Shown here in pieces: positions 1-64,000 of a stretch of 64,000 nucleotides of DNA. Under the pieces are notes generated by a model. It ran no database searches. It saw only the letters and a program-made list of their open reading frames with translations, and was not told where the DNA came from. Each line of letters starts with the position of its first letter. Position 1 is the stretch's first letter. The position numbers and the translations under genes are program-made. The DNA lies in contig JAPWJW010000003.1 of the NCBI GenBank assembly GCA_028283825.1, positions 806,001 to 870,000 on the forward strand, given 5' to 3'. Source of the stretch: Azospirillaceae bacterium. GTDB lineage: Bacteria > Pseudomonadota > Alphaproteobacteria > Azospirillales > Azospirillaceae.

Positions 1-1040
1 AGATCATCCTCCAGCGCCGCCAAAACGTCGGCCGGCACCGCGCCCGCGCCTATATCGCCGGCCGCGCGCAGCACGCCGTACCAGCGGTCCAGCGTCGTCT
101 TGGCCAGCTTCAGCCCATCCTTGGAGAAGTCCAGCGGCTGGCGGTAGTGGGCCTGCAGCAGGGCCAGGCGCAGGGCCTCGCCCGGCACCTCGTCCAGCAG
201 TTCGGCGACGGTGAAGATGTTGCCCAGCGACTTGGACATCTTGTCGCCCGACAGGGTCAGGAAGCCGGCATGGACCCAATAGTTGGCCATGACTTGCGTG
301 CCGTGGGCGCAGCGGCTCTGCGCGATCTCGTTCTCATGGTGGGGGAAGATCAGGTCCAGCCCGCCACCATGCACGTCGAAGACCTTGCCCAGATGGGCGT
401 CGGCCATGGCGCTGCACTCGATATGCCAGCCGGGGCGGCCGCGACCCCAGGGGCTGTTCCAGCCCGGCTGGTCGTCGGCCGAGGGCTTCCACAGGACGAA
501 GTCGGCCGCACTCTGCTTATAGGGCGCCACCTCGACGCGGGCGCCGGCGATCATCTCATCCTGGCTGCGGCGCGACAGGCGACCGTAGTCGGGCATGGAC
601 GGCACGTTGAACAGCACGTGGCCTTCCGCCGCATAGGCATGGCCGGAGGAGATCAGCCGTTCGATCATCGTGATCATGGCGCCGATATGATCGGTGGCGC
701 GCGGCTCCACATCCGGGCGCAGCAGGTTCAGGGCGTCCATGTCGGCGTGGAACTGCACCGTGGGCGGCACCGTCACTTCCTCGATGGTCAGGCCCTGGGC
801 CTTGGCCCGGTCCATGATCTTGTCATCGACGTCGGTGATGTTCCGGACGTAGGTGACGTTCGGGTACAGGTGCTTCATCACCCGCGCCAGCAAATCGAAG
901 GCGGTGAAGGTGCGGCCGTTGCCGATATGGGCATAGCTGTAGACGGTGGGACCGCAGCAATAGATGCGCACATGGCTGGCGTCGACGGGCGTGAAGACTT
1001 CCTTCGCGCGGGTCAGGGTATTGTAAAGCTGCAGCGCCAT
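1..1040 (-). CDS. cysS: Cysteinyl-tRNA synthetase (3' part outside window)
   Basis: Class I aminoacyl-tRNA synthetase that charges tRNA-Cys in the cytoplasm. The gene runs off the left edge, so only about 346 N-terminal codons of the usual 450-480 are present. The start is the ATG giving [16 protein letters not shown]. The [14 protein letters not shown] stretch carries a zinc-binding Cys and the HIGN signature (His near residue 38). The second class I motif is KMSKS at about residues 267-271, within [12 protein letters not shown]. It lies 50 bp downstream of gltX in the same direction, so the two synthetase genes are probably co-transcribed. The truncation is a window edge effect, not a broken gene. 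Confidence 0.96.
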
Positions 1041-1090
1041 GGCGAATGAACCTGGAAGTTGGATAGCTGAATTAAAAAGGAATTGCGGTA

Positions 1091-2437
1091 TCAGGCGGTC
1101 TCGCCCGACAGCCGCGCCAACGCCCGTTCCCGGCCGATGAGCGGTAACAGGGTTTTCAGTTCGGGTCCATGTTCCAGCCCGGTCAGCGCCAGGCGCAGCG
1201 GCATGAACAGGGCCTTGCCCTTGGCGCCGGTGGCGGCCTTGACCGCGTCCACCCACTGGCCCCAGGTGTCGGGTCCCCAGGGGACGGCGGGCAGCAGGCC
1301 GGCGGCGGCCTTCAGGAAGGCGGCATCGGTGATCACCGGCGCCAGCGGCGCGTGGGTGATGTCCCACCAGCCCCGGGCTTCCGCCACGTGGGCGATGTTG
1401 GGGCGCACGGCCAGCCAGAAGGCCTCATCCGCCCCCGCCATGCCCAGGGCGCCCAGGCGGTCGGCCACGGCGGCGTAGGGCATGTGGTGCAGGATCTGCG
1501 CGTTCAGGCGGTGCAGTTCCTCCACATCGAACTTGGGCGTGCCGCGCCCCACCTTGGCCAGGTCGAAGTCGGCCACCAGTTCATCCAGCGTGCCCTTGGC
1601 CTCCACGGCGTCGGACGTGCCGATCTTGGCCAGCAGCGAGACAATGGACAGGGGCTCCAGCCCCGCTTCCTCACGCAGGCTTTTCAGGCTCAGGCTGCCC
1701 AGCCGCTTAGATAGGCCGGCGCCGGCGGCGTCGGTGATCAGAGGGAAATGGCCGAAGCCGGGAACCGGGCCGCCCAGCGCCTGGTAAAGCTGGATTTGCA
1801 CGGCGGTGTTGGCCACGTGATCCTCACCCCGGATGACGTGGGTGATGCCCAGTTCGATGTCGTCCACCACCGAGGCGAAGGTGTAGAGCGGCTGGCCATC
1901 CTCACGGATCAGCACCGGGTCGCTCAAATCCTGGCCCTGGAAGCGCTGGGTGCCGCGCACCAGATCGTCCCAGACGACGGGCGTGTGTTCCAGCTTCAGG
2001 CGCCAATGGGGGCGGCGGCCCTCCGCCTCCAGCCGCTGACGATCAGCATCGGTCAGGCGCAAGGCGGCGCGGTCGTACAGCGGCGGCCGGTGCTGCGCCA
2101 GCTGGGCCTTGCGCTTCAAGCCCAGTTCATCCGGTGTCTCATAACAGGGGTAGAGGCGCCCCTCGGCCTTCAGCCGTTCCGCCGCCAGGGTGTAACGCTC
2201 CAGCCGGTCGGACTGGCGGGCGAAACGGTCCCAGGTCAGGCCCAGCCAGGCCAGATCTTCCTCGATGCCCGCCGCGTATTCGGCGGTGGAACGTTCCCTG
2301 TCCGTGTCGTCCATGCGCAGCATGAAGCTGCCGCCCATCTTGCGGGCGAACAGCCAGTTCATCACCGCCGCGCGGGCGTTGCCGATGTGAAGGCGGCCGG
2401 TGGGGCTGGGCGCGAAACGGACGGCGACACTGCTCAT
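1091..2437 (-). CDS. gltX: Glutamyl-tRNA synthetase
   Basis: Class I synthetase of 448 residues that charges tRNA-Glu (or, in organisms using the amidotransferase route, also tRNA-Gln). The N-terminus [15 protein letters not shown] carries the HIGN motif at residues 17-20, and the KMSKS-equivalent is LSKRLGSLS around Lys244. Length and motif order fit a complete GluRS. Alphaproteobacteria often carry two gltX copies with different tRNA preference; which one this is cannot be told from the sequence alone. It precedes cysS on the same strand with a 50 bp gap. The 200 bp upstream separates it from the divergent gene at 2638. Confidence 0.95.
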
Positions 2438-2637
2438 GGGAACGAAAAGCCTTATGCCAGCAAAGCGAAATCAGGGGTCGGCAGCGATAGCATGAAGCGG
2501 GCCCAAACCAAAGGGTTCGCGTTCCAGCGGGACACCCGGAAGAACCCCACCCATGACCACTATTGGTGGATTGTGCAAAAAAAACACCACCGCCATAATT
2601 TGCGATCCCGCTGGACCGCAATCAACCGGAGGCCGAC

Positions 2638-3084
2638 ATGCGGCTATCACTGCCCTTGGCACTGCTGCTGTCCCTGACCATCACCATGGCCCAAGCGGCC
2701 ACGCCGGAGTCGCTGCCGGACCAGTTCACCGCCGCCTGGAATACGCACGACCCGCAGGCCTTCGAGAAACTCTACACAGTTGACGCGGTGTGGGTTCCGG
2801 TTGCGGAGGAACGGACCGAGGGACGCGACGCCATCATCGCCGAATTCACGAAGATCCATACCGGCGGCGGGTGGGCGATGAAGACGACGATCTCGAAGAA
2901 GGACGTACCGGAGGTGCATCTTCTGCGCCCGGACGTGGCCACGATCTTCTTCCACATGAATTTTCTGATGAATGGTCAACCAGTGCCCGGCCTGCAGCGC
3001 GCGTTGATCCTGGTCGCCACCGCCAAGGATGGCGACTGGAAGATCGCGGCCGGCCAGTTGACCAAGGAATCGCCGACCCAATGA
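2638..3084 (+). CDS. Secreted SnoaL-like (NTF2-fold) protein
   Basis: A 148-residue protein with a clear Sec signal peptide (MRLSLPLALLLSLTITMAQA, cleavage after AQA). The rest resembles the SgcJ/EcaC and DUF4440 branch of the NTF2-like superfamily: an N-terminal helix with FTAAWNTHDPQAFEKLYTVD, the GRDAIIAEFTKIH segment, then beta strands ending in WKIAAGQLT. Such proteins are small cone-shaped folds, sometimes enzymes and often of unknown role; no catalytic residues can be assigned here. The start has a good ribosome binding site (CGGAGG). Likely periplasmic. It is divergent from gltX and convergent with the next gene. Confidence 0.75.
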   Translation: MRLSLPLALLLSLTITMAQAATPESLPDQFTAAWNTHDPQAFEKLYTVDAVWVPVAEERTEGRDAIIAEFTKIHTGGGWAMKTTISKKDVPEVHLLRPDVATIFFHMNFLMNGQPVPGLQRALILVATAKDGDWKIAAGQLTKESPTQ

Positions 3085-3111
3085 CCGGGCGGATGCAGCG
3101 GCGCGCCCGCC

Positions 3112-3549
3112 TCAGAACTTCTTGCGGTGGAAGGCGGCGGCCAGCGCCTTGACCGAGGCCGCCTGCTTCACCGTGCCCTCCGCCTTGGGCGGCGGGGCGC
3201 CGTTCAGGATGGGCGGCTGGTCGGCCTGGCGGGTGCCGCCCATGCGGGCGACGATGGCATCCAGCTGCGCCGGGGTCAGGCGCTGGGGCGCCGGCGGGCG
3301 GCGCACCGCCCCGGTGGCGCCGGTGCCCATGGTCCCGCTACCCATGGCCGGGGCCGGCGTGCCCGGGCCGCGCGTGGCGCGGTCGAGGGCGGCACCGGTG
3401 ATGCCCTTAAGGTAGGGCTTGCACAGGCCCATCATCAGCTGTTCGTCCGACAGCGCCCAGGCCATCAGGATGCGTTGCGCCTGCGCGCGGCGGCCCTGCG
3501 CCTGGGCCATCGCCTCGCGGATCTTCATGGTGACGTAGGTTTCGCTCAT
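3112..3549 (-). CDS. Hypothetical protein, helical N-terminus and Ala/Pro-rich tail
   Basis: A 145-residue protein I do not recognise. The first 55 residues are predicted helical (REAMAQAQGRRAQAQRILMA), followed by a low-complexity Gly/Ala/Thr/Pro linker around residues 60-85, a short helical piece (LTPAQLDAIVARMGG) and a basic C-terminus ending HRKKF. There is no signal peptide or membrane segment, so it is probably cytoplasmic. Codon bias is that of the genome and the opposite strand gives only low-complexity translation, supporting this strand. Convergent with the SnoaL-like gene with a 27 bp gap. Confidence 0.6.
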   Translation of the reverse strand: MSETYVTMKIREAMAQAQGRRAQAQRILMAWALSDEQLMMGLCKPYLKGITGAALDRATRGPGTPAPAMGSGTMGTGATGAVRRPPAPQRLTPAQLDAIVARMGGTRQADQPPILNGAPPPKAEGTVKQAASVKALAAAFHRKKF

Positions 3550-3833
3550 GGAACGGTTCCCTCCGGCCGGCCTATTCCAAAATCACCGCGGGGTGCCGCA
3601 TCGACCAGCGCCCACACCGTGCCTATATGAGGCGGATACGGCGGAAAGTTTAGCGCAGGAGGCATGAGGACGGGAACGAAAAAGAAACCCTGGGCACGAC
3701 CGGACACTTCCGTGCCCTGCCCCGGCACCTCCGCCAAGGTGCATAAGCCCACGATGGGGCTCGCCCCGGTCGCGACCCCGCCTTATAGTCCGGCGCCATC
3801 CCGACGCCGCCCTTTCCTGGTTGCGTGTGCCCC

Positions 3834-4481
3834 ATGTTGATTGAGATCGTCGCCGACTTCGTCTGCCCCTGGTGCTACATCGGCAAGCGCCGGCTGGATC
3901 GCGCGCTGGCGCAGCGCCCGGCCATACAGCCGGAGGTGCGCTGGCTGCCCTTCCAGTTGGACCCCGAAACGCCGCTGGGCGGCACCGACCGCATGATCGA
4001 CCTGCTGGCCAAGTTCGGCAGTGTGGAGCGTGTGCGCCAGGTGGCGGCCCTGCTGGAACAGACGGCGGCGGCGGAAGGGCTGGACCTGAACCTGGACCGC
4101 ATCGGCCGCACCCCCAACACGCTGGACGCCCACCGCCTGCTGCGCCATGCCGACGCCCAGGGCGTGGCCCCCGCCCTGGCCGACGCCCTGCAACGGGCCT
4201 TCTTCCGCGACGGCCGCGACATCGGCGATCGCCACGTGCTGGCCGACCTGGCGGAAGCCGCCGGCATGGACCGGGAGGCCACCGCCCGTTTCCTGGCCAG
4301 CGACGCCGACCGCGACGCGCTGCGCCAATCATTGGCCACGATGCGCCAGCTGGGCATCCAGGCCGTGCCCTGCTTCATCTTCAACCGCGTCTATTCCCTG
4401 TCCGGCGCCCAGGAGCCGGGCGCCTTCCTGCCGCTGCTGGATCTGGCGGGGGCGGAGGGCGTGGTGGCCAGCGCGAGGTGA
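3834..4481 (+). CDS. DsbA-family / FrnE-like thioredoxin-fold oxidoreductase
   Basis: A 215-residue protein of the DsbA-like group that includes FrnE and 2-hydroxychromene-2-carboxylate isomerases. The N-terminal beta strand MLIEIVADFVCPWCYIGKRR contains the redox motif CPWC, as in FrnE-type disulfide oxidoreductases, followed by the helical insertion and the conserved cis-Pro region IQAVPCFIFN near the C-terminus. There is no signal peptide, so a cytoplasmic dithiol oxidoreductase or isomerase is likely. The ATG at 3834 is preferred to a GTG three codons earlier because the family starts directly with the first strand. Substrate unknown. Confidence 0.85.
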   Translation: MLIEIVADFVCPWCYIGKRRLDRALAQRPAIQPEVRWLPFQLDPETPLGGTDRMIDLLAKFGSVERVRQVAALLEQTAAAEGLDLNLDRIGRTPNTLDAHRLLRHADAQGVAPALADALQRAFFRDGRDIGDRHVLADLAEAAGMDREATARFLASDADRDALRQSLATMRQLGIQAVPCFIFNRVYSLSGAQEPGAFLPLLDLAGAEGVVASAR

Positions 4482-4557
4482 ACTTCGCGCCACCACCGGA
4501 ACCGGGGTGTTGGAACGGCGGTTAGTGCCATAGGTCGCAACAACGTCGGTATGCGCC

Positions 4558-5442
4558 ATGCCTGAAATCGCCCACCTTTCCACCCCGCTGCTGGACATCG
4601 CCTATCTCTCGGGCGGTCCTGCCGACGGGCCGCCGGTGATGCTGCTGCACGGCTGGCCGGACGATGCCCATACCTGGGACCGGGTGGCGCCTAAGCTGTG
4701 GGACGCGGGGTACAGGACGGTGGCGCCCTGGCTGCGCGGCTTCGGATCCACGCGTTTCCTGTCCAGCCAGACCACGCGCTCCGGCCAGATCGCGGCGCTG
4801 GCGCAGGATGCGCTGGATCTCGCCAACGCGCTGGACTGGCAGCGCTTCACCGTCATCGGCCACGACTGGGGTGCGCGCATCGCCTATTTCCTGGCCGCCG
4901 TGGCGCCGGACCGCCTGTGCCGCATCGCCGCCCTGTCGGTGGGGTGGGAGCCGGGCAGCCTGCCCACACCCGCGCTCAGCCAGGCCCAGCGCTACTGGTA
5001 CCAATGGTTCATGACGACGGAACGGGGTGCGGAGGCCGTGTGTCGTGACGGCAAGGCCTTCGCCCGCTTCCAGTGGGACACCTGGAGCCCGCAGGATTGG
5101 TACGATGAGGCCGAGTTCGCCAAGACGGCCGAGGCGTTCGGGAATCCCGACTGGCCCGCCATCACCCTGCATTCCTACCGGGTGCGCTGGAACGAGGCAG
5201 AGCCTGACCCGCGTTATGCCGAGCTGGAAAAACGCCAACGCGCCGCCAAGACCCTGTCCGTGCCCACCCTGATGATCCAGGGTGGCGACGACCGCTGCAC
5301 CCTGCCCGCCAGCACGGAGGGCAAGGACCGCCATTTCACCGGCCCCTATCGGCGCGACGTACTGCCCGGCATCGGCCACTTCCCCACGCGGGAAGCGGCC
5401 GACGAGGTCAGTCGCCTTCTGCTGGATTTCCTGGCGGAATAG
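4558..5442 (+). CDS. Alpha/beta hydrolase, epoxide-hydrolase-like
   Basis: A 294-residue alpha/beta hydrolase. The oxyanion-hole motif HGWP is at residues 31-34. The nucleophile elbow GHDWGA has Asp103 instead of Ser, which is typical of epoxide hydrolases and haloalkane dehalogenases rather than esterases. The general base is probably His274 in GIGHFPTREA. The lid region is rich in Trp and Tyr (WYQWFMTTERG). No signal peptide, so it is cytoplasmic. The substrate cannot be assigned. The 3' end overlaps the convergent DUF1080 gene by 35 bp, so the two transcripts are antisense to each other there. Confidence 0.85.
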   Translation: MPEIAHLSTPLLDIAYLSGGPADGPPVMLLHGWPDDAHTWDRVAPKLWDAGYRTVAPWLRGFGSTRFLSSQTTRSGQIAALAQDALDLANALDWQRFTVIGHDWGARIAYFLAAVAPDRLCRIAALSVGWEPGSLPTPALSQAQRYWYQWFMTTERGAEAVCRDGKAFARFQWDTWSPQDWYDEAEFAKTAEAFGNPDWPAITLHSYRVRWNEAEPDPRYAELEKRQRAAKTLSVPTLMIQGGDDRCTLPASTEGKDRHFTGPYRRDVLPGIGHFPTREAADEVSRLLLDFLAE

Positions 5443-6397
5443 GTGCTGGCGACACCTCCACCCGCGGCAGGTTGGTGATGGGCTCCAGGGTGATGTGGCG
5501 GAACCAGGTCTCCGCCCCTTCGGACTGAAGCTGGATGTGGCCGTGGGTCAGCGGACTGCTGGAACGATCACCGACCCAGGCCCGCAGGTCGTGCAACACC
5601 ATCACCGGCACGCCGTTCACCGCATGGATGGCGCGGTCGCCCAGGACGTAGAGGTCCAGCACGTTCCATTCGCCCACCGGCCTCTCCGCATCGCTGGCGG
5701 CCTCCACGTTCCAGGCCGGCGGGCGCACGATGATCGGGCGGCCGCCTAGCATGTAGCGGCGCTGCGGATCAATCAGCGTGGGGTCGCGCCCCACTTCCGT
5801 CACGGCGGTCACAGCCGACCCCACCGGCACGACCATGCCGACCGACCCGCCCATGATCTCGAACTCCACCGACGCCATCCAAGTGCCGTAGACGCCACCG
5901 GGCGCGCCATGGCTGTGGTACAGCAGGCCGTTGTTGGGCGGCAGGTCCTGGCGTGGGGCGTAGCGGGCCGTGCCCCATTTGTATTCCAGGCGCAGGTGGT
6001 AATTGCCGTGGTCGCCCCGATTGACGATGCCGCCCCAGACGCGGCCATCGACATGGATGGCCGGTTCGCCATCCGCCATGGCCACGCTGAAGATGCGGGC
6101 CAGGGCATCCTTGTCCGCCCCCACCGGTGCCTGGCCGGGAACCGGCAGGTAGGTGCGCGCCGGATCGGGATAGCCCAGCCAGCCGTCCCAGTCCGACAGG
6201 TCATGGCCATTGAACAGGCTGATCGCCGGCCCCGCCGGCGCCGGCACGTCCACCAGGCGCAAAGACTGCGCCCGAAACGGCGGGTCACCGGCCAATACGA
6301 CGTCCAGTGCGGGATCGGCGAGGGCCGGCGTTGCAGACAGTAGCAATCCCGCCAGCGCCGCGACCCAGAAATGCTTGCCCGTTCCGCCGCCGGTCAT
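5408..6397 (-). CDS. Secreted DUF1080 (3-keto-disaccharide hydrolase fold) protein
   Basis: A 329-residue exported protein with a signal peptide (hydrophobic WVAALAGLLLSATPALA). The mature part shows the DUF1080 fold: SLFNGHDLSDWDGW near residue 60, GGIVNRGDHGNYHLRLEYKW in the middle, NNGLLYHSHGA and the C-terminal GHIQLQSEGAETWFRHITL. Members are jelly-roll proteins related to GH16 and have been annotated as 3-keto-glucoside hydrolases; activity here is inferred only from the fold. It probably acts on sugar conjugates in the periplasm. Monocistronic, convergent with and overlapping the alpha/beta hydrolase by 35 bp. Confidence 0.82.
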   Translation of the reverse strand: MTGGGTGKHFWVAALAGLLLSATPALADPALDVVLAGDPPFRAQSLRLVDVPAPAGPAISLFNGHDLSDWDGWLGYPDPARTYLPVPGQAPVGADKDALARIFSVAMADGEPAIHVDGRVWGGIVNRGDHGNYHLRLEYKWGTARYAPRQDLPPNNGLLYHSHGAPGGVYGTWMASVEFEIMGGSVGMVVPVGSAVTAVTEVGRDPTLIDPQRRYMLGGRPIIVRPPAWNVEAASDAERPVGEWNVLDLYVLGDRAIHAVNGVPVMVLHDLRAWVGDRSSSPLTHGHIQLQSEGAETWFRHITLEPITNLPRVEVSPAPIPPGNPAEGD

Positions 6398-6538
6398 GGC
6401 CGTCCCCTGCCCCGTTTCTGATCCCCTGATAACACCTCAACGGAAGTGGCACCACGTCCGGTGGCCGGGGCGGTCATTGCCGCCCGCTACCATTCCCGCC
6501 ACCGTACGCGCCGGGGAGCGTCATCAAGGGGGAGCCGA

Positions 6539-7609
6539 ATGGCACGCGCGTTGGGCATGGGGCATCGCGGATGGGGGGTGGAACTGGCCCGCCTGGCCTC
6601 GTGCGCGCTGCTGCTGGCCGGCCTTACCGCCCCACCAGCGTGGGCCGCGGCCGACGCGCCCGATCCGGCCAAACTGGCGGCGTTGTTCGAAAGCCTGCGC
6701 GCCGATCCGCATCCGGACCTGAAGGGCATCGTCATCCTTCAGCATGGCCGGCGGGTGGCGGAGGCCTATTTCAACGGCGACGATGCCGACAGCCTGCACG
6801 ACATCCGCTCCGCCACCAAAAGCATCACCAGCCTGCTGATGGGCATCGCCATCGACCGGCATCTGGTCGGCGGCGTGGACGATCCCATCGCCCGCTATCT
6901 GCCGGGCTTGCCGCCGGACAAGGCCACCATCACCATCCGCGACCTGCTGACCATGCGATCCGGCCTGGCGGCGGACGACGACGACCCGACCTCCCCCGGC
7001 AATGAGGACAAGCTGGACCAGGCGCCGGACTGGACCGCCGCCGCCTATGCCGTGCCGCCAGCCCATCCGCCGGGCGACCATTACCTCTATTGCTCGCTCA
7101 ACGCCTTCCTGGTGGGTGCTGTGGTGGAGGGTGCGACCCGCCAGCCGCTGGACCAGTTCGCGGATGCCGTGCTGTTCGGCCCCTTGGGCATCCATCGCCA
7201 TCCCTGGCGCCACGTGGCGCCCGGCCATGCCACCGGCCAGGGCAACCTGCAACTGACCGCCCGCGACGTCGCCGTCCTCGGCCAACTGGTCCTGGCGGAG
7301 GGACGGTTCCGGGGCCGCCAGCTGGTCAGCGCCCCCTGGGTGGAGGCCAGCCTGTCCGACCTGGTGGACATCAGCGCCACCGACCCGTACGCCGACCACT
7401 ACGGGTACATGTGGTACGCCCGGGCCCTGCCCATCCCCGGCGGCGCCACCCTGCCCGTGCACTTCGCGTCAGGCAACGGCGGCAACAAGATCTACCTCAT
7501 CCCCGCCGCCGACATGGTGGTCGCCATCACCTCCAGCGCCTATGGCCACGGCTATGGTCAGAAGCGTTCGCAGGAGATTTTGCTGGGGGTGTTGGGGGCG
7601 TTACGGTGA
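6539..7609 (+). CDS. Secreted serine hydrolase, class C beta-lactamase fold
   Basis: A 356-residue protein of the beta-lactamase/penicillin-binding transpeptidase-like superfamily. The ATG at 6539 follows AAGGGGGAG and gives a signal-peptide-like N-terminus ending near PPAWA. The catalytic SxxK is SATK at residues 91-94. The second motif is Tyr184 in YLYCSLN, with Ser in place of the usual Asn, and a GNGGN segment stands where the third motif is expected. Such proteins are often esterases or D-amino-acid peptidases, so beta-lactamase activity should not be assumed. Probably periplasmic. Its gene stands alone between divergent and unrelated neighbours. Confidence 0.85.
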   Translation: MARALGMGHRGWGVELARLASCALLLAGLTAPPAWAAADAPDPAKLAALFESLRADPHPDLKGIVILQHGRRVAEAYFNGDDADSLHDIRSATKSITSLLMGIAIDRHLVGGVDDPIARYLPGLPPDKATITIRDLLTMRSGLAADDDDPTSPGNEDKLDQAPDWTAAAYAVPPAHPPGDHYLYCSLNAFLVGAVVEGATRQPLDQFADAVLFGPLGIHRHPWRHVAPGHATGQGNLQLTARDVAVLGQLVLAEGRFRGRQLVSAPWVEASLSDLVDISATDPYADHYGYMWYARALPIPGGATLPVHFASGNGGNKIYLIPAADMVVAITSSAYGHGYGQKRSQEILLGVLGALR

Positions 7610-7794
7610 TCGGGATGAGCGCTGGGCGCGACATCCGCCCGCAATCGGCGTAAACTCCCCGCCAATAACCCCGCGCGGGCCGGCGCATCGTCGGTGCCCG
7701 GACCCACGCGCAGAACAGCGGCATCCCGCCTTGGGCCCCGGTGATTTCTGGGCCCCTGCCTGAAGCGACCGCAACGGTTCAGGAGGAACGGGTC

Positions 7795-8664
7795 ATGACA
7801 CAAGAGACCATACGCAACCCCGTGGAATGGACATGGGCGCGCCTGGGGGAAGCCGCGTCCGGCGTGGCGTCCGTCGGCCGGGCCATCGGGCATATGGAGG
7901 ACATGCGGGCGCATGAGGTGCCGCCGGTGCGGCGCATCGGCGTCGCTGATCTGGGCCAGGCCATCGCCGCCGGCTTCCGCGACTTCGGCGCCTTCCGCAC
8001 CGACGTCTTCGCGCTGTGCATCATCTATCCCGTCCTGGGCTGCGTGCTGGCACGGGCGGCGGTGAACCTGAACATGCTGCCGCTGCTGTTCCCGTTGGCA
8101 TCGGGTTTCGTGCTGGTGGGCCCCATCGCGGCCATCGGCCTGCTGGAGATGAGCCGCCAGCGTGAATGCGGCGTTCAGCCCAGCTGGCGGGAAGCCCTGG
8201 GCCCCCTGCGCAGCCCCGCCGTGGCCGCCATCGCCACGCTGGGCCTGATCCTGACCGTGATCTATTTCGCCTGGCTGTACGCGGCCCAGGCCATCTACGA
8301 CGCCACCCTGGGACCGCAGCCGCCGGCCTCACCGGCGCAATTCGCGGCCGACATCGTGGGCACGCACGCCGGCTGGACGATGGTGGCCGTGGGTTGTGGC
8401 GTCGGCGCCTGTTTCGCCGCCGTCGTGCTGGCCATCGCCGCCATCAGCATCCCCCTGCTGCTGGACCGCGAGGTGCCGCTGCACACCGCCGTCGCCACCT
8501 CAATCCGCGCGGTCAGGACCAACCCCTTGACGATGGCGGTGTGGGGATTGATCGTGGCAGGCAGCCTGTTCCTGGGCACCCTGCCCGCCTTCGTCGGCCT
8601 GATCGTGGTGATGCCGGTGCTGGGGCACAGCACCTGGCACCTCTACCGCCGGCTGGTGGTGTAG
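7795..8664 (+). CDS. DUF2189 integral membrane protein (copy 1)
   Basis: A 289-residue multi-pass membrane protein of family DUF2189. The ATG at 7795 has a strong AGGAGG site; an upstream in-frame GTG lacks one. After about 50 soluble residues come roughly six hydrophobic segments, with the family-typical LLLDREVPLHTAVATSIRAV followed by VRTNPLTMAVWG and ending GHSTWHLYRRLV. The function of the family is unknown; members often lie near cytochrome oxidase genes. A second copy lies at 36193-37011 beside ccoN and shares the C-terminal half closely (LLLDRDV, AVATSVTAVRANP, GHASWHAYRD). Its stop lies 3 bp from the convergent metY stop. Confidence 0.88.
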   Translation: MTQETIRNPVEWTWARLGEAASGVASVGRAIGHMEDMRAHEVPPVRRIGVADLGQAIAAGFRDFGAFRTDVFALCIIYPVLGCVLARAAVNLNMLPLLFPLASGFVLVGPIAAIGLLEMSRQRECGVQPSWREALGPLRSPAVAAIATLGLILTVIYFAWLYAAQAIYDATLGPQPPASPAQFAADIVGTHAGWTMVAVGCGVGACFAAVVLAIAAISIPLLLDREVPLHTAVATSIRAVRTNPLTMAVWGLIVAGSLFLGTLPAFVGLIVVMPVLGHSTWHLYRRLVV

Positions 8665-8667
8665 CCC

Positions 8668-9960
8668 TTATGCCTGGTCCAGCGCCTGGGTCAGGTCGGC
8701 CAGGATATCGTCGATGTGCTCGATGCCGACGGACAGGCGGACATAACCCGGCGTGACGCCGGTGGCCGCCTGGTCCTCCGCCGACAGCTGGGAATGGGTG
8801 GTGCTGGCCGGGTGGATGGCCAGGCTGCGCGCGTCGCCGATGTTGGCGACGTGGTAGAACAGCCTCAGCGCGTCGATGAAACGCCGGCCGGCCTCCGCCC
8901 CGTCCTTCAGCTCAAAGCCCACCAGGGCGCCGTAACCGCCCTTCAGCACGGCGTCGGCCCGGCGGCGCAATTCGCCGGTCTGGCGCGAGGGGTGGATGAC
9001 GGTGGCCACCTTGGGATGCTCCGCCAGGTAGGCCGCCACGGCGGCGGCGTTGCGGTTATGCTCCCGGATGCGCAGCGGCAGGGTTTCCAGCCCCTGGATG
9101 ATCTGGAAGGCGTTGAACGGGCTGAGCGGCGCGCCGATGTCGCGCAGCAGGGTGACCCGGGCCCGCAGGATATAGGCGATGGGGCCCAGCGGCTTCACCG
9201 CCTGCGTCCACACCGCCCCGTGATAGCTGGGGTCCGGCTGGTTCAGCAGGGGGAAGCGGTCGGCATGCCCCTCCCAATCGAAATTGCCGCCGTCGATGAT
9301 GGCGCCACCGATGCTGGTGCCGTGGCCGCCGATGTACTTGGTGGTGGAATAGACGACCACGGCGGCACCCAGATCCAGCGGCCGGGCCAGGATGGGGGTG
9401 GCGGTGTTGTCCACGATCAACGGCACCCCCAGTTCACGCCCGATGGCCGCCACCTCCGCGATGGGGAAGACGCGCAGCTTGGGATTGGGCAGCGTCTCGG
9501 CGTAATAGGCGCGGGTGCGGGCGTCGGTGGCACGGCGGAAATTCTCCGGATCCGACGGATCGACGAAGCGGGCCTCGATGCCCAGCTGCTTGAAGGTGTT
9601 GGCGAACAGGTTCCAGGTGCCGCCGTACAGGTCGGTGGAGGTGACGAAGTTGTCACCCGCCTGCGCCACGTTCAGGATGGAAAAGGTGCTGGCCGCCTGG
9701 CCCGACGCCACCGCCAAAGCCGCCACCCCGCCCTCCACCGCCGCCAGGCGCTGTTCCAGCACGTCGGTGGTGGGGTTCATGATGCGGGTGTAGATGTTGC
9801 CCAGTTCCTTCAGCGCGAACAGGTTGGCGGCATGTTCCGTCCCATCGAACTGGTAACTGGTGGTCTGGTAGATGGGCACGGCCACGGCGTGGGTGGTGGG
9901 GTCGGCGCGATAACCGGCGTGCAGGACCAGGGTTTCGGGGTGCGTGCTGTCGGTGGCCAT
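8668..9960 (-). CDS. metY: O-acetylhomoserine (thiol)-lyase / aminocarboxypropyltransferase
   Basis: A 430-residue PLP enzyme of the Cys/Met metabolism family that makes homocysteine from O-acetylhomoserine and sulfide. The N-terminus ETLVLHAGYRADPTTHAVAV and SYQFDGTEHAANLFAL are typical of MetY. The PLP Schiff-base lysine is Lys208 in VYSTTKYIGGHG. The C-terminus IGDARSLAIHPASTTHSQL matches the MetY/MetZ group. Cytoplasmic, in methionine and sulfur assimilation. The short leader at 9961-10025 can form a pseudoknot resembling a SAM-II riboswitch (separate entry), which would fit feedback by S-adenosylmethionine. Convergent with the DUF2189 gene. Confidence 0.94.
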   Translation of the reverse strand: MATDSTHPETLVLHAGYRADPTTHAVAVPIYQTTSYQFDGTEHAANLFALKELGNIYTRIMNPTTDVLEQRLAAVEGGVAALAVASGQAASTFSILNVAQAGDNFVTSTDLYGGTWNLFANTFKQLGIEARFVDPSDPENFRRATDARTRAYYAETLPNPKLRVFPIAEVAAIGRELGVPLIVDNTATPILARPLDLGAAVVVYSTTKYIGGHGTSIGGAIIDGGNFDWEGHADRFPLLNQPDPSYHGAVWTQAVKPLGPIAYILRARVTLLRDIGAPLSPFNAFQIIQGLETLPLRIREHNRNAAAVAAYLAEHPKVATVIHPSRQTGELRRRADAVLKGGYGALVGFELKDGAEAGRRFIDALRLFYHVANIGDARSLAIHPASTTHSQLSAEDQAATGVTPGYVRLSVGIEHIDDILADLTQALDQA

Positions 9961-9976
9961 GGCGGCGTTCTCCCAT

Positions 9977-10025
9977 CCTTTTCTTTAGATGGCGCTGATT
10001 GTGCCGCGCCTACCGAAAATTGCAC
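9977..10025 (-). promoter_or_regulatory. Possible SAM-II-like riboswitch in the metY leader
   Basis: On the metY strand the leader can form an H-type pseudoknot. Stem 1 is GTGC (10025-10022) with GCAC (10004-10001). The loop segment GGCGC (10010-10006) pairs with GCGCC (9995-9991). The tail CTAAAGAAAAGG (9988-9977) follows, just before the ribosome binding site and resembling the GCUAAA tail of SAM-II RNAs. An AT-rich promoter (TAGAAT) lies just upstream, so the leader would be about 60 nt. Stem 1 is short and the match is by eye, so this is tentative. Confidence 0.35.
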
Positions 10026-10212
10026 CCGGATATTCTAACATATTAATTTATTTCATGTTTTCCGATGAATGATTGAGACGGGGAAACGCCGCCGCCTCCC
10101 CCCCTGCCACCAACAGGTGGACAGCGTCCCGGATTGACGGGTGCCGATCCGGGGGGCGCCTGGAAACTCTCCCTGTCCGCGCAGCGGCGCGGACGCGAAG
10201 GGGGAGGTTTTC

Positions 10213-11163
10213 ATGCGGGTCGTCATCACGCTCCTGGCGGTTCTCGCCACCGGTCTGGCCGCCATGGCGGGTGCCCACGCCGCACCGGAATCCCCCGACA
10301 TGCTGACCATCCCGGCCGGGCGTTTCATCATGGGCTCATCGGACGCGGAAACGACCCTTGAGCAAAGCCAGACCATGCACACGGGCATTCCGCTGGACGA
10401 TGATTTCGCGCCCCGCGAAAAGCCGCAGCACGCGGTGACGGTCAAGGCGTTCAAGCTGGCCAAATATCTGGTGACGCGCGCCGACTTCGCCCGGTTCGTC
10501 TATGCCACCGGCTACGCCGTCGCCGGCAAGTGCTGGGCCTACAACTTCGCCGTCGATCCGGTGAAGTTCGGCCCCAGCGCCACCGCCGACTGGCGCGACC
10601 CCGGCTTCAAGCAGACGGACAAGGACCCGGTGGTCTGCGTCTCCCACGACGACGCCGTAGCCTATATCACCTGGTACTCCGCCCAGACCGGCCTGACCTA
10701 TCGCCTGCCGACGGAGGCGGAGACGGAATACGCCACGCGCGCCGGCACCACCACCTCGCGCTATTGGGGCGACGACGTGGCACTGCAGTGCAAATACGCC
10801 AACGGCAGCGACCAGACGGTGGTGGAACGCTTCAAGGACCGCGTGCCCAAATGGTACGGCGCGCCCTGCGACGACGGTTATCTTACGACCTCCCCCGTCG
10901 ATGCCTTCCCGCCCAATCCCTGGGGCCTGTACGACATGCTGGGCAATGTCTATGAGCTGACCCAGGATTGCTGGCACGACACCTACGACGGCGCCCCCAC
11001 CGACGGCAGCGCGTGGCTGGGGGGCGACTGCCACCAGCACGCGGCGCGCGGCGGTTCCACCAGCCCCCACCCGGGCAGCATGCGCTCCGCCAGCCGGGTG
11101 ATGATGAACACCGGCGACCGCTCGGTGTTCGGCGGGTTCCGGTTGGCACGATCGCTGGAGTGA
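10213..11163 (+). CDS. FGE-sulfatase-fold (SUMF1) secreted protein
   Basis: A 316-residue protein with a signal peptide (ITLLAVLATGLAAMAGAHA) and a formylglycine-generating-enzyme-type domain: MLTIPAGRFIMGSSD at the start, EKPQHAVTVKAFKLAKYLVTR, YRLPTEAETEYATRAG, NPWGLYDMLGNVYELTQD and the terminal GGFRLARS. The ATG at 10213 has a GGGGAGG site. In true formylglycine-generating enzymes the C-terminal segment contains active-site cysteines (typically GFRCA); here it reads GFRLA, so it is probably not a sulfatase activator. A structural or alternative oxidase role, as in PvdO-like proteins, is possible. Periplasmic. Confidence 0.87.
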   Translation: MRVVITLLAVLATGLAAMAGAHAAPESPDMLTIPAGRFIMGSSDAETTLEQSQTMHTGIPLDDDFAPREKPQHAVTVKAFKLAKYLVTRADFARFVYATGYAVAGKCWAYNFAVDPVKFGPSATADWRDPGFKQTDKDPVVCVSHDDAVAYITWYSAQTGLTYRLPTEAETEYATRAGTTTSRYWGDDVALQCKYANGSDQTVVERFKDRVPKWYGAPCDDGYLTTSPVDAFPPNPWGLYDMLGNVYELTQDCWHDTYDGAPTDGSAWLGGDCHQHAARGGSTSPHPGSMRSASRVMMNTGDRSVFGGFRLARSLE

Positions 11164-11247
11164 ATCTTCAGGCCCCCGTCAGCAGCCCGAAGATTTGCAG
11201 AAACCACCCTGAATCGAGATATCCCTTCAGCATATATTGGCACCGAC

Positions 11248-11274
11248 TGTCGCCACTTCATTTTAGTGGCGACA
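11248..11274. repeat. Perfect 10-bp inverted repeat upstream of amidase gene
   Basis: TGTCGCCACT (11248-11257) and AGTGGCGACA (11265-11274) are perfect inverted arms around a 7-nt AT-rich loop, ending 43 bp before the TTG start of the amidase gene. There is no T-run on either strand, so an operator or a 5'-leader hairpin is more likely than a terminator. It lies at the left boundary of the AT-rich stretch. Confidence 0.5.
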
Positions 11275-11317
11275 ACCTTCGGAAGGACGCGCGTTAATTT
11301 GTTAACGGAGAACGTCG

Positions 11318-11701
11318 TTGCCACAATTCGATAAGAAAAAGTTCGTCGATTATTTGAACAAACACACCACCGGGCTCTATGGCGAGGGCAAGTGCGCAAC
11401 GCATGTTCGTAAAGCCATTGAAGCAGCGGGGCTTAATCCTGTCGGCCATCCCATCGACGCAAAAGATTGGGGGCCAACCCTAATTCGTCTCGGGTTTACA
11501 ATAATTTCAAATGACAACTACACGCCAATGTTGGGCGACATCGCGGTCATTCAACAAACATCGACCAGCAAACCAGGACACATTGAGGGTTATGATGGGA
11601 CTCATTGGGTTTCCGACTTCGTCCAACCCCAAGGTTTTTGGCCAGGCCCCATTTACCGCCTGGAGAAGCCTAGTTATGCGATCTATCGCTGGAATCTTTA
11701 G
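11318..11701 (+). CDS. BPSL0067/Tae-like NlpC/P60 peptidoglycan amidase, candidate T6SS effector
   Basis: A small 127-residue cysteine-peptidase-like protein of the BPSL0067 family, related to type VI amidase effectors (Tae2-like). The probable catalytic Cys26 is in GEGKCATHVRKAIEAAG and His88 in SKPGHIEGYDG, the order of NlpC/P60-type enzymes that cut peptide crosslinks in peptidoglycan. No signal peptide, as expected for a T6SS cargo. The start is TTG with a GGAG site 9 bp upstream. It overlaps the next gene, which encodes an exported protein, by 26 bp, the usual layout of an effector and its periplasmic immunity protein. Base composition is much richer in AT than the neighbours (one line I counted was 40% GC), suggesting transfer. 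No T6SS structural genes are in the window. Confidence 0.75.
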   Translation: MPQFDKKKFVDYLNKHTTGLYGEGKCATHVRKAIEAAGLNPVGHPIDAKDWGPTLIRLGFTIISNDNYTPMLGDIAVIQQTSTSKPGHIEGYDGTHWVSDFVQPQGFWPGPIYRLEKPSYAIYRWNL

Positions 11702-12209
11702 CGTCCTTCTCATTCTTGGGCCGTTCCTCGCATTCGCCAAGGAAGTTCCACACCTTACCGATCCTGTCTTTGGCCTTAAATATGATCCAGCCCACGTCAA
11801 ATTTGATGAGGCGCCGACGTCGTTGATGACGCGATGCCCCAATCTGGCGAACGACAGATGGGACAACCGCCTGTGGATTTATGGTCAGCAGGATGAAGCG
11901 GGGACCCAATACCTAATTGTTGGCGGCCTTTATGTGGAAAAGGCGACAGGCCGATCAAAGCCAAACCCAATCGGCGCGATCATCGCCGTAACACCCGAAA
12001 AGTGTGATTTGGTCGGACCGGCCCGCGAGACACTCCAAGCTCCCACTGACCTGCCGGCCGACATGGCGCCCCATCTGATTGATGATCTCGTGAGGCGCTA
12101 CCGCACGGCTTTCGGTGGCGCTCCCGCGCTGAATGCGGCGCTCAAAGCGCAGCATGTCGATCTCACGAGCCACTACGACGACACCTTACGCGCGGCCCTC
12201 GCCAAATAA
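11676..12209 (+). CDS. Exported protein, candidate immunity partner of the amidase
   Basis: A 177-residue protein with a signal peptide (MRSIAGIFSVLLILGPFLAFA). The ATG at 11676 is chosen because the signal peptide starts there; a longer reading frame upstream is just the other frame of the amidase gene. The mature part has two cysteines (MTRCPNLA and EKCDLVG) that could form a disulfide, and a helical C-terminus (LIDDLVRRYRTAFGG). I do not recognise the family. Its 26-bp overlap with the amidase gene, its export to the compartment where an amidase would act, and the shared low GC all point to an immunity protein; this is inference. Confidence 0.65.
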   Translation: MRSIAGIFSVLLILGPFLAFAKEVPHLTDPVFGLKYDPAHVKFDEAPTSLMTRCPNLANDRWDNRLWIYGQQDEAGTQYLIVGGLYVEKATGRSKPNPIGAIIAVTPEKCDLVGPARETLQAPTDLPADMAPHLIDDLVRRYRTAFGGAPALNAALKAQHVDLTSHYDDTLRAALAK

Positions 12210-12221
12210 AAGCGCAGCCCC

Positions 12222-15200
12222 CTACCGCCGGCTGCGTGGCGGCGTGGAGAAGCCCGGGCGCCCCAGCTTGCTGGCCGGCAGCGGCGGCTTGTGGCCCCAG
12301 GCGGAGACGGGTTTGCCCGGGGTCTTGGGCGGCGGGGGTGGAGGTGGCGGCGGGGGCGGATCAGCCTTCACGATCTCACCGGCCGCCATGCGGGCAAGGT
12401 CGCTCATCAGCTTGCGCACGCCGTCCATGCGGGTCTCGGCACTGTCCCAAGGGCGCAGCAGCACCAGCTTGTGGTCGGGCCTGATCTTGGCGGTGCCGGC
12501 CTGGCCCTGGATGAAGCCCACCAGGGCCGCCGGGTTCTTGAACAGATTGTCGCGGAAACCGATGACGGCGCCCTTGGGGCCCGCGTCCAGGTTCTGTACC
12601 CCGGCCTCGCGGCACAGACGCTTGATCTCCACCAGGCGCAGCAGGTTCTCCACCTCTTCCGGCAGGGTGCCGAAGCGGTCCACCATCTCGGCGGCGAAGG
12701 CGTCGATCTCCGCCCTATCCACCAGGTCGGCCACGCGGCGGTACAGCGACAGGCGGATGCCCAGGTCCGCCACGTAGCTTTCGGGAATCAGCACGGGCAT
12801 GCCCAGGTTGATCTGCGGCGTCCATTGCTCCGCCGCCGCCTGCGCCTCCGACAGCCCGCCCCGGGCGGCGTTCACCGCCTCCTCCAGCATCTGCTGGTAG
12901 AGTTCCACGCCGACCTCGCGGATCTGGCCGGACTGCTCCTCACCCAGCAGGTTGCCGGCGCCCCGGATGTCCATGTCGTGGCTGGCCAGCTGGAAGCCCG
13001 CCCCCAGGCTGTCCAGCGTCTCGATGACGTGCAGGCGCTGCTGCGCCGTCTGCGACAGCACCGTCTTGGGCTGATAGGTCAGGTAGGCGTAGCCGCGCAC
13101 CTTGGACCGGCCGACGCGGCCGCGCACCTGGTACAGTTGCGCCAGGCCGAACATGTCGGCGCGGTGGACGATCAGGGTGTTGGCGCTGGGGATGTCCAGG
13201 CCGCTTTCGATGATGTTGGTGGCCAGCAGCAGATCGTACTTGCCCTCATCGAAGGCGGTCATCACCTCTTCCAGCTGGGCGGCCGGCATCTGGCCGTGGG
13301 CGGTGATCATCTTCACCTCCGGCACCAGTTCGGCCAGCCGCTCCTGCAACTTGGGCAGATCCTCGATACGCGGGCAGACGTAGAAGCTCTGCCCCCCCCG
13401 GTAATGTTCGCGCAGGATGGCCTCGCGGATCACCACCGGGTCGTAGGGCAGCACGAAGGTGCGCACCGCCAGGCGGTCCACCGGCGGGGTGGCGATCAGC
13501 GACAGCTCACGCACGCCGCTGAGCGCCAGTTGCAGGGTGCGCGGGAATGGGCGTGGCGGTCAGGGTCAGCACGTGCACGTCGGTGCGCAGCTGCTTCAGC
13601 CGTTCCTTCTGCTTCACGCCGAAATGCTGTTCCTCATCCACGATGACCAGGCCCAGGCGGCTGAACTGGATGCTTTGCGCCAGCAGGGCATGCGTACCCA
13701 CAACGATGTCGATGGTGCCGTCGGCCAGGCCGGCCTTGGTCAGGTTGGCCTCTTTCGCGGTCACCAGGCGCGACAGCTGGCCCATGCGGATGGGCAGGCC
13801 GGCGAAGCGCTTCTCAAAGGTGCGGCTGTGCTGGCGCGCCAGCAGGGTGGTGGGCACCACCACCGCCACCTGCAGGCCGCTCATCGCCGCGACGAAGGCG
13901 GCACGCAGGGCCACCTCGGTCTTCCCAAACCCGACGTCGCCGCAGACCAGGCGGTCCATGGGCTGGCCGGAGTTCAGATCCTCCAGCACGTCCTCGATGG
14001 CCCGCAACTGGTCCTCGGTCTCCGCATAGGGGAAGCGGGCCGCGAACTCGTCATAGACGCCGTCCGGCACCTCGATGGGCGGGGCCTTGCGTAGCGCGCG
14101 CTCGGCGGCGATGCGCAACAGCGCGTCGGCCATGTCCTTCAGGCGCTTCTTGACGCGGGCCTTGCGCGATTGCCAGCCCACGCCGCCCAGCTTGTCCAAC
14201 TGCGCGCCGGAATCCTCCGACCCGAAGCGGGACAGGACCTCGATGTTCTCCACCGGCACGTACAGCTTGTCGCCGCCGTCATAGATGATGCGCAGGCAGT
14301 CGTGCGGGGCGCCGGTGACGGTCAGCGTCTCCAGCCCGTCGTACCGGCCGATGCCGTGGTCGACGTGCACCACCAGGTCGCCGGTGGCCAGGCTAGCCGC
14401 CTCGGCGATGAAATTGGCGGCGCGGCGCTTCTTCTGCGCCGGACGGGCCAGGCGGTCGCCCAGGATGTCCTGTTCGGTGATGAAGGCCAGGTCGGGCGTG
14501 GCGAAGCCATGGTCGATGCCCAGCACCACCACGGCCGTGGCCTTCGCGGCCAGGCCCTGGACCTCAGCCCAGGCGTCGGCGGTGGGCGCCGGGTCGATGC
14601 CGTGTTCCTTCAGCATCTTGGCCAGGCGGTCGCGGGCCCCCTGGCTGTAGCCGGCCACCACCACGCGGCGGCCATCGGCGCGCAACTGGTCGATATGCTG
14701 GGCCAGGGCGTTGAAGACGTTGACGTCCGGGTTGGCGCGCGCCTCGGCGAAATCATGGCCGCGCCGGCCGCCGGCGTCCGCCAGGTCCCGGTTGGATCCG
14801 CCCTCCACCGCCGCGAAGGCCGACAGCTGGACCACGGCGCGGAAGCTCAACTGCCGGTCCCAGACATCGCCGTCCAGGAACAGGGTGGACGTGGGCACGG
14901 GCTTGTAGACCGGCGTGCCGGACTTCTTCTCCACCTCCTGGAAGGTGCGGCGCGCCTCATAGAAGTCCGCCACCTGGGTCAGGCGGGAATCGCGCGCCTC
15001 CTCGGCTTGCGGGTCCAGGCTGACGGCGGCGCCGGGGACGTAGTCGAACAGCGTGTCCAGGCCGGCATGGAACAGGGGCAGCCAATGTTCCATGCCCGGC
15101 ATCTTGCGGCCGGCGCTGATGCCCTCATACAGCGGGTCGCTGTCGGTGACGGCGCCGAACAGCTCACGATAACCGGTGCGGAAGCGCTGGACGGAGGGAT

Positions 15201-15891
15201 CGTCCAGGAAAATCTCCGACATCGGCTTCAGGTCGATGCCGGTCCGCTTTTCCGTCGTCAGCTGGGTCATGGGGTCGAAGGCGCGCACGCCCTCAAGCTC
15301 ATCGCCGAACAGGTCCAGGCGCAGCGGTTCCGGCGTGCCGGGCGGGAACAGGTCGATGATGCCGCCGCGCACGGCGTATTCGCCCGCCTCACGCACCGTC
15401 TGGGCGCGGGTATAGCCGTTGTTGGCCAGGAAGCGCTGCAAGGTGTCGACGTTCACCCGCCCGCCCACCTTGGCGGTGAAGGTGGCGTTACGGAAGGCCA
15501 GGCGGGGCGGCACCTTCTGCAAGGCGGCGTTCAGGGTGGTCAGGACGATGAACGGGCCCTTGGGCTTGGGGCCCAGCAGGGTGGTCAGGGCCTCGATGCG
15601 CTGGGCCACGATATCGCCGTTGGGCGACACCCGGTCATACGGCAGGCAGTCCCACGCCGGGAAGGGCAGCACCGTCACGTCCGGCGCGAAAAAGGCCAAG
15701 GCCTCCTGCACCCGCGCCATGCGGGCGTCGTCCAGCGCCACGTGCAGCAGGCCCGCCGCCCCCGCCCGCCGCGCGACATCGGCCAGGACGCGGGCGTCGT
15801 GCCCCTCCGGCGCGCCCGACACCACCAGGCGGCGGGGCTGGTCCGGGTCGAAACCGGAAAGGACGGCGGCGGGAAGCACGGTATCGGGCAT
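12222..15891 (-). pseudogene. mfd: Transcription-repair coupling factor Mfd, split by one frameshift
   Basis: Mfd displaces stalled RNA polymerase at DNA lesions and recruits UvrA. The gene is read in two frames: 15891-13507 gives the N-terminal 794 codons (UvrB-like module, RNA polymerase interaction domain, Walker A in GDVGFGKTEVALRAAF, VDEEQHFG), and 13514-12222 gives the rest (second RecA domain, IIESGLDIPSANTLI, RGRVGRSKVRGYAYL, C-terminal UvrA-binding-type domain). The break falls in the helicase motif TATPIP, where the expected Arg-Thr-Leu is lost by a net +1 insertion of one base near 13539-13545. Both halves are otherwise intact, so a sequencing error or a very recent mutation is likely. 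The C-terminus has an unusual run of 11 prolines and a basic tail. Confidence 0.9.
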
Positions 15892-15929
15892 GGGAACGGG
15901 AACCAGGCTCAGGATGGTGGGAGTCGAAA

Positions 15930-16220
15930 TCAGGCGACGCGGTGGGCCTGCAGCAGGGCCATCAGGTCCACGTCCAGGTCATCGGGAAACGGGGTGCGGC
16001 CCAGCAGCCAATCGAAGACGTCTGGGTCGTTCAGGTCCAGCAGATGCTCATACTTGTCCATCTGGTCCACCGTGAACCCCGGCACATGCTTTTCCGCGAA
16101 CGTGCCCATCAGCAAGTCCATCTCCTTCATCCCGCGGTGCCAACTGCGGAAGATCAGGCGCTTGCGGCGAATGGCCAGGGCGTCTTCGGGAGAAGCATTG
16201 ATAGCGGCGTCGGTGGGCAT
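15930..16220 (-). CDS. sdhE: Succinate dehydrogenase assembly factor SdhE (FAD assembly factor)
   Basis: A 96-residue protein of the SdhE/SDH5 (DUF339) family, which helps covalent attachment of FAD to the SdhA flavoprotein in the cytoplasm. The invariant RGxxE motif is seen in HRGMKEMDLLMG, followed by FDWLLGRTPFPDDLD. The ATG at 16220 (MPTDAAINAS) has an AAGG site; an ATG nine codons earlier is possible. It sits 38 bp upstream of mfd in the same direction. The mfd - sdhE - recG neighbourhood is common in alphaproteobacteria. Confidence 0.9.
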   Translation of the reverse strand: MPTDAAINASPEDALAIRRKRLIFRSWHRGMKEMDLLMGTFAEKHVPGFTVDQMDKYEHLLDLNDPDVFDWLLGRTPFPDDLDVDLMALLQAHRVA

Positions 16221-16277
16221 GACGAGGAACCTTGATAATTTAAGCATGGACAAAACCTGAAGGGGCAGGGGCGAGCC

Positions 16278-16568
16278 TCAATCAGTTACCGGGTCCGGCC
16301 AAAGCTGGCGGCCATGAAGTACGCGCAGAATCGAGATCGTGTCATCTTGGATCTGGTAGGCGACGATGTAGGGCGTCTTTTGGACGACCAGTTCACGCGT
16401 GCCGGGCCAGCGCCCTTCCCGCCCCATCCGGGGGAAATGAACCAATTGGGCGGTGGCCAACATGACCATTTGAATTTGGGCATTCGCCGCCACAGGATTT
16501 TCCAGCGCGATGTGGCGGCGCGCGCTGACCAAATCCCGCACCGCAGGCTCCGTCCAGATAAAGCGCAT
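16278..16568 (-). CDS. Type II toxin, RelE/ParE family
   Basis: A 96-residue ParE-like toxin. It starts MRFIWTEPAVRDLVSARRHIA, the usual first strand and helix, and continues with FPRMGREGRWPGTRELVV and PYIVAYQIQDDTISILRVLHGRQLWP, the conserved C-terminal beta strands of ParE toxins. ParE proteins poison DNA gyrase, RelE proteins cut mRNA at the ribosome; the sequence resembles ParE more. It follows its antitoxin gene by 4 bp on the same strand, a typical translationally coupled module. It lies between sdhE and recG. Confidence 0.9.
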   Translation of the reverse strand: MRFIWTEPAVRDLVSARRHIALENPVAANAQIQMVMLATAQLVHFPRMGREGRWPGTRELVVQKTPYIVAYQIQDDTISILRVLHGRQLWPDPVTD

Positions 16569-16572
16569 GGCC

Positions 16573-16839
16573 TCAGTCAGCCGAAGGCATGGGCAACTCG
16601 TTATCCGTCCCCCAGGAATTCACCCAGGCCACAACATCCTCGTGCGGAACAACCTTTCCCGCATCGGCGGCCCGTATTCCTTCCTCGATGGCCCGCAGGT
16701 GGCCTTCCTGCACGGCGATGAAATCCCGGATCGCCTGATCGACCACCCAGGACGCGGGGCGATCCAACACCTTTGCAATCGCAGTCACCTGATCGCTCAG
16801 GTCTGGCCCCAGATGGATATCAAGCGATGTCTTCGTCAT
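16573..16839 (-). CDS. Ribbon-helix-helix (CopG-type) antitoxin
   Basis: An 88-residue antitoxin. The N-terminal MTKTSLDIHLGPDLSDQVTA plus the helix pair up to VVDQAIRDFIA form a ribbon-helix-helix DNA-binding dimer domain; the C-terminal half (HLRAIEEGIRAADAGKVVP and DVVAWVNSWG) would wrap the ParE toxin. The ATG at 16839 has an AGGAG site; in-frame upstream codons lack homology. The pair is probably autoregulated at its own promoter between 16840 and 16980, which also carries the recG start on the other strand. Confidence 0.88.
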   Translation of the reverse strand: MTKTSLDIHLGPDLSDQVTAIAKVLDRPASWVVDQAIRDFIAVQEGHLRAIEEGIRAADAGKVVPHEDVVAWVNSWGTDNELPMPSAD

Positions 16840-16979
16840 GGCGGCTCCTACAGTGACGCCCAAGATACATGATGCAGAACACATCGTAAACACGCCCCGG
16901 CACGAGGGTAGGCGGTCGACAGAGACGCCCGGTAGGATATAGGCATACGCGTCAGTGTTTTCAGTCCCGGAGCCCACGC

Positions 16980-19061
16980 TTGCGTCCGCCCGTCCTTTAT
17001 CCCCTGTTCGCGCCCATCACCAGCCTGCCGGGCCTGGGGCCCCGCCTCGGCAAGCTGGCGGAGCGGCTGACCGGCCCGCACGTGGCGGATATCCTGTGGC
17101 ACCTGCCCACCGGCGTGCTGGACCGCGCCAACGCCGCCAGCATTGCGGAGGCGCCGGAAGGCCGCATCGTCACCCTGACGGTGCGGGTGGACGGGCACAT
17201 GCCGCCGGTGCAGCGCCACCGCCCCTATCGCGTGCGCTGCACCGACCATACCGGCGAGATGGAACTGGTGTTCTTCCACATCAAAGGCGACTGGCTGGAG
17301 AAGAAACTGCCCCAGGGCACCATGGTGGTGGTCAGCGGCAAGGTCGAACGCTTCAACGGCCTGTTGCAGATGCCCCACCCCGACCATTTCGCCCCCGTCG
17401 AGGAAGGCGCCCCGCCGCAGGAGGTGGAGGCGGTCTACCCCTTGACGGGCGGCCTGAACCCCAAGCCGCTGCGCACCGCCATCACCGCGGCGCTGGAGCG
17501 CACGCCGGAACTGGAGGAATGGCAGGACCCCGCCTGGCTGGAGCGCCAGGGCTGGCCGGCGTGGAAGGTGGCACTGGCGGCGGCGCATGATCCCAAGAGC
17601 GAAGGCGACGTCAACCCGCTGTCGCCCATCCGCCAACGCCTGGCTTACGACGAACTGCTGTCCAACCAGCTGGCCCTGGCCCTGGTGCGCTGGCATCAAC
17701 GCCACCTGGCCGGCCGGGCCACGGTGGGCGACGGCCGCCTGCGTGCCCGCATCCAGGCGGCATTGCCCTATCAGCTGACGGGCGCGCAGGTGGGCGCCCT
17801 GGCCGAGATCGACGCCGACATGGGTGCCGCCGAGCGCATGCTGCGCCTGCTGCAGGGCGACGTCGGCAGCGGCAAGACCATCGTGGCGCTGATGGCCATG
17901 GCGACGGCGGTGGAGGCCGGCGCGCAAGCGGCATTGATGGCGCCCACCGAGATCCTGGCGCGCCAGCATGCCGAAAGCCTGGCCGACCTGGCCGACGCCG
18001 CCGGCATCCGCCTGGCCCTGCTGACCGGCCGTGACAAGGGCAAGGCGCGCCAACAGGTGCTGGACAGACTGGTGTCGGGCGAGATCGACATCCTGATCGG
18101 GACCCACGCCCTGTTCCAGGAGGACGTGGCGTTCCGCGATCTGGCGCTGGCCATCATCGACGAACAGCACAAGTTCGGCGTGCACCAGCGCCTGGCCCTG
18201 GCAGCCAAGGGGCGCGGGGTGGACACCCTGGTCATGACCGCCACCCCCATTCCCCGCACCCTGACGCTGACCGCCTATGGCGACATGGACGTCAGCCGCC
18301 TGATGGAAAAGCCGCCGGGGCGCAAGCCGGTGGTGACCCGCGCCGCCCCGGCCGACCGCATTGAGGAGGTGGTGGAGCGGGTGGCCGCCGCCATCAAGAC
18401 CGGCCAGCGGGTCTATTGGGTCTGTCCCCTGGTGGACGAATCCGAAACCGTGGACCTGGCCAACGCCACCCTGCGCCATGCCACCCTGATGGAACGGCTG
18501 GGCGATCGCGTCGGCCTGGTGCACGGCAAGATGAAGGGCACGGAGAAGGACGCGGTCATGGCGCGGTTCGCCAGCGGCGAGCTGTCCGTGCTGGTCGCCA
18601 CCACGGTGATCGAGGTGGGCGTCAACGTGCCGGAGGCCACCATCATGGTGGTGGAGCATGCCGAGCGCTTCGGCCTGGCGCAGTTGCACCAGTTGCGCGG
18701 CCGGGTGGGCCGTGGCGAGCGCGCGTCCGCCTGCCTGCTGCTGTACACCGCCCCCTTGGGTGAGACCGCCCGCGCCCGCCTGGACGTGATGACCGCGACG
18801 GAGGACGGCTTCCTGATCGCGGAGAAGGATCTGGAACTGCGGGGGGCTGGCGAGGTGCTGGGCACGCGCCAGTCCGGCCTGCCGGAATTCCGCATGGCCG
18901 ACATCACCGTGCACGCCGACCTGCTGGCGACCGCCCGCGACGACGCCAGCCTGATGGTGGCCCGCGACCCCGACCTGGAAAGCCCGCGCGGCCAGGCCCT
19001 GCGCGTGTTGCTGTACCTGTTCCAGCGGGATGAGGCGGTACGGACCCTGCGCTCAGGCTGA
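16980..19061 (+). CDS. recG: ATP-dependent DNA helicase RecG
   Basis: A 693-residue branched-DNA helicase that remodels stalled forks and Holliday junctions. The N-terminal part has the wedge/OB domain (LPGLGPRLGKLAERL, then FFHIKGDWLEKKL). The motor follows with Walker A GDVGSGKT at residues 293-300, IIDEQHKFGVHQR, MTATPIPRTL, and the second RecA domain with TTVIEVGVNVPEATIMVVEH and QLRGRVGRGE. The start is TTG, directly preceded by a GGAG site. It is divergent from the toxin-antitoxin operon and convergent with the chemoreceptor gene. Confidence 0.96.
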   Translation: MRPPVLYPLFAPITSLPGLGPRLGKLAERLTGPHVADILWHLPTGVLDRANAASIAEAPEGRIVTLTVRVDGHMPPVQRHRPYRVRCTDHTGEMELVFFHIKGDWLEKKLPQGTMVVVSGKVERFNGLLQMPHPDHFAPVEEGAPPQEVEAVYPLTGGLNPKPLRTAITAALERTPELEEWQDPAWLERQGWPAWKVALAAAHDPKSEGDVNPLSPIRQRLAYDELLSNQLALALVRWHQRHLAGRATVGDGRLRARIQAALPYQLTGAQVGALAEIDADMGAAERMLRLLQGDVGSGKTIVALMAMATAVEAGAQAALMAPTEILARQHAESLADLADAAGIRLALLTGRDKGKARQQVLDRLVSGEIDILIGTHALFQEDVAFRDLALAIIDEQHKFGVHQRLALAAKGRGVDTLVMTATPIPRTLTLTAYGDMDVSRLMEKPPGRKPVVTRAAPADRIEEVVERVAAAIKTGQRVYWVCPLVDESETVDLANATLRHATLMERLGDRVGLVHGKMKGTEKDAVMARFASGELSVLVATTVIEVGVNVPEATIMVVEHAERFGLAQLHQLRGRVGRGERASACLLLYTAPLGETARARLDVMTATEDGFLIAEKDLELRGAGEVLGTRQSGLPEFRMADITVHADLLATARDDASLMVARDPDLESPRGQALRVLLYLFQRDEAVRTLRSG

Positions 19062-19088
19062 CCCGGACCGACTACCGGGGCCTGCGCC

Positions 19089-20375
19089 TCACGCGTTCCG
19101 CACCTCCTGCAGGAAGGTGTCCACCTGGGCCTTCAGCGCGTCGCCGCTGCGGCTGAGATCGCCGGCCGAAGCCAGCACCCGGGTGGCGGCGGCGCCGGTC
19201 TGCCGGGCGGCGTCGCTGACGCCGGCGATGTTGGTCGTCACTTCCGCCGTGCCCTCGGCCGCCTGCGCCACGTTTTCGGCGATTTCGCGGGTGGCCTGCC
19301 CCTGGGCGCCGACGGCGGCCGCGATGGACTGCGTCGTCTCATTCATCGTGGCGATGGTTTCCGTGATGTCCTGGATGGCGCGGACGGAAACACCGGTGGC
19401 CTGCTGGATGGCGGTGACCTGGGCCTGGATTTCGTCGGTCGCGGCCGCCGTCTGGTTGGCCAGGGCCTTGACCTCGGATGCCACGACGGCGAAGCCCTTG
19501 CCGGCCTCCCCCGCCCGTGCCGCCTCGATGGTGGCGTTCAGCGCCAGCAGGTTGGTCTGGCTGGCGATGCCGTTGATCAGTTGCACCACCTCGCCGATCT
19601 TCTGGGCCGTGGTGGCCAGCCCCTGCACCTGGGAATTGGCGCCGTCGGCCCGCACCACGGCCTGCCCCATCATCTGGGTAGCCTGATTGGTCTGCTGGGC
19701 GATCTCCCGCACCGATGCGGACAGTTCCTCGATCGCGGCGGCGACGGTGGTGACGTTGTTGGTGGCCGTTCCCGCCGCCGTGGCCACGACGGCCGACTGC
19801 CGTGCGGTTTCACTGGCGGTGCCGGCCATCGACTGCGCCGTGCCGTGCAGGTCTGTCGCCTGGGCGCTGACGTTGGTGACGATGGCGCTGATCGACGCCT
19901 CGAACTTGGCGGCCAAGGCCTGCATCGCCGCCCGGCGGTCCTCTTCCGCCTGCTTGACGGCATGGACATCAACCAGGGAACCGCAAGCGCGCCGGGGAAC
20001 ACCGCGTTCGTCAAGGATCACGCCGCCGGTGGCGCGAAACCAGCGATAGCTGCCGTCCTTGACCTTGAGGCGATAGGTGACGTCGTAACCGGATCCGGTC
20101 TTCAAGGCGCCGGCGAAGGCGTCAAAGGTCGGCCCCGCGTCCTCGGGATGCAGGCGGTCCGACCAGGAGTGCACGACGTTGGGAAATTCCCGCTCGCTGG
20201 AGAAACCGCACAGGCGACGGAATTCCGGGGACCAGGTCCAACGCGCCTTTGCGTGCATGGCGTCACCGTTGAACAGGACCGCATCCCACAGCCCGACACC
20301 GGAATGGCTGGCCAGAATGTCCAGCCATTCGACCTTTTCCATCAGCTCCTTCACCGCGCCACGCAAAACAAACAT
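19089..20375 (-). CDS. Cytoplasmic methyl-accepting chemotaxis protein with PAS domain
   Basis: A 428-residue chemoreceptor. Residues about 15-130 form a PAS fold of the PAS_3 type ([39 protein letters not shown]), which may bind a small ligand or cofactor. Residues from about 150 on form the signalling domain with the conserved hairpin tip [20 protein letters not shown] and [15 protein letters not shown]. The ATG at 20375 is chosen: a longer frame upstream reads through an AT-rich promoter region. With this start there is no membrane segment, so the receptor is cytoplasmic. The sensed signal is unknown; redox or energy sensing is common for this architecture. Confidence 0.9.
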
Positions 20376-20742
20376 CACATCCCCACTCTGGAATAGAATC
20401 ACGAACTGCCGCTTTCGGCACAAATACCAGAAATAAAAAGCACCAGGGCACGTAAATATTAATTTAAGGAGGTCGACGTAAATTCCTATCCTTAAGTTTA
20501 TAATGATAGATATTATTGGTGGAGTTTCCATTTACGGATTCCCCATCCTGGCATTTATGCTTTCCGGGGTCGGCCATTGTCACCTCCACCCTGGAGCATG
20601 GCTTCCTCAGGCGAAAACGGCACGAATGCCCTGATCCGGTTCAGCACGATCAGCGGCTATCCCGTCCGTACAGTTGCGGCATGACGGCGGCGGCGTACCT
20701 CACATTGCGGTTGCAATAGCGTCGACGCCGGGAGCCCAAGCC
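20376..20742. other. AT-rich divergent intergenic region
   Basis: This 367-bp gap separates the chemoreceptor gene from the small membrane protein gene. The part from about 20395 to 20530 is strongly AT-rich and contains a consensus-like TATAAT at about 20501-20506 on the plus strand as well as AT-rich stretches usable on the minus strand, so it probably holds the divergent promoters. No open reading frame, repeat or clear operator is visible. Confidence 0.45.
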
Positions 20743-21051
20743 ATGGGCATGAAGGTCAGTTTGCGGGCCCTGACGGTCCTGAAATACGCGATGATCGGTT
20801 TCATGCTGGGCGCGATCCCCGCAGTGGTGGCGGTGATGCCGCCGCGCCAGGCGCACAACCGCGCGGAATTGATCAGCACCATCCTGGGCGGCACTCTGGC
20901 CGGGGCCGCGGCGCTGGCCGCGTTCGGCACCCGGCGGGCCCAGACCATCCCGGTCGAAAGGCCCAGCAAATTCGGGCCGGTGGGCTTCACCCTGGCGTGC
21001 CTGCCCTTCGTGGTCGCCGTGCTGCTGCTCGCCGTCCTGGCCGTGCTCTGA
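20743..21051 (+). CDS. Small membrane protein, unknown function
   Basis: A 102-residue protein with three hydrophobic segments: YAMIGFMLGAIPAVVAVM near the N-terminus, LGGTLAGAAALAAFG in the middle and FTLACLPFVVAVLLLAVLAV at the end, joined by short basic loops (RQAHNRAELI, RRAQTIPVERPSKFG). The ATG at 20743 follows a GGGAG site. I do not recognise the family. It lies about 110 bp upstream of the type III polyketide synthase gene in the same direction and could be in its transcript, although nothing shows a functional link. Confidence 0.55.
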   Translation: MGMKVSLRALTVLKYAMIGFMLGAIPAVVAVMPPRQAHNRAELISTILGGTLAGAAALAAFGTRRAQTIPVERPSKFGPVGFTLACLPFVVAVLLLAVLAVL

Positions 21052-21162
21052 TGCGACCCGTTGCCGCCGGATCCCCAGACTGAGGTCTGGTTGACGGCCG
21101 GCGGCCGGGCGCCCAAGGTGGCAAGACTCAAGGCAGGGATTATCCAGGGAGGGATAAAGACC

Positions 21163-22245
21163 ATGTCCCGCGATCCCTACGCCCCGCCGTCCGGGCCCCT
21201 ACCCCGCCTGCTGTCCATCGCCACCGCCCTGCCGCCCCATCGTTTCACACAGGAACAGGCGCTGGCCGGCGCCCGTGAGATTTTCGCCCACCGCCTGCGC
21301 GATTTTGAGCGCATGGCGCCGGTCTTCACCCACGCCGGCATTGAGGGCCGCGCGTCCTGCGTGCCGCTGGACTGGTATCTGCGCCCCCATGGCTGGGCGG
21401 AGCGCAACGCCCTTTACCTGGAACACGCGGTGGATTTGCTGGCCGTCGCCGCGACCCAAGCGCTGGAGCGCGCGGGCCTGGCGCCCGGCGACGTGGACGC
21501 CATCGTCGCCGTCTCCTCCACCGGCATCGCCACCCCCAGCCTGGACGCCCTGGTGATGCAGCGCCTGGGCATGCGGCCGGATGTGGAGCGCATGCCCCTG
21601 TTCGGGCTGGGCTGCGCCGGCGGCGTGCTGGGCCTGGCGCGGGCGGCGACCTGGGCCACCGCCCGGCCGGGGGCCAACATCCTGCTGCTGGTGGTGGAGC
21701 TGTGCGGCCTGACCTTCCGCCCGGGCGACCTGTCCAAGGCCAACGTGGTGGCGACCGCCCTGTTCGGCGACGGTGCCGCCGCCCTGGTCCTGCGCGCCGA
21801 CCCGGCAGGCCGGGATGAAGGACCGGCCTTCCTGGCATCGGCCGAGCATCGCTGGCCCGACAGCCTGGGCATCATGGGCTGGCAGGTAGAGGATGACGGC
21901 CTGGGCGTGATCTTCGCCCAGAGCATCCCCACCCTGGTGCGCGACGCGCTGCCGGCGGTGGTGGGCGGGTTCCTGGATCGCCAGGGCCTGGGCCTGCGCG
22001 ATCTGGCCGGCACCATCTGCCATCCCGGCGGCGCCAAGGTGCTGGACGCGCTGACGGCGGTGCTGAGCCCCTGCGCCGACGGGCTGGATGACGCCCGCAC
22101 CGTGCTGCGCGACCATGGCAACATGTCGGCCGTCACCGTGCTGTTCGTGCTGGAACGCCGGCTGCGGCGGGGCGCCAAGGGGCCACACATGCTGTCCGCC
22201 CTGGGCCCCGGCTTCGTGGCCGCCCTGGGCCTGATGCGGCTTTGA
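21163..22245 (+). CDS. Type III polyketide synthase (alkylpyrone/alkylresorcinol synthase-like)
   Basis: A 360-residue chalcone-synthase-superfamily enzyme that condenses an acyl-CoA starter with malonyl-CoA units. The catalytic triad is readable: Cys151 in LFGLGCAGGVLGL, His287 in TICHPGGAK, Asn320 in DHGNMSAVTV. The ATG at 21163 has an AGGGAGG site. The gene is followed after 13 bp by an isoprenylcysteine-methyltransferase-like gene, the same pairing as bpsA-bpsB of Bacillus, where the product is an alkylpyrone methyl ether. The likely product here is therefore a long-chain alkylpyrone or alkylresorcinol (inference), possibly a membrane or cyst lipid. A small inverted repeat CCAGAC/GTCTGG lies at 21075-21090. 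Confidence 0.9.
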   Translation: MSRDPYAPPSGPLPRLLSIATALPPHRFTQEQALAGAREIFAHRLRDFERMAPVFTHAGIEGRASCVPLDWYLRPHGWAERNALYLEHAVDLLAVAATQALERAGLAPGDVDAIVAVSSTGIATPSLDALVMQRLGMRPDVERMPLFGLGCAGGVLGLARAATWATARPGANILLLVVELCGLTFRPGDLSKANVVATALFGDGAAALVLRADPAGRDEGPAFLASAEHRWPDSLGIMGWQVEDDGLGVIFAQSIPTLVRDALPAVVGGFLDRQGLGLRDLAGTICHPGGAKVLDALTAVLSPCADGLDDARTVLRDHGNMSAVTVLFVLERRLRRGAKGPHMLSALGPGFVAALGLMRL

Positions 22246-22258
22246 GGGAGGGCCCCCG

Positions 22259-22780
22259 ATGACCCTGAACATCCCCATGGGACCACCGCAGGGCGTGGTG
22301 ATCCTGCTGGCCATCCAGCGCCTGGCGGAACTGCGGGTGGCCAACCGCAATACGGCCCGCCTGCTGGCCCAGGGCGGGCAGGAGGTGGGGGCCGCGCATT
22401 ACCCGCTGTTCATCCTACTGCACAGCGCCTGGCTGGCCGCCCTGTTCTTCGGCATCCCGGCCGACGCGCCGGTGGTCTGGCCGCTGGCGGCACTGCTGAT
22501 CCCCCTGCAACTGGCGCGTTATTGGGTGATCCGCACGCTGGGGCCTTATTGGACCACCCGGATCATCACCCTGCCCCGGGCGCCGCTGATCGACGGCGGG
22601 CCCTTCCGCCTGCTGCGCCATCCCAACTATTGCGTCGTGGTGGCGGAGATCGCGGCCGTGCCGCTGGCCTTCGGCGCCTGGCGGCTGGCCCTGGCCTTTT
22701 CGCTGGCCAACGCCCTGCTGCTGGCCCACCGCATCCGGGTGGAGGAAGCCGCACTGGCGCCGCGCCGGCGGACGGCCTGA
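22259..22780 (+). CDS. Isoprenylcysteine carboxyl methyltransferase-family membrane protein
   Basis: A 173-residue integral membrane protein with about four hydrophobic segments and the family's C-terminal SAM-binding region: LIDGGPFRLLRHPNYCVVV followed by a hydrophobic helix and HRIRVEEAAL, the equivalent of the RHPxY...E signature of ICMT/BpsB proteins. In Bacillus the BpsB relative O-methylates alkylpyrones made by the adjacent type III polyketide synthase, and the 13-bp spacing here suggests the same two-step pathway. It acts in the cytoplasmic membrane on a lipophilic substrate. Confidence 0.82.
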   Translation: MTLNIPMGPPQGVVILLAIQRLAELRVANRNTARLLAQGGQEVGAAHYPLFILLHSAWLAALFFGIPADAPVVWPLAALLIPLQLARYWVIRTLGPYWTTRIITLPRAPLIDGGPFRLLRHPNYCVVVAEIAAVPLAFGAWRLALAFSLANALLLAHRIRVEEAALAPRRRTA

Positions 22781-22967
22781 CGTCCCGTCCAGTGAAGAAC
22801 CGCACCACCTATGGCGGTGCCGCCGTTTACGGCGGGCGTCCGGGCCGTTATTGTCCGGCCTACCCGTGTAAAAGGGGCCCCCTGTTAATCGGCCCCGCCC
22901 AACACGACCTTGGTGGCGGGCCGCCGACGTCAGGTGCCCCCACCGACCTTATCCGGAGCGTATCCCC

Positions 22968-23660
22968 GTGATCGATGCCGCGTCCCTCGACAGCATAGAA
23001 CTGCTGGCCCCCCTGACGGCGGACCAGCGCGCCAATCTGGCCAAGCAGTGCAGCTGGCGCCACTTCCACCCGCAGGAACAGGTGATCGACCGCGCGTCGG
23101 ACAGCCGCGACGTCTGTTTCATCGTCGAAGGCCGCGTGCGGGTGGTGAACTATTCCCTGTCCGGCCGCGAGGTCACCTTCGACGATGTCGAGGCCGGCGG
23201 CTACCTGGGGGAGTTGTCCGCCATCGACGGCGAGGCGCGGTCCGCCAGCATCGTCGCCCTGACCGAGGTGATGGTGGCCTTCATGTCGCCGCGCCTGTTC
23301 CAGCAGGTGGTGACCCAGAACCCCGACATCGCCTGGGGCGTTATGACGCGCCTGGCCAGCATCGTTCGTTCCGCAACCGGACGGATCATGGATCTGTCGA
23401 CGCTGGGCGCCAACAACCGGGTGCACGCCGAACTGCTGCGCCTGGCCAAGCCCAACCTGAAAGACAACAACACCGCCGCCATTTCGCCGATTCCCATCCA
23501 CAGCGACATCGCGGCACGGGTCAGCACCACCCGCGAAACGGTGGCGCGCGTCCTGGGCGACCTGTCACGCGACAAGCTGGTCATCCGCCAGGACAGCTCC
23601 CTCCTCGTGTGCGATTTCGCCCGTTTGGAGGAAATGGTGGAGGAAGTGCGGGGCGACTGA
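22968..23660 (+). CDS. Crp/Fnr-family transcriptional regulator
   Basis: A 230-residue regulator. Residues about 10-125 form the cyclic-nucleotide-binding-type barrel (FHPQEQVIDRASDSRDVCFI, GGYLGELSAIDGEARSASI), followed by the dimer helix and a winged helix-turn-helix (HSDIAARVSTTRETVARVLG). It lacks the N-terminal cysteine cluster of FNR, so it does not carry an oxygen-sensing iron-sulfur cluster; the GELSAIDG(E)ARSAS segment resembles the cAMP-binding PBC of CRP. The start is GTG with a GGAG site. It could act on the cbb3 or polyketide genes, but nothing in the sequence proves a target. Confidence 0.9.
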   Translation: MIDAASLDSIELLAPLTADQRANLAKQCSWRHFHPQEQVIDRASDSRDVCFIVEGRVRVVNYSLSGREVTFDDVEAGGYLGELSAIDGEARSASIVALTEVMVAFMSPRLFQQVVTQNPDIAWGVMTRLASIVRSATGRIMDLSTLGANNRVHAELLRLAKPNLKDNNTAAISPIPIHSDIAARVSTTRETVARVLGDLSRDKLVIRQDSSLLVCDFARLEEMVEEVRGD

Positions 23661-23760
23661 CACCTTAGGGTTAACCACGAGGTCAGTTTTTTGGAGTGTG
23701 ACACGCTTGCCACGGTTTTTTAACTTTTCATCAATCGGCGTCGGAGTTATATAAGAGGGG

Positions 23761-23856
23761 CTTGACCGTGACGGATTTGACACTCTCAAGCCTTCAACCT
23801 CCTTATGAGGCTCCCTTCATCTTCGCCGGCTGTCGCTCGACAGCCGGCGTTTTTTT
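23761..23856 (+). ncRNA. Candidate small RNA with anti-Shine-Dalgarno loop
   Basis: Between the Crp/Fnr gene and the convergent thioesterase gene, a possible promoter (TTTTCA, 17 bp, TATATA at 23748-23753) precedes a segment with three potential hairpins: CTTGA (23761-23765) with TCAAG (23786-23790); AGCCT (23789-23793) with AGGCT (23808-23812), whose loop exposes ACCTCCTT (23797-23804), identical to the 16S rRNA anti-Shine-Dalgarno sequence; and a strong terminator. The first two hairpins overlap by two bases and would be alternatives. No coding potential is convincing. Prediction by eye only. Confidence 0.38.
23824..23856 (+). terminator. Strong Rho-independent terminator
   Basis: The arms CGCCGGCTGTC (23824-23834) and GACAGCCGGCG (23839-23849) form a perfect 11-bp stem with a GCTC loop, followed by seven T (23850-23856). 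It would end the candidate small RNA and any read-through from the Crp/Fnr gene that ends 160 bp upstream. Confidence 0.9.
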
Positions 23857-23907
23857 GCCCGCAAGGGCGCCCTTACCCTATAGGCCTCGCCTTAGGGAAT
23901 CCAAAAA

Positions 23908-24348
23908 TCAAACCCCGGCCAGAATCCACAGGGCGCTGCCGGTGGCCAGCGTGCGGTCGCCGTCATGCACGCGCACCTCGGTGCACAGCTGCGACCAGTT
24001 GCGGCGGATCATCCGCGCCTCCCCCTGCACCAGGGTGCCGCGCGGGCCGCTGCCCAGGTGATTGAGGGTCAGGCCCAGCAACGCGGCGTCCCCGTCGGGC
24101 ACGCCTTCATCCGCCAGGGTCTTCAGGCAGACGAATTCGGCGAAGGCCGACAGCACGGAGGTGTGGATTTGGCCGCCCGGCGCCAGGTGCCGTTCGTCGG
24201 CGACGAAGGCGCGGACCCAGCCGCCATCCCCACCGCCCCGGGCGGGCCGCCCTTCCCAGAAAGGGCCGATATGGGCGACGAAGCCAGGCTGCACCGGGCA
24301 GAGCGCCCAGCCCTCCGTCGTCACCTCGCTGGCGCCGCTGTCGGCCAT
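23908..24348 (-). CDS. PaaI-type hotdog-fold thioesterase
   Basis: A 146-residue protein with the hotdog fold typical of PaaI/YbgC-like acyl-CoA thioesterases. The central helix segment ERHLAPGGQIHTSVLSAFAE and LTLNHLGSGPRGTLVQGEAR match the family; the PGG-x-IHTSV segment stands at the usual active site region (HxGG-x2-D in many members, here degenerate). Expected to hydrolyse a small acyl-CoA in the cytoplasm; the substrate is unknown. It starts 24 bp after the fliN stop in the same direction, so it may be co-transcribed with fliN although the functions are unrelated. Confidence 0.8.
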   Translation of the reverse strand: MADSGASEVTTEGWALCPVQPGFVAHIGPFWEGRPARGGGDGGWVRAFVADERHLAPGGQIHTSVLSAFAEFVCLKTLADEGVPDGDAALLGLTLNHLGSGPRGTLVQGEARMIRRNWSQLCTEVRVHDGDRTLATGSALWILAGV

Positions 24349-24372
24349 GGTCGCTGCCCCGTATCCCCAGCC

Positions 24373-24678
24373 TTAACTGTTCGCGCGGGTGAATTCACGG
24401 AAGGTGACGGCGATCTTGTCCTCGACGATCGTCACCTCGCCCCGGCCGACAGTGCGGCCGGAAACGATGATGTCGGACAGGTCGTCGATCTTGCGGTCCA
24501 GTTCCACGATGGCGCCGCGGCCCAGCTTCAGCAGGTCGCGCACCCGGATGGTGGAGGTGCCCAGCACCACCGACACCTCGACCGCCGTGTCGTAGATGGC
24601 CGACAGTTCAGTGGAAGACGACGCGGAGGAACCGCCGCTGCCGCCGAACATGGCATCGATGTCGTCCTGGTTGCTCAT
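24373..24678 (-). CDS. fliN: Flagellar motor switch protein FliN
   Basis: A 101-residue FliN/SpoA-domain protein, part of the C-ring that sets flagellar rotation direction. The core is AVEVSVVLGTSTIRVRDLLK, then LGRGAIVELDRKIDDLSDII and VGRGEVTIVEDKIAVTF, the complete SpoA fold, after a short acidic and Ser-rich N-terminus. The ATG at 24678 matches the family start (MSNQDDIDAMF). No other flagellar structural genes lie near, so this copy is outside the main flagellar cluster; it may be the only fliN or a paralogue. Upstream lies the low-GC sulfotransferase segment. Confidence 0.92.
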   Translation of the reverse strand: MSNQDDIDAMFGGSGGSSASSSTELSAIYDTAVEVSVVLGTSTIRVRDLLKLGRGAIVELDRKIDDLSDIIVSGRTVGRGEVTIVEDKIAVTFREFTRANS

Positions 24679-24799
24679 GCCCGCACCCGTCCGGAATTTA
24701 TCCAGTCCCCACCATGGGATACAGTGCGACCCTATCATGACAGCAGGGCAGAGCGGGAGGTGTTTCGCCCCTCCCCGTAGTCTGCCCGGGCAAGACGTG

Positions 24800-25291
24800 T
24801 CACTCCCCGGTTTGCGGCCCGATCAAAGCGATGTTGATCTTGCCCACCGTCGGCACGGAAGGCGTCGCCTGTAACTGCGAAAGCCTCGCCGCGATCCGAC
24901 CATTCGGGAAACGCCCCTCACTGTAGCCGAACTTTACGAAATGCTGCTCCAGCGATGGCAGATTGCCCGCTTCCGCGACCTTGCGTATGTCGCCATATTC
25001 GTTCTTGTACCATTCATCATCCACCGCGATCGCGAATGGCAGATGGCCCGAGAAATACCCCACTTCTCGATAATGTTCCTGGGCGGAAGCATACTCCCCG
25101 CATAGTATGCTCCTCCTGACATTTGGGTATTGTTCCAGATACCAAGCCTCGTCGACGTCGATGAAGTCCAGAAGCATGCTAACAAAGTTTCGCAATCTTT
25201 GTTGGCTGACCAGAATTTTAATCTGGCCATCGACCTGAATGCTCTCCGAATCCATTTCAAACAAGGACATCGGCGGCGGGAAGTTTTTCAT
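24800..25291 (-). CDS. Protein with two tandem WY-type repeats, surface-polysaccharide-associated?
   Basis: A 163-residue protein of unknown function. After a leader of about 45 residues it has two tandem 41-44-residue repeats (about 46-86 and 90-130), each with the pattern VDxxWY..(E)Y.(D/N)(V/I)R....G...S...H(Y/F)...GY..G..P. Repeats of this kind occur in proteins of polysaccharide and glycosyltransferase loci, so an association with cell-surface glycans is a guess supported by the adjacent sulfotransferase gene 66 bp upstream. Composition is AT-rich (one counted line was 47% GC), unlike the genome. The ATG at 25291 is preferred to a GTG 12 codons upstream. Confidence 0.55.
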   Translation of the reverse strand: MKNFPPPMSLFEMDSESIQVDGQIKILVSQQRLRNFVSMLLDFIDVDEAWYLEQYPNVRRSILCGEYASAQEHYREVGYFSGHLPFAIAVDDEWYKNEYGDIRKVAEAGNLPSLEQHFVKFGYSEGRFPNGRIAARLSQLQATPSVPTVGKINIALIGPQTGE

Positions 25292-25357
25292 GATGCTCTC
25301 GCGGAAAAATGAGACGCCGCTTGTCACCGGCTTGTCTCAACCATCAACCCGGCAACG

Positions 25358-26560
25358 TCAGTCGCCGTAGCCAAAATATTCTTCATATTTCCCAAGCACC
25401 CTCCTGCATTCTGATATTTGGAATGCATTCAAGTCTTTCCTCCATCGAGAAACCGAATCCGCCGCGGACTTGGTGGTCGCATGCACGGCGCGAATGCCTT
25501 CCCGGCCACTTGATTCAAAATTGATCGGAGTCCCCACACCCAAGAAGCGGGCGACATCATTGGCACACACATCCGGTGTCGCAATGATGTCTTCATATCT
25601 TACGAAGAACGTGTCCGACCGGCCAGATTGTTTAATGAGCATCATGGCCTCCGTGGCAACGGCCATTCCCATCAGCGCACCGTGGAAGTCGCTGCCCCAA
25701 AAGGCCATTTGGGAACAGATCACATCCCGTGGGTGGCGGAGCAACACCAGCTCCCTCGCATCAGGAAAAATAGCCCGGCCGATGTGGCGCGCGGGATCAT
25801 CAACCCCGCATTTTTCAATAAAGTAGCGGGGTTTTTTACCAACAAGCGTCGCGCGACGTTCATAATATTCAGAGACCAAATCACGAAATGACTGAGCAAG
25901 ATGGCGTGCAGCCGTTATTTCAAAGAAGTCATACATGAATTCCGGCTGATCGTATCGCCACTCTTGGTCGGAATGAAAATATGGATTAAATCCCAGTCGC
26001 AAATTTGATTTCATCAAATCATCGGGATTTATCGAGTTGGAATGATCCGCTGGTGAAATCAATGCGCGATAGGCCGCCGCGTAATATGCCAGCACCCTGG
26101 TCTCATATGGATAGACATCGGCCAAAATGACTTCGGGGTTTGTTCCGATCTTTTCCATGACCATGGTGCCGCCCGAGCGGCCCATGGTGGTCATGAGCAA
26201 TAAATTCGGGCGCCCCTGGCGCGCGTCTTGGGCGCCTGAATGCGATTCTGTTTCCGGTACAGCCAGAATTTTTGAGGGACCGGGTGGTAGAATTGACCGG
26301 TCTTCTAGAAATTCTACAGTAATTTCCCCAATTAGGTTCAAAGGAATCGGGTAGTCGAAGCGATAAACGAACCCATGGCGACCGCCACCAAATTCACCTG
26401 TTGCCCTCAAGTCATCGCGTTCACGATTGGCAAGGACCACACCAAGATCATATCCGTTCAGCCTGATGACAACTTCAATCGCCTGATCCGGATTATCAGT
26501 ATCAGCTGCCCATCCGCAAACCAGTGACCGGCTCACGCGATCGACAAACCCCCTCAGCAT
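25358..26560 (-). CDS. Sulfotransferase with N-terminal beta-domain
   Basis: A 400-residue PAPS-dependent sulfotransferase. The phosphosulfate-binding loop is MTTMGRSGGTMVM at about residues 123-134 and the 3'-phosphate site is LVLLRHPRDVICSQMAF, both typical. The first 100 residues (GFVDRVSRSLVCGWAADTD, HGFVYRFDYPIP) form a separate beta-rich domain seen in glycan-modifying proteins. The likely role is sulfation of a polysaccharide, glycolipid or glycoprotein at the cell surface (inference). The ATG at 26560 has an AGGGGG site. AT-rich (lines I counted ranged from 42 to 58% GC) and next to the repeat protein, suggesting a transferred two-gene unit. Confidence 0.82.
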   Translation of the reverse strand: MLRGFVDRVSRSLVCGWAADTDNPDQAIEVVIRLNGYDLGVVLANRERDDLRATGEFGGGRHGFVYRFDYPIPLNLIGEITVEFLEDRSILPPGPSKILAVPETESHSGAQDARQGRPNLLLMTTMGRSGGTMVMEKIGTNPEVILADVYPYETRVLAYYAAAYRALISPADHSNSINPDDLMKSNLRLGFNPYFHSDQEWRYDQPEFMYDFFEITAARHLAQSFRDLVSEYYERRATLVGKKPRYFIEKCGVDDPARHIGRAIFPDARELVLLRHPRDVICSQMAFWGSDFHGALMGMAVATEAMMLIKQSGRSDTFFVRYEDIIATPDVCANDVARFLGVGTPINFESSGREGIRAVHATTKSAADSVSRWRKDLNAFQISECRRVLGKYEEYFGYGD

Positions 26561-26704
26561 TCGACACCCCCTGCGATAGGCAACCACCTATTCTAAGGAA
26601 AGTATCAATCCAAGGCCACGGACATTCATTCGCGCGCGACTATACGAATGGTCGGCACCCCCCTTCCGAGAAGGTGGCCGATGTTCCCATCCGGGCAAAA
26701 TTCT

Positions 26705-27232
26705 TCAGGCGCCCTGGCGCCTCTCCGACACGAATCCCGCCGCCTCACGCCACGGCTCCAGCGTGAAGAAACGCCGGGCCTGCCCCGAGGGCGATGGCAG
26801 GACGAACAGGGCGATGCCGTCCAGGTCCAGGGCGTGGCGGCCATAGGGCGGGTTGCCCACCTGAGCATGGTGGCCGGCCAGGAACACCGCCGCCGCCGTC
26901 TTGCTGGTGAAGGCGATGGCGCCGGGACGGAAGCGCCGCATCTTCGCCACCAGGCCCGCCACGTCGTAGGCGGCGGGGTCCAGGTCGACGTCGTTGCCGA
27001 ACTGCGTCTTGTTGAGGTCGGTTAGGCCCAGGCCCAAGGCCGGCAGGCCGGCGAAGGCCGCCGGCTCCATGCGCGTCGGCGTGAAGCCGGCGGCATGCAG
27101 GCTGGGCCAGAAGGCGTTGCCGGGCTTGGCGTAATAGGCCTTAGCCCGCATGGACGCGTTGCTGGGCGCCGTGCCGCAGAACACCAGGTCGAGGCCGGGG
27201 ACCAGAACGTCGGGCAGGATGAGGTCGGTCAT
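26705..27232 (-). CDS. mug: Mismatch-specific uracil/thymine DNA glycosylase (Mug family)
   Basis: A 175-residue base-excision repair enzyme of the uracil-DNA glycosylase superfamily, Mug branch, removing U or T opposite G and related lesions. The first active-site motif is VFCGTAPSNASMRAKAYYAK, followed by GNAFWPSLHAAGFTPTRM. The DNA-intercalating motif near the C-terminus is LPSPSGQARRFF. In classical Mug the first motif is GINPG; here the GTAPSNAS form places it in a divergent Mug/TDG subgroup. It starts 40 bp after the small membrane protein at the end of the cco block and could be read from the same transcript. Confidence 0.85.
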   Translation of the reverse strand: MTDLILPDVLVPGLDLVFCGTAPSNASMRAKAYYAKPGNAFWPSLHAAGFTPTRMEPAAFAGLPALGLGLTDLNKTQFGNDVDLDPAAYDVAGLVAKMRRFRPGAIAFTSKTAAAVFLAGHHAQVGNPPYGRHALDLDGIALFVLPSPSGQARRFFTLEPWREAAGFVSERRQGA

Positions 27233-27272
27233 GGGGCGGAGGATAGGATCCAGCCGCCCCGGAGACCAGACC

Positions 27273-27488
27273 TCACTTCAACGGGATCTCGGCCAGTTCG
27301 TCCCGATGGGCGCCGACCGTCCGGGTGATGATGAAAAAGTTGATCAGCACGCCGAAGGCCACGAACAGCAGGCCGTCGACATAGCCCGCAAAATTGTCGG
27401 ACCCGGCGGCGAAAAGAATGCCCAGCACGGCGACGATGATGCCGAAGCCATGGATCAGGATGGCCGGGACGGTATTGGACGATTTCAT
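27273..27488 (-). CDS. Small two-helix membrane protein at the end of the cco operon
   Basis: A 71-residue protein with two hydrophobic segments (AILIHGFGIIVAVLGILFAAG and GYVDGLLFVAFGVLINFFII) and a short charged tail. The ATG at 27488 follows a GGAG site with 8-nt spacing. I do not recognise a named family. It begins 34 bp after ccoS in the same direction, so it is probably part of the ccoGHIS transcript and may be a small subunit or assembly helper of the cbb3 oxidase; this is inferred from position only. Confidence 0.6.
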   Translation of the reverse strand: MKSSNTVPAILIHGFGIIVAVLGILFAAGSDNFAGYVDGLLFVAFGVLINFFIITRTVGAHRDELAEIPLK

Positions 27489-27522
27489 GTTCAAGGCTCC
27501 AATCAAATCAAACGGTGAAGAA

Positions 27523-27687
27523 TCAGGACGGCCGCTTGGGCAGCGGCTGGTCGTCGTCGTACAGGATGCGGCTGGCGGACCCTTCCAGGTCCTCGAACTG
27601 GCCGTTGCGCACCGCCCAGAGAAAGGCGCAGAGACCGAGACCGCCCAGGAACAGGGCGGCCGGGATGAGGAAAAGCAGGCTGTTCAT
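27523..27687 (-). CDS. ccoS: cbb3-type cytochrome oxidase assembly protein CcoS
   Basis: A 54-residue single-pass membrane protein needed for cofactor insertion into the CcoN subunit of the cbb3 oxidase. It starts MNSLLFLIPAALFLGGLGLC (membrane segment), followed by FLWAVRNGQFEDLEGSASRI, the conserved FxWAxxxGQFDDLEGPAxRIL motif of CcoS, and ends with DDDQPLPKR. Its ATG overlaps the ccoI stop by 4 bp, indicating coupled translation. Confidence 0.95.
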   Translation of the reverse strand: MNSLLFLIPAALFLGGLGLCAFLWAVRNGQFEDLEGSASRILYDDDQPLPKRPS

Positions 27688-30113
27688 GATGGGCCTTCCT
27701 GATGTTGGTTGGCTTGTCTGTTGGCAAGTCGCAGGGCGTTGGCCATGACCACCAGCGACGACCCGGACATGGCAACCGCCGCCACCAGGGGGGTGGCGAA
27801 ACCGGCCATGGCGATGGGCACGGCGCAGAGATTGTAAAGCAGGGTGAAACCCAGGTTCTGGCGCACCAGCCGCCGGGCGCGGCGCGCCACGGTCAGGGTT
27901 TCCAGCACCGGCGCCAGGCCGTCCCCCTGGAACACCACGTCGGCCGCCGTCTGCGTCACGTCCACGGCCCCCGACGGGCTCAGGGACACATCGGCGGCGG
28001 CCAGCGCCGCAGCGTCGTTCAGGCCGTCGCCGACCATCAGCACGCGCCGGCCCTGCGCCCGCAGGTCCGCCAGGTGGGCGCACTTGTCGGCCGGCTTGGC
28101 CTCCGCCCGCACCCGGTCGATGCCGACCTCCGCCGCCAGCGCCTGCGCCGTGGCCACCCGGTCACCGGACAGCAGTTCGACGCGATAGCCCCGGGCCTTC
28201 AGCGTCGCCACCACCTGGGCGGCATCGCGACGCGGCCGGTCGGCGAAGCGGAAGCGGCGGGGCGCCCGGCCGCACCGGGTCAGCCACAACTCCGGCCCGA
28301 TATGCCCACCCTCAACCTCGGTGATGCCACAGAACTGGCGGGAGCCCAGGCGCACGAAACCCTGCGGCCCCATCCATTGCAGGCCGCCGCCCGGCACCTC
28401 CACCACGCCGTCGGCCACCAGGCCGGGGCCGGCGGCGCGCGCCAGCGCCCGCGACAGGGGATGGCGCGAGGTACGGGCCAGCCGGGCGGCCAGATCCAAT
28501 TCCTCAGCCGTGCGGTCGGCATCGGCCAGCAGGTCGGGCCGGCCCAGGGTCAGCGTCCCGGTCTTGTCGAACACCACGGTATCAACCGGTGCCAGCCGTT
28601 CCAGCGCGGTGGCGGACTTCAGCAAAATGCCCTGGCGCATCAGACGGCCGCTGGCCGCCACCTGCACCGCCGGCACCGCCAGCGCCAACGCGCAGGGACA
28701 GGTGATGATCAGCACCGACACGGCGATCAGCAGCGCGTGGTACCAGGCCATGGATCCCAAGAAGACCCAGGCCAGGAAGGTGGTCAGCGCCGCGGCGTGC
28801 ACCACCGGGGTGTAGGCGCGGGCGATGCGGTCGGCCAACAGGACGTAGCGTGCCCGCCCCTGCTCCGCCGCCTCCAGCAGCCGCACCATCTCGGCCAGCA
28901 GGGTGCCCTCGCCGCTGGCGGTGGCGCGCAGGCGCAAGGGGGCGGTGCGGTTGACCATGCCGGCGAAGACCTGGGCGCCCGGCGCCACGGCCAGGGGCAT
29001 GGTCTCGCCCGTCACCAGGCTGGCATCCAGGTCGGAGATGCCGTCGGCCACCACGCCGTCGACGCCGACCCGCTCCCCCGCCGCCACCAGCACGGTGGCG
29101 CCCAGCGGCACCCGCGCCGGCGTCACCACCTGTGCCAGCCCGTCGGCACCCAGCACCGTCACCGGCGCCTGGTTCAGGGACAGCAGATGGGCGGCGGCGG
29201 ACCGCGCCCGGCCCCGTGCCCGGCTGTCGAGGTAACGCCCGATCAGCAGGAAGAACAGCAGCATGACGGCGCTGTCGAAATAGGCGTGCTCGCCATGCGT
29301 GGCGGTCATCACCAGGCTCATGCCCGTGGCCAGCAGCACGCCGACGGAAATGGGCACGTCCATGTTGGTGCGCCCGGCGCGCAGGGCCGTCAGGGCGGAA
29401 CGGAAGAAGGGCCGGCCGGCGATGGCCACCGTCGGCAGGGCGATCAGGGCCGACACCCAATGCAGCAGGGTGCGGGTGGCGTCGCCCATGGCATCGGCCC
29501 CGGCCCAGACCGACACCGACAGCAGCATGACGTTGGCGGCGGCGAACCCGGCCAGCGCCAGGCGGCGCAGCAGGTCGCGCTCCAACGCCGCCGCCGGGTC
29601 GGGGGCACCGGCATCCTTGCCGCCGGCGACACCGTAGGCCGCGACGCGGTAACCCAGGTGCGTCACCAGGCGGGCGTAGGTCACCGCCTGGTCCGGCGTG
29701 CCGGACCAGCACAGCGTCAGGCTACGCCCCGTCAGGTTGGCGCGGGCCGAGCGCACCTCCGGATGGTTCTTGGCCAGCGCCGCCTCGATCAGCCAGACGC
29801 AGGCGCCGCAGGTCAGCCCATCGACGCTGAGGCGCAGCACGCAATCGCCGTCCGCCGCATGCGACACCGCCTCGGGCAGGCCCAGCAACGGATCGGCCCC
29901 ATCCTCCTCCGCCTGGCCGGCCGCCGTCGGCGGGGCCGCGGCCTCCACCGGGCGGCGGTCGTAATAGGCATCCAGCCCCAGATCGTGGATCAGGGCATAG
30001 GCACCGGCGCAGCCGTGGCAGCAGAAGGCGCCCTCCTCCGTCGCCGCCCCGATCAGGGGCTGGCCGCAGTGGCGGCAGGTCATGGGCAGCGAGTCGAAGG
30101 GCATGGCGGACAC
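27684..30113 (-). CDS. ccoI: Copper-transporting P-type ATPase for cbb3 oxidase assembly (CcoI/FixI)
   Basis: An 809-residue P1B-type ATPase that exports copper needed for the CuB centre of cbb3 oxidase. The N-terminus has the Cys-rich segment typical of FixI/CcoI (CRHCGQPL, CCHGCAGAY) and a heavy-metal domain with GLTCGACVW. Six to eight membrane helices follow, with the metal path CPC motif in ITCPCALALAVP, the phosphorylation site DKTGTLTLG and the nucleotide-binding MVGDGLNDAAAL. It lies 11 bp downstream of ccoH and overlaps ccoS, so all are one operon. Confidence 0.96.
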   Translation of the reverse strand: MSAMPFDSLPMTCRHCGQPLIGAATEEGAFCCHGCAGAYALIHDLGLDAYYDRRPVEAAAPPTAAGQAEEDGADPLLGLPEAVSHAADGDCVLRLSVDGLTCGACVWLIEAALAKNHPEVRSARANLTGRSLTLCWSGTPDQAVTYARLVTHLGYRVAAYGVAGGKDAGAPDPAAALERDLLRRLALAGFAAANVMLLSVSVWAGADAMGDATRTLLHWVSALIALPTVAIAGRPFFRSALTALRAGRTNMDVPISVGVLLATGMSLVMTATHGEHAYFDSAVMLLFFLLIGRYLDSRARGRARSAAAHLLSLNQAPVTVLGADGLAQVVTPARVPLGATVLVAAGERVGVDGVVADGISDLDASLVTGETMPLAVAPGAQVFAGMVNRTAPLRLRATASGEGTLLAEMVRLLEAAEQGRARYVLLADRIARAYTPVVHAAALTTFLAWVFLGSMAWYHALLIAVSVLIITCPCALALAVPAVQVAASGRLMRQGILLKSATALERLAPVDTVVFDKTGTLTLGRPDLLADADRTAEELDLAARLARTSRHPLSRALARAAGPGLVADGVVEVPGGGLQWMGPQGFVRLGSRQFCGITEVEGGHIGPELWLTRCGRAPRRFRFADRPRRDAAQVVATLKARGYRVELLSGDRVATAQALAAEVGIDRVRAEAKPADKCAHLADLRAQGRRVLMVGDGLNDAAALAAADVSLSPSGAVDVTQTAADVVFQGDGLAPVLETLTVARRARRLVRQNLGFTLLYNLCAVPIAMAGFATPLVAAVAMSGSSLVVMANALRLANRQANQHQEGPS

Positions 30114-30124
30114 CTAGGCAGGGG

Positions 30125-30637
30125 TCATTTCACGAACAGGCGCCGGGTCAGGTGGTACCAATCGGTTCCCTTGACCGCCTTCATCTTCAATTCCCACTGC
30201 CCGTGCTTGGGCAGCGCCACCGGGGCGACGTAACGGCCACCGCCCTGGTCCTGAAAGGCCAGCGGCACGTCCGGCAGGATGTCGATGGGGCGGACCAGCC
30301 GGCCGTCCAGGCTCATGCCCTCCAGCGGCTGGCCGTCCTTGTCGGTAATCCGCACGGTCAGTACGCCGCCGTCGGCGGTGGCGGCCGTCGGCTCGATATC
30401 GGCATCGAAGGTCCAGCCCAGCGCGTCCTGCTGGGCCTGGGCCTCCAGCACCTTGTTGTATTCGATGCCGCGCTCATAGGGCTTGGCGGTAGCCAGGCCG
30501 GTCCAGCTGTTCACGGCCTCATAGATCAGGATGCCGTTGACCACGATCACCACGCCCATGCAACCTACGAAGATCCAGGGGATCAGCGAACGCTTGGGCT
30601 TGGGCTGGCCCCGGCTGGGCAGTTCCACGACGGTCAT
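30125..30637 (-). CDS. ccoH: FixH/CcoH family cbb3 assembly protein
   Basis: A 170-residue protein with one membrane helix near the N-terminus (IPWIFVGCMGVVIVVNGILI) and a periplasmic domain with the family features: NSWTGLATAKPYERGIEYNK, then GVLTVRITDKDGQPLEG, and GRYVAPVALPKHGQWELKMK. CcoH interacts with CcoN and stabilises the assembling cbb3 oxidase. It begins 24 bp after ccoG and ends 11 bp before ccoI in the same operon. Confidence 0.93.
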   Translation of the reverse strand: MTVVELPSRGQPKPKRSLIPWIFVGCMGVVIVVNGILIYEAVNSWTGLATAKPYERGIEYNKVLEAQAQQDALGWTFDADIEPTAATADGGVLTVRITDKDGQPLEGMSLDGRLVRPIDILPDVPLAFQDQGGGRYVAPVALPKHGQWELKMKAVKGTDWYHLTRRLFVK

Positions 30638-30661
30638 GGATGTCTCTCCTCTATCGGATCA

Positions 30662-32230
30662 TCAGGGCTTGGCGCCGGGGCCCATGAAGACCCCTTCGTA
30701 GAAGGTGGTGTGGGGCTGGGCCGGCCCCTCCTCCTTCAGGCTGAACACCAGGGGGATGCTGGGCTGGGCGCCGCCGTCGCGCACCAGGGCCGGGCGCGGC
30801 AGGGTCACGAAGACGCGGAAGGTCGCCTGGGCGTCGCCGTGCACCGGCAGGGCCACGCCGTCGGCGCCATGGGCATCGCCCACATCCTGCACCGACAGGG
30901 TGGCGCCGGGCTGGCCCACCACGGCCAGGCTGTACTGGGCCACGCCGCGCTGCTTGTTCGACACCTTGATGGTGTAGCCGTTGCGCAAGGAACCGTCCGA
31001 CAGGGTGACGAACAGGGGCGCCCGGTCGCGCTGGACGCTGATGCCCATGGTGGAACGCGTTTCCAGGGCGAACAGCATGACGGCGGAGGCCACGGCCAGC
31101 ACGGCGGCGTAGATGATCACCCGCGGCCGCACCAGGCGATAGCGGCTGGGCCGGCCCGCGGCCTTGGCCTCCTGGTTGTCCAGGGTGTCGAAGCGGATCA
31201 GGTTGGGCGGGCGGCCCACCTTTTCCATGATGGTGTTGCAGCTGTCGATGCACAGGCCGCAGCCGATGCATTCCATCTGCTGGCCGTCGCGGATGTCGAT
31301 GCCGGTGGGGCAGACGGCGATGCACTGGCCGCAGTCGATGCAGTCGCCCCGCCCTTCCCAGCTGGTGCCGGCCTTGTGGGGGCCGCGCCGCTCACCCCGG
31401 TAGGCCTCGTACGTCACCACCAGGGAATGCACGTCCAGCATGCTGGCCTGGATGCGTGGCCACGGGCACATGTAGGTGCAGACCTGTTCCCGCGCCCAGC
31501 CGGCCAGGATGTAGGTGGTGGCCGTGAACATGCCGACGAAGAAATATTCCTCGACCGAGGCCCGGCCCGTCACCAGGGCATGGAAGGCGGTGGGCGCGTC
31601 GTCGAAGTACAGGACCCAGGCACCGCCCGTGGCCACCGCGATGGCCAGCCAGGCGGCGTGCTTGGCCGTCTTGCGCAGCAGCTTCTCCCGGCTCCAGGGC
31701 TGGCGGTCCAGGCGGATGCGGGCGCCGCGATCCCCCTCGACCAGGCGTTCCACCGCCATGAACAGGTCGGTCCACACCGTCTGCGGGCAGGCGTAGCCAC
31801 ACCAGACGCGGCCGGCCAGCGCCGTCACCAGGAACAGGCCGACGGCGGCCAGCACCAGCAGGCCGGTGATGTAGTAAACCTCCTGCGGCCAGATCTCGAT
31901 GCCGAAGAAATAGGCGCGCGGCGACAGCAGGTCGATCAGGATGGCCTGGTGCGGGGCGTCCGGCCCCCGGTCCCAGCGCAGCCAGGGCACGGTGTAGTAA
32001 ATGGCCAGGCAGACCGCCAGGACGGCCCATTTCAGCGTGCGATAGGGTCCCGACACGGCCTTGGGATAGACCTTGACGTGTTCGGCATACAGGGTGCCGC
32101 CCGTGGCGTTTTCCAGATCCACCTTGGTGGATCGGGGGCGCCCTTCGCGAAGCGGCGCCTTGCGCGCTTCGGTTCCGGGCTCGGCAGGCGGACGGGCCAA
32201 CGTCTCGCTGTCCTCTGACTTCGTGTCCAT
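30662..32230 (-). CDS. ccoG: cbb3 oxidase accessory iron-sulfur protein CcoG/FixG
   Basis: A 522-residue membrane protein with about five helices in the first half and two 4Fe-4S clusters bound by CIDCGQCIAVCPTGIDI and CIGCGLCIDSCN. CcoG reduces Cu(II) to Cu(I) to supply copper for the oxidase. The C-terminal periplasmic domain has an immunoglobulin-like fold (YTIKVSNKQRGVAQYSLAVV). First gene of the ccoGHIS operon. A FixK/FNR-like site TTGATCTAGCGCAA lies about 100 bp before the ATG (separate entry), which suggests low-oxygen control. Confidence 0.96.
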   Translation of the reverse strand: MDTKSEDSETLARPPAEPGTEARKAPLREGRPRSTKVDLENATGGTLYAEHVKVYPKAVSGPYRTLKWAVLAVCLAIYYTVPWLRWDRGPDAPHQAILIDLLSPRAYFFGIEIWPQEVYYITGLLVLAAVGLFLVTALAGRVWCGYACPQTVWTDLFMAVERLVEGDRGARIRLDRQPWSREKLLRKTAKHAAWLAIAVATGGAWVLYFDDAPTAFHALVTGRASVEEYFFVGMFTATTYILAGWAREQVCTYMCPWPRIQASMLDVHSLVVTYEAYRGERRGPHKAGTSWEGRGDCIDCGQCIAVCPTGIDIRDGQQMECIGCGLCIDSCNTIMEKVGRPPNLIRFDTLDNQEAKAAGRPSRYRLVRPRVIIYAAVLAVASAVMLFALETRSTMGISVQRDRAPLFVTLSDGSLRNGYTIKVSNKQRGVAQYSLAVVGQPGATLSVQDVGDAHGADGVALPVHGDAQATFRVFVTLPRPALVRDGGAQPSIPLVFSLKEEGPAQPHTTFYEGVFMGPGAKP

Positions 32231-32327
32231 GGGTCGTGTCCATTTCCGACGATACGCGGGGCAGCCTTAATGGTTGGGCCACCTACGCGGATATGAGGGA
32301 AACTAGGCCGCCGCCCCCCTCGCCGCC

Positions 32328-32341
32328 TTGCGCTAGATCAA
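32328..32341 (-). promoter_or_regulatory. FixK/FNR-type site upstream of ccoG
   Basis: On the minus strand TTGATCTAGCGCAA fits the FixK-type consensus TTG(A/C)-N6-(T/G)CAA. It stands 98 bp before the ccoG start and downstream of the ccoP terminator, the right place to drive ccoGHIS under low oxygen. One half-site is weaker than the FNR consensus (CGCAA instead of ATCAA). Confidence 0.6.
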
Positions 32342-32434
32342 CTGACGGATGCCCCCACGGACCCGCGACAGCAGGTCACGGCGGCGCAAACAACCGCTTG
32401 CCAATCCTGAAAACCCGGATCGCGGGCAAAAGAA

Positions 32435-32466
32435 AACCCCCGCCGGGTGGGGACTCGGCGGGGGTT
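32435..32466 (-). terminator. Terminator after ccoP
   Basis: AACCCCCGCCG (32435-32445) and CGGCGGGGGTT (32456-32466) form a perfect 11-bp stem. On the minus strand it is followed by the T-rich TTTTCTTTT, so it ends the ccoNOQP transcript and separates it from ccoGHIS. The rest of the 336-bp gap between ccoP and ccoG (32231-32566) holds the FixK-type site and no open reading frame. Confidence 0.85.
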
Positions 32467-32566
32467 CTTCCGTGCAACCTGTGGGCGGATCGGCGCCTTC
32501 CCCGGTGAGGCATGGGGTACCGGGGAAGGCAACCGCCCGTTGGCGATGGGATGTAGGGGGAAGGAC

Positions 32567-33439
32567 CTACTTACCACCACCCAGGGCGTGCACGTAGGCT
32601 GCCAGCAACTTGACCGTGGCGGGGTCCAGGCGCTCGCTCCACGCCGGCATGCTGCCACGCCGGGCGTAGGTGATGGTCTGGACCACGGTGGCCTTGTCAC
32701 CGCCATAGAGCCAGATGGCGTCGTTCAGGCGGGGTGCCCCCACATCCTGGTTGCCATCGCCCTTTTCACCGTGGCAGGCGGCGCAGTTGTCCGCGAAGAT
32801 CTGCGCACCCCGGCCGGCCGCGTCCTTGTCGGTGCCGGTGTTGGACAGGCTCAGCACGAATTCCGCCACGTCGTTGATCTGGGCCGGGGTCAGCAGACCG
32901 TCGGCGCCGAAGCGCGGCATGTCGGAAACGCGGGAGTTCTCGTTGGAATTGCGCACGCCGTAGGTGACGGTTTGCAGGATCTGCTCCGGCGTGCCGCCCC
33001 ACAGCCAATCGTCGTCGGCCAGGATGGGGAAGCCCTTGTTGCCGCCGGCGCCACCGGCGCCGTGGCAGGCCGCGCAGTTCTCAGCGAAGGCGATGTGCCC
33101 CGCCGCCTGCACGTAGCTGCGCAGTTCCGGATCCTTCTCCACGTCGCCGATGGGGGTCGCCAGCAGCTTGGCCTTGATGGGGGCCAGTTTCTGCTGACGC
33201 TCGTCCAGGGCGGTCTTCACCGTGTCGCGCTGGGTCCAGGCCAGGATTCCCTTGGTATGGGAATGCAGGCCGGGCCAAGCCGGGAAAAACACGGTGTAGA
33301 CCAGGGCGAAGGCGATACAGGCATAGAAGGTGTACAGCCACCATTTCGGTAGCGGCGTGTTCAGTTCCTTAATGCCGTCCCATTCGTGACCGGTGGTTTC
33401 CCGGCCCGTATGGGCGTCCTTTTCAATTTGGGTGGACAT
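32567..33439 (-). CDS. ccoP: cbb3-type cytochrome oxidase diheme subunit CcoP
   Basis: A 290-residue membrane-anchored cytochrome c subunit that passes electrons to CcoO and CcoN. After an N-terminal helix (WWLYTFYACIAFALVYTVFF) there are two cytochrome c domains with heme motifs CAACHGAGGAGG and CAACHGEKGDGN. Axial methionine candidates lie in VSDMPRFG and GSMPAWSERL. Fourth gene of ccoNOQP, 12 bp after ccoQ. Confidence 0.97.
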   Translation of the reverse strand: MSTQIEKDAHTGRETTGHEWDGIKELNTPLPKWWLYTFYACIAFALVYTVFFPAWPGLHSHTKGILAWTQRDTVKTALDERQQKLAPIKAKLLATPIGDVEKDPELRSYVQAAGHIAFAENCAACHGAGGAGGNKGFPILADDDWLWGGTPEQILQTVTYGVRNSNENSRVSDMPRFGADGLLTPAQINDVAEFVLSLSNTGTDKDAAGRGAQIFADNCAACHGEKGDGNQDVGAPRLNDAIWLYGGDKATVVQTITYARRGSMPAWSERLDPATVKLLAAYVHALGGGK

Positions 33440-33451
33440 GGGCGGGTGACC

Positions 33452-33646
33452 TCAGCGTTTCATCTGGGCCGCGCCACGCCCCCGGAGGGGCAGAGGCTCG
33501 GCGTCGTCCAGCAGGGGGATCTTGGCGCAGTCGTTGTTCAGCCTGGCCCGGCGGGAGGGCCAATAGGCCCAGACCAGGATTCCGCTGAACAGGACCAGGA
33601 ACCAAACCAGCCATACCTGAGAGATCAGGGATTGAAGCTCTTCCAT
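33452..33646 (-). CDS. ccoQ: cbb3-type cytochrome oxidase small subunit CcoQ/FixQ
   Basis: A 64-residue single-pass protein. The membrane helix is VWLVWFLVLFSGILVWAYWP, followed by the basic RRARLNNDCAKIPLLDD, which is typical of CcoQ. It stabilises the CcoP-CcoNO contact. It lies 7 bp downstream of ccoO and 12 bp upstream of ccoP in the same operon. Confidence 0.93.
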   Translation of the reverse strand: MEELQSLISQVWLVWFLVLFSGILVWAYWPSRRARLNNDCAKIPLLDDAEPLPLRGRGAAQMKR

Positions 33647-33653
33647 GGCGACC

Positions 33654-34379
33654 TCACTGACGCAGGTCTTCGGGCTGCAGCTTGCTGAAATCGACCAGCG
33701 TTCCCAGCATCTGCAGGTAGGCCACCAGGGCGTCCATCTCCGTCAGCTCGGGGCTTTCGGTGTTGAACTTGCCCACCACCGCCTTCGGATACCGCTTCAG
33801 CAAGGCTGTCGTGTCGGCGTCCGGGTTGGCCTGGGCCTTCAGGTCGGCCTCGGCGTTGGCGATCATGTCGTCGGTATAGGGCACCCCGACCTGGCGCAGC
33901 GTCTTCAGGTGTTCCTGGATGTTGGGAACCACCAGCGGCCGGCTGGCCAGGAACGCGTAGGTCGGCATGATGGATTCCGGCACGACGGCGCGCGGATCCT
34001 TCAGGTGGGCGACGTGCCAGTCGTTGGAATACTTGCCGCCGACGCGGGCCAGATCCGGACCGATACGCTTGGAACCCCACTGGAAGGGATGGTCGTACAT
34101 GCTCTCGGCCGCCAGGCTGTAGGGGCCGTACCGCTCCACCTCATCGCGGAAGGTGCGGATCTGCTGGCTGTGGCAGACGTAGCAGCCTTCACGGATGTAG
34201 ATGTTGCGGCCCATCTGCTCCAGCGGCGTGTAGGGGCGCACGCCGCCCACCCGCTCGATGGTGGTTTCGATGGAGAACAGGGGCACGATCTGCACCAGGC
34301 CACCGATGGACACGGTGATCAGGGTCAGCAGCGCCAGGATGATGACGTTCTTTTCAATGATGGCGTGAGAGAATTTCAT
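33654..34379 (-). CDS. ccoO: cbb3-type cytochrome oxidase monoheme subunit CcoO
   Basis: A 241-residue subunit with an N-terminal membrane helix ([20 protein letters not shown]) and one c-type heme bound by [12 protein letters not shown]. Conserved [20 protein letters not shown] and [16 protein letters not shown] follow. It carries electrons from CcoP to the CcoN active site. Starts 15 bp downstream of ccoN. Confidence 0.97.
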
Positions 34380-34394
34380 TGGATGTCCCTCCGC

Positions 34395-35876
34395 TCACTC
34401 GGCCGCGACCAGGCCGGCGGGCCGTTCGGCTTCAAGCGGCTGGCCGTTCCTGATGGTGCGGATCATGTTGAAGGCCATGATGAGGGCGCCGGTCAGGAAC
34501 AGGACGCCGCCCGTGCCGCGGATGATGTAGTAGGGGTGCATGGCGGCCACGGTCTCGACGAACGAGTACTGCAGGAAGCCCATGTCGTCGTAGGCGCGCC
34601 ACATCAGGCCCTGCATGATGCCCGACACCCACATCGAGGTGATGTAGAGGACGATGCCCAGGGTGGCGGTCCAGAAGTGCCATTCGACCAGCGCCTGGCT
34701 CCACAGCGCCTTACGCCGCCACAGCACCGGGATCAGGTAGTACATGGCGCCGAAGGTGACGAAGGCCACCCAGCCCAGGGCACCGGAGTGCACGTGGCCG
34801 ATGGTCCAGTCGGTGTAGTGGCTGAGCGCGTTCACCGGCTTCACCGACATGACGGGGCCTTCGAACGTGCTCATGCCGTAGAAGGCGACGGCCGTGACCG
34901 TGAAGCGCAGCGACGGGTTGGTGCGCAGTTTGTCCCAGGCGCCCGACAGCGTCATGATGCCGTTGATCATGCCGCCCCAGCTGGGCATCCACAGCATGAT
35001 GGAGAACACCATGCCCAGGGTCTGCGTCCAATCCGGCAGCGCGGTGTAGTGCAGGTGATGGGGGCCGGCCCAGATGTACAGGAAGATCAGGGCCCAGAAG
35101 TGGATGATGGACAGGCGGTAGGAATAGACCGGCCGCTCCGCCGCCTTGGGGATGAAGTAGTACATCATGCCCAGGAAGCCGGCGGTCAGGAAGAAGCCCA
35201 CCGCGTTGTGGCCGTACCACCACTGGATCATCGCGTCCTGCACACCGGAGAAGGCGCCGTAGCTCTTCGTGCCGGTGAAGCTGACAGGGATCGCCAGGTT
35301 GTTGACGATGTGCAGCATGGCGATGGTGATGATGAAGGCTAGGTAGAACCAGTTGGCCACGTAGATGTGGGGCTCACGCCGCTTGAACAGTGTGCCGGCG
35401 AAGATCACCAGATAGACCACCCAGATGATGGTCAGCCACAGGTCGGTGTACCATTCCGGCTCGGCATATTCCTTGCCCTGGGTGATGCCCATCAGATAGC
35501 CGGTGCCGGCCAGCACGATGAACAGCTGATAACCCCAGAACACGAACCAGGCCGGCAGGGCGCCGCCGAACAGCGGCGCGCGGCAGGTGCGCTGGACCAC
35601 AAAGAAGGAGGTGCCCAGCAGCGCATTGCCGCCGAACGCGAAAATGGCCGCTGACGTGTGCAGCGGCCGGACCCGGCCGAAGCTGGTCCATTCCAATCCG
35701 AAATTCAGCGCGGGAAACGCCAACTGGAAGGCGATCAGGACACCGACGGTAAAGGCGGCGATACCCCAAAACATGGTCGCGATGGTGAAGGCGCGAACCA
35801 CATCCTCCACATAGACTTCCCGGCTGGCGGGGTGGGCGGCCGAGATCGGCACCCCCCCGGAAACCGCAACACTCAT
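34395..35876 (-). CDS. ccoN: cbb3-type cytochrome oxidase catalytic subunit CcoN
   Basis: A 493-residue heme-copper oxidase subunit with twelve membrane helices; it holds heme b, heme b3 and CuB and reduces oxygen with high affinity. Conserved stretches include [39 protein letters not shown] (with CuB-type His) and [15 protein letters not shown], plus [11 protein letters not shown]. The ATG at 35876 ([11 protein letters not shown]) is preferred because a longer in-frame start at 36047 would lie on top of the FixK/FNR palindrome. First gene of ccoNOQP. Confidence 0.97.
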
Positions 35877-36046
35877 GACACCCCCCGAAGAATGTGCTCG
35901 GGGTGCATCGGCCCGGCGGAACCGGGCCATGGCCCCAAGACCAACGATGGCGGGGCACCGGTTGGTCGAATTCCCTTTGCGGAAGGGACGAAGACAGCCG
36001 ATGCTCCTTAGCGTCCACACTGTGGAGAGGGGATGGCCAAGGCGCA

Positions 36047-36060
36047 TTGACCTGCGTCAA
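36047..36060. promoter_or_regulatory. Perfect FixK/FNR-type palindrome between ccoN and DUF2189 gene
   Basis: TTGACCTGCGTCAA is a perfect TTGAC-N4-GTCAA palindrome, the form recognised by FixK/FNR-family regulators. It stands 171 bp before the ccoN start and 133 bp before the divergent DUF2189 gene. It is the only strong operator in the 316-bp gap 35877-36192, so it probably controls ccoNOQP under low oxygen, and perhaps the divergent gene too. Confidence 0.82.
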
Positions 36061-36192
36061 CGCGGATGACCCTTCCACCGAACGTATGGTTGGGTGGACG
36101 AAGGAACGGCGACGGCCCGGCGCAACAAGGGCCGCGGAAAGACAGGTTCCCTGGGCAGTGGTGCGCAACTTCTGGGAGGAAGGCGGCAAGCC

Positions 36193-37011
36193 ATGACGAC
36201 GACGCTATCCAACGACGGGCCGTTGGTCCCGGTCTTCACCACCCCGTCCCCCGCCGTGCGGCGGGTGGCGATGGACAGGCCCTGGCATTGGCTGCGCCTG
36301 GGCGCCGAGGATCTGGCCGAATGCTGGCCCCTCAGCCTGGGCCAGGGACTGGTGCTGGCCGGCATCGGATTCGGCGCCACCACCATCGCCCTCCTCAACG
36401 GCTGGCTGGCCCTGCTGCTGCCGCTGACCGGCGGCTTCATGCTGCTGGCGCCGCTGCTATCGGTGGGTTTCTACGAGGCCAGCCGCCGGCGCGAACGCGG
36501 CCTGCCCCTGGACGCGCGGGCCTGCCTGCTGGCCTGGCGGTCCAACCTGCCCTCCATCGCCACCTTCGGCATCGTGCTGCTGCTGATCCACCTGTTCTGG
36601 GTGCGGCTGGCCACCCTGCTGTACGCCCTGCTGCTGGGCGACGCCCATGCCGGGCCGGAGGGGCTGGCGGCGGAACTGCTGACGCCGCAGGCCCTGCCCT
36701 TCCTGGTGGTGGGCACGGTGCTGGGGGCGGGGCTGGCGCTGACGACCTTCACCCTGTCGGTCCTGACCCTGCCGCTGTTGCTGGACCGCGATGTCGGCGT
36801 CTTCACCGCCGTCGCCACCAGCGTGACGGCGGTGCGCGCCAACCCGCGCGCCATGTTGCTGTGGGCGGGATTGATCAGCGGCGCCGTGGTCCTGGGTATG
36901 GTGACGCTGTTCGTGGGCCTGGTGCCACTGCTGCCCCTGATCGGCCACGCCAGCTGGCACGCCTACCGCGACGTGGCGCGCGTGCCCGCCGGCCTCAAAA
37001 GTGCCGGATGA
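36193..37011 (+). CDS. DUF2189 integral membrane protein (copy 2, beside ccoN)
   Basis: A 272-residue multi-pass membrane protein of DUF2189 and a paralogue of the gene at 7795. The ATG at 36193 has a GGGAGGA site. It shares LLLDRDVGVFTAVATSVTAV, VRANPRAMLLW and GHASWHAYRDVA with copy 1. The gene is divergent from ccoN with a FixK/FNR palindrome between them, so an anaerobic or microaerobic role in respiration is suggested by position. Its stop is followed after 20 bp by a three-hairpin element (37031-37164). Confidence 0.85.
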   Translation: MTTTLSNDGPLVPVFTTPSPAVRRVAMDRPWHWLRLGAEDLAECWPLSLGQGLVLAGIGFGATTIALLNGWLALLLPLTGGFMLLAPLLSVGFYEASRRRERGLPLDARACLLAWRSNLPSIATFGIVLLLIHLFWVRLATLLYALLLGDAHAGPEGLAAELLTPQALPFLVVGTVLGAGLALTTFTLSVLTLPLLLDRDVGVFTAVATSVTAVRANPRAMLLWAGLISGAVVLGMVTLFVGLVPLLPLIGHASWHAYRDVARVPAGLKSAG

Positions 37012-37030
37012 CACCTGAACGGCGCGAAGC

Positions 37031-37164
37031 CCGCAGCATGAGATCTTAACTCATGCCGCTAGGCTGCGACCGCAGCCGCCGGAGATTTCCGGGGAGCCGA
37101 AGGCGGACTGGAAATCGAGGACAAGCCCAGGGCGCGGATGCGCCCGCCCGGCGCCTGAGGGACA
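37031..37164 (+). repeat. Three-hairpin intergenic element, copy C
   Basis: Sense strand is plus, directly downstream of the DUF2189 stop. Hairpins: GCATGAG (37036-37042) with CTCATGC (37050-37056); GGCTGCG (37062-37068) with CGCAGCC (37071-37077); GATTTCC (37084-37090) with GGAAATC (37110-37116); then the shared 3' block GGGCGCGGATGCGCCC and GCCCGGCGCCTGAGGG. Copies A and B lie at 48533-48648 and 58100-58231 on the other strand. The stem sequences differ between copies but remain complementary. Confidence 0.8.
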
Positions 37165-37169
37165 TCGCA

Positions 37170-37676
37170 TCAAGTAAACTGTAGCATCGACGGCGCCTTG
37201 TCGATGATCTCTTCCAGGATGGCCTCGGCGGTTTCCAGCTCGGTGCGGATCGATTCGTTCAGGCGGTTGGCGTATTCCGGCTGGCGCAGCTTCTCGCTGG
37301 CGTCATACAGGCTGCGCAGTTCGGTGACGAAGATTTCCCGGGCGCCCAGGGGCAGCACGGTCTTGGCCGACAGCACGAAGAAGAAACGCATGCTGGCCCG
37401 CACCAGCAGGCTCAGCATCAGCGTGTCCAATTGGGCGTAGCGTTCCCGCACCTCATCCGCGCTGCCGGTTTCCAGGCTGCGCAGGCGCCCCTCCACCAGG
37501 ATGCACAGGGCGCGGAATTCCCCCACCTTGTTGCGGAAGGCGTTGTACGCTTCGAAGCTGTCCCGGGCCGCCGCCGCCTCCGCCTGCTTGGCGAGGCTGG
37601 TGGATTCGCGGGCCTGGCGTTCCAGCGCCTCGAGCAGGCCGGCGACTTCCTTGCGGGTATAGACACGCTTGACCAC
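37170..37676 (-). CDS. Hypothetical helical cytoplasmic protein
   Basis: A 168-residue, mostly helical protein (ALERQARESTSLAKQAEAAA, LDTLMLSLLVRASMRFFFVL, RTELETAEAILEEIIDKAPS) with no signal peptide or clear membrane helix. I do not recognise the family; a coiled-coil or helical-bundle protein is likely. The start is GTG (product MVKRVYTRKEVAGLLE). It converges with the DUF2189 gene across the copy C element and lies downstream of the flavin monooxygenase, which is on the same strand further right. Confidence 0.55.
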   Translation of the reverse strand: MVKRVYTRKEVAGLLEALERQARESTSLAKQAEAAAARDSFEAYNAFRNKVGEFRALCILVEGRLRSLETGSADEVRERYAQLDTLMLSLLVRASMRFFFVLSAKTVLPLGAREIFVTELRSLYDASEKLRQPEYANRLNESIRTELETAEAILEEIIDKAPSMLQFT

Positions 37677-37799
37677 GGGAATGGCATCCTGGTTCTGGAG
37701 GTGTGCGGCCCCCTTGTATACCCACGGGTGGCCGGCGGATCAAAGACCCCCGTACGGGTGTAAGGCATGCGCCGGCCGGACACGCGCGGCGGGCATGAC

Positions 37800-39065
37800 C
37801 TAAGCGCCGCTCCCCTTCCCGGTTTGCCCCGCCGACGCCAGGGCCGCCAGCCGCACCGGCCGTTCGGCCCGGGCGACATCCACCTGTGACAGGGCCAGCG
37901 CCACGCGCCGTCGCAGGAAGGGAACGGCGACGATCGCGGGCATCAGATGGCGCACCAGCCAGCCCCGCCATCCGCCCGACAGCAGGGCGGCGCGGAAGAT
38001 CAGATCGGTGCCACGCAGTACGCGCCGGGCCACCGGCAGGCGGTCCTGGCCGTACCTGTCCAGAATCGACGCGTCCTGCCCCTGGCGCAGGACGGCCACC
38101 AGCCTGGCCGCCAGGTTCAGGGCGTCCTGGATGCCGGTGTTCATGCCCTGCCCGCCCGCCGGGCTGTGAATGTGGGCGGCATCACCCGCCAGGAACACCC
38201 GGCCATGGCGCAATGCCCCGACCATGCGATGGTGGATGGTGAAGCGCGTCAGCCAGACGGGGTCGCGCAGCGCCAGGCGCCGGCCGGACGCCGATTCCGC
38301 CAGGGCGGTGAAGGCGGGCAGGTCGATGTCCGGCCCCGGATCGGCCGCCCCTGGATCGACCGTCGGCGCACGGGGCATGACAACCAGGCGGCATTTCCCG
38401 GATTGGCCGGGCAGCGGGAAAAAGGCCATCGCCCCCGCCGCCGTGCTGAACAGATGCATGGCGTCGAAGCCCAGGTCCCAATCCAATGTCAGGTCGGCCA
38501 GCAGGAAGATGCCGGAATAGGCGCCGCCATCAAAGGCGGCCCCCACCTGGTGGCGAACCAGGCTATGGGCACCGTCGCAGCCGACCACATAGGCCGCCCG
38601 TACCATCTCAACCGTGCCATCGGGGTGGCGCAGACGGCACTGGACGCCGGATTCGTCCTGCTGCAGGTCCAGCGCCTCAACGTTTCGTTCCACGCCCACG
38701 CCGGCGGCGGCGGCCGTTTCCTCCAGCAGGCGCTCCGTTTCACTCTGCGGCAGGATCAGGATGAAACTGTAGGGGTTGGGAATGGCGGTCAGGTCCAGGG
38801 ACAGGGGCCGGCCGCCGCCCAGATGGAAGAAGGCCCGCCGGACCGGCTGGCCCAGGGCCAGCATGTGACCGGGCAAGGTGGTCCCGAAGACATCGCCAAG
38901 CGCTTCCAGCGTGCCGGCGTGCACGCCCAGCGCCTTGGACTTCGTCGACCGCCCATCCGCCTTGTCCACGATGCGCACGTGGACGCCCAGGCGGCCCAAC
39001 ATGGCCGCCAGTGCCAAGCCGGTGGGGCCGGCCCCGATCACCAGCACCTCGACATCGTGGTCCAC
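37800..39065 (-). CDS. FAD-dependent aromatic monooxygenase (PheA/TfdB/UbiH type)
   Basis: A 421-residue class A flavoprotein monooxygenase. The Rossmann motif is VLVIGAGPTGLALAAML at residues 7-23, the second FAD site is VVGCDGAHSLVR and the third is GRVFLAGDAAHIHSPAGGQG with MNTGIQDALNLA. These hydroxylate aromatic substrates with NAD(P)H and oxygen. Substrate unknown; the window also holds aryl alcohol and benzaldehyde dehydrogenases and a tyrosinase, so an aromatic role fits. Monocistronic. Confidence 0.88.
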   Translation of the reverse strand: MDHDVEVLVIGAGPTGLALAAMLGRLGVHVRIVDKADGRSTKSKALGVHAGTLEALGDVFGTTLPGHMLALGQPVRRAFFHLGGGRPLSLDLTAIPNPYSFILILPQSETERLLEETAAAAGVGVERNVEALDLQQDESGVQCRLRHPDGTVEMVRAAYVVGCDGAHSLVRHQVGAAFDGGAYSGIFLLADLTLDWDLGFDAMHLFSTAAGAMAFFPLPGQSGKCRLVVMPRAPTVDPGAADPGPDIDLPAFTALAESASGRRLALRDPVWLTRFTIHHRMVGALRHGRVFLAGDAAHIHSPAGGQGMNTGIQDALNLAARLVAVLRQGQDASILDRYGQDRLPVARRVLRGTDLIFRAALLSGGWRGWLVRHLMPAIVAVPFLRRRVALALSQVDVARAERPVRLAALASAGQTGKGSGA

Positions 39066-39266
39066 GACGCCCTCCCTTCCACCAGCGCGCCTTTTCGGGG
39101 CCGCGACGGCGCTTACGCCTTGTTAGGCAACCACCGATATGCTCCCCACCGCAGGCTGCGGCAACGCAAACTTGGAATTGCGGTGGACGGCCGGCGGCGC
39201 CTGAGGGTAAGCATGTTAACGGTTCGGTTTTTCCACCGAACTGCGGGGTGGGGGTAAGAGGGCTTC

Positions 39267-39731
39267 ATGGAACAGGCGATCGTCACCGTCCAGAACCTTG
39301 CCGGTCTGGCGCAAAGCGCGCAATCCGGGCTGCCGCTGGGCAAGGACGCCCTGCTGTTCCGCGACGACGGCACGGTGCATCTCAATAGCGACCGGTCACC
39401 GTCCCGCCATCACTTCTACCTCGACGGCCTGCAATTCCACGTCTCCATCACGCCGCAGGACGACACCACCCTGTTCCAGATCTGGGCCGAGGTGGGTTTC
39501 CTGCCCTACACCATCGAGGCGCCGGAGAAGCGCGCCAAGCTGCAGGCCATCCTGCGCTCCGCCGCCTGGCTGCGCTACGCCCGCTTCATCGTGGATGAAC
39601 AGCAGAAGGTGCTGGTGCTGGGCCAGCAGGAAGTGCCGGGCCACGTCACCATCACCGACCTGATGTATGAGACGGTGCAGTTCATCCAGGAAGCCCGCCC
39701 GTACTTGCGGGTTTTCGGCAGCTATCTGTAA
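39267..39731 (+). CDS. Hypothetical protein, T3SS-chaperone/YbjN-like size
   Basis: A 154-residue protein without signal peptide or membrane segment. The middle has alternating strands (HHFYLDGLQFHVSITPQDD, TLFQIWAEVGFLPYTIE) and the end has helices (TITDLMYETVQFIQEARPYL). The alpha/beta layout is reminiscent of small chaperone-like folds, but I cannot assign a family. A hairpin GTTCGGT/ACCGAAC (39222-39241) lies 26 bp upstream of the ATG and could affect expression. Confidence 0.6.
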   Translation: MEQAIVTVQNLAGLAQSAQSGLPLGKDALLFRDDGTVHLNSDRSPSRHHFYLDGLQFHVSITPQDDTTLFQIWAEVGFLPYTIEAPEKRAKLQAILRSAAWLRYARFIVDEQQKVLVLGQQEVPGHVTITDLMYETVQFIQEARPYLRVFGSYL

Positions 39732-39852
39732 GACGGAAGCATTTTCAGTTGTGAATTGATGGGCGATACCTCCTCCGGTGGTAGCTCACAAGCCCAGGCG
39801 CGTTTCCACAACCAAAGGCGCATAGTGCCCCCAACCACAACCGGGGGATGAA

Positions 39853-41250
39853 ATGAACCTAGAAATTAATCGCCGCCGACTGATCCAGTACGCCAGCGCC
39901 ATCGGGGGCGTGGCCGTCATCAATGGTCTGCCCGTCGTGGCCCGCGCCGCGACGGTGACCCGGCGCAACGTCACGGACTCCGCCGCCCAGAAGGATCTGG
40001 ACATCTACCGCGCCGCCGTCGACGCGATGAAGAACAAGATTCCGGCCAGCGACAAGCGCAACTGGACGGTCCAGGCCAGCATCCACCAGAACCACTGCCC
40101 CCACGGCAACTGGTACTTCCTGCCCTGGCATCGCGCCTATCTGGCGGCGTTCGAGAACATCATCCGCGACGTGGCACAGAAGGCGGACTTCGCCCTGCCC
40201 TATTGGAACTGGACGACCGGCCCCACCATCCCGACGCCGTTCTGGACCGGCGCGCTGAACGACACCACCCGGCGCGTGACCGCGACCACGCCCATGCCGG
40301 CCAGCGCCGTCGGCCTTACAGTGATCAACAGCCAGGTGCTGAGCCAGACCAACTACCAGGCGTTCGGCAGCTACATGCCCAGCGGCCAAAACAGCCTGGA
40401 CAACAAGTGGCAGCGGGCGGGCGGCGGCACGGGCGCGCTGGAAGGCACACCCCACAACACCGTGCACGGCACAATCGGCGGCAACATGGGCAACTACATG
40501 TCGCCGCTGGATCCCATCTTCTGGCTGCACCACTGCAACGTCGACCGGCTGTGGGCGGTCTGGCGCAGCATGGGCCGGGCGGACGAGACCAATTCCTATT
40601 GGCGGGACTTCACCTTCCCCAGCAACTTCTACCTGCCCAACGGCACGCCCATCAGCCCGGTGGTGAAGAACCAGCTGTCGACCGAGGCGCTGGGCTATGT
40701 CTATGACAACGGCCGCACGCCCAACCTGGCGGCGGAGGCTGTGGCCGCCTTGGCCGCCAGCCCCACCGCCGCCGTGCCGGCGGGCGGCAACCCCTTGGAA
40801 GGCGCCGTGCTGGCGGATAGCGCGTCCTTCACGGCCGCCATCGGCAAGCCCGAGACGGCACCGGTCAAACGCGCGTCCACAGCCAACCTGCTGGCGGCCG
40901 CGCCCCCCTCATCCGCCAACCCCCGTTACTACGTGATCCTGGACAAGGTCGTGCCGCCGACCGACCCCAGCGTCGGCCTGCGCCTGTTCATCGACACGCC
41001 CGGCGCCAACGCCGAAACGCCGGTGGAGGACAAGGGGTATGTCGGTTCCGTCGCCTTCTTCGGCACCCACGATGCCGGCCACGGCGGGCCGCACACCGTC
41101 ACCTTCGTGCTGGACGTGACCGAAAAGGCGGAAGCGCTGAACCTGAAGGACGGGCGGGAGAACGCCATCACCCTGGTGCCCGTGGCCCTGAACGACGACA
41201 AGGCTGCCTCCAAGGTGTCCGTGGCATCGGCCAAGATCGTCGCCATATAA
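39853..41250 (+). CDS. Tat-exported tyrosinase / polyphenol oxidase
   Basis: A 465-residue type 3 copper oxidase that oxidises phenols to o-quinones. The twin-arginine signal is NRRRLIQYASAIGGVAVING, with cleavage after ARA. CuA ligands are in IHQNHCPHGNWYFLPWHRAY (His78/81, His84, His93; Cys82 may form a thioether). CuB ligands are His201 and His205 in HNTVHG and His226/227 in DPIFWLHHCNVDRLW. The C-terminal 110 residues form a separate domain (YYVILDKVV to KVSVASAKIVAI) like the shielding domain of plant-type polyphenol oxidases. The next gene encodes a secreted protein resembling this domain. Confidence 0.93.
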   Translation: MNLEINRRRLIQYASAIGGVAVINGLPVVARAATVTRRNVTDSAAQKDLDIYRAAVDAMKNKIPASDKRNWTVQASIHQNHCPHGNWYFLPWHRAYLAAFENIIRDVAQKADFALPYWNWTTGPTIPTPFWTGALNDTTRRVTATTPMPASAVGLTVINSQVLSQTNYQAFGSYMPSGQNSLDNKWQRAGGGTGALEGTPHNTVHGTIGGNMGNYMSPLDPIFWLHHCNVDRLWAVWRSMGRADETNSYWRDFTFPSNFYLPNGTPISPVVKNQLSTEALGYVYDNGRTPNLAAEAVAALAASPTAAVPAGGNPLEGAVLADSASFTAAIGKPETAPVKRASTANLLAAAPPSSANPRYYVILDKVVPPTDPSVGLRLFIDTPGANAETPVEDKGYVGSVAFFGTHDAGHGGPHTVTFVLDVTEKAEALNLKDGRENAITLVPVALNDDKAASKVSVASAKIVAI

Positions 41251-41260
41251 GCAGGTGACG

Positions 41261-41296
41261 CCGTTCCCGGGGCGCCGTCGGATGCCCCGGGAACGG
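41261..41296. repeat. Perfect 13-bp inverted repeat between tyrosinase and C-domain gene
   Basis: CCGTTCCCGGGGC (41261-41273) and GCCCCGGGAACGG (41284-41296) are perfect arms around a 10-nt loop, 10 bp after the tyrosinase stop and 10 bp before the next start. It is very stable in RNA but has no T-run, so it may protect the 3' end of the tyrosinase mRNA or tune read-through into the downstream gene. Confidence 0.7.
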
Positions 41297-41306
41297 CCAT
41301 TGAGGG

Positions 41307-41888
41307 ATGCGCCGCCCCATGGACGGGAGAAGAGAGGGCAATAGATGGCTTGCACGCTTGGCGTGCCTCTTCCTGGCTTTGTCGGGGGCGGGGACCACAA
41401 TGGCGACAGAAGCAGGCTCACCCGCCCTGCCCGCCCCGCTGGCTGTCAATCAGGCGACGGCCTTCAGCCCGGCCTGGCAGGGGGGGACGCCCAAGGGCGA
41501 TCTGAAGGTCCTGACCCGGCCGGGGCCGGACGTGCTTCTGCGCATCACGGTCGGCGCCATCCGCAACCCATCCGATATCGGCCTGGGCCTGCGCCTGTTC
41601 CTGAACCAGCCGGACGCCACCGCCGCCACGCCGGACACGGCGCCGGGTTACCTGGGCAACGTCGCCTTCTTCCCCAGCAGCCCGCCGGCGGGGGCCCCGC
41701 CGCAATCCTTCGTCATCAACCTGCGCACCGCCCTGGCGGAACGCGGCGCCGAAACCCTGCGCCGCCTGGCCAAGGCGCCGCCCCGGGTGACGGTCATCCT
41801 GGTTCCCCTGACGAACGGACAGGCCCGTGCCGATGCCGCGTCGGCCCAGGTGACGGGAATGACGCTGGAATTGCAAAAAAACCCCTGA
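41307..41888 (+). CDS. Secreted protein homologous to the tyrosinase C-terminal domain
   Basis: A 193-residue protein with a signal peptide (WLARLACLFLALSGAG). The mature part aligns with the last 110 residues of the adjacent tyrosinase: GLGLRLFLNQPDATAATPDT against GLRLFIDTPGANAETPVEDK, GYLGNVAFF against GYVGSVAFF, then VTVILVPLTNGQARADAASA against ITLVPVALNDDKAASKVSVA. It has no copper-binding histidine sites of its own. A role as a detachable lid, copper chaperone (like the Streptomyces caddie MelC1, but unrelated in sequence) or inhibitor of the tyrosinase is proposed. The ATG at 41319 is an alternative start. Confidence 0.72.
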   Translation: MRRPMDGRREGNRWLARLACLFLALSGAGTTMATEAGSPALPAPLAVNQATAFSPAWQGGTPKGDLKVLTRPGPDVLLRITVGAIRNPSDIGLGLRLFLNQPDATAATPDTAPGYLGNVAFFPSSPPAGAPPQSFVINLRTALAERGAETLRRLAKAPPRVTVILVPLTNGQARADAASAQVTGMTLELQKNP

Positions 41889-41920
41889 AAAGGGCAATCA
41901 ATCCGCGCCCAAGGCAGTGG

Positions 41921-42958
41921 TCAGTGATGCCCGCCGGCGCCGCCGGCCGCACCAACGCCCTGGCCGCCCGCCTGTCCACCCGCCCCCGGCCCGGACGTGG
42001 GCAGGATGAAGATCTGGCCCGGGTAGATCAGGTTGGCATCGCGGATCTGGTCCTGGTTGGCCTCGAAGATGGCGGTGTACTGGATGCCTTCGCCATAGAG
42101 GTGGCGGGCCAAGGTCCACAGGCTGTTGCCCGGCACCACCACCACCGCGCGGCTGTCGCTGTCGGCGATGGGCTGGCGTTCGAACGTCACCTCGGCGCGG
42201 GCGATCACCTTGCCGTCCGGCCCCACCTGGTCGGCGCGCAGGGTATAGCGGCCGGGGTCCAGCAGGCGTTCCGGGGTGATGGACCAGCGGCCGGCCAAAT
42301 CGGCGGCGGCACGGCCCACCAGGGTGTTGTCCAGATACAGCTGCACCTCGGCCTTGGGCTGGGCATCGCCGCCCACGGTGACGGCGCCGGCGCGGTTGTA
42401 GTCGATGGTGTCGATGGCGACCGTCAGCGACTTGTCGCCCTTGCCCGGCATCTGCAGCACGCGGCTGCCGCCCTGGCGCGGGGTCACGACGGCCAGGGCG
42501 CCGCCCGTCTCGTTCTGCTTGCGGCCGGCGACGTCGCGCTTGGCGTCCGGCACCACCAGGGTCACGGTCTCGTCGGCCGCGACCTCCGTCCCCTCGGCGG
42601 TCTTCATGGTCAGCGACAAGGTGCGCGAACCGGGGGCCAGCGCCTGGGTGGGCGTCAGCACCCATTCGCCGTGCTTGTCGGCCGTGACCGTGCCCAGCAC
42701 GGCGCTGCCGTCCGTGACCGTCACCGTGGCGCCCGGCATGGCGCGGCCGGCGATGACCGCCGTGCCGTCAGGGCCGACCCGGACCACGTCAAAGGTGGGA
42801 ACGGCGCTGGGGCCGGTGGGCGCCTCGGCCGCCACCGGGGTCGGCTTGGGCGCGGCGCCGCCGGCCGTCTGGGTGGCCTGCATATGGGCCAACCCCCAGA
42901 CCAGCAGCGCCAGGGCGCCCACGCCGACAACGGCGGCAATGACCTTGTTCTGCGTCAC
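41921..42958 (-). CDS. LysM domain protein with Ig-like repeats
   Basis: A 345-residue protein with an N-terminal membrane helix (VIAAVVGVGALALLVWGLAH), then beta-rich Ig-like modules (GTAVIAGRAMPGATVTVTDG, GAVTVGGDAQPKAEVQLYLD) and a LysM peptidoglycan-binding motif (VVVPGNSLWTLARHLYGEG, IYPGQIFILP) near the C-terminus, ending in a Gly/Ala/His-rich tail. Probably a membrane-anchored periplasmic protein that binds cell wall; alphaproteobacteria commonly have such a LysM protein of unknown precise role. Convergent with the tyrosinase C-domain gene. Confidence 0.86.
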   Translation of the reverse strand: MTQNKVIAAVVGVGALALLVWGLAHMQATQTAGGAAPKPTPVAAEAPTGPSAVPTFDVVRVGPDGTAVIAGRAMPGATVTVTDGSAVLGTVTADKHGEWVLTPTQALAPGSRTLSLTMKTAEGTEVAADETVTLVVPDAKRDVAGRKQNETGGALAVVTPRQGGSRVLQMPGKGDKSLTVAIDTIDYNRAGAVTVGGDAQPKAEVQLYLDNTLVGRAAADLAGRWSITPERLLDPGRYTLRADQVGPDGKVIARAEVTFERQPIADSDSRAVVVVPGNSLWTLARHLYGEGIQYTAIFEANQDQIRDANLIYPGQIFILPTSGPGAGGQAGGQGVGAAGGAGGHH

Positions 42959-43125
42959 AGTCGGTTCCTTTAGCGATTATCCCGGCGGCCTGCCCCCGGC
43001 CACCGGTTCCAAACGCCCCCCAAAAAGCCTTCCCAAGGAATCGTCTTTGGCATTGCGCCTATTGGGAATAGCCCGCGGCCCGGCGCCCGATCAAGCACCG
43101 ATCGCCCCCCAGCCTGTATCCTTTT

Positions 43126-43824
43126 TCAGGCAAGGGCCAAAAAGCCGGCCACCAGGCCCGCCGTGATCACGGCCAACACCCCCGCCCGCCACAGCGGCAC
43201 CCAGCCGTGCCGGCCGGTTTGGGTGCCGTGATGCGGGGCCAAGCGCTTCCATCCCGTCACCATGGGACGGATCAGGTTCTCACGCTTCACCACCAGGTAG
43301 AACAGCACCGCCACCACGTGGATCAGCACCACGATCTGGATGATGCTGAAATTCAGATGGTGCAGGCGCCGCGCCAGCTTGGACACCGCACCGCTGACGC
43401 GGTGGGCCAGCGGCCCCTCCTCGATCCCATCCTCGTCCACCGCGAACAGGCCGGTGCCCACCTGGGCCGCCAGCACCAGCAGCAGGGCCACCACCGCCCA
43501 GCCCCCCAGGGCGTTGTGCCCCCGCTCCAGCGGCAGGCGCCCCGGCCGGGCCATGTGGCCGACATGGCGCAGCACGGCCCCCGGCCCCTTCAGGAACTGG
43601 GAGAAACGCGCCTGCGTGCTGCCCACGAAGCCCCAGATCAGCCGGAACAGCAGCAGGCCCAGGGCGCAGTAGCCCAGCTTGAAGTGCAGTTCCAGATTGT
43701 CGTGGGTGGCGGTCCACCACAGGCCGGCCAGGTCGGCCACCAGCAGCCAGTGGAACAGCCGGATGGGCAGGTCCCAAACGGGAATCCTGCCCTGTCCAGC
43801 CGCGCCGATTTCCCGGGGCGCCAT
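43126..43824 (-). CDS. Cytochrome b561-type membrane cytochrome
   Basis: A 232-residue integral membrane di-heme cytochrome b of the Ni/Fe-hydrogenase/b561 type, with about four helices. The N-terminus VWDLPIRLFHWLLVADLAGL carries a heme-ligand His, and further histidines lie in HFKLGYCALGLLLFRLIWGF and IIQIVVLIHVVAVLFYLVVK. It starts 7 bp after the cytochrome c gene on the same strand, so the pair probably forms an electron-transfer unit: quinol to cytochrome b to periplasmic cytochrome c. Partner enzyme unknown. Confidence 0.88.
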   Translation of the reverse strand: MAPREIGAAGQGRIPVWDLPIRLFHWLLVADLAGLWWTATHDNLELHFKLGYCALGLLLFRLIWGFVGSTQARFSQFLKGPGAVLRHVGHMARPGRLPLERGHNALGGWAVVALLLVLAAQVGTGLFAVDEDGIEEGPLAHRVSGAVSKLARRLHHLNFSIIQIVVLIHVVAVLFYLVVKRENLIRPMVTGWKRLAPHHGTQTGRHGWVPLWRAGVLAVITAGLVAGFLALA

Positions 43825-43831
43825 GCGCCGC

Positions 43832-44335
43832 TTACTTCTTCTGGCGATAGGTTTCGTGGCACTGCTTGCAGGTGCCGCCCACGGCCTGCACGGCCTGGCC
43901 GATGGCGGTCTTGTCGGCGCCGGCGGCCTGCAGCTTGTCCAGCGCCTGGGCCAGGTCGGTGAAACCCTGGCGGTACTTGGCGTTGTCCTGCCAGATGGCC
44001 GGCAGGGCCTCGCTCTCGCCCACGCCGACGGCGGTGCCCTCGGGGAACTGGTCGGGCAGGCCCTTGACCACGACGGCCATGGCGGCGGCGGCGGACGCCA
44101 CGTCCTGCGGCGTGCCGGTGCCGTCCTTCACATACCCCATGAAGACCTTCATGCCGCCGCCCAGCTTCTTCATGTCCTGCTGGCGGGCCTTGACGATTTC
44201 GGCGGGATCCAGGGCGGCGGAGGCGACGGCACTGCCCAGCAGGGCGGCGGCCATGGCCAGGCCGGCGACGATATGGGCCTTGCGGCCCCGGGACGCGGAA
44301 CGGATCACGGAAATGTCTCGGGAAACACGCGGCAT
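43832..44335 (-). CDS. Class II cytochrome c (c'/c556 type)
   Basis: A 167-residue periplasmic cytochrome. A long signal peptide (IVAGLAMAAALLGSAVASA) precedes a four-helix domain with the heme motif CKQCH at residues 156-160 near the C-terminus, the layout of cytochrome c'/c556. Helix one starts DPAEIVKARQQDMKKLGGGM. The ATG at 44335 has a GGAG site. First gene of a two-gene operon with the b-type cytochrome. Such proteins carry electrons or bind NO or CO. Confidence 0.9.
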   Translation of the reverse strand: MPRVSRDISVIRSASRGRKAHIVAGLAMAAALLGSAVASAALDPAEIVKARQQDMKKLGGGMKVFMGYVKDGTGTPQDVASAAAAMAVVVKGLPDQFPEGTAVGVGESEALPAIWQDNAKYRQGFTDLAQALDKLQAAGADKTAIGQAVQAVGGTCKQCHETYRQKK

Positions 44336-44606
44336 CGTTTTCTCCAGCCCTGGTTGGGACCGCCTGGGCGGTCTGCGGGGTCCTTGGTATATGCAAACCT
44401 TCGGCACCCCCGATGCGGTACGGAGGGCCTAAGGCCGATGGCGGCTTGCGGTCCGCCATCAAAGGATGGTGTAACGGGCCGTCACCCATCGGGCAAGCCC
44501 GCCAGCGGTTCACAGGCGCCGCACGCTTGGGTTAGCCTGGGGTTCCAACGGTTTGGGGACGATATGTCGCTGCCGGCCTCGCCGGCACCAGCGAGGATGA
44601 AAGGAA

Positions 44607-45191
44607 ATGACCAAGGTGCGTAGCGTCTGCGTCTATTGCGGGTCTTCGGGCCAGGTGTCCGAGGCATACAAGAAGGCCGCCCACGATTTGGGCACGCGCA
44701 TCGGCGAGGCCGGGCTGCAACTGGTCTACGGCGGCGGCCGCGTCGGCCTGATGGGCATCACCGCCGACGCCACCCTGGCGGCAGGCGGCGAGGTGGTGGG
44801 CATCATCCCCAGCCATATCCAGACGACGGAGGTCGATCACAGCGGCCTGACCGAACTGCACATCGTCGACAGCATGCACACCCGCAAGCGCATGATGGTG
44901 GATCGGTCCGACGCCTTCGTCGTCATGCCCGGCGGCCTGGGCACCCTGGACGAGGCGTTCGAGATCATCACCTGGCGCCAGCTGAAACTGCACGACAAGC
45001 CGGTGGTCATCGCCAACATCAACGGTTACTGGGACCCGCTGCGGGCCCTGCTGACCCACATCCGCGGCACCGGTTTCGGCCGGGGCGAGATCGAGACCTA
45101 TTTCACCTTCGTCGACAGCGTGGACGCCATCCTGCCGGCCCTGCGCCAGGCACCGGATTCGGTGCAGGTCCCGGCGGTGGATCGCCTGTAA
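44607..45191 (+). CDS. LOG family protein (cytokinin riboside 5'-monophosphate phosphoribohydrolase-like)
   Basis: A 194-residue Rossmann-like protein of the TIGR00730/LOG family. The nucleotide-binding motifs are [15 protein letters not shown] and [10 protein letters not shown], and the family signature PGGLGTLDE is at residues 108-116. LOG enzymes release active cytokinin bases from their 5'-monophosphate ribosides; bacterial members also act on AMP-like nucleotides. In a plant-associated genus a cytokinin role is possible, but not proven. Cytoplasmic. Confidence 0.88.
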
Positions 45192-45289
45192 GCCATTTCA
45201 AGACGCCTGCCCCGGGGTAGCACCCTTGCGGCGACCGCACCGCGGTCATCCGCCCCGTTTGCTTGATCGCTGGGCCCGAATGGGCTCTT

Positions 45290-45307
45290 ATACCGGCCGT
45301 CCGGTAT
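45290..45307. promoter_or_regulatory. Inverted repeat ATACCGG-N4-CCGGTAT upstream of icd
   Basis: A perfect 7-bp inverted repeat with a 4-nt spacer lies 105 bp before the icd start, inside the gap that must hold the icd promoter. It could be an operator; no known regulator can be assigned. Confidence 0.35.
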
Positions 45308-45411
45308 TAGGGTGCTTTCTTTCCCCAGAGGCATCCTTGGCATATCGTGGCGCACGGATCACGGCGCCGGTTGGTCATAAAAAATCACCTATACGCGAGA
45401 AGGCATTGAGA

Positions 45412-46635
45412 ATGCAGAAGATCAAGGTTGCCAATCCCGTCGTCGAGCTTGATGGCGATGAGATGACGCGCATCATCTGGCAGTTCATCAAAGACAAGCT
45501 GATCCTGCCCTACCTGGACATCGACCTGAAGTACTTCGATCTGGGCATCGAACATCGCGACGCCACCAACGACCAGGTGACCGTGGACGCGGCCGAGGCC
45601 ATCAAGAAGTACGGCGTGGGCGTCAAGTGCGCGACCATCACCCCGGATGAGGCCCGCGTCACCGAGTTCAGCCTGAAGAAGATGTGGAAGTCGCCCAACG
45701 GCACCATCCGCAACATCCTCGGCGGCACCGTGTTCCGTGAGCCCATCATCTGCACCAACGTGCCGCGCCTGGTGCCGGGCTGGACCAAGCCCATCGTCAT
45801 CGGCCGCCACGCCTTCGGCGACCAGTACCGCGCCACCGATTTCAAGGTGCCCGGCCCCGGCAAGCTGACCATGACCTTCACGCCGGACGGCGGCGGCGAA
45901 GCCATCACCTACGACGTGTTCCAGTTCCCGGACGCCGGCGTGGCCATGGGCATGTACAACCTGGATGAGTCGATCGCCGGCTTCGCCCGCGCCTGCTTCA
46001 ACTACGGCCTGCAGCGCAAGTACCCGGTGTACCTGTCGACCAAGAACACCATCCTCAAGGCCTATGACGGCCGCTTCAAGGACGTGTTCCAGGAGATCTT
46101 CGACGCCGAGTTCGCGGAGCGCTTCAAGGCCGAAGGCATCGTCTATGAGCACCGCCTGATCGACGACATGGTTGCCTCCGCCCTGAAGTGGGACGGCGCC
46201 TTCGTCTGGGCCTGCAAGAACTACGACGGCGACGTGCAGTCCGACACCGTAGCCCAGGGCTTCGGCTCGCTGGGCCTGATGACCTCCGTCCTGCTGACCC
46301 CCGATGGCAAGACCGTCGAGGCCGAGGCCGCCCACGGCACCGTGACCCGTCACTACCGTGAGCACCAGAAGGGCCGCCCCACCTCCACCAACCCCATCGC
46401 CTCCATCTTCGCGTGGACGCAGGGCCTGTCCTACCGCGGCCAGTTCGACGGCACGCCGGACGTCACCAACTTCGCCAAGACGCTGGAGAAGGTGTGCGTG
46501 GAGACGGTGGAAGCCGGCTTCATGACCAAGGACCTGGCCGTCCTGGTCGGCCCCGAACAGAAGTGGCTGACCACCCAGGACTTCCTGGCCAAGCTGGACG
46601 AGAACCTGCGCACGGCCATGGGCTACGCCGCCTAA
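45412..46635 (+). CDS. icd: NADP-dependent isocitrate dehydrogenase (dimeric, eukaryotic-type subfamily)
   Basis: A 407-residue TCA-cycle enzyme converting isocitrate to 2-oxoglutarate. The N-terminus [20 protein letters not shown] and the substrate segment [20 protein letters not shown] are typical of subfamily II NADP-IDH, as found in alphaproteobacteria and eukaryotes. [20 protein letters not shown] and [17 protein letters not shown] complete the active site and cofactor loop. The ATG at 45412 is chosen from the family start. A strong terminator follows at 46661. A second, different isocitrate dehydrogenase lies 2 kb downstream. Confidence 0.97.
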
Positions 46636-46660
46636 GGTTACACGTCGGTTCAGAAAAGGA

Positions 46661-46697
46661 ACGCCGGGCGGCACGTCACCGCCCGGCGTTTTCTTTT
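46661..46697 (+). terminator. Terminator after icd
   Basis: ACGCCGGGCGG (46661-46671) and CCGCCCGGCGT (46679-46689) form a perfect 11-bp stem, followed by TTTCTTTT. It ends the icd transcript 26 bp after the stop. Confidence 0.92.
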
Positions 46698-46706
46698 GGG
46701 GAAAGT

Positions 46707-47669
46707 TCAGCGCACGGCCGATTGCAGAACGCGGTCGATGAAGGGCATGGCCTGCGCCAGGGCCGCGTCGCCGCAGTCGGGCGGCATCATGTGGCCGCAG
46801 CCCGGCAGAATAATCATCTGCTTATCCGAACCGGGGATCAGCGCCAGCGCCCGGTCCGCGTGGTCCAGCCCAACCTCATGGTCGTCGGCACCCCACAGGA
46901 TCAGGGTCGGCATGCGGATGGACGTCAAATCCTGCACCGTCCGGTCCAGCGACGGGGGCGGCCCTTGGATGGGCATGCGTAGCGCGCGATTGTTCAGGTC
47001 GGTCCATTCCTGGACCAGATCCGGCGTGACCTTCGCCTTGTCATCAATGTTGTAGAGTAGGATTTGGCGCCAGAACTCCGGCTTGTGAACGCCCTTGTGG
47101 GTGGCGTCCTCCGCCACCGCCGCCTTCAGTTCCGCCGGGAACTTGGCCGGATCGATCTTCAAAGGGCCGACCGCCGCATCCCCGAAGATCTGGGCGATCA
47201 CCTTGTCCGGACGCGTGGCCGCATAGGCGATGCCCGTGGCGGCGCCGCTGGAGGTCGAGATCACCATGAAACGGTCGATACCCAGCCGCCGCGTCAGCAC
47301 GTCGATGATGTGCAGGTTGGCCTCGATGCCATAGTCCCCGGCCGGCGACGGGCCCGACAGGCCGGCGGGCGCCATGTCGAACCGGATGACGCGGTACCGC
47401 TTCTTCAGTTCAGCCGCCCAGCCGTTCCACTGCCGCAGGCTGGAATATGAGCCGTGGACCAGCAGGATGGCCGGCCCCTGCCCCTCATCGACATAGTGGA
47501 TGGGCGTGCCGTCGATCTCCATGAAGCGCGAGTTGGGTAACGCGTATCGCGCGCGCAGGGTCTCATCCCCGTCCAACGTTGGGTTCGCCGACTGGGCGAA
47601 CGCCGCCCCGGCGATGAACATCCCCGCCAGCGCAGCCAATGTCGTCATTCCCGGCCACCGCGAAACCAT
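46707..47669 (-). CDS. Secreted alpha/beta hydrolase
   Basis: A 320-residue exported hydrolase with a signal peptide (MTTLAALAGMFIAGAAFAQS). The oxyanion segment is LLVHGSYSSLRQW, the nucleophile is probably Ser140 in VISTSSGAATG, and the catalytic His lies in ILPGCGHMMPPD near the C-terminus. The ATG at 47669 has a GAGGGG site. Likely a periplasmic esterase or lactonase of unknown substrate. It converges with icd and lies downstream of gcrA. Confidence 0.85.
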   Translation of the reverse strand: MVSRWPGMTTLAALAGMFIAGAAFAQSANPTLDGDETLRARYALPNSRFMEIDGTPIHYVDEGQGPAILLVHGSYSSLRQWNGWAAELKKRYRVIRFDMAPAGLSGPSPAGDYGIEANLHIIDVLTRRLGIDRFMVISTSSGAATGIAYAATRPDKVIAQIFGDAAVGPLKIDPAKFPAELKAAVAEDATHKGVHKPEFWRQILLYNIDDKAKVTPDLVQEWTDLNNRALRMPIQGPPPSLDRTVQDLTSIRMPTLILWGADDHEVGLDHADRALALIPGSDKQMIILPGCGHMMPPDCGDAALAQAMPFIDRVLQSAVR

Positions 47670-47769
47670 GCCCGTCCCCTCTTGGTTGTTGTATTCCCAA
47701 GAGGATCGACGAAGTGGCGGCCACCGCCATCGGCAATGCGCGGGCTGTCCGCAGCGTGGCCCCAAAAGC

Positions 47770-47800
47770 AAAACCCCCGCCGGTGAGGGCGGGGGCTTGG
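47770..47800 (-). terminator. Terminator after gcrA
   Basis: On the minus strand GGGGGC-GCC-type arms CCCCCGCC (47774-47781) and GGCGGGGG (47788-47795) form an 8-bp stem with a T-rich tail (TTTTGCTTTT) on the gcrA side. It stands 30 bp after the gcrA stop and should end that transcript. Confidence 0.8.
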
Positions 47801-47829
47801 CAGACAGGAACCTAGGCGCGGAAACCGCC

Positions 47830-48210
47830 TCAGGCCATGACCAGCTTGCGCTCGTCATCCCGCTTCTTGGCGGGCTGATAGGCCATCAGGGCGTGTTCCC
47901 GGCAATAGGGCATGCCGGGCACCGACGGGCAGCCGCAGAAATGGAAATCGGCGTGCTTGGGATCGCCCACCGGCCATTTGCACATGCGCTCGTTCAACGA
48001 CAGGATGGTGGCACCCCGCGTCGGCTTTTTCTTGATAGGTGACGGCCGGCCCGACAGGCCCAGCCGGTGCGCCTTGCCGATCACCGCGTTGCGGGTGACG
48101 TTACCCAGCAGATCGGCGATTTCACTGGCGCTCATGCCCTGGCCCCACAATTGGCGCAGGCGCTCAATACGCTCGTCCGTCCAATTAACCGACGCTTTTT
48201 CTTCTTCCAT
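47830..48210 (-). CDS. gcrA: GcrA cell-cycle regulator
   Basis: A 126-residue alphaproteobacterial regulator that binds sigma-70 RNA polymerase and activates promoters with methylated GANTC sites. The N-terminus VNWTDERIERLRQLWGQGMS and SASEIADLLGNVTRNAVIGK form the helix-turn-helix; the C-terminal part has the conserved FCGCPSVPGMPYCREHALMA. Start ATG at 48210 (MEEEKASVNW). Three GANTC sites cluster about 165-195 bp upstream (separate entry), so the gene may respond to CcrM methylation. Confidence 0.95.
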   Translation of the reverse strand: MEEEKASVNWTDERIERLRQLWGQGMSASEIADLLGNVTRNAVIGKAHRLGLSGRPSPIKKKPTRGATILSLNERMCKWPVGDPKHADFHFCGCPSVPGMPYCREHALMAYQPAKKRDDERKLVMA

Positions 48211-48372
48211 AGAAGCCCTCGCTCCATCAGCCCCCATTGATCGGCGGGCGCAACAGTGTGCAGTCACCGCCGAGCGCCCCGCTCAAGCAGTCGATACCGG
48301 GATTTTCCCACCAACAAGATTTGGTATCGAGAATGGGCGGAGACTACCAAACTTGCGAAAGCCTGAACAGGT

Positions 48373-48407
48373 GATTCGACTCGTTTTTTGACCACGGACA
48401 TAGAATC
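48373..48407. promoter_or_regulatory. Cluster of three GANTC sites upstream of gcrA
   Basis: GATTC (48373-48377), GACTC (48378-48382) and GAATC (48403-48407) lie within 35 bp, 163-197 bp before the gcrA start. GANTC is the CcrM methylation site read by GcrA. In GC-rich DNA one site is expected per roughly 300 bp, so the density is unusual. Confidence 0.5.
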
Positions 48408-48466
48408 CGGAACCACCGTGGCGAACAAGCCATGGAAAGCGCCAGATCCTGTCCTTAATGGATACA

Positions 48467-48499
48467 CCCCAAGGATGACACCATCCCTGGGGCATTTTT
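48467..48499 (+). terminator. Plus-strand terminator in the gcrA-IDH gap
   Basis: CCCCAAGGATG (48467-48477) pairs with CATCCCTGGGG (48482-48492) with one mismatch, then ATTTTT. It terminates plus-strand transcripts, yet no plus-strand gene lies between 48211 and here. This suggests an undetected small RNA or termination of read-through antisense to gcrA. The 447-bp gap 48211-48657 also holds the GANTC cluster and element copy A. Confidence 0.6.
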
Positions 48500-48532
48500 C
48501 CACGTTCATACCCCATTAAAGGTATATCCGTT

Positions 48533-48648
48533 CATCCCCTCAAGCGCCGGGCGGGCGCATCCGCGCCCTTGGCTTCCTCGCTCCGCCCTGCGGTGCTCGC
48601 TCCGGGGCCGGCAGTCGCCGGCCTGGGCATGGGTATTCCCCATGCCCA
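48533..48648 (-). repeat. Three-hairpin intergenic element, copy A
   Basis: Sense strand is minus, directly after the stop of the long isocitrate dehydrogenase. Read in plus coordinates: TGGGCATGGG (48624-48633) with CCCATGCCCA (48639-48648); GGCCGGC (48606-48612) with GCCGGCC (48617-48623); and the shared block with GGGCGC...GCGCCC ending at CATCCCCTCAAGCG (48533-48546). The middle hairpin is diverged compared with copies B and C. Confidence 0.75.
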
Positions 48649-48657
48649 CCCGAGCAC

Positions 48658-50109
48658 TTACTGACCGGCGGCGGCGGAGAAGCCGTTGGCGCCGTCGAAG
48701 GTGTAGAGGTTGGAGCTCTGCACGAAGTCCAGCCCTTCCTTGGCGACACGGGCTAGCAGTGCGGCCACCTGGCCGTGCTTGACCTCATCAGCGCCCTCGC
48801 CGATGACGCGGCAGCGCCAATGGTCGGTGCAGAAGGTTTCCGGCGCGCCATCCGGCCACACCTTCTGGCCACGGTTGGACACCATGACCAGCTTCAGGCC
48901 TTCCGGAACCAGCGGCTGAAACAGGGCCGCCATATCATCACCGTTACCGCCCTTGCGCTCCAGGAACACGTCAACGCCGATCAGCTTCTTGGCCTGGACC
49001 GGGGCGCCCTTCAGGGCGATGCCGCTGAAGCTGCTGGCCACACCGGCGGGATAGCTGGCGGGCACCAGGGTGGCCGGACGCTCGCCCAGGCGGTCGATCA
49101 GGTTGCCGGCGAAGTCGCGGGTGCCGATGCGGGCATTGCTGACGCCGCGCTTGAAGATGTCGACGGTGTGGATGCCGTCCTCGATCATCTTCAGCCAGGC
49201 GTTATGGATACGCTCGGCCGCTTCCGACTGGCCGATGTGGACCAGCATCATGACGCTGGCCAGCAGCAGGCCCGACGGGTTGGCGATGCCCTTGCCGGCG
49301 ATGGTGGGGGCGGAGCCGTGGATGGCCTCGAACATGGCGCACTGGTCACCGATGTTGGAGGAGCCGGCCAGGCCGACCGACCCGGTGATCTGGGCGGCGA
49401 TGTCGGAGATGATGTCACCGTACAGGTTCAGCGTGACGATGACGTCGAAATGCTCCGGCGTGTCGGCCAGGCGGGCCGCACCGATATCGACGATCATGCT
49501 CTCCGCCTCGATCTCCGGGTACTCGGCGGCGATCTCGTCGAAGACCCGATGGAACAGGCCATCGGAGATCTTCATGATGTTGTCCTTCACGAAGGCCGTC
49601 ACCTTGCGGCGATGGTTGGCCCGCGCGTATTCGAAGGCGTAGCGGATGATCTTTTCCGAACCGGGGCGGGAGATCAGCTTCACCGCCTGGGTCACTTCCT
49701 GCGTCTGGCGGTATTCGATGCCGGCGTACAGGTCTTCTTCGTTCTCACGCACGATCACCACGTCCATGGCCGGGTGCTTGGTGGCGACGAAGGGGGAATA
49801 GCTGACGCAGGGGCGGATGTTGGCGTACAGGCCCAGCGCGCCACGGATGGTGACGTTCAGGGACTTGTACCCTCCCCCTTGCGGGGTGGTGATGGGGGCC
49901 TTCAGGAAGACCTTGGTGCGGCGCAGGCTGTCCCAGGCGCCAGGCTCCATGCCGTTCATGATGCCACGGCGATAGACGCTCTCGCCGATCTGGATTTCCT
50001 CATACTCGAGGTTGGCGCCGCTGGCGGCCAGAACCTCAAGCGTGGCGTCCATGATCTCAGGACCGATGCCGTCGCCACGGGCGATCGTGATCTTTGTCGG
50101 AGAATTCAT
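48658..50109 (-). CDS. Long-type NADP-dependent isocitrate dehydrogenase (Thermus-like)
   Basis: A 483-residue isocitrate/isopropylmalate dehydrogenase-family enzyme with an extra C-terminal domain. Seen are ITIARGDGIGPEIMDATLEV, YANIRPCVSYSPFVATKHPA, VIVRENEEDLYAGIEYRQTQ, VKDNIMKISDGLFHRVFDEI and the cofactor region EAIHGSAPTIAGKGIANPSG. Isocitrate dehydrogenases of this type have about 480-500 residues because of the C-terminal extension. It belongs to a different subfamily from the icd gene at 45412. ATG at 50109 (MNSPTKITIARGD) is preferred over one four codons upstream. Element copy A follows its stop. Confidence 0.88.
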   Translation of the reverse strand: MNSPTKITIARGDGIGPEIMDATLEVLAASGANLEYEEIQIGESVYRRGIMNGMEPGAWDSLRRTKVFLKAPITTPQGGGYKSLNVTIRGALGLYANIRPCVSYSPFVATKHPAMDVVIVRENEEDLYAGIEYRQTQEVTQAVKLISRPGSEKIIRYAFEYARANHRRKVTAFVKDNIMKISDGLFHRVFDEIAAEYPEIEAESMIVDIGAARLADTPEHFDVIVTLNLYGDIISDIAAQITGSVGLAGSSNIGDQCAMFEAIHGSAPTIAGKGIANPSGLLLASVMMLVHIGQSEAAERIHNAWLKMIEDGIHTVDIFKRGVSNARIGTRDFAGNLIDRLGERPATLVPASYPAGVASSFSGIALKGAPVQAKKLIGVDVFLERKGGNGDDMAALFQPLVPEGLKLVMVSNRGQKVWPDGAPETFCTDHWRCRVIGEGADEVKHGQVAALLARVAKEGLDFVQSSNLYTFDGANGFSAAAGQ

Positions 50110-50321
50110 TTTCTCTTTCATCCTTAGGCACTAGCGCCTTTCCCCAACCATCGAGGGACATGACGCGGTTTGGGAAAAATTTCCCGGGGGTCAGGTTCCT
50201 GAAGCCCGCGCGGACACTATGCCTCCAACCACAGCCTCGCAACTGTGCTTTGGGCGCCCCTGCCCCTTGGGAGAAGCAAGAGCGAAGGGCTTGCCCAACC
50301 GCCCGGCGGACAGGACGGGCG

Positions 50322-51515
50322 TCAGTGGCTGAGTTCGCGCATGCCGGCCTCAAGCCCTTGAAGGGTAAGGGGATACATGCGCCCGTCCATCAGGCGGCGC
50401 ACCATGTCGATGCTGGTCGTGTAGGACCAGTACTGCTCCACCACCGGGTTCAGCCAGATGGCGCGGCGGTAGACGTCCAGCAGGCGTCGCAACCACACCT
50501 GCCCCGCCTCCTGGTTCCAGTGCTCCACGGCGCCACCGGGCTGCAGGATCTCATAGGGGCTCATGCTGGCATCGCCGACGAACACCAGCTTGTAGTCGGC
50601 CGGGTATGTGCGCAGCACCTCATAGGTCGACATCTGTTCGGTACGCCGACGGCGGTTATCCTTCCACACGCCCTCATAGACACAGTTGTGGAAGTAAAAA
50701 TACTCCAGGTGCTTGAACTCGCCCTTGGCGGCGGAGAACAGTTCCTCGCACAGGCGGATGTGGTCGTCCATCGACCCGCCCACGTCCAGGAACAGCAGCA
50801 CCTTGACGGCGTTGTGCCGCTCCGGCCGCAGTTTCAGGTCCAGGTGGCCGGCGTTGGCCGCCGTGGCGCGGATGGTGTCGGGCAGATCCAGCACGTCGGC
50901 GGCGCCCGTGCGGGCGAACTTGCGCAGGCGGCGCAGCGCCACCTTGATGTTGCGGGTGCCCAGTTCCACCGTGTCGTCCAGGTTGCGGAATTCCCGCCGA
51001 TCCCAGACCTTGACGGCGCGGCGGTGGCGGCTGCCCTCCTGCCCGATGCGCACACCCTCCGGGTTGTAGCCATAGGCGCCGAAGGGCGAGGTGCCGGCGG
51101 TGCCGACCCACTTGGAACCACCCTGATGCCGACCCCGCTGTTCGGCCAGGCGCTGGGCCAACGTCTCCATCAGCTTGTCCCAGCCACCCAGCGCCTGAAC
51201 CTGCGCCTTTTCCTCATCGGTCAGGTAGCGCTCGGCCAGTTTGCGCAGCCATTCGTCCGGCAGGTCGCGCGCGGCGACATCTTCGCCGCCCTCCCCCGCC
51301 CCGGTCTCCAGCCCCTTGAAGACGCGGCCGAAGACGACGTCGAAGCGGTCCAGATTGCGTTCATCCTTCACCAGGATGGTGCGCGACAGATGGTAGAAGT
51401 CGTCCACGCTGTATCCCGCGACGTTGGCCGCCATGGCCTCCATCAGCGCCAGATACTCCCGCAACGTGACGGGAATGCGGGCGGCGCGCAGGTCGAAGAA
51501 GAAATTCGTGAACAT
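50322..51515 (-). CDS. VWA-domain (CoxE-like) protein
   Basis: A 397-residue protein of the CoxE-like VWA family. The MIDAS-type motif is LLFLDVGGSMDDHIRL, and the family N-terminus is MFTNFFFDLRAARIPVTLRE. A conserved KWVGTAGTSPFGAYGYNPEG precedes the VWA domain. Partner of MoxR-type AAA ATPases that insert metals or activate enzymes. The expected MoxR gene is 5.7 kb away on the same strand (57249-58094), separated by an aryl-alcohol cassette. Another in-frame ATG at 51524 exists. Confidence 0.9.
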   Translation of the reverse strand: MFTNFFFDLRAARIPVTLREYLALMEAMAANVAGYSVDDFYHLSRTILVKDERNLDRFDVVFGRVFKGLETGAGEGGEDVAARDLPDEWLRKLAERYLTDEEKAQVQALGGWDKLMETLAQRLAEQRGRHQGGSKWVGTAGTSPFGAYGYNPEGVRIGQEGSRHRRAVKVWDRREFRNLDDTVELGTRNIKVALRRLRKFARTGAADVLDLPDTIRATAANAGHLDLKLRPERHNAVKVLLFLDVGGSMDDHIRLCEELFSAAKGEFKHLEYFYFHNCVYEGVWKDNRRRRTEQMSTYEVLRTYPADYKLVFVGDASMSPYEILQPGGAVEHWNQEAGQVWLRRLLDVYRRAIWLNPVVEQYWSYTTSIDMVRRLMDGRMYPLTLQGLEAGMRELSH

Positions 51516-51690
51516 GGGGCCCATGGCAGACGGCGGCCGATGGGACCGGATCTTACGCCAGGGCGCGCGGCAGGGCCAGGGGCGGCGGCGGCCGAACGCG
51601 CCTTCATGGCCCCCCGCCCCATGACATCGCCGCCGTGATCGCGGCATTGGAGCGGGCGCGGAAGCCCCGAGCCTCCGCGCCCGCCGCCGC

Positions 51691-52848
51691 TCACGCCCGT
51701 TCCGGCGCGTCCAGACGCAGGATGGGTTTGATCGTCCGGCCCTTCTCGCTGTCCTCGATGGCCTCGTTGATCTGGTCGAAGCGATAGAACTTCACCAGCC
51801 GGTCGAAGGGGAAGCGGCCCTGGAGGTGAAGCTCGACCAGTTGCGGGATGAAGATCTGGGGCACAGCGTCGCCCTCGACGATGCCCATGATGCGCTTGCC
51901 CGGCACCATGACGTCATTGACGTCGAAGGTGGCGGCGGTGCCCAGCTTGGGCGCGCCGACGATACCGCAGGTACCCAGGATGCCCAGCGCATCGATGGCC
52001 TGGCGCAGCACCTCGGGCCGGCCGCTGCTCTCTAGCGTATAGTCCACGCCGCCGCCGGTGATCTCGCGGATCGCCGCCACCGGGTCGGTCTCCCGGCTGT
52101 TGATGGTGTGGGTGGCGCCCAACTCGCGCGCCAGTTCCAGCCGGCTGGGCGTCACGTCCACGGCGATGATGCGGGTGGCGCCGGCCACACGGGCCGCCAT
52201 CACCGCGCTGAGGCCGACGGCACCCGAACCGAAAACGGCGAAGCTGGCGCCGGCGCGCACGCGCAGGGCGTTCAGCACGGCGCCGGCTCCCGTCTGGATG
52301 CCGCAACCCAGCGGGCCCAGCAGCTCCAGCGGCGCATCCTTGGGCACCTTCACCACGTTGCGCTCATGCGCGATGGCCAGGCTGCCGAAGGACGATTGGC
52401 CGAAGAAATGGTCGTGCAGGGCGTGGCCGTGGGCATCGCAGGTGGCGGTGGCGCCATCCGCCGCCCCGCCCCCGAAATTCAGCGCGAAGAAATTGGCGCA
52501 GTGGGCCGGATGCCCCTGTTCACAAGACGGGCAGGTGCCGCAGGACATGAAGGTCATGACGACATGGTCGCCCGGCGCCACCGCCGTGACCCCGGACCCG
52601 ACCGCCTCCACGACGCCGGACCCTTCGTGGCCCAGCACGGCCGGCAGGGGCGACGGGTAATACTGGTCACGGATGATGATGTCGGTATGGCAGACGCCCG
52701 TCGCCACCACCCGGACCAGGACCTCACGCGGCCCCGGTTCGGCGATGGTGGCCTGCTCTACCACGAAGGCCTCACCCTTGCCGCGCACCACGGCGGCGGT
52801 GATGGGCCGGCGGGGGGCGGCGTGTTTATGCTCGGCATGCACGGTCAT
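51691..52848 (-). CDS. Zinc-dependent aryl (benzyl) alcohol dehydrogenase
   Basis: A 385-residue medium-chain dehydrogenase oxidising aryl alcohols to aldehydes with NAD. The catalytic zinc site is in ATGVCHTDIIIRDQYYPSPL and GHEGSGVVEAVG; the structural zinc Cys cluster is CGTCPSCEQGHPAHC; the NAD site is VFGSGAVGLSAVMAARVAG. The protein resembles XylB/AreB-type benzyl alcohol dehydrogenases. It follows the benzaldehyde dehydrogenase gene by 27 bp on the same strand, so the two form an operon for aryl alcohol breakdown. Confidence 0.92.
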   Translation of the reverse strand: MTVHAEHKHAAPRRPITAAVVRGKGEAFVVEQATIAEPGPREVLVRVVATGVCHTDIIIRDQYYPSPLPAVLGHEGSGVVEAVGSGVTAVAPGDHVVMTFMSCGTCPSCEQGHPAHCANFFALNFGGGAADGATATCDAHGHALHDHFFGQSSFGSLAIAHERNVVKVPKDAPLELLGPLGCGIQTGAGAVLNALRVRAGASFAVFGSGAVGLSAVMAARVAGATRIIAVDVTPSRLELARELGATHTINSRETDPVAAIREITGGGVDYTLESSGRPEVLRQAIDALGILGTCGIVGAPKLGTAATFDVNDVMVPGKRIMGIVEGDAVPQIFIPQLVELHLQGRFPFDRLVKFYRFDQINEAIEDSEKGRTIKPILRLDAPERA

Positions 52849-52875
52849 GGGTTTTCCTCACTATTTTATGTTTAT

Positions 52876-54357
52876 TCACAGGGGATAGGCGGGGGCGGTT
52901 CCCTTGATGGTCACCCACTGCCACTCGGTGAACTCTTCCCAGTTGGCCGGGCCGCCCACGGCGGACCCGTTGCCCGAGGCGCCGACGCCGCCGAAGGGGT
53001 TGACGACCTCGTCATTCACCGTCTGGTCGTTGATGTGCAGCAGGCCGGTGTGCAACTGGTCACCCAGCGCCATCGCCCGGCCGACATCGCGCGAGATGAT
53101 GGCCGCCGACAGGCCATAGTCGGTCTGGTTGGCCAGCCGCACGGCCTCGTCATCCGTGGTGAAGGTCGTCACCAGGGCGACGGGTCCGAAGATTTCCTCC
53201 TCGAACGCCGGCATGCCGGGCTTCACGTCGGTCAGCACGGTCGGCAGGTAGAACAGCCCGTTGCTGCGCCCGCCGGTACGCAGGCGCGCACCCGCCGCCA
53301 CGCTGTCGTCCACCACCTTGGCCACGTGGTCCAGCTGGCGCTGGTTGATCAGCGGCCCGATGAAATTGTCCGGCTGCGTCGGATTGCCCACCGGCAGGGC
53401 CGCCGCCTTGGCGGCCAGCTTGGCGATGAACGCCTCCGCCACGGCCTCATGCACCAGGACGCGGCCGGTGGACATGCAGATTTGCCCCTGGTGCAGATAG
53501 CATCCCCAGGCGGCGTTGCTGGCGGCCAGGTCCAGGTCGGCATCGTCCAGCACGATCAATGAATTCTTGCCACCCAGTTCCAGCGACACCTTCTTCAGGT
53601 GGCGGCTGGCAGTCTGGCCGACGATGCGCCCGGCGCCGGTGGAGCCGGTGAACTGGATCATCGCCACGTCGGGGTCGCTGCACAGGGCCTCCCCCGCCTC
53701 GCCGCCGCCGGCGATGACGTGCAGGACACCCTCGGGCAGGCCCGCCAGTTCGAACAGCCGGGCGATGACATGGCCGGCGCAGATGGCGGTGCGCGGGTCG
53801 GGCTTCAGCACCACGGCGTTGCCCACCGCCAGCGCCGGCGCCACGGCGCGCATGGCGAGGTAGAGCGGGAAATTGAAGGGCGCGATGACGCCGACGACAC
53901 CCAGCGGCCGGCGGCGTGCCAGGCTGATGCGCCCGGGCACGCTGGGCAGGACCTGGCCCTGCGCCTGGTAGGGCATGCCGGCGGCCAGCTGCAGCGCCTT
54001 GATGGTGACCTTCAGCTCAAACTGCGCCTTCATCCGGGCGGAGCCGCTTTCCCGCACCAGCCAGGTGATGATCTCCTCACCATGGCTCTCCGCCAGGGTG
54101 GCGGCACGGCGGAAAATGGCCGCGCGGTCGTCGGGGCTCAGGGCCACCCAACCCTTCTGCGCCCTGCGGGCGGCGGCCGCGGCCGTGCGGACGGTGGCGG
54201 GATCGACCAGCGCCACCTTTCCCAAGGTCGCCCCCGTCGCCGGCTCGATCACCGCAGCCGCGTGGCCGGCCGACACCCAGCCATTGCTGAAGCAGACACC
54301 CTCCAGGTGACGGTCTTCGATCAGATATTCCATGGTTTTCTCTGCCGTATCGCTCAT
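52876..54357 (-). CDS. Benzaldehyde dehydrogenase (XylC/AreC-like)
   Basis: A 493-residue aldehyde dehydrogenase that converts aryl aldehydes to acids. Typical features are the NAD site IQFTGSTGAGRIVGQTASRH, the general base Glu in LELGGKNSLIVLDDADLD and the catalytic Cys in GQICMSTGRVLVHE. The early segment VIAPFNFPLYLAMRAVAPAL is conserved. First gene of the two-gene operon; a divergent LysR gene and a BenM-type operator lie upstream, 84 bp before the ATG. The product, a benzoate-like acid, would fit such a regulator. Confidence 0.93.
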   Translation of the reverse strand: MSDTAEKTMEYLIEDRHLEGVCFSNGWVSAGHAAAVIEPATGATLGKVALVDPATVRTAAAAARRAQKGWVALSPDDRAAIFRRAATLAESHGEEIITWLVRESGSARMKAQFELKVTIKALQLAAGMPYQAQGQVLPSVPGRISLARRRPLGVVGVIAPFNFPLYLAMRAVAPALAVGNAVVLKPDPRTAICAGHVIARLFELAGLPEGVLHVIAGGGEAGEALCSDPDVAMIQFTGSTGAGRIVGQTASRHLKKVSLELGGKNSLIVLDDADLDLAASNAAWGCYLHQGQICMSTGRVLVHEAVAEAFIAKLAAKAAALPVGNPTQPDNFIGPLINQRQLDHVAKVVDDSVAAGARLRTGGRSNGLFYLPTVLTDVKPGMPAFEEEIFGPVALVTTFTTDDEAVRLANQTDYGLSAAIISRDVGRAMALGDQLHTGLLHINDQTVNDEVVNPFGGVGASGNGSAVGGPANWEEFTEWQWVTIKGTAPAYPL

Positions 54358-54440
54358 GGCCTCTCACCCGATGGGGAAATGCTCGGGCTCGAGTAAGCGT
54401 CCGCACCGTGTCGCTTGGGAAAGATCAAGTTGGTCTTCGC

Positions 54441-54459
54441 CCATACCATCCTGGTATGG
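54441..54459. promoter_or_regulatory. BenM/CatM-type LysR operator
   Basis: CCATACCATCCTGGTATGG is a perfect 8-bp inverted repeat with a 3-bp centre and contains ATAC-N7-GTAT, the known BenM/CatM site. It lies midway between the divergent benzaldehyde dehydrogenase and LysR genes. Confidence 0.8.
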
Positions 54460-54552
54460 ACGCAAGGGCCGGATGGGTTGCGTGGCGCGCGTGCCCGCCG
54501 CGCGCAGCTGTCCGGTGACGAAGCACCCATCCCCGCCATACCGTCAGGGTCG

Positions 54553-55515
54553 ATGATCGACTTTCGACGCCTACGCTATTTCGTGACCGTCGCGCGCGAA
54601 CGCAGCTTCACGCGGGCCGCCGCCTGCCTGAACATGGCGCAACCGCCGCTGAGCCGCCGCATCCAGGAGATCGAGGAGGAGGTCGGCACCCGGCTGATCG
54701 ACCGCGACGCCCGCCCCCTGGTGCTGACGCCGGCCGGGCGCCTGTTCTATGAACAGGCCTTGCAGGTGCTGCAACGGCACAACCAGATGCAGGCGGTGAT
54801 GCACCGCTATGTGCAGCATGAACGCCCGCGCTTCGTCGTCGGGCTGATCCCCTCCGGCTTCCACGCCCGCCTGCCCCAGTTGATCCGGCGTTTCCGGGTC
54901 ATGGCGCCGGATGTCGATCTCAGCCTCCAGGAACTGACCAGCCATGAGCAGGTGACCGCCCTGAAGGAGGGGCGGATCGATGTGGGCCTGGGCCGCGTGC
55001 GGGTGGAGGATGACGCCATCCGCCGCCAGGTGTTGCGGGAGGAAGCGCTGTTGGTTGCCCTGGCGCCCAACAGCCCGCTGACCACCGCCAAAGGCCCCCT
55101 GGACCTGGCGGAACTGGCCACGACGCCGCTGATCCTTTACCCGTGCGAGCCCCGGCCCAGCTATGCCGACGCGATCCTGTCGCTGTTCAGCGACCTGGGC
55201 ATCACGCTGGAGATGACCATCGAGGTGCGGGAACTGCACACCGCCCTGATCATGGCAGCGGCCGGCGAAGGCGCCTGCATCGTGCCGGCCTCGGCCCACA
55301 TGCTGGCCCACCCCGACGTGGTCTTCCGCCCGACCTTGCAGCCCGTGACCTCGCCCATCATCCTCAGCCACCGCATGGGCGACACCTCACCGGCGTTGGA
55401 GACCTTGCTGCGCGCCTTCGCCGGCCTCTACACCGAATGGGGCTTCCCCATATCGGCGTCGCTGCGGGAACGGTTGTCCCCCTCCCAGGCCGATCCGCGA
55501 CCTCAGGGGCTTTGA
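54553..55515 (+). CDS. LysR-type regulator, BenM/CatM-like
   Basis: A 320-residue activator. The N-terminal helix-turn-helix is FRRLRYFVTVARERSFTRAA with MAQPPLSRRIQEIEEEVGTR, and the effector domain follows (VGLIPSGFHARLPQLIRRFR, ILYPCEPRPSYADAILSLF, MAAAGEGACIVPASAHM), close to BenM/CatM-type proteins that respond to benzoate or muconate. It is divergent from the aryl alcohol operon with an ATAC-N7-GTAT site between. The ATG at 54553 is the family start. The 3' end overlaps the next convergent gene by 13 bp. Confidence 0.92.
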   Translation: MIDFRRLRYFVTVARERSFTRAAACLNMAQPPLSRRIQEIEEEVGTRLIDRDARPLVLTPAGRLFYEQALQVLQRHNQMQAVMHRYVQHERPRFVVGLIPSGFHARLPQLIRRFRVMAPDVDLSLQELTSHEQVTALKEGRIDVGLGRVRVEDDAIRRQVLREEALLVALAPNSPLTTAKGPLDLAELATTPLILYPCEPRPSYADAILSLFSDLGITLEMTIEVRELHTALIMAAAGEGACIVPASAHMLAHPDVVFRPTLQPVTSPIILSHRMGDTSPALETLLRAFAGLYTEWGFPISASLRERLSPSQADPRPQGL

Positions 55516-56078
55516 TCGCCCGCATCGGCGTGCAGCATAAGGCCCAGCGGATCAAGGCTGGCCACCGGCTGATCCTGGAATGCGTCGCGGAAAGCGGCCA
55601 CGCGCCGGGATAAGCCGTCCACGGCAATCTGCTTCCACGCGGCGAAACGCGCGCCCACAGCCGCCGTCACCTCATTCCCGCTGTCGGCAATGGCGGCGGG
55701 CACACCCGCCAGCAGGACCCCGGCATAGCGGGTGTAGAGGCCAAGGTCGCGGCCGTCGTCATCCTCGCCATCGAAGGTCAGCGGCGTCCAGGTGGTGGCC
55801 AGGCGATCCCCCGCCTGCCGGCGCACCGCGTCATATTCGGCGACGCAATTGGCCAGTGGTGCGGGTCGGCCCCCCGCCGGGGGCAGCCCCAGCATATGGG
55901 ACAAGGTCGGCATCAGGCTCATGTTCGCAGCCGCAGCAACGCCGCTGTCGGCGCAGACCATCTGCAAGGCCAGACCGGCCCCGGCATGCGCCGGCCCGGG
56001 CGCCAGGACGACACCGGCCAGCAGCAGCAAGGTTAGCGAAAAACCCCTAGAAATTAACCACTTCACCCTGGGAATCAT
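55503..56078 (-). CDS. Secreted hypothetical protein
   Basis: A 191-residue protein with a signal peptide (ISRGFSLTLLLLAGVVLAPG, cleavage near AHA). The mature part has two cysteines (QMVCADSGV and LANCVAEYD) and helices (AAWKQIAVDGLSRRVAAFRD). I do not recognise it. Probably periplasmic. The stop overlaps lysR by 13 bp, so the two 3' ends are antisense. Confidence 0.6.
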   Translation of the reverse strand: MIPRVKWLISRGFSLTLLLLAGVVLAPGPAHAGAGLALQMVCADSGVAAAANMSLMPTLSHMLGLPPAGGRPAPLANCVAEYDAVRRQAGDRLATTWTPLTFDGEDDDGRDLGLYTRYAGVLLAGVPAAIADSGNEVTAAVGARFAAWKQIAVDGLSRRVAAFRDAFQDQPVASLDPLGLMLHADAGDQSP

Positions 56079-56276
56079 AGCCTGGGACTTTCAGGAGCGG
56101 ATGACACATCCTGATATAACCGCCTTTGCTGCACTGCGGTACCGTGACGCGCCACACAGGGTCGCAGCCGCGTGGTTGACGCCACAAGCTTAAGTCCCTG
56201 ACCGCTTTGTCCTTTTGCTGATCAACGCGCGCCGATGCTGGTGAGGTATGCGATGGCGGAGGGGATTTCCCCCGCC

Positions 56277-57080
56277 TCAAGGCTTGGGCGTGCCCGGGGC
56301 ATCCGTGCCCAGGGCGTCGATCATGCGATAGCTGCCGGCGTCCCGGCGGGCCACCAGCCCCAACTGGAAATCCGCGACGCGCACCTCATTACCCTGCGCG
56401 GCGCCCTCCGCCTTCAGCGCCGCGAACACCGCCCCGGCCTCATCGAACCGACCCAGGCGGCGCAGCAGTTCCCCCTGCAGCAGGCGGAAGGGTGCCTTCT
56501 TGTCATCCACCAGCGCCGCGATGTCGGCCGGCAGCCGGGCCAGCACCTCCCCCGCATAACGGCGGTATTGGTCCGATCCCGCCGGCGCCTCCCACGACGC
56601 CTCCAGCAGGGTCCAGGTCACGGACAGGGCCGGTTCGCCCGCGCGCTGCTTCAACCAAGCGGCACGGTAATGCGGCGTCTCCCCCTTCAAGGCCTGGTAG
56701 GCGTCGGACAGCACGAAGGGCCGCATCCGCTCCAGTTCATCCGGCTTGAAATCGCGGCGATAGAAGACGAAGCCGTTAGTGGGACAGACCGCCAGGGGCA
56801 AGGGGGCGATGATGGCGCCGTAGGGGCGATAGTCCAGCGTCTTGCCGAACTGCGTGCCCGAGCCTTGCAAGGTGGCGGTGAAGGGCGTGCCGTCATAGGG
56901 GCAGGTCATCTCCACCGACTGCACGGTCGATGCCCGCGCCGCCATGAGCGCCATGCCGCAAGCGGCACCGACGCCCCCACCGATCAGCATCACCCCCCAG
57001 ACGGCGCGCGGAATGGGCGAACGCGGCGGCGGCACGCCCGGGGCAAGCCGCCCCGGCGCCGGACTTTCGTACCAAGCCAT
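56277..57080 (-). CDS. DUF2225-like membrane-anchored protein
   Basis: A 267-residue protein with an N-terminal membrane helix (VWGVMLIGGGVGAACGMALM) and a DUF2225-like domain. In that family zinc-knuckle pairs CPxCG/CPxCGF frame the domain; here they read VEMTCPYDGTPF and LAVCPTNGFVFY, keeping one Cys each, so the zinc site is probably degraded. The middle part is helical with TPR-like pattern (QGELLRRLGRFDEAGAVFAA). Function unknown. The ATG at 57080 has a GGGGG site. Its stop is followed by a GGCGGGGG/TCCCCTCCGCC stem without T-run. Confidence 0.7.
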   Translation of the reverse strand: MAWYESPAPGRLAPGVPPPRSPIPRAVWGVMLIGGGVGAACGMALMAARASTVQSVEMTCPYDGTPFTATLQGSGTQFGKTLDYRPYGAIIAPLPLAVCPTNGFVFYRRDFKPDELERMRPFVLSDAYQALKGETPHYRAAWLKQRAGEPALSVTWTLLEASWEAPAGSDQYRRYAGEVLARLPADIAALVDDKKAPFRLLQGELLRRLGRFDEAGAVFAALKAEGAAQGNEVRVADFQLGLVARRDAGSYRMIDALGTDAPGTPKP

Positions 57081-57248
57081 AACGACCCCCATCGTTAGAA
57101 AAGGCCCAGGAAAAGAAAATGTCTGGGTGTTTTCCGGCCGGATTGGGGCGGACTTATGGTGCGATCTTGCGGATTTTGTGGCAGGGCGGCGTGCACGCCG
57201 TAAAAGCGCGCAGGGCTGCAAACGTGAATACGTCCAATGGACGGGTTT

Positions 57249-58094
57249 CTACTCCCGTTCCCGCCGCGCCAGGAAGGCCAGGCGTTCGAACAGGTGCACG
57301 TCTTGTTCGTTTTTCAGCAAGGCGCCGTGCAAGGGCGGGATGGATTTCTTGGGATCACGCTGTCGCAGCACCGCCGGATCGATGTCTTCGATCATCAGCA
57401 GCTTGATCCAGTCCAGCAGTTCGGAGGTGGAGGGCTTTTTCTTCAGGCCCGGCACCTCGCGCACCTCATAGAACAGGGTCAGCGCGTCGCGCAGCAGGTC
57501 CTGCTTCAGCTTGGGAAAATGCACGTCCACGATGCGGCCCATGGTCTCCGCATCCGGGAAACGGATGTAGTGGAAGAAACAGCGGCGCAGGAAAGCGTCC
57601 GGCAGTTCCTTTTCATTGTTCGACGTGATGATGACCACCGGCCGCAGCCGCGCCTTGATGGTCTGCCCCGTCTCGTAGACGAAGAATTCCATGCGGTCGA
57701 GTTCCTGCAACAGGTCGTTGGGGAACTCGATATCCGCCTTGTCGATCTCATCGATCAGCAGGACCGGGGCGGGGTCGGCCTCGAACGCCTCCCACAGCTT
57801 GCCCTTGCGGATGTAGTTGGCGATGTCGTTGACGCGGCCGTCGCCCAACTGGCCGTCGCGCAGGCGGCTGACCGCGTCATACTCGTACAGGCCCTGCTGC
57901 GCCTTGGTGGTGGACTTCACATGCCATTGCAGCAAGGGCCGGCCCAGGGCGTTCGCCACCTCCTGCGCCAGCACGGTCTTGCCGGTGCCGGGCTCCCCCT
58001 TCACCAGCAGGGGACGCTGCAGGGTGACGGCGGCGTTGACGGCGACCCGCAGGTCGTCGGTGGCAACGTAGTTTTCCGTCCCATTGAAGCGCAT
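57249..58094 (-). CDS. MoxR-family AAA+ ATPase
   Basis: A 281-residue AAA+ ATPase. Walker A is GEPGTGKT at residues 33-40, Walker B is VLLIDEIDKADIEFPNDLLQ, and sensor one is VVIITSNNEKELPDAFLRR. The TTKAQQGLYEYDAVSRLRDG segment is typical of MoxR proteins that work with VWA proteins to activate enzymes. Its VWA partner is at 50322-51515. The ribosome binding site GAGGGG stands 8 bp before the ATG and is the end of the three-hairpin element copy B, so the element lies in its 5' leader. Confidence 0.92.
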   Translation of the reverse strand: MRFNGTENYVATDDLRVAVNAAVTLQRPLLVKGEPGTGKTVLAQEVANALGRPLLQWHVKSTTKAQQGLYEYDAVSRLRDGQLGDGRVNDIANYIRKGKLWEAFEADPAPVLLIDEIDKADIEFPNDLLQELDRMEFFVYETGQTIKARLRPVVIITSNNEKELPDAFLRRCFFHYIRFPDAETMGRIVDVHFPKLKQDLLRDALTLFYEVREVPGLKKKPSTSELLDWIKLLMIEDIDPAVLRQRDPKKSIPPLHGALLKNEQDVHLFERLAFLARRERE

Positions 58095-58099
58095 TTTTG

Positions 58100-58231
58100 C
58101 ATCCCCTCAAACGCCGGGCGGGCGCGTCCGCGCCCTAGGCTTATCCTCACTTTTCAGTCCGCTACGCTCCCCGAAAAGTTCCGGCGGCCCCGGTCGGGGC
58201 CTACAGCGGCATGAGACTGGCTCATGCCGCT
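58100..58231 (-). repeat. Three-hairpin intergenic element, copy B
   Basis: Sense strand is minus, between the alaS stop and the moxR start. Hairpins: AGCGGCATGAG (58205-58215) with CTCATGCCGCT (58221-58231); GGCCCCG (58186-58192) with CGGGGCC (58195-58201); ACTTTTC (58149-58155) with GAAAAGT (58173-58179); and the shared block ending CATCCCCTCAAACG (58100-58113). Its last bases form the moxR ribosome binding site. Confidence 0.82.
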
Positions 58232-58247
58232 GCTTGAGGAGTAGCGA

Positions 58248-60905
<2,658 letters not shown>

Positions 60906-61087
60906 CGGGCAACAGCCTTAAGCAAACGAAGGATTATCCTTGGGGCAGCGGACCCCGGGACAGGGTTTGTAGCCTGTGGATGCGGGGGCTGTCCATGGGA
61001 TGGGCCTCGCGCGGCGACCTCTACGCCCGCTTTCCGTTCATTTTCCGGAGGCTGACTTGATACCGCCCGTGACGGCAACGGGGCCGG

Positions 61088-62086
61088 TCACACCACCAAC
61101 AGGGTGTTGTTGCCCGTGACGATGACGGTGGGCGCCGTGGGCACGGACGCGGTGTCGGTACCCTGGGCCAGGGCTCGGTCGGCGGCGTCCACCTGTTTGT
61201 CGGCGGTGGCCAAGTCGTCGTCGGTATGGTCGGGGTCCTGCGGATCCCCGGCCTTGCGCTTGCGGTTCAGCACGCCCTTGGCCTGGTTATAGACGCTGCG
61301 GACCTGGTCCAGGGTGGCGCGAACATCGCCCATGAAGTCCAGCCGCTCCTTGCGGGCCGCCATCTCGTCCCCGTTGCCGGAGACGTTGATGATGCCGGGT
61401 TGGTCGGTGGAGACGGCGGGCGATGTATCGGTAGAAGTGTCGGCGGCGGCACCCGTTTGCACGGCGACATCGGTGCTGGCCATGGGGGTGGCGGTATCGG
61501 TGGCGGCCGTCGTGCCGGCGGCCGTGGCCTGGATCTGGTTGGTATCGCTGCTGGCGCTGGACAATGCGGTGGCGGCATCGCCGGTGCCGCCGCCCGTGGC
61601 CGCGCCGTCCTTGACGGCGCCGGCGTATTGCTGGGCGGCGCTGCCTAAGGACTTGGCGACGTCCGCCGCCTCGCGCGCGATGCGGGCTGCGGCCTGCTTG
61701 TCGCCCATGGCGGCGGCCAACTGGGCGCGCATGCGCAGCACCTTCAACTGGCGCTTGGCATCGTCCACCTTGTCCTGCGCGGTCTTCTTGTCGTTGTCGG
61801 CCGCCTTCTGCTTGATCTGCTTGTCCAGCTTGGTGGCGTCATCCTGCAGCTTGGTCAGCTTCGCCAAGGTCTTGGCATCAACGAAGGCACCCAAGGCGCC
61901 GGCCGTGTCGCCGGACGACAGGGCGTCGGCGACCTTCTGGGCCATGGCCTGGGCGACCGTTTGGGAATTGCTTTGAGCAGAACCGGCGGAGCGGTTGTAC
62001 AGGGCCGTCTGCGCGACCGTGTATTGGGCCAGGCTTTGGGCCTGGGCATAGCCTGACGCGGACGCACCCGTGGTCGTGACCATCAT
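61088..62086 (-). CDS. Low-complexity helical protein of unknown function
   Basis: A 332-residue protein. Residues about 1-60 are Ala/Ser/Gln-rich; 65-155 form a long charged helix (LQDDATKLDKQIKQKAADND, KVDDAKRQLKVLRMRAQLAA), likely a coiled coil; 160-240 is an Ala/Thr/Asp-rich linker; then helices (VRATLDQVRSVYNQAKGVLN) and an acidic segment. The tail ends VIVTGNNTLLVV. No signal peptide was found. I do not recognise the family; a secreted or structural role similar to flagellar hook-length or surface proteins is possible. Start ATG (ATGATG) has AAGGGA. Confidence 0.55.
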   Translation of the reverse strand: MMVTTTGASASGYAQAQSLAQYTVAQTALYNRSAGSAQSNSQTVAQAMAQKVADALSSGDTAGALGAFVDAKTLAKLTKLQDDATKLDKQIKQKAADNDKKTAQDKVDDAKRQLKVLRMRAQLAAAMGDKQAAARIAREAADVAKSLGSAAQQYAGAVKDGAATGGGTGDAATALSSASSDTNQIQATAAGTTAATDTATPMASTDVAVQTGAAADTSTDTSPAVSTDQPGIINVSGNGDEMAARKERLDFMGDVRATLDQVRSVYNQAKGVLNRKRKAGDPQDPDHTDDDLATADKQVDAADRALAQGTDTASVPTAPTVIVTGNNTLLVV

Positions 62087-62292
62087 CCGTTCCCTTTTTG
62101 GGCGTGGAGATGTTCGCATTCATGCGAACAGATGGACGATACGGGAATGCCACCAAATTTGCAATTAAACGGACGGATGAGGGGCGTGGCGCCGTCGCCT
62201 GTTCATGACGCGGACATGGGCGTACGAAGTTGATTTCGGCCTTACCCGATCCGCCCTACACTCCGCCCCGTCTTCAGGAGTCCAGGGCCATC

Positions 62293-62781
62293 ATGACCAT
62301 CCAGGAAGTCACGCCACCAGCGGATGTCTGGGCCCTGCTGCCCGGCGCCCAGTTCGCCGACACCTTCCGCCTGACCTTGCCGGCAACCTCGCCCGTGGCG
62401 GAACTGGACGCGCTGGACACCGCCCGGCGCATGATGGCGACCACCCCGCCGTGGGTCGCGCGCCTGACAGCACTACGCAACACCCTGGTGCGGCCTTTCG
62501 GCCTGAAAGCACCGGAAACCGGCGGCACCCAGGGCCAGGTTCGGATCGGCATCTTCCCCCTCATCAGCCACACGGCCGACCGCGTGATCATGGGCATGCC
62601 GGACAAGCACCTGGATTTCCGCGCGGTGATCGACGTGGCGACCACACCTGAGGGCCGGCAAGTCAGCACCACCACGGTGGTGCGCACCCACAACCTGCTG
62701 GGCCGGACCTACCTGGCCACCATCCTGCCCTTCCACCGCCTGGTGGTGCGCGCCATGCTGGGCCAGTTGACGCCGCCTTAA
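62293..62781 (+). CDS. DUF2867-domain protein
   Basis: A 162-residue protein resembling the DUF2867 family: FADTFRLTLPATSPVAELDA, MATTPPWVARLTALRNTLVR, GIFPLISHTADRVIMGMPDK and FRAVIDVATTP. Family members are small soluble proteins of unknown role, START/SRPBCC-like in shape. The ATG at 62293 has AGGAGT upstream. It overlaps the convergent VOC gene by 4 bp. Confidence 0.72.
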   Translation: MTIQEVTPPADVWALLPGAQFADTFRLTLPATSPVAELDALDTARRMMATTPPWVARLTALRNTLVRPFGLKAPETGGTQGQVRIGIFPLISHTADRVIMGMPDKHLDFRAVIDVATTPEGRQVSTTTVVRTHNLLGRTYLATILPFHRLVVRAMLGQLTPP

Positions 62782-63182
62782 GGCGCATCCCCGTCACCAC
62801 CGTTCCCGAAGTCATAAAAGACGCGCAGCAGATTGCCATCCGGGTCGGCCGCCGTGAACTCGCGCAGCTTCCATGGCTTGTCCGCCGGCGGATCGACGAT
62901 GCGGGCCTGGGCGGCGTCCCACACCCGATGCAGCGTGTCCACCGCCGCCCTGCTGTCCAGGTTCAGCCACACCACCACCGGCGCGTGATTGCCGGCGGCC
63001 TCGCGGAACCCTGTACCCGTCAGGAACAGGCGGCACGCCCCCTTGGAAATCCCGGCGATGCCGTCACTTGTCCCCCCGCCCCAGTCCAGGGTGAAGCCCA
63101 GGCGGGACTGGTAGTAGGCCACCGCCGCCGCAAGGTCGCGCACCGGTATCTCAGGCACGGCACCGGGAAAGGAACTGTCCAT
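62778..63182 (-). CDS. VOC-superfamily (glyoxalase/bleomycin resistance-like) protein
   Basis: A 134-residue protein with the paired beta-alpha-beta modules of the vicinal oxygen chelate fold: AVPEIPVRDLAAAVAYYQSR, LGFTLDWGGG, then APVVVWLNLDSRAAVDTLHR and FTAADPDGNLLRVFYDFG. Members bind metals or bleomycin-type compounds; the metal ligands here are incomplete, so activity is unclear. Cytoplasmic. Overlaps the DUF2867 gene by 4 bp. Confidence 0.82.
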   Translation of the reverse strand: MDSSFPGAVPEIPVRDLAAAVAYYQSRLGFTLDWGGGTSDGIAGISKGACRLFLTGTGFREAAGNHAPVVVWLNLDSRAAVDTLHRVWDAAQARIVDPPADKPWKLREFTAADPDGNLLRVFYDFGNGGDGDAP

Positions 63183-63222
63183 GCGACGCCCCCGTCAGAC
63201 GAACCCATCGCCCATCATAGGT

Positions 63223-63747
63223 TCAGCGGCGCCTATCGTCAGCCGGCAGATCGTCCACGGCCTGCGCCAAATCCCGGGCGATGAAGTGTTCCATGCGCCG
63301 CCAGGCCTCGTCGTTGTCGCCCCGGAAGGACAGGAAACGATCAAACACCAGCTTGTTGGCCTGGAGGTCCAGCAGTTGCAGCTTGGTGCTGAGCAGCAAT
63401 GTGCTGGTCTTATGGACCGCCCCCAGCAACAACAGGCGGGCACCGGCCCGACGGGCGCCGTCCGCCAACGCCGCGGGGTCGCCATCCCGGCAGTCAGGCA
63501 AGGCGCAGGCCAGCGGCACCACCCGATACCGCGCGGCCGCGCCCAAATCGGCGCGCAAACCCTGGCTCAGGCCGGCCAGCCGGGCGTCATGCGCGGCCTG
63601 CTGGTCCTTCGCCTCGCCCGAGGAATCGATGAAATCGAAATCAGCGACGGCGATGGTAACCACCGTGCCGTCCGTCCGGGCATACACCGGCGACATCATC
63701 ACCAGGCCGGTCAGCAGGACGGCACCCCAGGCCCCGGTCAGACGCAT
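63223..63747 (-). CDS. Secreted DUF2380-like protein
   Basis: A 174-residue protein with a signal peptide (GAWGAVLLTGLVMMSPVYAR). The mature part VVTIAVADFDFIDSSGEA, then ADLGAAARYRVVPLACALPD and LLLLGAVHKTSTLLLSTKLQ, shows the pattern of DUF2380 proteins, which resemble ABC-type or TolB-like periplasmic alpha/beta folds. Function unknown. Located 40 bp upstream of the VOC gene on the same strand. Confidence 0.72.
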   Translation of the reverse strand: MRLTGAWGAVLLTGLVMMSPVYARTDGTVVTIAVADFDFIDSSGEAKDQQAAHDARLAGLSQGLRADLGAAARYRVVPLACALPDCRDGDPAALADGARRAGARLLLLGAVHKTSTLLLSTKLQLLDLQANKLVFDRFLSFRGDNDEAWRRMEHFIARDLAQAVDDLPADDRRR

Positions 63748-63875
63748 CCCATCCTCCCCACCTTGTCCCCATCGGGGGCTTTCAGCCGAAGATAGGCCCG
63801 GCGGCCGGGCAAATCGACCGGCGCCGACCGGCCCGCGCCTAAAGAATGAGAGCGGGGACGGGAAGTGGCGGACAT

Positions 63876-63905
63876 GGAAAAGGCGGACCGTCGCCGGCCC
63901 GCCTC
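63876..63905 (-). terminator. Terminator of the gene entering from the right edge
   Basis: On the minus strand AGGCGGGCC (63905-63897) pairs with GGTCCGCCT (63889-63881), one G-U pair included, followed by TTT. It stands 36 bp after the stop of the gene that continues beyond the window. Confidence 0.6.
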
Positions 63906-63940
63906 TCCCTTTTAATCACGTGCCCTGGGATGCCGGAGCA

Positions 63941-64000
63941 TCACTCCGGGCTATCGGCGTCGCCTTCAGCCTCAGGGGAGCCCACCATCATGGCGCCGGC
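63941..64000 (-). CDS. C-terminal tail of a protein continuing past the window edge
   Basis: The last codons before a TGA stop read GAMMVGSPEAEGDADSPE, an acidic tail. The rest lies outside. RecA is one candidate because recA often lies near alaS in alphaproteobacteria and has an acidic C-terminus; this is a guess from position. Confidence 0.4.
   Translation of the reverse strand, partial: AGAMMVGSPEAEGDADSPE

Follow-up and report, generated by a model that had tools for sequence, protein, structure and literature searches.

A high-copy three-hairpin element of Nitrospirillum and other Alphaproteobacteria, probably a REP/MITE-like mobile repeat

The stretch of DNA analysed here (the window) covers 64,000 nucleotides of an Azospirillaceae genome and holds three intergenic copies of a hairpin element. 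These copies, which the first-pass annotation had lettered B (58100), C (37031) and A (48533), lie where it placed them and carry the stem letters that it quoted. The named copy, B, has its core of stem 2, stem 3, stem 4 and TGAGGG at 58104..58203 on the minus strand, where it matches R1, a covariance model of the core with 102 positions built from 20 copies of this genome, at 113.6 bits (it is training copy L011); its stem 1 hairpin, CAGCGGCATGAG/CTCATGCCGCTG, was read from the sequence at 58204..58232 (minus). The core of the second copy, at 37060..37161 on the plus strand (121.9 bits; also in the training set), adjoins an imperfect stem 1 hairpin at 37033..37059 (plus), again read from the sequence. 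The third core, at 48537..48624 on the minus strand, came from outside the training set (53.0 bits, E 2e-9) and is a variant with a shorter and different stem 3, whose predicted fold is little better than those of shuffled sequences (z -0.98). A variant core with stem 3 replaced by GAGCACCGCAGGGCG-type sequence was seen at three loci (L010, L016 and L018), one of which is this copy.

The neighbouring genes named by the earlier annotation were likewise borne out: alanyl-tRNA synthetase, an isocitrate dehydrogenase with the bacterial C-terminal domain, and a DUF2189 protein. The 37060 copy is flanked by the DUF2189 gene (plus) and a gene without a Pfam match (minus), and the 48537 copy lies downstream of the isocitrate dehydrogenase gene, which itself adjoins a gene for the cell-cycle regulator GcrA at 47830-48210 (minus). 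Sequence and comparison with relatives place a further hairpin beside the third copy, at 48625..48648 (minus); three of five relatives that lack the element (G002, G003 and G006) have a similar hairpin followed by CATTTT in this region, and the one in the window may therefore be a terminator that belongs to the gene.

The gene 3' of the 58100 copy encodes an AAA/AAA_5 ATPase. The first-pass annotation had called it moxR and had read the final bases of the element as its ribosome-binding site; the placement stands, and the name MoxR is that annotation's own. TGAGGG and the 9 nt that separate it from the ATG of this moxR-like gene (58095..58109, minus) probably form such a site: the motif lies 8-9 nt ahead of the ATG in six of seven Nitrospirillum genomes, and the seventh, G001, has TGAGGC farther from the ATG. 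At this gene, the last bases of the element appear to have been taken over for translation. The placement is not general among copies, since a called start lies 9 nt downstream of the copy in three of 108 cases and 15 nt downstream in one.

Read in its sense direction, the element runs from stem 1 through TAG, stem 2, stem 3 and GAGGA to a short GCC/GGC helix that encloses stem 4, and ends in TGAGGG. Stem 2 has six pairs and usually a GACN loop, stem 3 is long with internal loops, and stem 4 has six pairs and usually a GGAT or GGAC loop; some copies continue into a last hairpin of TTTGATCGGTCACGATCAAA type and a GTA end. Stem 1 is of the CAGCGGCATGAG/CTCATGCCGCTG type, and a hairpin fills its slot in 74 of 111 copies. 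The other 37 have none there, so the core may spread by another route, and a T-rich tail stands just ahead of several of them. In yet other copies (L052, L202, L210 and L022), CGGAGCGNAGCGAC was seen ahead of the core. We considered whether stem 1 (GGCATGAG type) might be the host gene's own terminator and rejected this, because all 15 of the hairpins fetched, from 69 of this type in the genome, adjoin the start of a core (13 by script and two by eye, the latter with TAGGCC and TAGGAT in reverse). Two other pairings were also set aside. Pairing of the bases ahead of TAGG with those that follow TGAGGG, which would enclose the entire core in one stem, has weak backing: among seven offsets the highest z was 3.3, and the signal is confined to copies that lack stem 1. 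In the minimum-energy folds of the 37060 and 58104 copies GCCGG pairs with CCGGC, but covariation prefers the GCC/GGC helix beside stem 4, one pair of which turns to G-C in 36 of 115 copies; in 29 of the 33 copies where that helix reads GGC/GCC, the 5' GCCGG has kept its letters and could no longer pair in full.

Searches of the whole genome establish that the element belongs to a real family. In 7.16 Mb of genome, the 16-base core GGGCGCGGAYGCGCCC has 26 exact copies and its reversed control none; by eye, 24 of them lie within the same element, one (L015) lies outside it and one (L024) is partial. The 3' block GCCCGSCGNYTGAGG has 353 exact matches against two for its reversed control, a figure that counts block matches rather than individually checked full elements. 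Within the window alone, the 16-base core gave four matches when two mismatches were allowed, which is not significant (9 of 100 shuffles gave as many), and a 37-base stretch gave two matches against none, which is. Searching the genome and its relatives with a covariance model, the route suggested by the first-pass annotation, uncovered many further copies: R1 returned at least 150 candidates in this genome, all scoring 80 bits or more, and 92 to at least 100 matches in each of six other genomes of the genus, the named carriers being Nitrospirillum amazonense, N. viridazoti and N. iridis. Fourteen of 40 genomes, this one included, had an element match. A compact sister form, modelled as R2 from 18 copies, was found at E 1e-5 or better in 17 of 240 Alphaproteobacteria genomes and 16 of 203 genera, a count that includes our own genome and the two (G017 and G034) that supplied copies to the model; each matching genome has from one to at least 20 matches. 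Niveispirillum cyanobacteriorum is one host of the sister form, and a sister copy matches two of its replicons in the plasmid and phage collections. These collections gave no plasmid match for 58095-58240 and no phage match for 37020-37180. Rfam returned no match across the window at the gathering score and nothing over the element in six loci at a relaxed E. In open-licence PubMed Central, as far as titles and the beginnings of abstracts go, we found no account of such a repeat in Nitrospirillum, and an Azospirillum genome paper mentions, of repeats, CRISPR alone (PMC3899980). As far as this literature shows, the family is undescribed.

Individual sites differ between relatives. A full-length core is recognised at the 58104 site in six of seven genomes, G003 having a deletion; the 37060 copy is present in G002 and G006 and missing from G003, G004 and G005; and none of the five relatives compared has the 48537 copy at this place. 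At the sites of the window copies, these comparisons yielded no clean empty site.

The position of copies relative to genes was determined with a codon-usage gene caller built for this analysis, which placed 108 of 116 copies (eight were dropped for short flanks). No copy lies wholly inside a called gene, and five overlap a gene end by 3-40 nt. Sixty-one lie between convergent, 44 between tandem and three between divergent genes; intergenic bases in one region of six genomes divide into 11% convergent, 61% tandem and 28% divergent. An opposing gene stands to the right of 83 copies; its stop lies 2-13 nt past the core in 56 of them and 33-43 nt past it in eight. Location between convergent or tandem genes (105 of 108) and close to 3' ends is thus a REP-like feature. 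Clusters were also seen: three cores lie head to tail with 4 bp spacing at L179:899-1204, and BIME-like inverted pairs of cores occur at L190, L202 and L022.

The ends of the element are best read in the sister form, which measures about 142-158 bp and consists of a first hairpin, the three-hairpin core, a last hairpin and TACC..GGTA ends. Sister copies from G010, G017 and G034 read TNA-TACC ... GGTA-TNA, with an equal TNA on both sides. Of 43 cores scanned, 29 lacked one or both such ends, some because the contig stops there; among the 14 readable ones the trinucleotides are equal in 12 (permutation p 0.0001), namely in 10 of 11 from G010 and in the single copies from G017 and G034, the single copy from G022 disagreeing (the two misses are L110 and L143). 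Two G010 copies are inserted within other copies (L145 and L154). Shorter elements with TACC..GGTA ends, of about 110-120 bp, were seen at L240:1075-1200 and L242:2053-2167. In Nitrospirillum, most ends have decayed while the core is still paired. Of the copies there in which the last hairpin survives, just two, L029 and L050, show by eye a clearly equal TNA; L050 is the clearest intact case, and one clear case reads TCA-TACC..GGTA-TCA. Six relatives lack the element at the L050 site and offer no clean empty site, the spacer being too diverged. A TNA precedes the stem 1 slot in 16 of 47 copies, against a background of 3.5% that was drawn partly from coding sequence and may be lower for that reason, and in eight of 37 copies the upstream stop codon falls exactly at this slot (six TAA or TGA, two TAG).

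No capable transposase was found in the two families searched. Proteins of PF01797, which comprises RAYT and other Y1 transposases, are absent from all seven genomes of the genus, and DDE_Tnp_1 was rejected as a partner, none of eight sister-genome loci (from five genomes) having the element's ends. In G010, which carries at least 150 element matches, many of equal score, a gene with a PF01797 hit lies at L155:1435-2106, and we take its product to be a RAYT-like protein; no core lies in the 2.6 kb around it.

How should such an element be classed? Bacterial MITEs are short and non-autonomous, with inverted ends, target duplication, nested insertions and a patchy distribution. Our element resembles them in being short, nested and patchy, and in the TACC..GGTA inverted ends and equal TNA of the sister copies, which are rarely readable in Nitrospirillum; it differs in its elaborate covarying interior, in the lack of a parent insertion sequence among our finds and in the loss of most ends in Nitrospirillum. 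As described in PMC3733652, a REP of the GTAG or CGTC super-family consists of one palindrome, 20-40 bp long, and an unpaired tag, GTAG or CGTC; such repeats occur mainly between convergent and tandem genes, and in the convergent case most lie less than 20 bp away from a 3' end. Our element shares with the REPs and BIMEs of that account many intergenic palindromic copies, convergent and tandem sites, dimers, clusters and stem variants; unlike them, it has a core of about 100 nt, reaches 158 bp with its ends, is built of three to five hairpins joined by conserved unpaired letters, and has sister copies flanked by equal TNA. The size of a GTAG-type REP is therefore absent, and so, in the seven genomes of the genus, is the RAYT transposase; GTAG does occur where stem 1 meets stem 2 in 68 of 116 copies, with its letters partly in stems, and is not conserved in the sister form. 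The same source gives CGTC-type REPs as the commonest in Alphaproteobacteria and lists A. lipoferum among its species. CGTC occurs somewhere in 46 of 116 cores and just ahead of the TGAGG end in only eight, and inspection of A2 and A6 revealed none of the stems beginning with A/T pairs that mark this type, whose stems measure 8-9 bp and whose tail is CCA. Br-REP1 of Bradyrhizobium, according to PMC5082802, has three palindromes in a row, which lie where the 3'-UTRs of convergent genes overlap, at about 200 sites. Palindromes in a row at convergent 3' ends, an alphaproteobacterial host and rapid change are points of likeness; the 20-mer Br-REP1 palindrome CCGGAATCTCGAGATTCCGG nevertheless has fewest-mismatch counts in copies of our element that are distributed as in shuffled sequence. 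By these tests the element is no member of the GTAG, CGTC or Br-REP1 types, and it appears best filed beside REP/BIME and MITE.

We therefore read the element as a member of an unnamed, non-autonomous, REP/MITE-like mobile family of Alphaproteobacteria, with a probability of roughly 0.6. Of the three guesses in the first-pass annotation (a 3'-UTR stabiliser, a regulatory RNA motif and a REP/BIME-like mobile palindrome), the last fits best, given the copy number, patchiness, TNA ends, clusters and 3'-end location. Comparison of copies in the sister genera indicates that the element inserts at TNA and duplicates those three bases. On the coding strand TAA and TGA, both stop codons, fit TNA, as do their complements TTA and TCA on the other; since TAA and TGA would be duplicated on insertion, entry into a stop codon would restore the stop and spare the gene. 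Together with the loss of harmful insertions, this would leave copies hugging gene ends, and entry into stop codons would account in part for their place at 3' ends. In Nitrospirillum the ends would then mostly have decayed, with core pairing retained.

How the stems change bears on what keeps them paired. In 20 copies, 97.6% of stem cells are paired. In 116 copies, all distinct, the figure is 98.5%, and 19 of 27 pairs have changed on both sides, in an alignment that was fitted to the model and so favours pairing; the 99 loci that supplied these copies were the top scorers plus the earliest finds, which tilts the set towards the well preserved (two copies are cut by locus ends). The covariation score of the 116 is 0.451; shuffles reach 0.128, and slid partners no more than 0.080. 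Further copies and covariation, the two properties on which the first-pass annotation had staked its proposal, are therefore both present. That annotation called the compensatory changes the signature of a selected structure; pairing is indeed kept, but the phrase is too strong. Mean excess mutual information is 0.174 within stems (18 column pairs) and 0.009 between them (60 column pairs), and 30 pairs of nearest paralogs, with at most eight differences each, show 45 double changes, 11 single changes that keep pairing and four that break it, so that the excess of double over single changes holds for nearly identical copies too. Where one site is occupied in several species (the moxR site, the 37060 site and a third site presumed orthologous), its copies also differ mostly by double changes, with six double, no single and no broken changes in the two genomes compared at the moxR site. 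From these comparisons, exchange or correction seems to act on each hairpin as a whole. Since the stems change as intact blocks that reassort between copies, covariation alone is no proof of a selected RNA; gene conversion between copies, or correction of one hairpin arm on the template of the other, is also consistent with the pattern. A purely selfish repeat without host function, its pairing kept by just such conversion or arm-templated correction, would account for the block-wise variation and the excess of double changes alike. Two observations speak against it: the core is still paired where the ends have decayed, and, with one misaligned apical pair excluded, the element's own strand has 53 G-T cells (32 of them at one position) against six A-C and 11 others, an excess that speaks for a fold formed by that strand, be it as RNA or as single-stranded DNA. 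We consider this explanation possible, if doubtful.

If the element is instead the REP/MITE-like mobile family favoured here, its present role would most likely be a passive one, in which stable, strand-independent hairpins at mRNA 3' ends block exonucleases or aid termination between convergent genes. A role as a 3'-end boundary or mRNA stabiliser is a plausible candidate. A scan for a hairpin followed by a T-run found no intrinsic terminator around the 37060 and 58104 copies, which makes an exonuclease block or a Rho-linked boundary likelier there than intrinsic termination; some other copies sit directly after a T-rich tail. It is tempting to go further and to envisage a mobile RNA-structured module that enters stop codons harmlessly, supplies a structured 3' end and swaps hairpins, with hundreds of isostructural 3' ends kept by selection, but we hold this extended form to be unlikely.

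More improbable still, it seems, is that the copies form a true regulatory or trans-acting RNA family which serves the cell, perhaps as protein-binding sites in 3'-UTRs. Such a family would account for unpaired letters that are conserved across genera (the GAC loop, the GGA loop, AAG and TGAGGG) and for the G-T bias of the element's own strand. Beside tandem genes, however, 22 copies are in sense and 22 in antisense orientation, which gives little positive support to the earlier guess of a regulatory RNA motif, and the G-T bias is not reversed in antisense copies (eight G-T, no A-C; the numbers are small). The patchy distribution, with 17 of 240 genomes matching, and the lack of an Rfam match over the window or the six loci also count against it. 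CsrA binds GGA loops, and a Csr/Rsm decoy RNA with conserved GGA motifs was rejected, CsrA being absent from 39 of 40 genomes, among them all seven of the genus. Finally, a GTAG-type REP moved by a RAYT transposase can be regarded as largely refuted, despite the GTAG at the junction and the RAYT-like protein of G010, given that PF01797 is missing from the genus, that the sequence retrieved around G010's two Y1-type genes holds no core, and that RAYT-moved REPs are not known to make 3-bp duplications.

The element described here adds a family to the high-copy palindromic repeats, with matches in 16 of the 203 Alphaproteobacteria genera sampled. It also carries a warning for the study of such families, in that covariation can arise from the exchange of blocks between repeats and, taken alone, does not prove that an RNA is under selection. 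Moreover, the family suggests a simple cause for the presence of repeats at gene ends, namely that TNA targets include stop codons, which duplication restores.
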